This document shows positions 1 through 7,014 of a stretch of 7,014 nucleotides of DNA, one piece after another; positions within the stretch are counted from its first letter, which is position 1; every line of letters begins with the position of its first letter. Where the stretch lies: assembly GCA_946479005.1 (NCBI GenBank), contig CAMLEM010000089.1, positions 1-7,014 on the forward strand, written 5' to 3'. The notes beneath the pieces were generated by a model. That model had not been told where the DNA came from, did not search any database, and saw nothing but the letters and a program-made list of their open reading frames with translations. The DNA comes from an uncultured Chitinophagaceae bacterium. GTDB taxonomy: Bacteria > Bacteroidota > Bacteroidia > Chitinophagales > Chitinophagaceae. The position numbers and the translations under genes are program-made.

Positions 1-986
1 TCTTCCTGCTCCTCCAGGTAGGCCTCGATGTCCCTCATCACGGGGTCGAGGATCTGGCCTTCGTGCAGCCAGTTCCCATAGAACTGGGAAACCTGGTCCT
101 TCCATTGCAGTTGCCATTTGCTGAGCACGTGTTTTTCGAGCGCGTGGTGGGCCTTGATGATCACCATAGGTGCGGCTGCTTCGAATCCCACCCTTCCTTT
201 GATCCCGATGATCGTATCCCCTACGTGAATGTCGCGCCCGATCCCAAAAGGGCCCGCGATCGACTGGACATATTCAATGGCATCTGCGGGATGATCATAA
301 TTGAAACCGTTCACTTTGCGAAGCTCTCCTTTTTCAAAGTAAAGGGTCAGGTGTTCGGCATCATCGCGGCTCACCTGGGTGGGCCAGGCTTCTTCAGGAA
401 GCATACCCTGCGAACTCAATGTTTCTTTCCCCCCGATGCTGGTGCCCCACAATCCCTTATTGATCGAATAGGCCGCTTTTTCAAAATTCATTTCCACGTT
501 TCTTTCCCGCAGGTAGCTGATCTCCTCGTCGCGCGTTAGCCCGAGATCGCGGATCGGCGTAATGATCCGGATGCCCGGTATCATTATGTGAAAGATCATA
601 TCAAAACGTACCTGGTCGTTCCCTGCACCGGTGCTTCCGTGAGCCACCGCTTCGGCGTTCAGTTCACGCGCGTGTTCGGCAATGTGCAGCGCCTGGCTCA
701 TTCTTTCAGCAGAAACAGAAAGAGGGTAGCTGTTATTTTTCAGCACATTTCCAAATATGAGAAAACGGATGATGCTGTCGTAATAACTTTTAACGGCATT
801 CACGGTTACGTGGGTCTTCACACCCAGCGCGTAGGCGTGATCTTCGATCTGCCTCAGCTCTTCAGGGGAAAAACCCCCGGTGTTGACAATGATGCTGTGC
901 ACTTCCCAGCCTTCTTCGGAAAGATATTTCACGCAAAAGGAAGTATCGAGACCTCCGCTGAAACCAAGCACAAGTTTCTTTGACAT
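1..986 (-). CDS. argG: Argininosuccinate synthase, C-terminal end cut by window edge
   Basis: ArgG joins citrulline and aspartate, using ATP, to make argininosuccinate, the penultimate step of cytosolic arginine biosynthesis. I translated 328 residues from the ATG at 986. The N-terminal pyrophosphatase-type ATP loop SGGLDTS lies at residues 10-16. The signature HGSTGAGNDQVRFD lies at about 116-129; its Ser and Ala replace the Cys and Lys common in other ArgG lineages, a form I associate with Bacteroidetes. Further on come an ITPIRDLG stretch and a YSINKGLWGTSIGGKE block typical of the family. ArgG is usually about 400 residues, so roughly 70 C-terminal residues lie beyond position 1. The start is 3 bp after the stop of the GNAT gene, with no Shine-Dalgarno, so the two are almost certainly co-transcribed and probably translationally coupled. 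No frameshift is seen. Identification is firm. Confidence 0.96.
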   Translation of the reverse strand, partial: MSKKLVLGFSGGLDTSFCVKYLSEEGWEVHSIIVNTGGFSPEELRQIEDHAYALGVKTHVTVNAVKSYYDSIIRFLIFGNVLKNNSYPLSVSAERMSQALHIAEHARELNAEAVAHGSTGAGNDQVRFDMIFHIMIPGIRIITPIRDLGLTRDEEISYLRERNVEMNFEKAAYSINKGLWGTSIGGKETLSSQGMLPEEAWPTQVSRDDAEHLTLYFEKGELRKVNGFNYDHPADAIEYVQSIAGPFGIGRDIHVGDTIIGIKGRVGFEAAAPMVIIKAHHALEKHVLSKWQLQWKDQVSQFYGNWLHEGQILDPVMRDIEAYLEEQE

Positions 987-989
987 AGG

Positions 990-1691
990 TTAAAAGTTAA
1001 AGAAATAGTGAAGAAGTGATTTCGGCCTGCCTCCCCTGTTCTGCTTTTTCTGGAAAGGCTTCAGCAATTTCCAGCGCTTGAAGCGAAGCAATCTTTCAAA
1101 GCCTTTGGCATTCTCTTCGAAATATTTCCGGGTCTCCTCAGGCTCATAATGATCCTTCGGGTCATAAAGCATCGCGGTACACATACAGTTCTTTCTGTCC
1201 TTGCTCATAAGGATCTCATAGTTCACACAGCTCTTGCAGCCGGCCCAGAATGCATCGTCCTGGGTGAGCTCGGAATAGGTCACCGGTTCGTAACCCAGCT
1301 CCGAATTGATCTTCATCACGGCCAGCCCGGTGGTCAACCCGAATATCTTCGCATTGGGGTATTTCTCCCGGGAGAGGTCAAAGATTCTGCGCTTGATGGA
1401 CTTGGCCACCCCGCTCTTCCGAAATTTGGGAGCTACGATGAGCCCGCTGTTAGCCACGTATTCGCCGTGGCTCCAGGTTTCGATGTAACAAAAGCCCACC
1501 CATTCGCCATCCGTGGTGAGGGCGATCACAGCCTTCCCTTCATCGATCTTTTGCTCGATGTAATCGGGGCTGCGCTTGGCGATACCTGTTCCCCTGGCAG
1601 CGGCAGAAGCTTCCATTTCATCGGTGATCTGCCCGGCGTATTTCTTATCGGCAGCATTGGCTACCCTGATAAGGATATTTTGATCGTTCAA
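990..1691 (-). CDS. GNAT acyltransferase, probable N-acyl(succinyl)glutamate synthase of arginine pathway
   Basis: A 233-residue GNAT-fold protein. The acyl-CoA binding loop of motif A reads VAPKFRKSGVA at about residues 86-96 (R-x-x-G-x-A type), after the strand YVANSGLIV. The second half carries a four-cysteine cluster, CxxC at 152-155 and CxC at 169-171, which could bind metal; the tail is basic. It sits 3 bp upstream of argG in one operon, so an arginine role is likely. Bacteroidetes lack a classical ArgA and several use N-succinylated intermediates. From memory, genetic work in Bacteroides and relatives points to an argG-linked GNAT as the N-acylglutamate synthase; I cannot verify this here. 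The start is TTG at 1691: upstream to the in-frame TGA at 1713-1715 there is no ATG or GTG (only ATT or ATC), and the next ATG (residue 26) would cut the first strand. The acyl group and acceptor are inference; GNAT membership is firm. Confidence 0.85.
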   Translation of the reverse strand: MNDQNILIRVANAADKKYAGQITDEMEASAAARGTGIAKRSPDYIEQKIDEGKAVIALTTDGEWVGFCYIETWSHGEYVANSGLIVAPKFRKSGVAKSIKRRIFDLSREKYPNAKIFGLTTGLAVMKINSELGYEPVTYSELTQDDAFWAGCKSCVNYEILMSKDRKNCMCTAMLYDPKDHYEPEETRKYFEENAKGFERLLRFKRWKLLKPFQKKQNRGGRPKSLLHYFFNF

Positions 1692-1708
1692 TTTGATAAT
1701 CGTTGATA

Positions 1709-1719
1709 CTGGTCACCAG
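1709..1719. repeat. Palindrome CTGGT-G-ACCAG just upstream of the GNAT start
   Basis: A perfect 5-bp inverted repeat around one central base, ending 17 nt before the TTG start codon of the GNAT gene. As RNA it could form only a small 4-bp, 3-nt-loop hairpin. As DNA it could be a weak operator. Its half TGACCAGT recurs upstream of the PorP gene (6643-6650). Function is unknown and chance is possible. Confidence 0.3.
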
Positions 1720-1748
1720 CCTAAATAAAATACGGGGGGCTTTCTTCA

Positions 1749-1784
1749 CTGACAGGGACCGGGGTGAAGGGTTCGTCCTGTCAG
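1749..1784 (-). promoter_or_regulatory. Leader hairpin starting at the stop codon of the arginine-rich leader ORF
   Basis: On the minus-strand transcript CTGACAGG (1784-1777) pairs perfectly with CCTGTCAG (1756-1749). Two further pairs are possible past a bulged C, leaving a loop of about 15 nt. The left arm contains the leader ORF's TGA (1783-1781). Two alternatives are mutually exclusive with it: TCGTC (1793-1789, inside the Arg codons) with GACGA (1777-1773), and CTTCAC (1769-1764) with GTGAAG (1749-1744). Such competition is what an attenuator needs. The hairpin is followed by UGAAGAAAGCCCCCC, not a U-run, so it is not a standard intrinsic terminator. The structure is seen directly; its role is inference. 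Confidence 0.5.
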
Positions 1785-1900
1785 CAGAGACGACGTCGGG
1801 GACGGGAAAAAGTGAACACATCGAAGCCAACGGAATAAACGCCGCTGGTGATGGGAGCGTGAAACGCAAACTGTTTTGTATGTGTAAGTATGTTAGCCAT
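1781..1900 (-). CDS. Candidate arginine leader peptide (39 aa) upstream of the GNAT-argG operon
   Basis: A small ORF begins at the ATG at 1900 and ends with TGA at 1783-1781. It has 39 codons and no recognisable domain. Its last codons are TCC CGT CCC CGA CGT CGT CTC TGC, giving S-R-P-R-R-R-L-C, so four Arg codons in five lie six or fewer codons before the stop. There is no other Arg in the peptide. The ATG lies 14 nt after a TAnnTTTG-type promoter element, as expected for a leader peptide translated right from the transcript start. The end product of the downstream operon (GNAT, argG) is arginine. By analogy with trpL, hisL and similar peptides, ribosome stalling at these codons under low charged tRNA-Arg would report arginine supply. 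An 89-nt spacer with a hairpin separates it from the GNAT gene. It could still be a chance ORF; conservation was not checked. Confidence 0.55.
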   Translation of the reverse strand: MANILTHTKQFAFHAPITSGVYSVGFDVFTFSRPRRRLC

Positions 1901-1914
1901 TGCTTAACAGGCGA

Positions 1915-1949
1915 CAAAAGTATACATAAGTTTACAAAAAGGAAGCCAA
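1915..1949 (-). promoter_or_regulatory. Candidate Bacteroidetes-type promoter of the arginine operon
   Basis: Reading the minus strand, TACTTTTG (1922-1915) is an exact match to the Bacteroidetes -7 consensus TAnnTTTG. A TTG (1949-1947) lies 24 nt upstream as a possible -33 element, slightly longer than the usual spacing. An A8 run (1957-1950 on the minus strand) sits immediately before it and may act as an UP-like element. The transcript would start near 1908-1910, about 8-10 nt before the leader ORF ATG and about 220 nt before the GNAT gene. No clear ARG-box palindrome is seen. Confidence 0.5.
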
Positions 1950-1978
1950 TTTTTTTTGCGGAAAGAGGTCTTGCCGCC

Positions 1979-2677
1979 CTAACCGGCCAGGAGGAGAAAG
2001 ATGGCCGGTTTCTTATGCAGATCCGGTACCTGCTTTCTCCACTCAGAAACGGCCATCGTTTTGATAAACTCCATCGGAGAATTGATGTCAGCGGCCACGC
2101 ATACCCGTGTTACGGGTTTGCAGGTTTTCAGGATGGCTTCAAACAATTGTTTGTTCCGGTAAGGTGTTTCGATGAAGACCTGGGTGCAATTCTTACGTGC
2201 CGATTCTGACTCCAGGTCACGCAGGGCCTGGTCGCGTTCCGCGGCTTCAATCGGGAGGTAACCGTTGAAACAAAACCGCTGCCCATTCATACCGCTCGCC
2301 ATCAGGGCGAGGAGAATGGAGCTGGGCCCCACCAGTGGCCTGACTGCTGCCCCCATTTGATGGGCAGCTGCCACCAGTACCTGCCCGGGATCGGCGATGC
2401 CGGGGCAGCCTGCTTCACTCACAATGCCGACATTCTTATTCTCGCGTAGCCTTTGCCGGAAAATGTTCTTCACATCTTCCTCCGCCTTGTGAATGTTCTG
2501 CCATTCATAATCATCGATCACCATCTCTTTCCAGATCTTTTTAAAGAATCTCCGGGTGGTCCTTTCATTTTCCACGAAGAAAACCTGGCAGTCGCGGATC
2601 GCCTGTATCACGCTTCCGGGGATGGAAGCGCATCCATCTTCGTGCAATACTGAAGGTATCAGGTAAACCACCGGCAT
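1979..2677 (-). CDS. SAM-dependent methyltransferase, tetrapyrrole-methylase fold, short RsmI-like
   Basis: A 232-residue protein of the tetrapyrrole (corrin/porphyrin) methylase superfamily. The closest recognisable relative is RsmI, which 2'-O-methylates 16S rRNA C1402. Visible motifs are SEAGCPGIADPG at 87-98 (RsmI has a SDAGTPLISDPG-like loop), VGPSS at 116-120 and IETPYRN at 169-175, corresponding to the ESPHR region. The N-terminal motif is altered (MPVVYLIPSVL rather than the usual YVVATPIGN-like start). At 232 residues it lacks the small C-terminal domain of RsmI (about 280 residues). Bacteroidetes commonly carry this short paralogue; its substrate is not known to me. The ATG at 2677 lies 3 bp after the stop of the EI24 gene, so the two form an operon. 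It ends with TAG just before the arginine leader region, with no clear terminator. Confidence 0.85.
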   Translation of the reverse strand: MPVVYLIPSVLHEDGCASIPGSVIQAIRDCQVFFVENERTTRRFFKKIWKEMVIDDYEWQNIHKAEEDVKNIFRQRLRENKNVGIVSEAGCPGIADPGQVLVAAAHQMGAAVRPLVGPSSILLALMASGMNGQRFCFNGYLPIEAAERDQALRDLESESARKNCTQVFIETPYRNKQLFEAILKTCKPVTRVCVAADINSPMEFIKTMAVSEWRKQVPDLHKKPAIFLLLAG

Positions 2678-2680
2678 CGC

Positions 2681-3430
2681 TTAAGTGTTTTTCACCCTTT
2701 GAAAACTTAACGTAGCGGCAATGATGGCATAGGCCGGTGCGAGGAAGATCAGTATATGCATCACATAGAACAAAAACCCGTTGCCGATCGCCAGGCCTTT
2801 ATGCCTTCCCGAGAAAGCGGCGCTCTGCGCGGGGGTAAAACCATTTCGCGCGAAGCTGTAATCCAGCATCGCGAAACCGAAATAATAACATTCCATCAGC
2901 AGGGCGATCACGGGAGTGATCCATCCTACGAGGGGGATCAGTGACATTAAAATAAGGCCGAACAGGTAAACCGATTGCCAGCCTACATTCCTTAAGGCCA
3001 GCCTGATGGCACGTATGGAATCTTTTTTCAGGTCCTTCCAGTTGAACCGGTAATCCGTTCTTCCATCAATGATGGCTTCGGTTTTTTCGCTCAGGAAGGC
3101 GAAAAGAGGCAGGCCGATGATCAGGATGAGCGTGCGGAAAAGGGAGAAATAAAATAAAACCAGTACGATCTGGAGCATCATCCCATTCATCACGAATAGA
3201 AAGCTCAGGAATTCGTTCCTCTCTTTCTGCAGCCAGGTTTCAATGTTCAGCTGGCGGTTCATCCAGGCCACCACATCGGTGGAAGATGACCAGAACAGGT
3301 ACATCGCGGCTAAGAAAAGCACGGTGTATATGATACCCGGCCCGATGATCCATTTAAACGTATGATGTTGCCTGATAAAAAGTCGCGCATCACCCCAGGA
3401 TTGAATGGCTATGACGATTTCCTTGAGCAA
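2681..3430 (-). CDS. EI24/CysZ-family integral membrane protein
   Basis: A 249-residue inner-membrane protein resembling the EI24 domain family, which includes the sulfate transporter CysZ. Hydrophobic segments lie at roughly 27-47, 77-110 (long, perhaps a hairpin), 152-181 and 215-243. Between the second and third is the family-like stretch GLPLFAFLSEKTEAI, followed by a charged cytoplasmic-looking loop. No enzymatic motif is seen, and a sulfate role cannot be assumed. The start is a TTG at 3430: there is no ATG or GTG upstream in frame before the divergent gene, the next in-frame ATG is deep inside, and the resulting MLKEIVIAIQSW is how I expect such proteins to begin. It is the first gene of an operon with the RsmI-like methyltransferase, and is divergent from the DNA glycosylase gene across 41 bp. 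Confidence 0.82.
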   Translation of the reverse strand: MLKEIVIAIQSWGDARLFIRQHHTFKWIIGPGIIYTVLFLAAMYLFWSSSTDVVAWMNRQLNIETWLQKERNEFLSFLFVMNGMMLQIVLVLFYFSLFRTLILIIGLPLFAFLSEKTEAIIDGRTDYRFNWKDLKKDSIRAIRLALRNVGWQSVYLFGLILMSLIPLVGWITPVIALLMECYYFGFAMLDYSFARNGFTPAQSAAFSGRHKGLAIGNGFLFYVMHILIFLAPAYAIIAATLSFQRVKNT

Positions 3431-3446
3431 ACGATGTAATTTGAGG

Positions 3447-3454
3447 TAAATATA
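3447..3454 (-). promoter_or_regulatory. Possible -7 element for the EI24-methyltransferase operon
   Basis: On the minus strand TATATTTA matches TAnnTTTG at all but the last base, 16 nt upstream of the TTG start. No TTG is found at the expected -33 distance, so support is weak. Any promoter for this operon must overlap the start of the divergent glycosylase gene because the gap is only 41 bp. Confidence 0.25.
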
Positions 3455-3471
3455 AGGCTTAGGATACCGAT

Positions 3472-4077
3472 ATGACTAAACTCCCGCTCTCATTCTACCA
3501 GCGTGACAATGTAGTGAAGATCGCGAAAGAACTCCTCGGAAAAATACTTGTCACCCGCTGGAACAGGGAACTTACTTCAGGCAGGATCGTGGAAGTGGAA
3601 GCCTATGAAGGAGTGATCGACCGCGCATCGCACGCATTTGGAGGAAAAAAAACTCCACGTAACGAGATTATGTACCGCGAAGGCGGTTTTGCCTATGTGT
3701 ATCTCTGTTATGGCATACACCATTTATTTAACGTGGTGACCCATTTTTCAGACACGCCGCACGCGGTATTGGTACGGGCGCTGGAACCGCTCGGGGGGAT
3801 CTCCCTGATGCTCGAAAGATCAGGCAAGGAAAAAGCGGACCGCACACTGACGCGGGGGCCCGGGAATCTTTCGCGGGCCCTGGGCATCACAACGAAACAT
3901 ACCGGGTATTCTCTTTTGAGCGACCAGTTTTTTATAGCCGATGACGGCTTCCGCTATAAAAAAACGGAGATCGGTGCCTCTCCCCGCATAGGTGTTGATT
4001 ATGCAGGGACCCACGCGGAATGGCCTTATCGTTTTTACATCAGGGGAAATCCTTACGTTAGCGGAAAGCCGAAATAA
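3472..4077 (+). CDS. mpg: DNA-3-methyladenine glycosylase, AAG/MPG family
   Basis: A 201-residue base-excision-repair enzyme that flips out and removes alkylated purines such as 3-methyladenine, and in many homologues hypoxanthine. It aligns well by eye with human AAG. EVEAYEG at 41-47 carries the catalytic Glu43 (human E125) and Tyr45 (Y127). His54 matches H136, and SHAFGGKKTPRN follows. YVYLCYGIHHLFNVV contains Tyr80, the DNA-intercalating position, and Asn87. Arg102 in LVRALEPL matches R182. RGPGNLSRALGI at about 128-139 and SPRIGVDYAG complete the family blocks, with a normal WPYRFYIRGNPYVS end. It is full length and no key residue is missing. The ATG at 3472 gives the expected N-terminus. 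The DASS symporter gene follows after 25 bp and is probably co-transcribed. Confidence 0.96.
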   Translation: MTKLPLSFYQRDNVVKIAKELLGKILVTRWNRELTSGRIVEVEAYEGVIDRASHAFGGKKTPRNEIMYREGGFAYVYLCYGIHHLFNVVTHFSDTPHAVLVRALEPLGGISLMLERSGKEKADRTLTRGPGNLSRALGITTKHTGYSLLSDQFFIADDGFRYKKTEIGASPRIGVDYAGTHAEWPYRFYIRGNPYVSGKPK

Positions 4078-4102
4078 GCTTACTTCGACTTATCTTTCTC
4101 CA

Positions 4103-5554
4103 ATGACCAAGACCCGCTACAAATTCGTTTCGCTGATAGGGGGCGTTCTTTTGTCTGTAGTTTTTTATTTCCTGGATCCTTTCCACGTTTCAGATAAGGC
4201 CGCGACGGTCCTGGCCGCCGCCGTATTGATGATCACCTGGTGGGTCACGGAGGCTCTGCCGATGCCTGTCGTGGCGCTGATGCCCATCATTCTTTTCCCT
4301 TTACTGGGGATCAGCTCGCTCAATGAAACCACGGCGCCCTATGCAAACCCGGTGATCTTCCTGTTCCTGGGCGGATTCTTATTAGGTCTCTCCATAGAGA
4401 AATGGAACCTGCATCGCCGGATCGCTTTGAACATTGTCAGGATCACCGGAACCAGCGGCGACAGGATCATCCTGGGATTCATCATTGCCACCGGGCTCCT
4501 CAGTATGTGGCTCAGTAATACCGCCACTACAATGATGATGTTCCCGATCGCTCTTTCCGTTTTGCAAACCGTAAAGGAAAATCACGGCGTTTCAAATCCC
4601 AGGGGGGTGAGAAATTTTTCACTGGCCATTATGCTTTCTATCGCCTATGCTTCGAATATCGGGGGGATCGCAACCATCATTGGTACGCCTCCCAACGTGG
4701 CCTATGTGGCTTACATCCGTGAAAAATTCAATTACGAAGTGAATTTTATGAGCTGGATGATGCTGTGTACGCCGCTGGCCATTCTATTGCTCGCCATTTT
4801 ATATTTCGTATTGGTGAAATGGCTTTTTCCAAACCGCATCCTTTCGGATCATTCCACACGGGAACTGATCCACGAGGAGATCAGGCTGCTGGGGCCGGTG
4901 AAACCCGGAGAAAAAAGAGTGCTCTGGATCTTCGCCGCAACCGCGTTTCTCTGGATCACCCGGCAGCTCATCAACGACGCGCAGAACCTGGTAACGCTGG
5001 ATGACACCATCATTGCCGTGATGTGTGCCGTCGCGCTTTTCATCTGCCCTTCCGGGGAAACCGGGAGGAAAGATCCTTCCATCCTTGAATGGAGTGATAC
5101 CACGAAGATGGCCTGGGGCATCCTTCTTTTATTCGGTGGCGGGTTGGCGCTGGCAGGTTCACTGGAGAAAGCAGGACTGATACAGCAGTTGGGCGGATGG
5201 CTGGCCCAGTTCGGGGCAAGCCCCCTGGTGTTACTTTTCTTCGTGGTATTGCTTACCTTATTCATCAGCGAGATCACCAGCAATGTGGCCCAGGTGATCG
5301 TCTTCGCTCCCGTGGTGACCTCCCTGGCGGTGGAAATGCAACTGGATCCTTTATTGCTGGGCATCCCGATGACCCTTGCAGCCAGTTGCGCAGGGATGTT
5401 GCCGATGGGTACCCCACCAAACGCCATTGTATTTTCCAGCGGGCATATCAGGCTGCAGCAAATGGTGAAAGCCGGGTTCGTGATGAACATCATTGCAGTG
5501 ATCCTGGTCACGCTGTTTGGCTGGTACCTGCTTCCTTTATTATTAAAGTTTTGA
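4103..5554 (+). CDS. DASS/SLC13-family sodium-coupled dicarboxylate or sulfate symporter
   Basis: A 483-residue polytopic inner-membrane transporter of the divalent anion:Na+ symporter family (SLC13, VcINDY-like). It has the family's inverted-repeat hallmarks: the first SNT motif in WLSNTATTM at 138-140 with GTPPN at 194-198, and the second in ITSNVAQ at 393-395 with GTPPNAIVFSSGH from 436. The second motif reads SNV rather than SNT, which, as I recall, also occurs in vertebrate SLC13 members. The early block ITWWVTEALPMPVVALMPI (44-62) is typical. Which anion is carried (succinate, malate, citrate or sulfate) cannot be told. The reading frame is open upstream to 3992, overlapping the glycosylase, but the ATG at 4103 gives a normal N-terminus ahead of the first membrane segment and leaves a 25-bp gap, so I chose it. 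It is probably co-transcribed with mpg. Confidence 0.93.
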   Translation: MTKTRYKFVSLIGGVLLSVVFYFLDPFHVSDKAATVLAAAVLMITWWVTEALPMPVVALMPIILFPLLGISSLNETTAPYANPVIFLFLGGFLLGLSIEKWNLHRRIALNIVRITGTSGDRIILGFIIATGLLSMWLSNTATTMMMFPIALSVLQTVKENHGVSNPRGVRNFSLAIMLSIAYASNIGGIATIIGTPPNVAYVAYIREKFNYEVNFMSWMMLCTPLAILLLAILYFVLVKWLFPNRILSDHSTRELIHEEIRLLGPVKPGEKRVLWIFAATAFLWITRQLINDAQNLVTLDDTIIAVMCAVALFICPSGETGRKDPSILEWSDTTKMAWGILLLFGGGLALAGSLEKAGLIQQLGGWLAQFGASPLVLLFFVVLLTLFISEITSNVAQVIVFAPVVTSLAVEMQLDPLLLGIPMTLAASCAGMLPMGTPPNAIVFSSGHIRLQQMVKAGFVMNIIAVILVTLFGWYLLPLLLKF

Positions 5555-5558
5555 AACG

Positions 5559-5579
5559 AAAAAGGCTGCCCTGGCAGCC
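5559..5579 (-). terminator. Intrinsic terminator of the PorP gene, between convergent genes
   Basis: On the minus strand GGCTGCC (5579-5573) and GGCAGCC (5570-5564) form a perfect 7-bp inverted repeat (effectively 6 bp with a 4-nt loop), followed at once by TTTTT (5563-5559). It begins 27 nt after the PorP stop codon. Read on the plus strand, the same hairpin lies 9 nt after the symporter stop but is followed only by CTTTCC, so it would be a weaker terminator for that side. Confidence 0.8.
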
Positions 5580-5606
5580 CTTTCCGGATAGATTTGGTTG
5601 CGACCT

Positions 5607-6623
5607 TTAGAACCTGGGGCAATTGAGCTTCTTCGCGTTCGGGTCGGAAGGCTTTTTAATATAGATCAGGGAGATCTCGATACCGCCACGTGAATTGGAA
5701 GCGGGCTTCAGGCTGGATGTATTCGCATCGTATGAAGCTCCGATGAGAAGACCTTTGAATTCAAGACCGAAATAAGGGATGGCAGCATCATTGAAGCGAT
5801 ACCAGCTGCCGAGGTAAACATTCACCGGGTCGATGTCAGACTGGTTGACGTTATAGGAAAATGCACCACCCACCATTGTGTTATGAGCTTTCGCCTGCAT
5901 ACTGTGATTGGCGGCAACGTGAATAAAATTGTGGGTGCCGATGGGGATCCTTCCGCCGGCCTGGAAAGTGGTACGCGAGGCAAGCAGGTATTCCCCACCC
6001 TGGAAGCTTTCCTTCGGCCGGTTGATATGATACATCGAAGCGCCGATGTAAAAATTGTTATAGCCGTTGGTGGATCCGTTGTAGAGGATACCGGCGTTAA
6101 CATCCACATAGCTTACATTGATCTGCTTGTGAGCGAAGAATTCAGCCGTGGTCCCGGGAACGAATCCCAGCGGCGTAAGCTCATCTTCAAAAGTGACCTT
6201 GGTAACGTCGAGGCGTTTGTTCACGTAACCTCCCTGGAAGCCCACGCCGATCTGGTGATACCCGTTCTCATCAAGGCCTTTATGATAAGCCAGGGAAAGC
6301 GCCGCAGAATTGGTGACGAGCACGCCATCACCTGCACGATCCGTAAATCCCATAATGCCCACACCCAGCTGATCGATCTCCGCCAGCCTGTTTTTCAGGA
6401 TGCCGAAATCAATGGACGCGGTTTTCGTTTCGAATGCATTATTTATGGTAGGCCACTGGTTGCGATAATTTCCGGCAACGCGGAAGGTCCCATCAAATTT
6501 CCCGGTAAGCGCCGGGTTCAGCGTAAGGGGAGAGGCAAAGAATTGGGAGAAATTAGGGTCCTGGGCCCTTGACACACTCACCATTAACACACCGACCGAC
6601 AGGGTCAATAGAATTTTTTTCAT
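5607..6623 (-). CDS. PorP/SprF-family outer-membrane protein (type IX secretion/gliding related)
   Basis: A 338-residue secreted beta-barrel-like protein. PorP of Porphyromonas and SprF of Flavobacterium, the founding members, support type IX secretion or surface display of adhesins. A Sec signal peptide MKKILLTLSVGVLMVSVSRAQ is followed by the family's conserved start DPNFSQFFASPLTLNPALTG. Alternating hydrophobic and polar strands and many Gly and aromatic residues continue to a C-terminus near NCPRF. There is no lipobox Cys. I chose the ATG at 6623: the longer frame starts at a GTG (6644), adds only seven residues and would put the charged MKKQIAEMKK ahead of an otherwise ordinary signal peptide. 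Family members often accompany a large gliding-motility C-terminal-domain protein. Here the upstream neighbour is upp and the downstream gene is convergent, so this copy looks stand-alone within the window. The gene ends at an intrinsic terminator. Confidence 0.9.
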   Translation of the reverse strand: MKKILLTLSVGVLMVSVSRAQDPNFSQFFASPLTLNPALTGKFDGTFRVAGNYRNQWPTINNAFETKTASIDFGILKNRLAEIDQLGVGIMGFTDRAGDGVLVTNSAALSLAYHKGLDENGYHQIGVGFQGGYVNKRLDVTKVTFEDELTPLGFVPGTTAEFFAHKQINVSYVDVNAGILYNGSTNGYNNFYIGASMYHINRPKESFQGGEYLLASRTTFQAGGRIPIGTHNFIHVAANHSMQAKAHNTMVGGAFSYNVNQSDIDPVNVYLGSWYRFNDAAIPYFGLEFKGLLIGASYDANTSSLKPASNSRGGIEISLIYIKKPSDPNAKKLNCPRF

Positions 6624-6779
6624 CTCAGCAATTTGTTTTTTCACTGGTCAGACGGATGAATATCGAAGATGTGGAAGATTCTGTTTAGAACGCTGAGCCA
6701 ACCAGTTAAATTGCCTAATCTTCGCCATACCATCGTCCGTTCCGGTACGAAAAGGGAAAGTACGATTTTTTTGGAAAAC
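6624..6779. other. Intergenic region between upp and the PorP gene
   Basis: A 156-bp gap that should hold the end of the upp transcript and the promoter of the PorP gene. I find no exact TAnnTTTG element on the minus strand and no strong hairpin with a U-run. The octamer TGACCAGT (minus strand, 6650-6643) lies 19 nt before the PorP ATG. Confidence 0.5.
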
Positions 6780-7014
6780 TTACATCTGGAGTTTACTGCC
6801 GAAGGCAAGGTCGCCGGCATCGCCCAGGCCCGGAACGATATATCCTTTTGCAGTGAGCTCATCATCAATGTCTCCGCACCAGATGGTGACACCGGGCTCT
6901 TCCCGTTTCACGTATTCGATCCCCACGGTGCAGGCTATTGCCGCAACAATATGTATGTGGGAGGGCCGGCCTTCTTCTTTGAGAAAATGGATCGTTTTTA
7001 CCATCGAGGAGCCG
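6780..7014 (-). CDS. upp: Uracil phosphoribosyltransferase, C-terminal part only
   Basis: UPRT salvages uracil by converting it with PRPP to UMP in the cytosol. The 78 residues present begin in the conserved PRPP-binding region (GSSMVKTIHFLKEEG) and include a VAAIACTVGIEYV strand corresponding to the family's VAAPEGI segment. They end with the diagnostic uracil-binding tail KGYIVPGLGDAGDLAFGSK. The family is about 210 residues, so the N-terminal two thirds and the real start lie beyond 7014. An internal ATG at 7004 is not the start, because the frame is open and conserved up to the window edge. The stop is TAA at 6782-6780. The tail continues a few residues (LQM) past the usual GSK end. Confidence 0.94.
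   Translation of the reverse strand, partial: GSSMVKTIHFLKEEGRPSHIHIVAAIACTVGIEYVKREEPGVTIWCGDIDDELTAKGYIVPGLGDAGDLAFGSKLQM

Follow-up and report, generated by a model that had tools for sequence, protein, structure and literature searches.

In the trp, his and leu attenuators of proteobacteria a leader ORF follows the promoter and has, close to its stop, a cluster of codons for the operon's end product. Short peptides can also sense a free ligand via the nascent chain and a stalled ribosome, as SpeFL does for ornithine and the fungal arginine attenuator peptide for arginine. Within the Bacteroidota, a study on Flavobacterium psychrophilum reports, in its available text, strong indications that leader-peptide attenuation acts on amino-acid operons, and pheA and hisG are among the genes for which it names a conserved upstream 5' element (PMC9723704). 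In Staphylococcus aureus the rbfL leader, in the accessible part of its description, senses arginine restriction through decoding pauses at rare Arg codons (PMC13009471). An arginine leader peptide on an arginine operon of Bacteroidota was not found in the open-access literature, a search that left subscription papers mostly uncovered so that a prior mention is possible, and the part available of a structured-RNA survey of 26 genomes (PMC8632094) holds nothing of the kind.

The locus compared here with these systems lies on the minus strand of the window, the whole stretch of 7,014 nucleotides that was analysed, from an uncultured Chitinophagaceae bacterium. Read along that strand the order is a promoter box, a short ORF, a hairpin (H1), an element complementary to the hairpin loop, the gene for a GNAT acetyltransferase and then argG. 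The ORF (1781..1900) has 39 codons, MANILTHTKQFAFHAPITSGVYSVGFDVFTFSRPRRRLC plus a stop, and its stop is separated from the GNAT-argG genes by 89 nt. GNAT (990..1691, with a TTG start at 1691) is the first gene of the arginine operon, and argG for argininosuccinate synthase (1..986) is truncated by the window end. An ORF between a candidate promoter and GNAT-argG is what the original prediction had placed here, and the arrangement stands, with the box at 1922-1915, GNAT at 1691-990 and argG at 986-1 on one strand. By its content the operon is one of arginine biosynthesis, comprising GNAT and argG, and in two relatives (L001 and L007) argC and an argD homologue further on; argG adjoins GNAT in 108 of 110 loci, and the contigs of the two misses end near GNAT. 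The GNAT protein matches general GNAT models only, Pfam Acetyltransf_1 just above the cut-off and others below, and carries a Cys-rich stretch; in these Bacteroidota it may act as the acyltransferase for the first step of arginine synthesis. As in the window, 41 of 45 hairpin-class loci start GNAT with GTG or TTG, ATG being commoner elsewhere (L001-L080). Upstream on the same strand the neighbours are a relative of the 16S rRNA cytidine-2'-O-methyltransferase family (1979-2677, the match being below the cut-off) and an EI24/CysZ family membrane protein (2681-3430).

The predicted −7 promoter box TACTTTTG (1915..1922), of the TAnnTTTG type, came from a motif search across hairpin-class sequences and fits the Bacteroidota −7 promoter consensus, TAnnTTTG. 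With four duplicate loci left out of the count, TAnn(n)TTTG occurs 90-230 nt upstream of H1 in 56 of 81 hairpin-class sequences, most often at 120-160 nt, where 0.057 would be expected per 140 nt of coding background. A well-spaced −33 element was not seen with the box of the window. The box at 1922-1915 precedes the leader ATG at 1900, and such a predicted promoter makes it less likely that transcripts begin downstream of 1800, a finding that had been named as one that would undo the proposal.

The ORF itself reads as had been described. Translation of 1781-1900 on the minus strand ends in S-R-P-R-R-R-L-C-stop, four of five codons at 1804-1790 are for Arg (CGT, CGA, CGT, CGT, within CGT CCC CGA CGT CGT for R-P-R-R-R, 1790..1804), and the peptide has no Arg outside this terminal cluster. 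Its description as unannotated holds in part, as 21 protein clusters resemble the leader of the relative L001, of which six are named "hypothetical protein" and 15 are unnamed. For comparison 80 GNAT loci, mostly from Chitinophagaceae, were fetched, and the window together with 78 of them (L012 being dropped for its Ns and L033 for its length) made a set of 79 upstream regions in which a leader ORF was taken to be one with three or more Arg among its last 10 codons, ending 60-180 nt before GNAT. Such an ORF is present in 63 of the 79; over 60 dinucleotide shuffles the count averaged 2.5 and never exceeded 7. Of 13 other amino acids tested on these regions, not one shows an enrichment comparable to that of Arg. 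Beyond this Chitinophagaceae-centred set, the best 30 GNAT matches across a wider Bacteroidota set (one of which, L081, is the L001 genome again) have a leader with at least three Arg in 26 cases and with at least four in 17, against shuffle means of 1.1 and 0.1, and 60 further Bacteroidota loci have an Arg-ending ORF in 26 (shuffle mean 2.6). These 30 best matches and 60 more, not strictly by rank, brought the upstream regions covered to 90 of the 158 GNAT-positive genomes. Peptide endings are specific to lineages, among them RPRRRPVF, RPRRGC, RRPRI, PFWVRR, RRRVFIPRV, RRRRP and RIPRRR. The comparison of upstream regions that had been proposed as a check thus finds a conserved Arg-ending ORF in relatives whose bodies vary between clades and whose terminal Arg cluster persists, and a recurrent short ORF with differing bodies and persistent Arg codons is the pattern that this check had called for. 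The observation made on the 39-codon ORF of the window is confirmed as real and as more than chance.

Choice among the Arg codons is far from even. In three leader classes CGA accounts for 42%, 49% and 70% of the Arg codons of the leader, whereas in GNAT of the matching loci (45, 21 and 10 loci) its share is 6%, 8% and 5%, and it is the rarest Arg codon in this neighbouring enzyme gene (5-8%); within the window's subfamily, 19 of 20 relatives of equal peptide length keep a CGA matching that of the window. A preference of this kind, for a codon that is rare, would suit the sensing of charged tRNA. The body of the peptide is a separate issue. In the window's subfamily it shows a pN of 0.068 and a pS of 0.65 over 20 taxa, a test from which six of 26 peptides were excluded as being of other length, the window's own among them. 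A paired comparison over 14 taxa (six of the 20 being left out as no GNAT stretch had been taken for them) gives pN 0.064 and pS 0.63 for the leader body, and pN 0.070 and pS 0.77 for 150 GNAT codons. The low pN marks the ORF as truly coding, and in the window's lineage its residues matter. Peptide conservation beyond the codon cluster was found in the window's subfamily and not in the RRGC/F class, in which codons −18 to −9 show no amino-acid constraint (pN 0.68, pS 0.74, with four of 23 C-class rows left out).

Around the stop codon of the leader lies H1 (1749..1784), built from CTGACAGG, an ACGA bulge, stem 2, a loop and CCTGTCAG, and defined by covariation and a covariance model (R1), which matches the window at 1743-1788 with 64.1 bits. 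Its consensus is CTGAYAGG-ACGA-stem 2-loop-CCTRTCAG, with the leader stop codon, TGA at 1783-1781 in the window, inside the 5' arm. One hit per genome came from 54 of 195 family genomes searched with the H1 pattern, and none from a reversed-pattern control. Thirty of the 54 sites were read, and at all 30 an ORF closes at the TGA of H1; at least two of its last 10 codons are for Arg in 29 (the ORF of L186 has one) and at least three in 23. GNAT lies 84-114 nt downstream in 29 of the 30, and the contig of the remaining one is too short. The covariance model, built from the sequences gathered by the pattern and then run on the 80 loci without it, finds H1 in 46 of these and in the window, no scores falling between 52 and 18 bits. 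Under stricter filters only 4 of 295 class genomes have H1, one of them weakly, and this, together with its occurrence once per genome in the family sample, led to rejection of H1 as a general attenuator part. Rfam 15 gave two chance-level matches across 1600-2050 of the window (best E 1.6, far below the gathering score) and no match in 12 loci.

Support for the pairing comes from base changes in stem 2 and in the loop. One stem 2 pair is GC in 34, AU in 14, GU in 3, CG in 1 and other in 2 (n=54), a second is CG in 33, AU in 17, UA in 1 and other in 3 (n=54), and a fourth pair tested holds in just 18 of 54; of five covariation measures on stem 2, one (double-change pairs) is not above shuffles. 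Invariance of stem 1 is partly built in, since the retrieval pattern fixed most of its bases. Unpaired ACGA and the GUGRAA 3' of H1 are strongly conserved. The loop, NACC (CACC in the window, 1763..1766), covaries with a downstream element, AGGCTGGTGACC (1711..1722), in which TGGTG (1718-1714) is complementary to it. In 29 of 39 window-type sequences the loop base before ACC pairs with the base after the downstream TGG, as CG in 15, AU and UA in 4 each, GC in 3 and GU in 3, which is to say in all Watson-Crick combinations plus G-U; shuffles average 14.8 and none of 20000 reaches 29, although two of the five covariation measures (double-change pairs and pair-type number) are not above shuffles here. 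On the opposite side the neighbouring pair forms in 27 of 37, and the distance from the H1 loop to the UGG element is 42-56 nt, 44 in the window. An extended helix GYCC-GGAY beside the loop contact is unsupported, one of its positions pairing in only 20 of 39. Covariation of the loop position inside the RNA spoke against a T-box, in which UGGN would pair with a tRNA end, and that idea was given up.

Other pairings and hairpins were noted by eye. In many of the loci that have no TGGT element (L026, L036, L070 and L078, for example) a CAAY on the 5' side of H1 is complementary to RTTG at the GNAT start. Other lineages have different hairpins, placed at the leader stop codon or beyond it: in six loci (L149, L151, L160, L162, L165 and L166) the leaders end in RRP or RRRP, CCC-GTAA-GGG or a similar sequence surrounds the stop, and a second hairpin follows, with a loop close to UAGGUGAGUCC and changing stem bases, and in five others (L102, L107, L108, L111 and L113) post-stop hairpins have changing stems and a loop close to CC-UACGU-GG.

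How the leader would act on the operon is less plainly written in the DNA. Terminator-like hairpins are present in some relatives (L016 and L036, for example), and a hairpin with a U-run is found in 39 of 143 loci (27.3%) at −3 kcal, against 16.7% in shuffles, and in 15 of 143 (10.5%) at −5 kcal, against 7.9%. At −3 kcal the window has no intrinsic terminator between leader and GNAT, and T is not in excess after the downstream element (0.45 vs 0.44 over the next ten bases). Intrinsic terminators were therefore rejected as a general feature, the excess being modest at −3 kcal and near shuffles at −5, with none in the window. Of the reading as classic ribosome-sensing attenuation in the original prediction, the Arg-sensing leader is supported by the comparison, and the "classic" part, given the weak excess and the lack of a terminator in the window, is not established.

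Folding models, with five duplicate loci left out, the ribosome footprint imposed and pseudoknots outside the model, were run on 79 RNAs. H1 has a mean modelled probability of 0.84 in the free RNA. A ribosome placed at the first Arg codon leaves a mean of 0.75, although in some sequences H1 drops, as in L002 from 0.49 to 0.04, and with a ribosome on the stop H1 is lost because the footprint masks its arm. Since H1 also folds in free RNA, the starved state would not be structurally unique. An alternative hairpin of the pause type, H0, between the Arg codons and the 5' arm of H1 was rejected (76% of cells pair vs 75% in shuffles, with covariation slightly above shuffles), and mutually exclusive pairing of the Arg codons and H1 is weak.

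The ORF is probably the leader of a ribosome-mediated arginine attenuator controlling the GNAT-argG-argC-argD operon. Comparison of sequences gives the parts, namely the leader with its coding constraint and its Arg codons, H1 and the loop pairing, and from these we infer that the ribosome stalls, which way the switch works and how its output arises. Transcription would start just upstream of the leader, as the conserved promoter box suggests, and a ribosome translating the leader would meet the CGA-rich Arg codon cluster 3-8 codons before the stop. With ample charged tRNA-Arg the ribosome would reach the stop and cover the 5' arm of H1, so that H1 is blocked. With charged tRNA-Arg scarce it would halt on the Arg codons, and for a halt at the first of these the footprint should end before H1, allowing H1 to fold and its loop to pair with the UGG element some 44 nt downstream. 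Once formed, H1 with its loop contact would let the operon be expressed, in the likeliest case by signalling transcription read-through.

Alternatives differ in which feature of the locus they take to be the sensor or the output. That the ORF is a functionless product of chance is scarcely credible: short ORFs abound, and 14 of the 79 regions have an Arg-ending ORF on the reverse strand over a position window wider than in the forward test, but recurrence, position, codon choice, coding constraint and operon linkage all speak for a function. It is a more serious matter whether codons or residues are read. The peptide body could sit in the exit tunnel and, with free arginine or ornithine, halt the ribosome near the stop, the Arg then serving as arrest residues and not as codons. 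A body in the window's subfamily that is as constrained as GNAT departs from the usual codon-counting leader, leaves room for such a function and, so far as substitution patterns can tell, is hinting at a nascent-chain role; however, bodies of other clades change freely, as in the RRGC/F class, and the strong preference for the rare CGA points to codon reading, so a nascent-chain sensor in place of codon reading seems unlikely. The two can operate together.

At the output end the switch could lie in translation or in Rho, with leader translation altering access to the GNAT start, or Rho access to a C-rich stretch after H1. Such an output is conceivable, and we would put it at clearly under an even chance. 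A general U-tract terminator is missing, GTG and TTG starts dominate GNAT in the hairpin-class loci, and a C-rich stretch is often found 3' of H1, yet the folding models leave the GNAT start equally accessible (0.52-0.53) across the three ribosome states (pseudoknots again being outside the model), and on this ground occlusion of the GNAT start codon was rejected. Both this output and the nascent-chain sensor overlap with the attenuator. An improbable alternative is that H1 and its loop contact form an arginine-binding aptamer, a riboswitch, to which the Arg leader would be a separate second sensor. The strong conservation of ACGA and GUGRAA and the long-range contact made by the loop would suit an aptamer, but most stem 1 bases were demanded by the retrieval pattern, H1 is absent from many relatives that keep the Arg leader (only 46 of the 80 loci have it), and Rfam offers no match.

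The ribosome-mediated arginine attenuator gains a wider setting from the distribution of the repressor ArgR. Among 395 Bacteroidota genomes the ArgR C-terminal domain is found in 137 and GNAT in 158, and the two together in 5 where 54.8 would be expected (Fisher p 1e-31, kinship being ignored); kinship explains part of this exclusion. In all five genomes with both (L201-L205) argR lies directly upstream of GNAT-argG, so that the repressor gene heads the operon and sits where the leader sits elsewhere, and this shared position is telling. Of 15 loci that were re-fetched, the leader having been absent or weak at first reading, 11 have argG adjoining GNAT. One of the argG-linked loci (L215, from the L153 genome) has an Arg leader after all. 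The other ten (L206, L207, L211-L214, L216-L218 and L220) have no ORF ending with at least three Arg and their genomes are not among the ArgR-positive ones, and with at least ten argG-linked operons having neither leader nor ArgR the leader is common and not universal. For these leaderless argG-linked operons there must exist either a third mode of control or a leader that was overlooked.

A broader proposition is offered tentatively, as a possibility we think doubtful in its entirety. Across much of the Bacteroidota the arginine operon might be under a leader peptide and not under ArgR, the control having been rebuilt repeatedly with different bodies, Arg codons and stop-codon hairpins. The window's lineage would then have a double sensor, one part being the Arg codons, which respond to charged tRNA-Arg, and the other a conserved nascent chain contributing a second signal, with both read out by a new pseudoknot-like RNA in place of a plain terminator. 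If the attenuator reading holds, a missing arginine control would be supplied for the many Bacteroidota that have the operon and lack ArgR, amino-acid attenuation would be extended to arginine biosynthesis in this phylum, whose ribosomes are reported to sequester their anti-Shine-Dalgarno sequence, and a new RNA element would be added. The near-exclusion of GNAT and ArgR, with argR at the operon head where both occur, would make a swap between RNA sensor and repressor directly testable.

Set beside the described systems, the closest likeness is to the trp, his and leu attenuators, with which the locus shares a short ORF after the promoter (here a predicted one), clustered codons near the stop, a hairpin overlapping the stop and an operon for the matching pathway. 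It differs from them in the amino acid, arginine, in having no consistent intrinsic terminator, in the contact of the hairpin loop with a downstream element and in the constrained peptide body of one subfamily. SpeFL and the fungal arginine attenuator peptide are alike in that a short peptide reports ornithine or arginine through a stalled ribosome, which at the present locus would be presumed; here, in contrast, the clustered Arg codons are the feature common across clades. The candidates of Flavobacterium psychrophilum share the phylum and leader-peptide attenuation upstream of amino-acid operons, although arginine is not named in the main text of that report, its supplementary table apart (PMC9723704). 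The rbfL leader shares the use of rare Arg codons in a leader peptide as an arginine sensor, and differs, in the accessible part of its description, in that it controls translation of rbf, belongs to another phylum and has two Arg codons, AGA and AGG (PMC13009471). Attenuation by amino acids is itself known, and what is new here is the RNA element H1 and the unusual coding constraint on the leader body.
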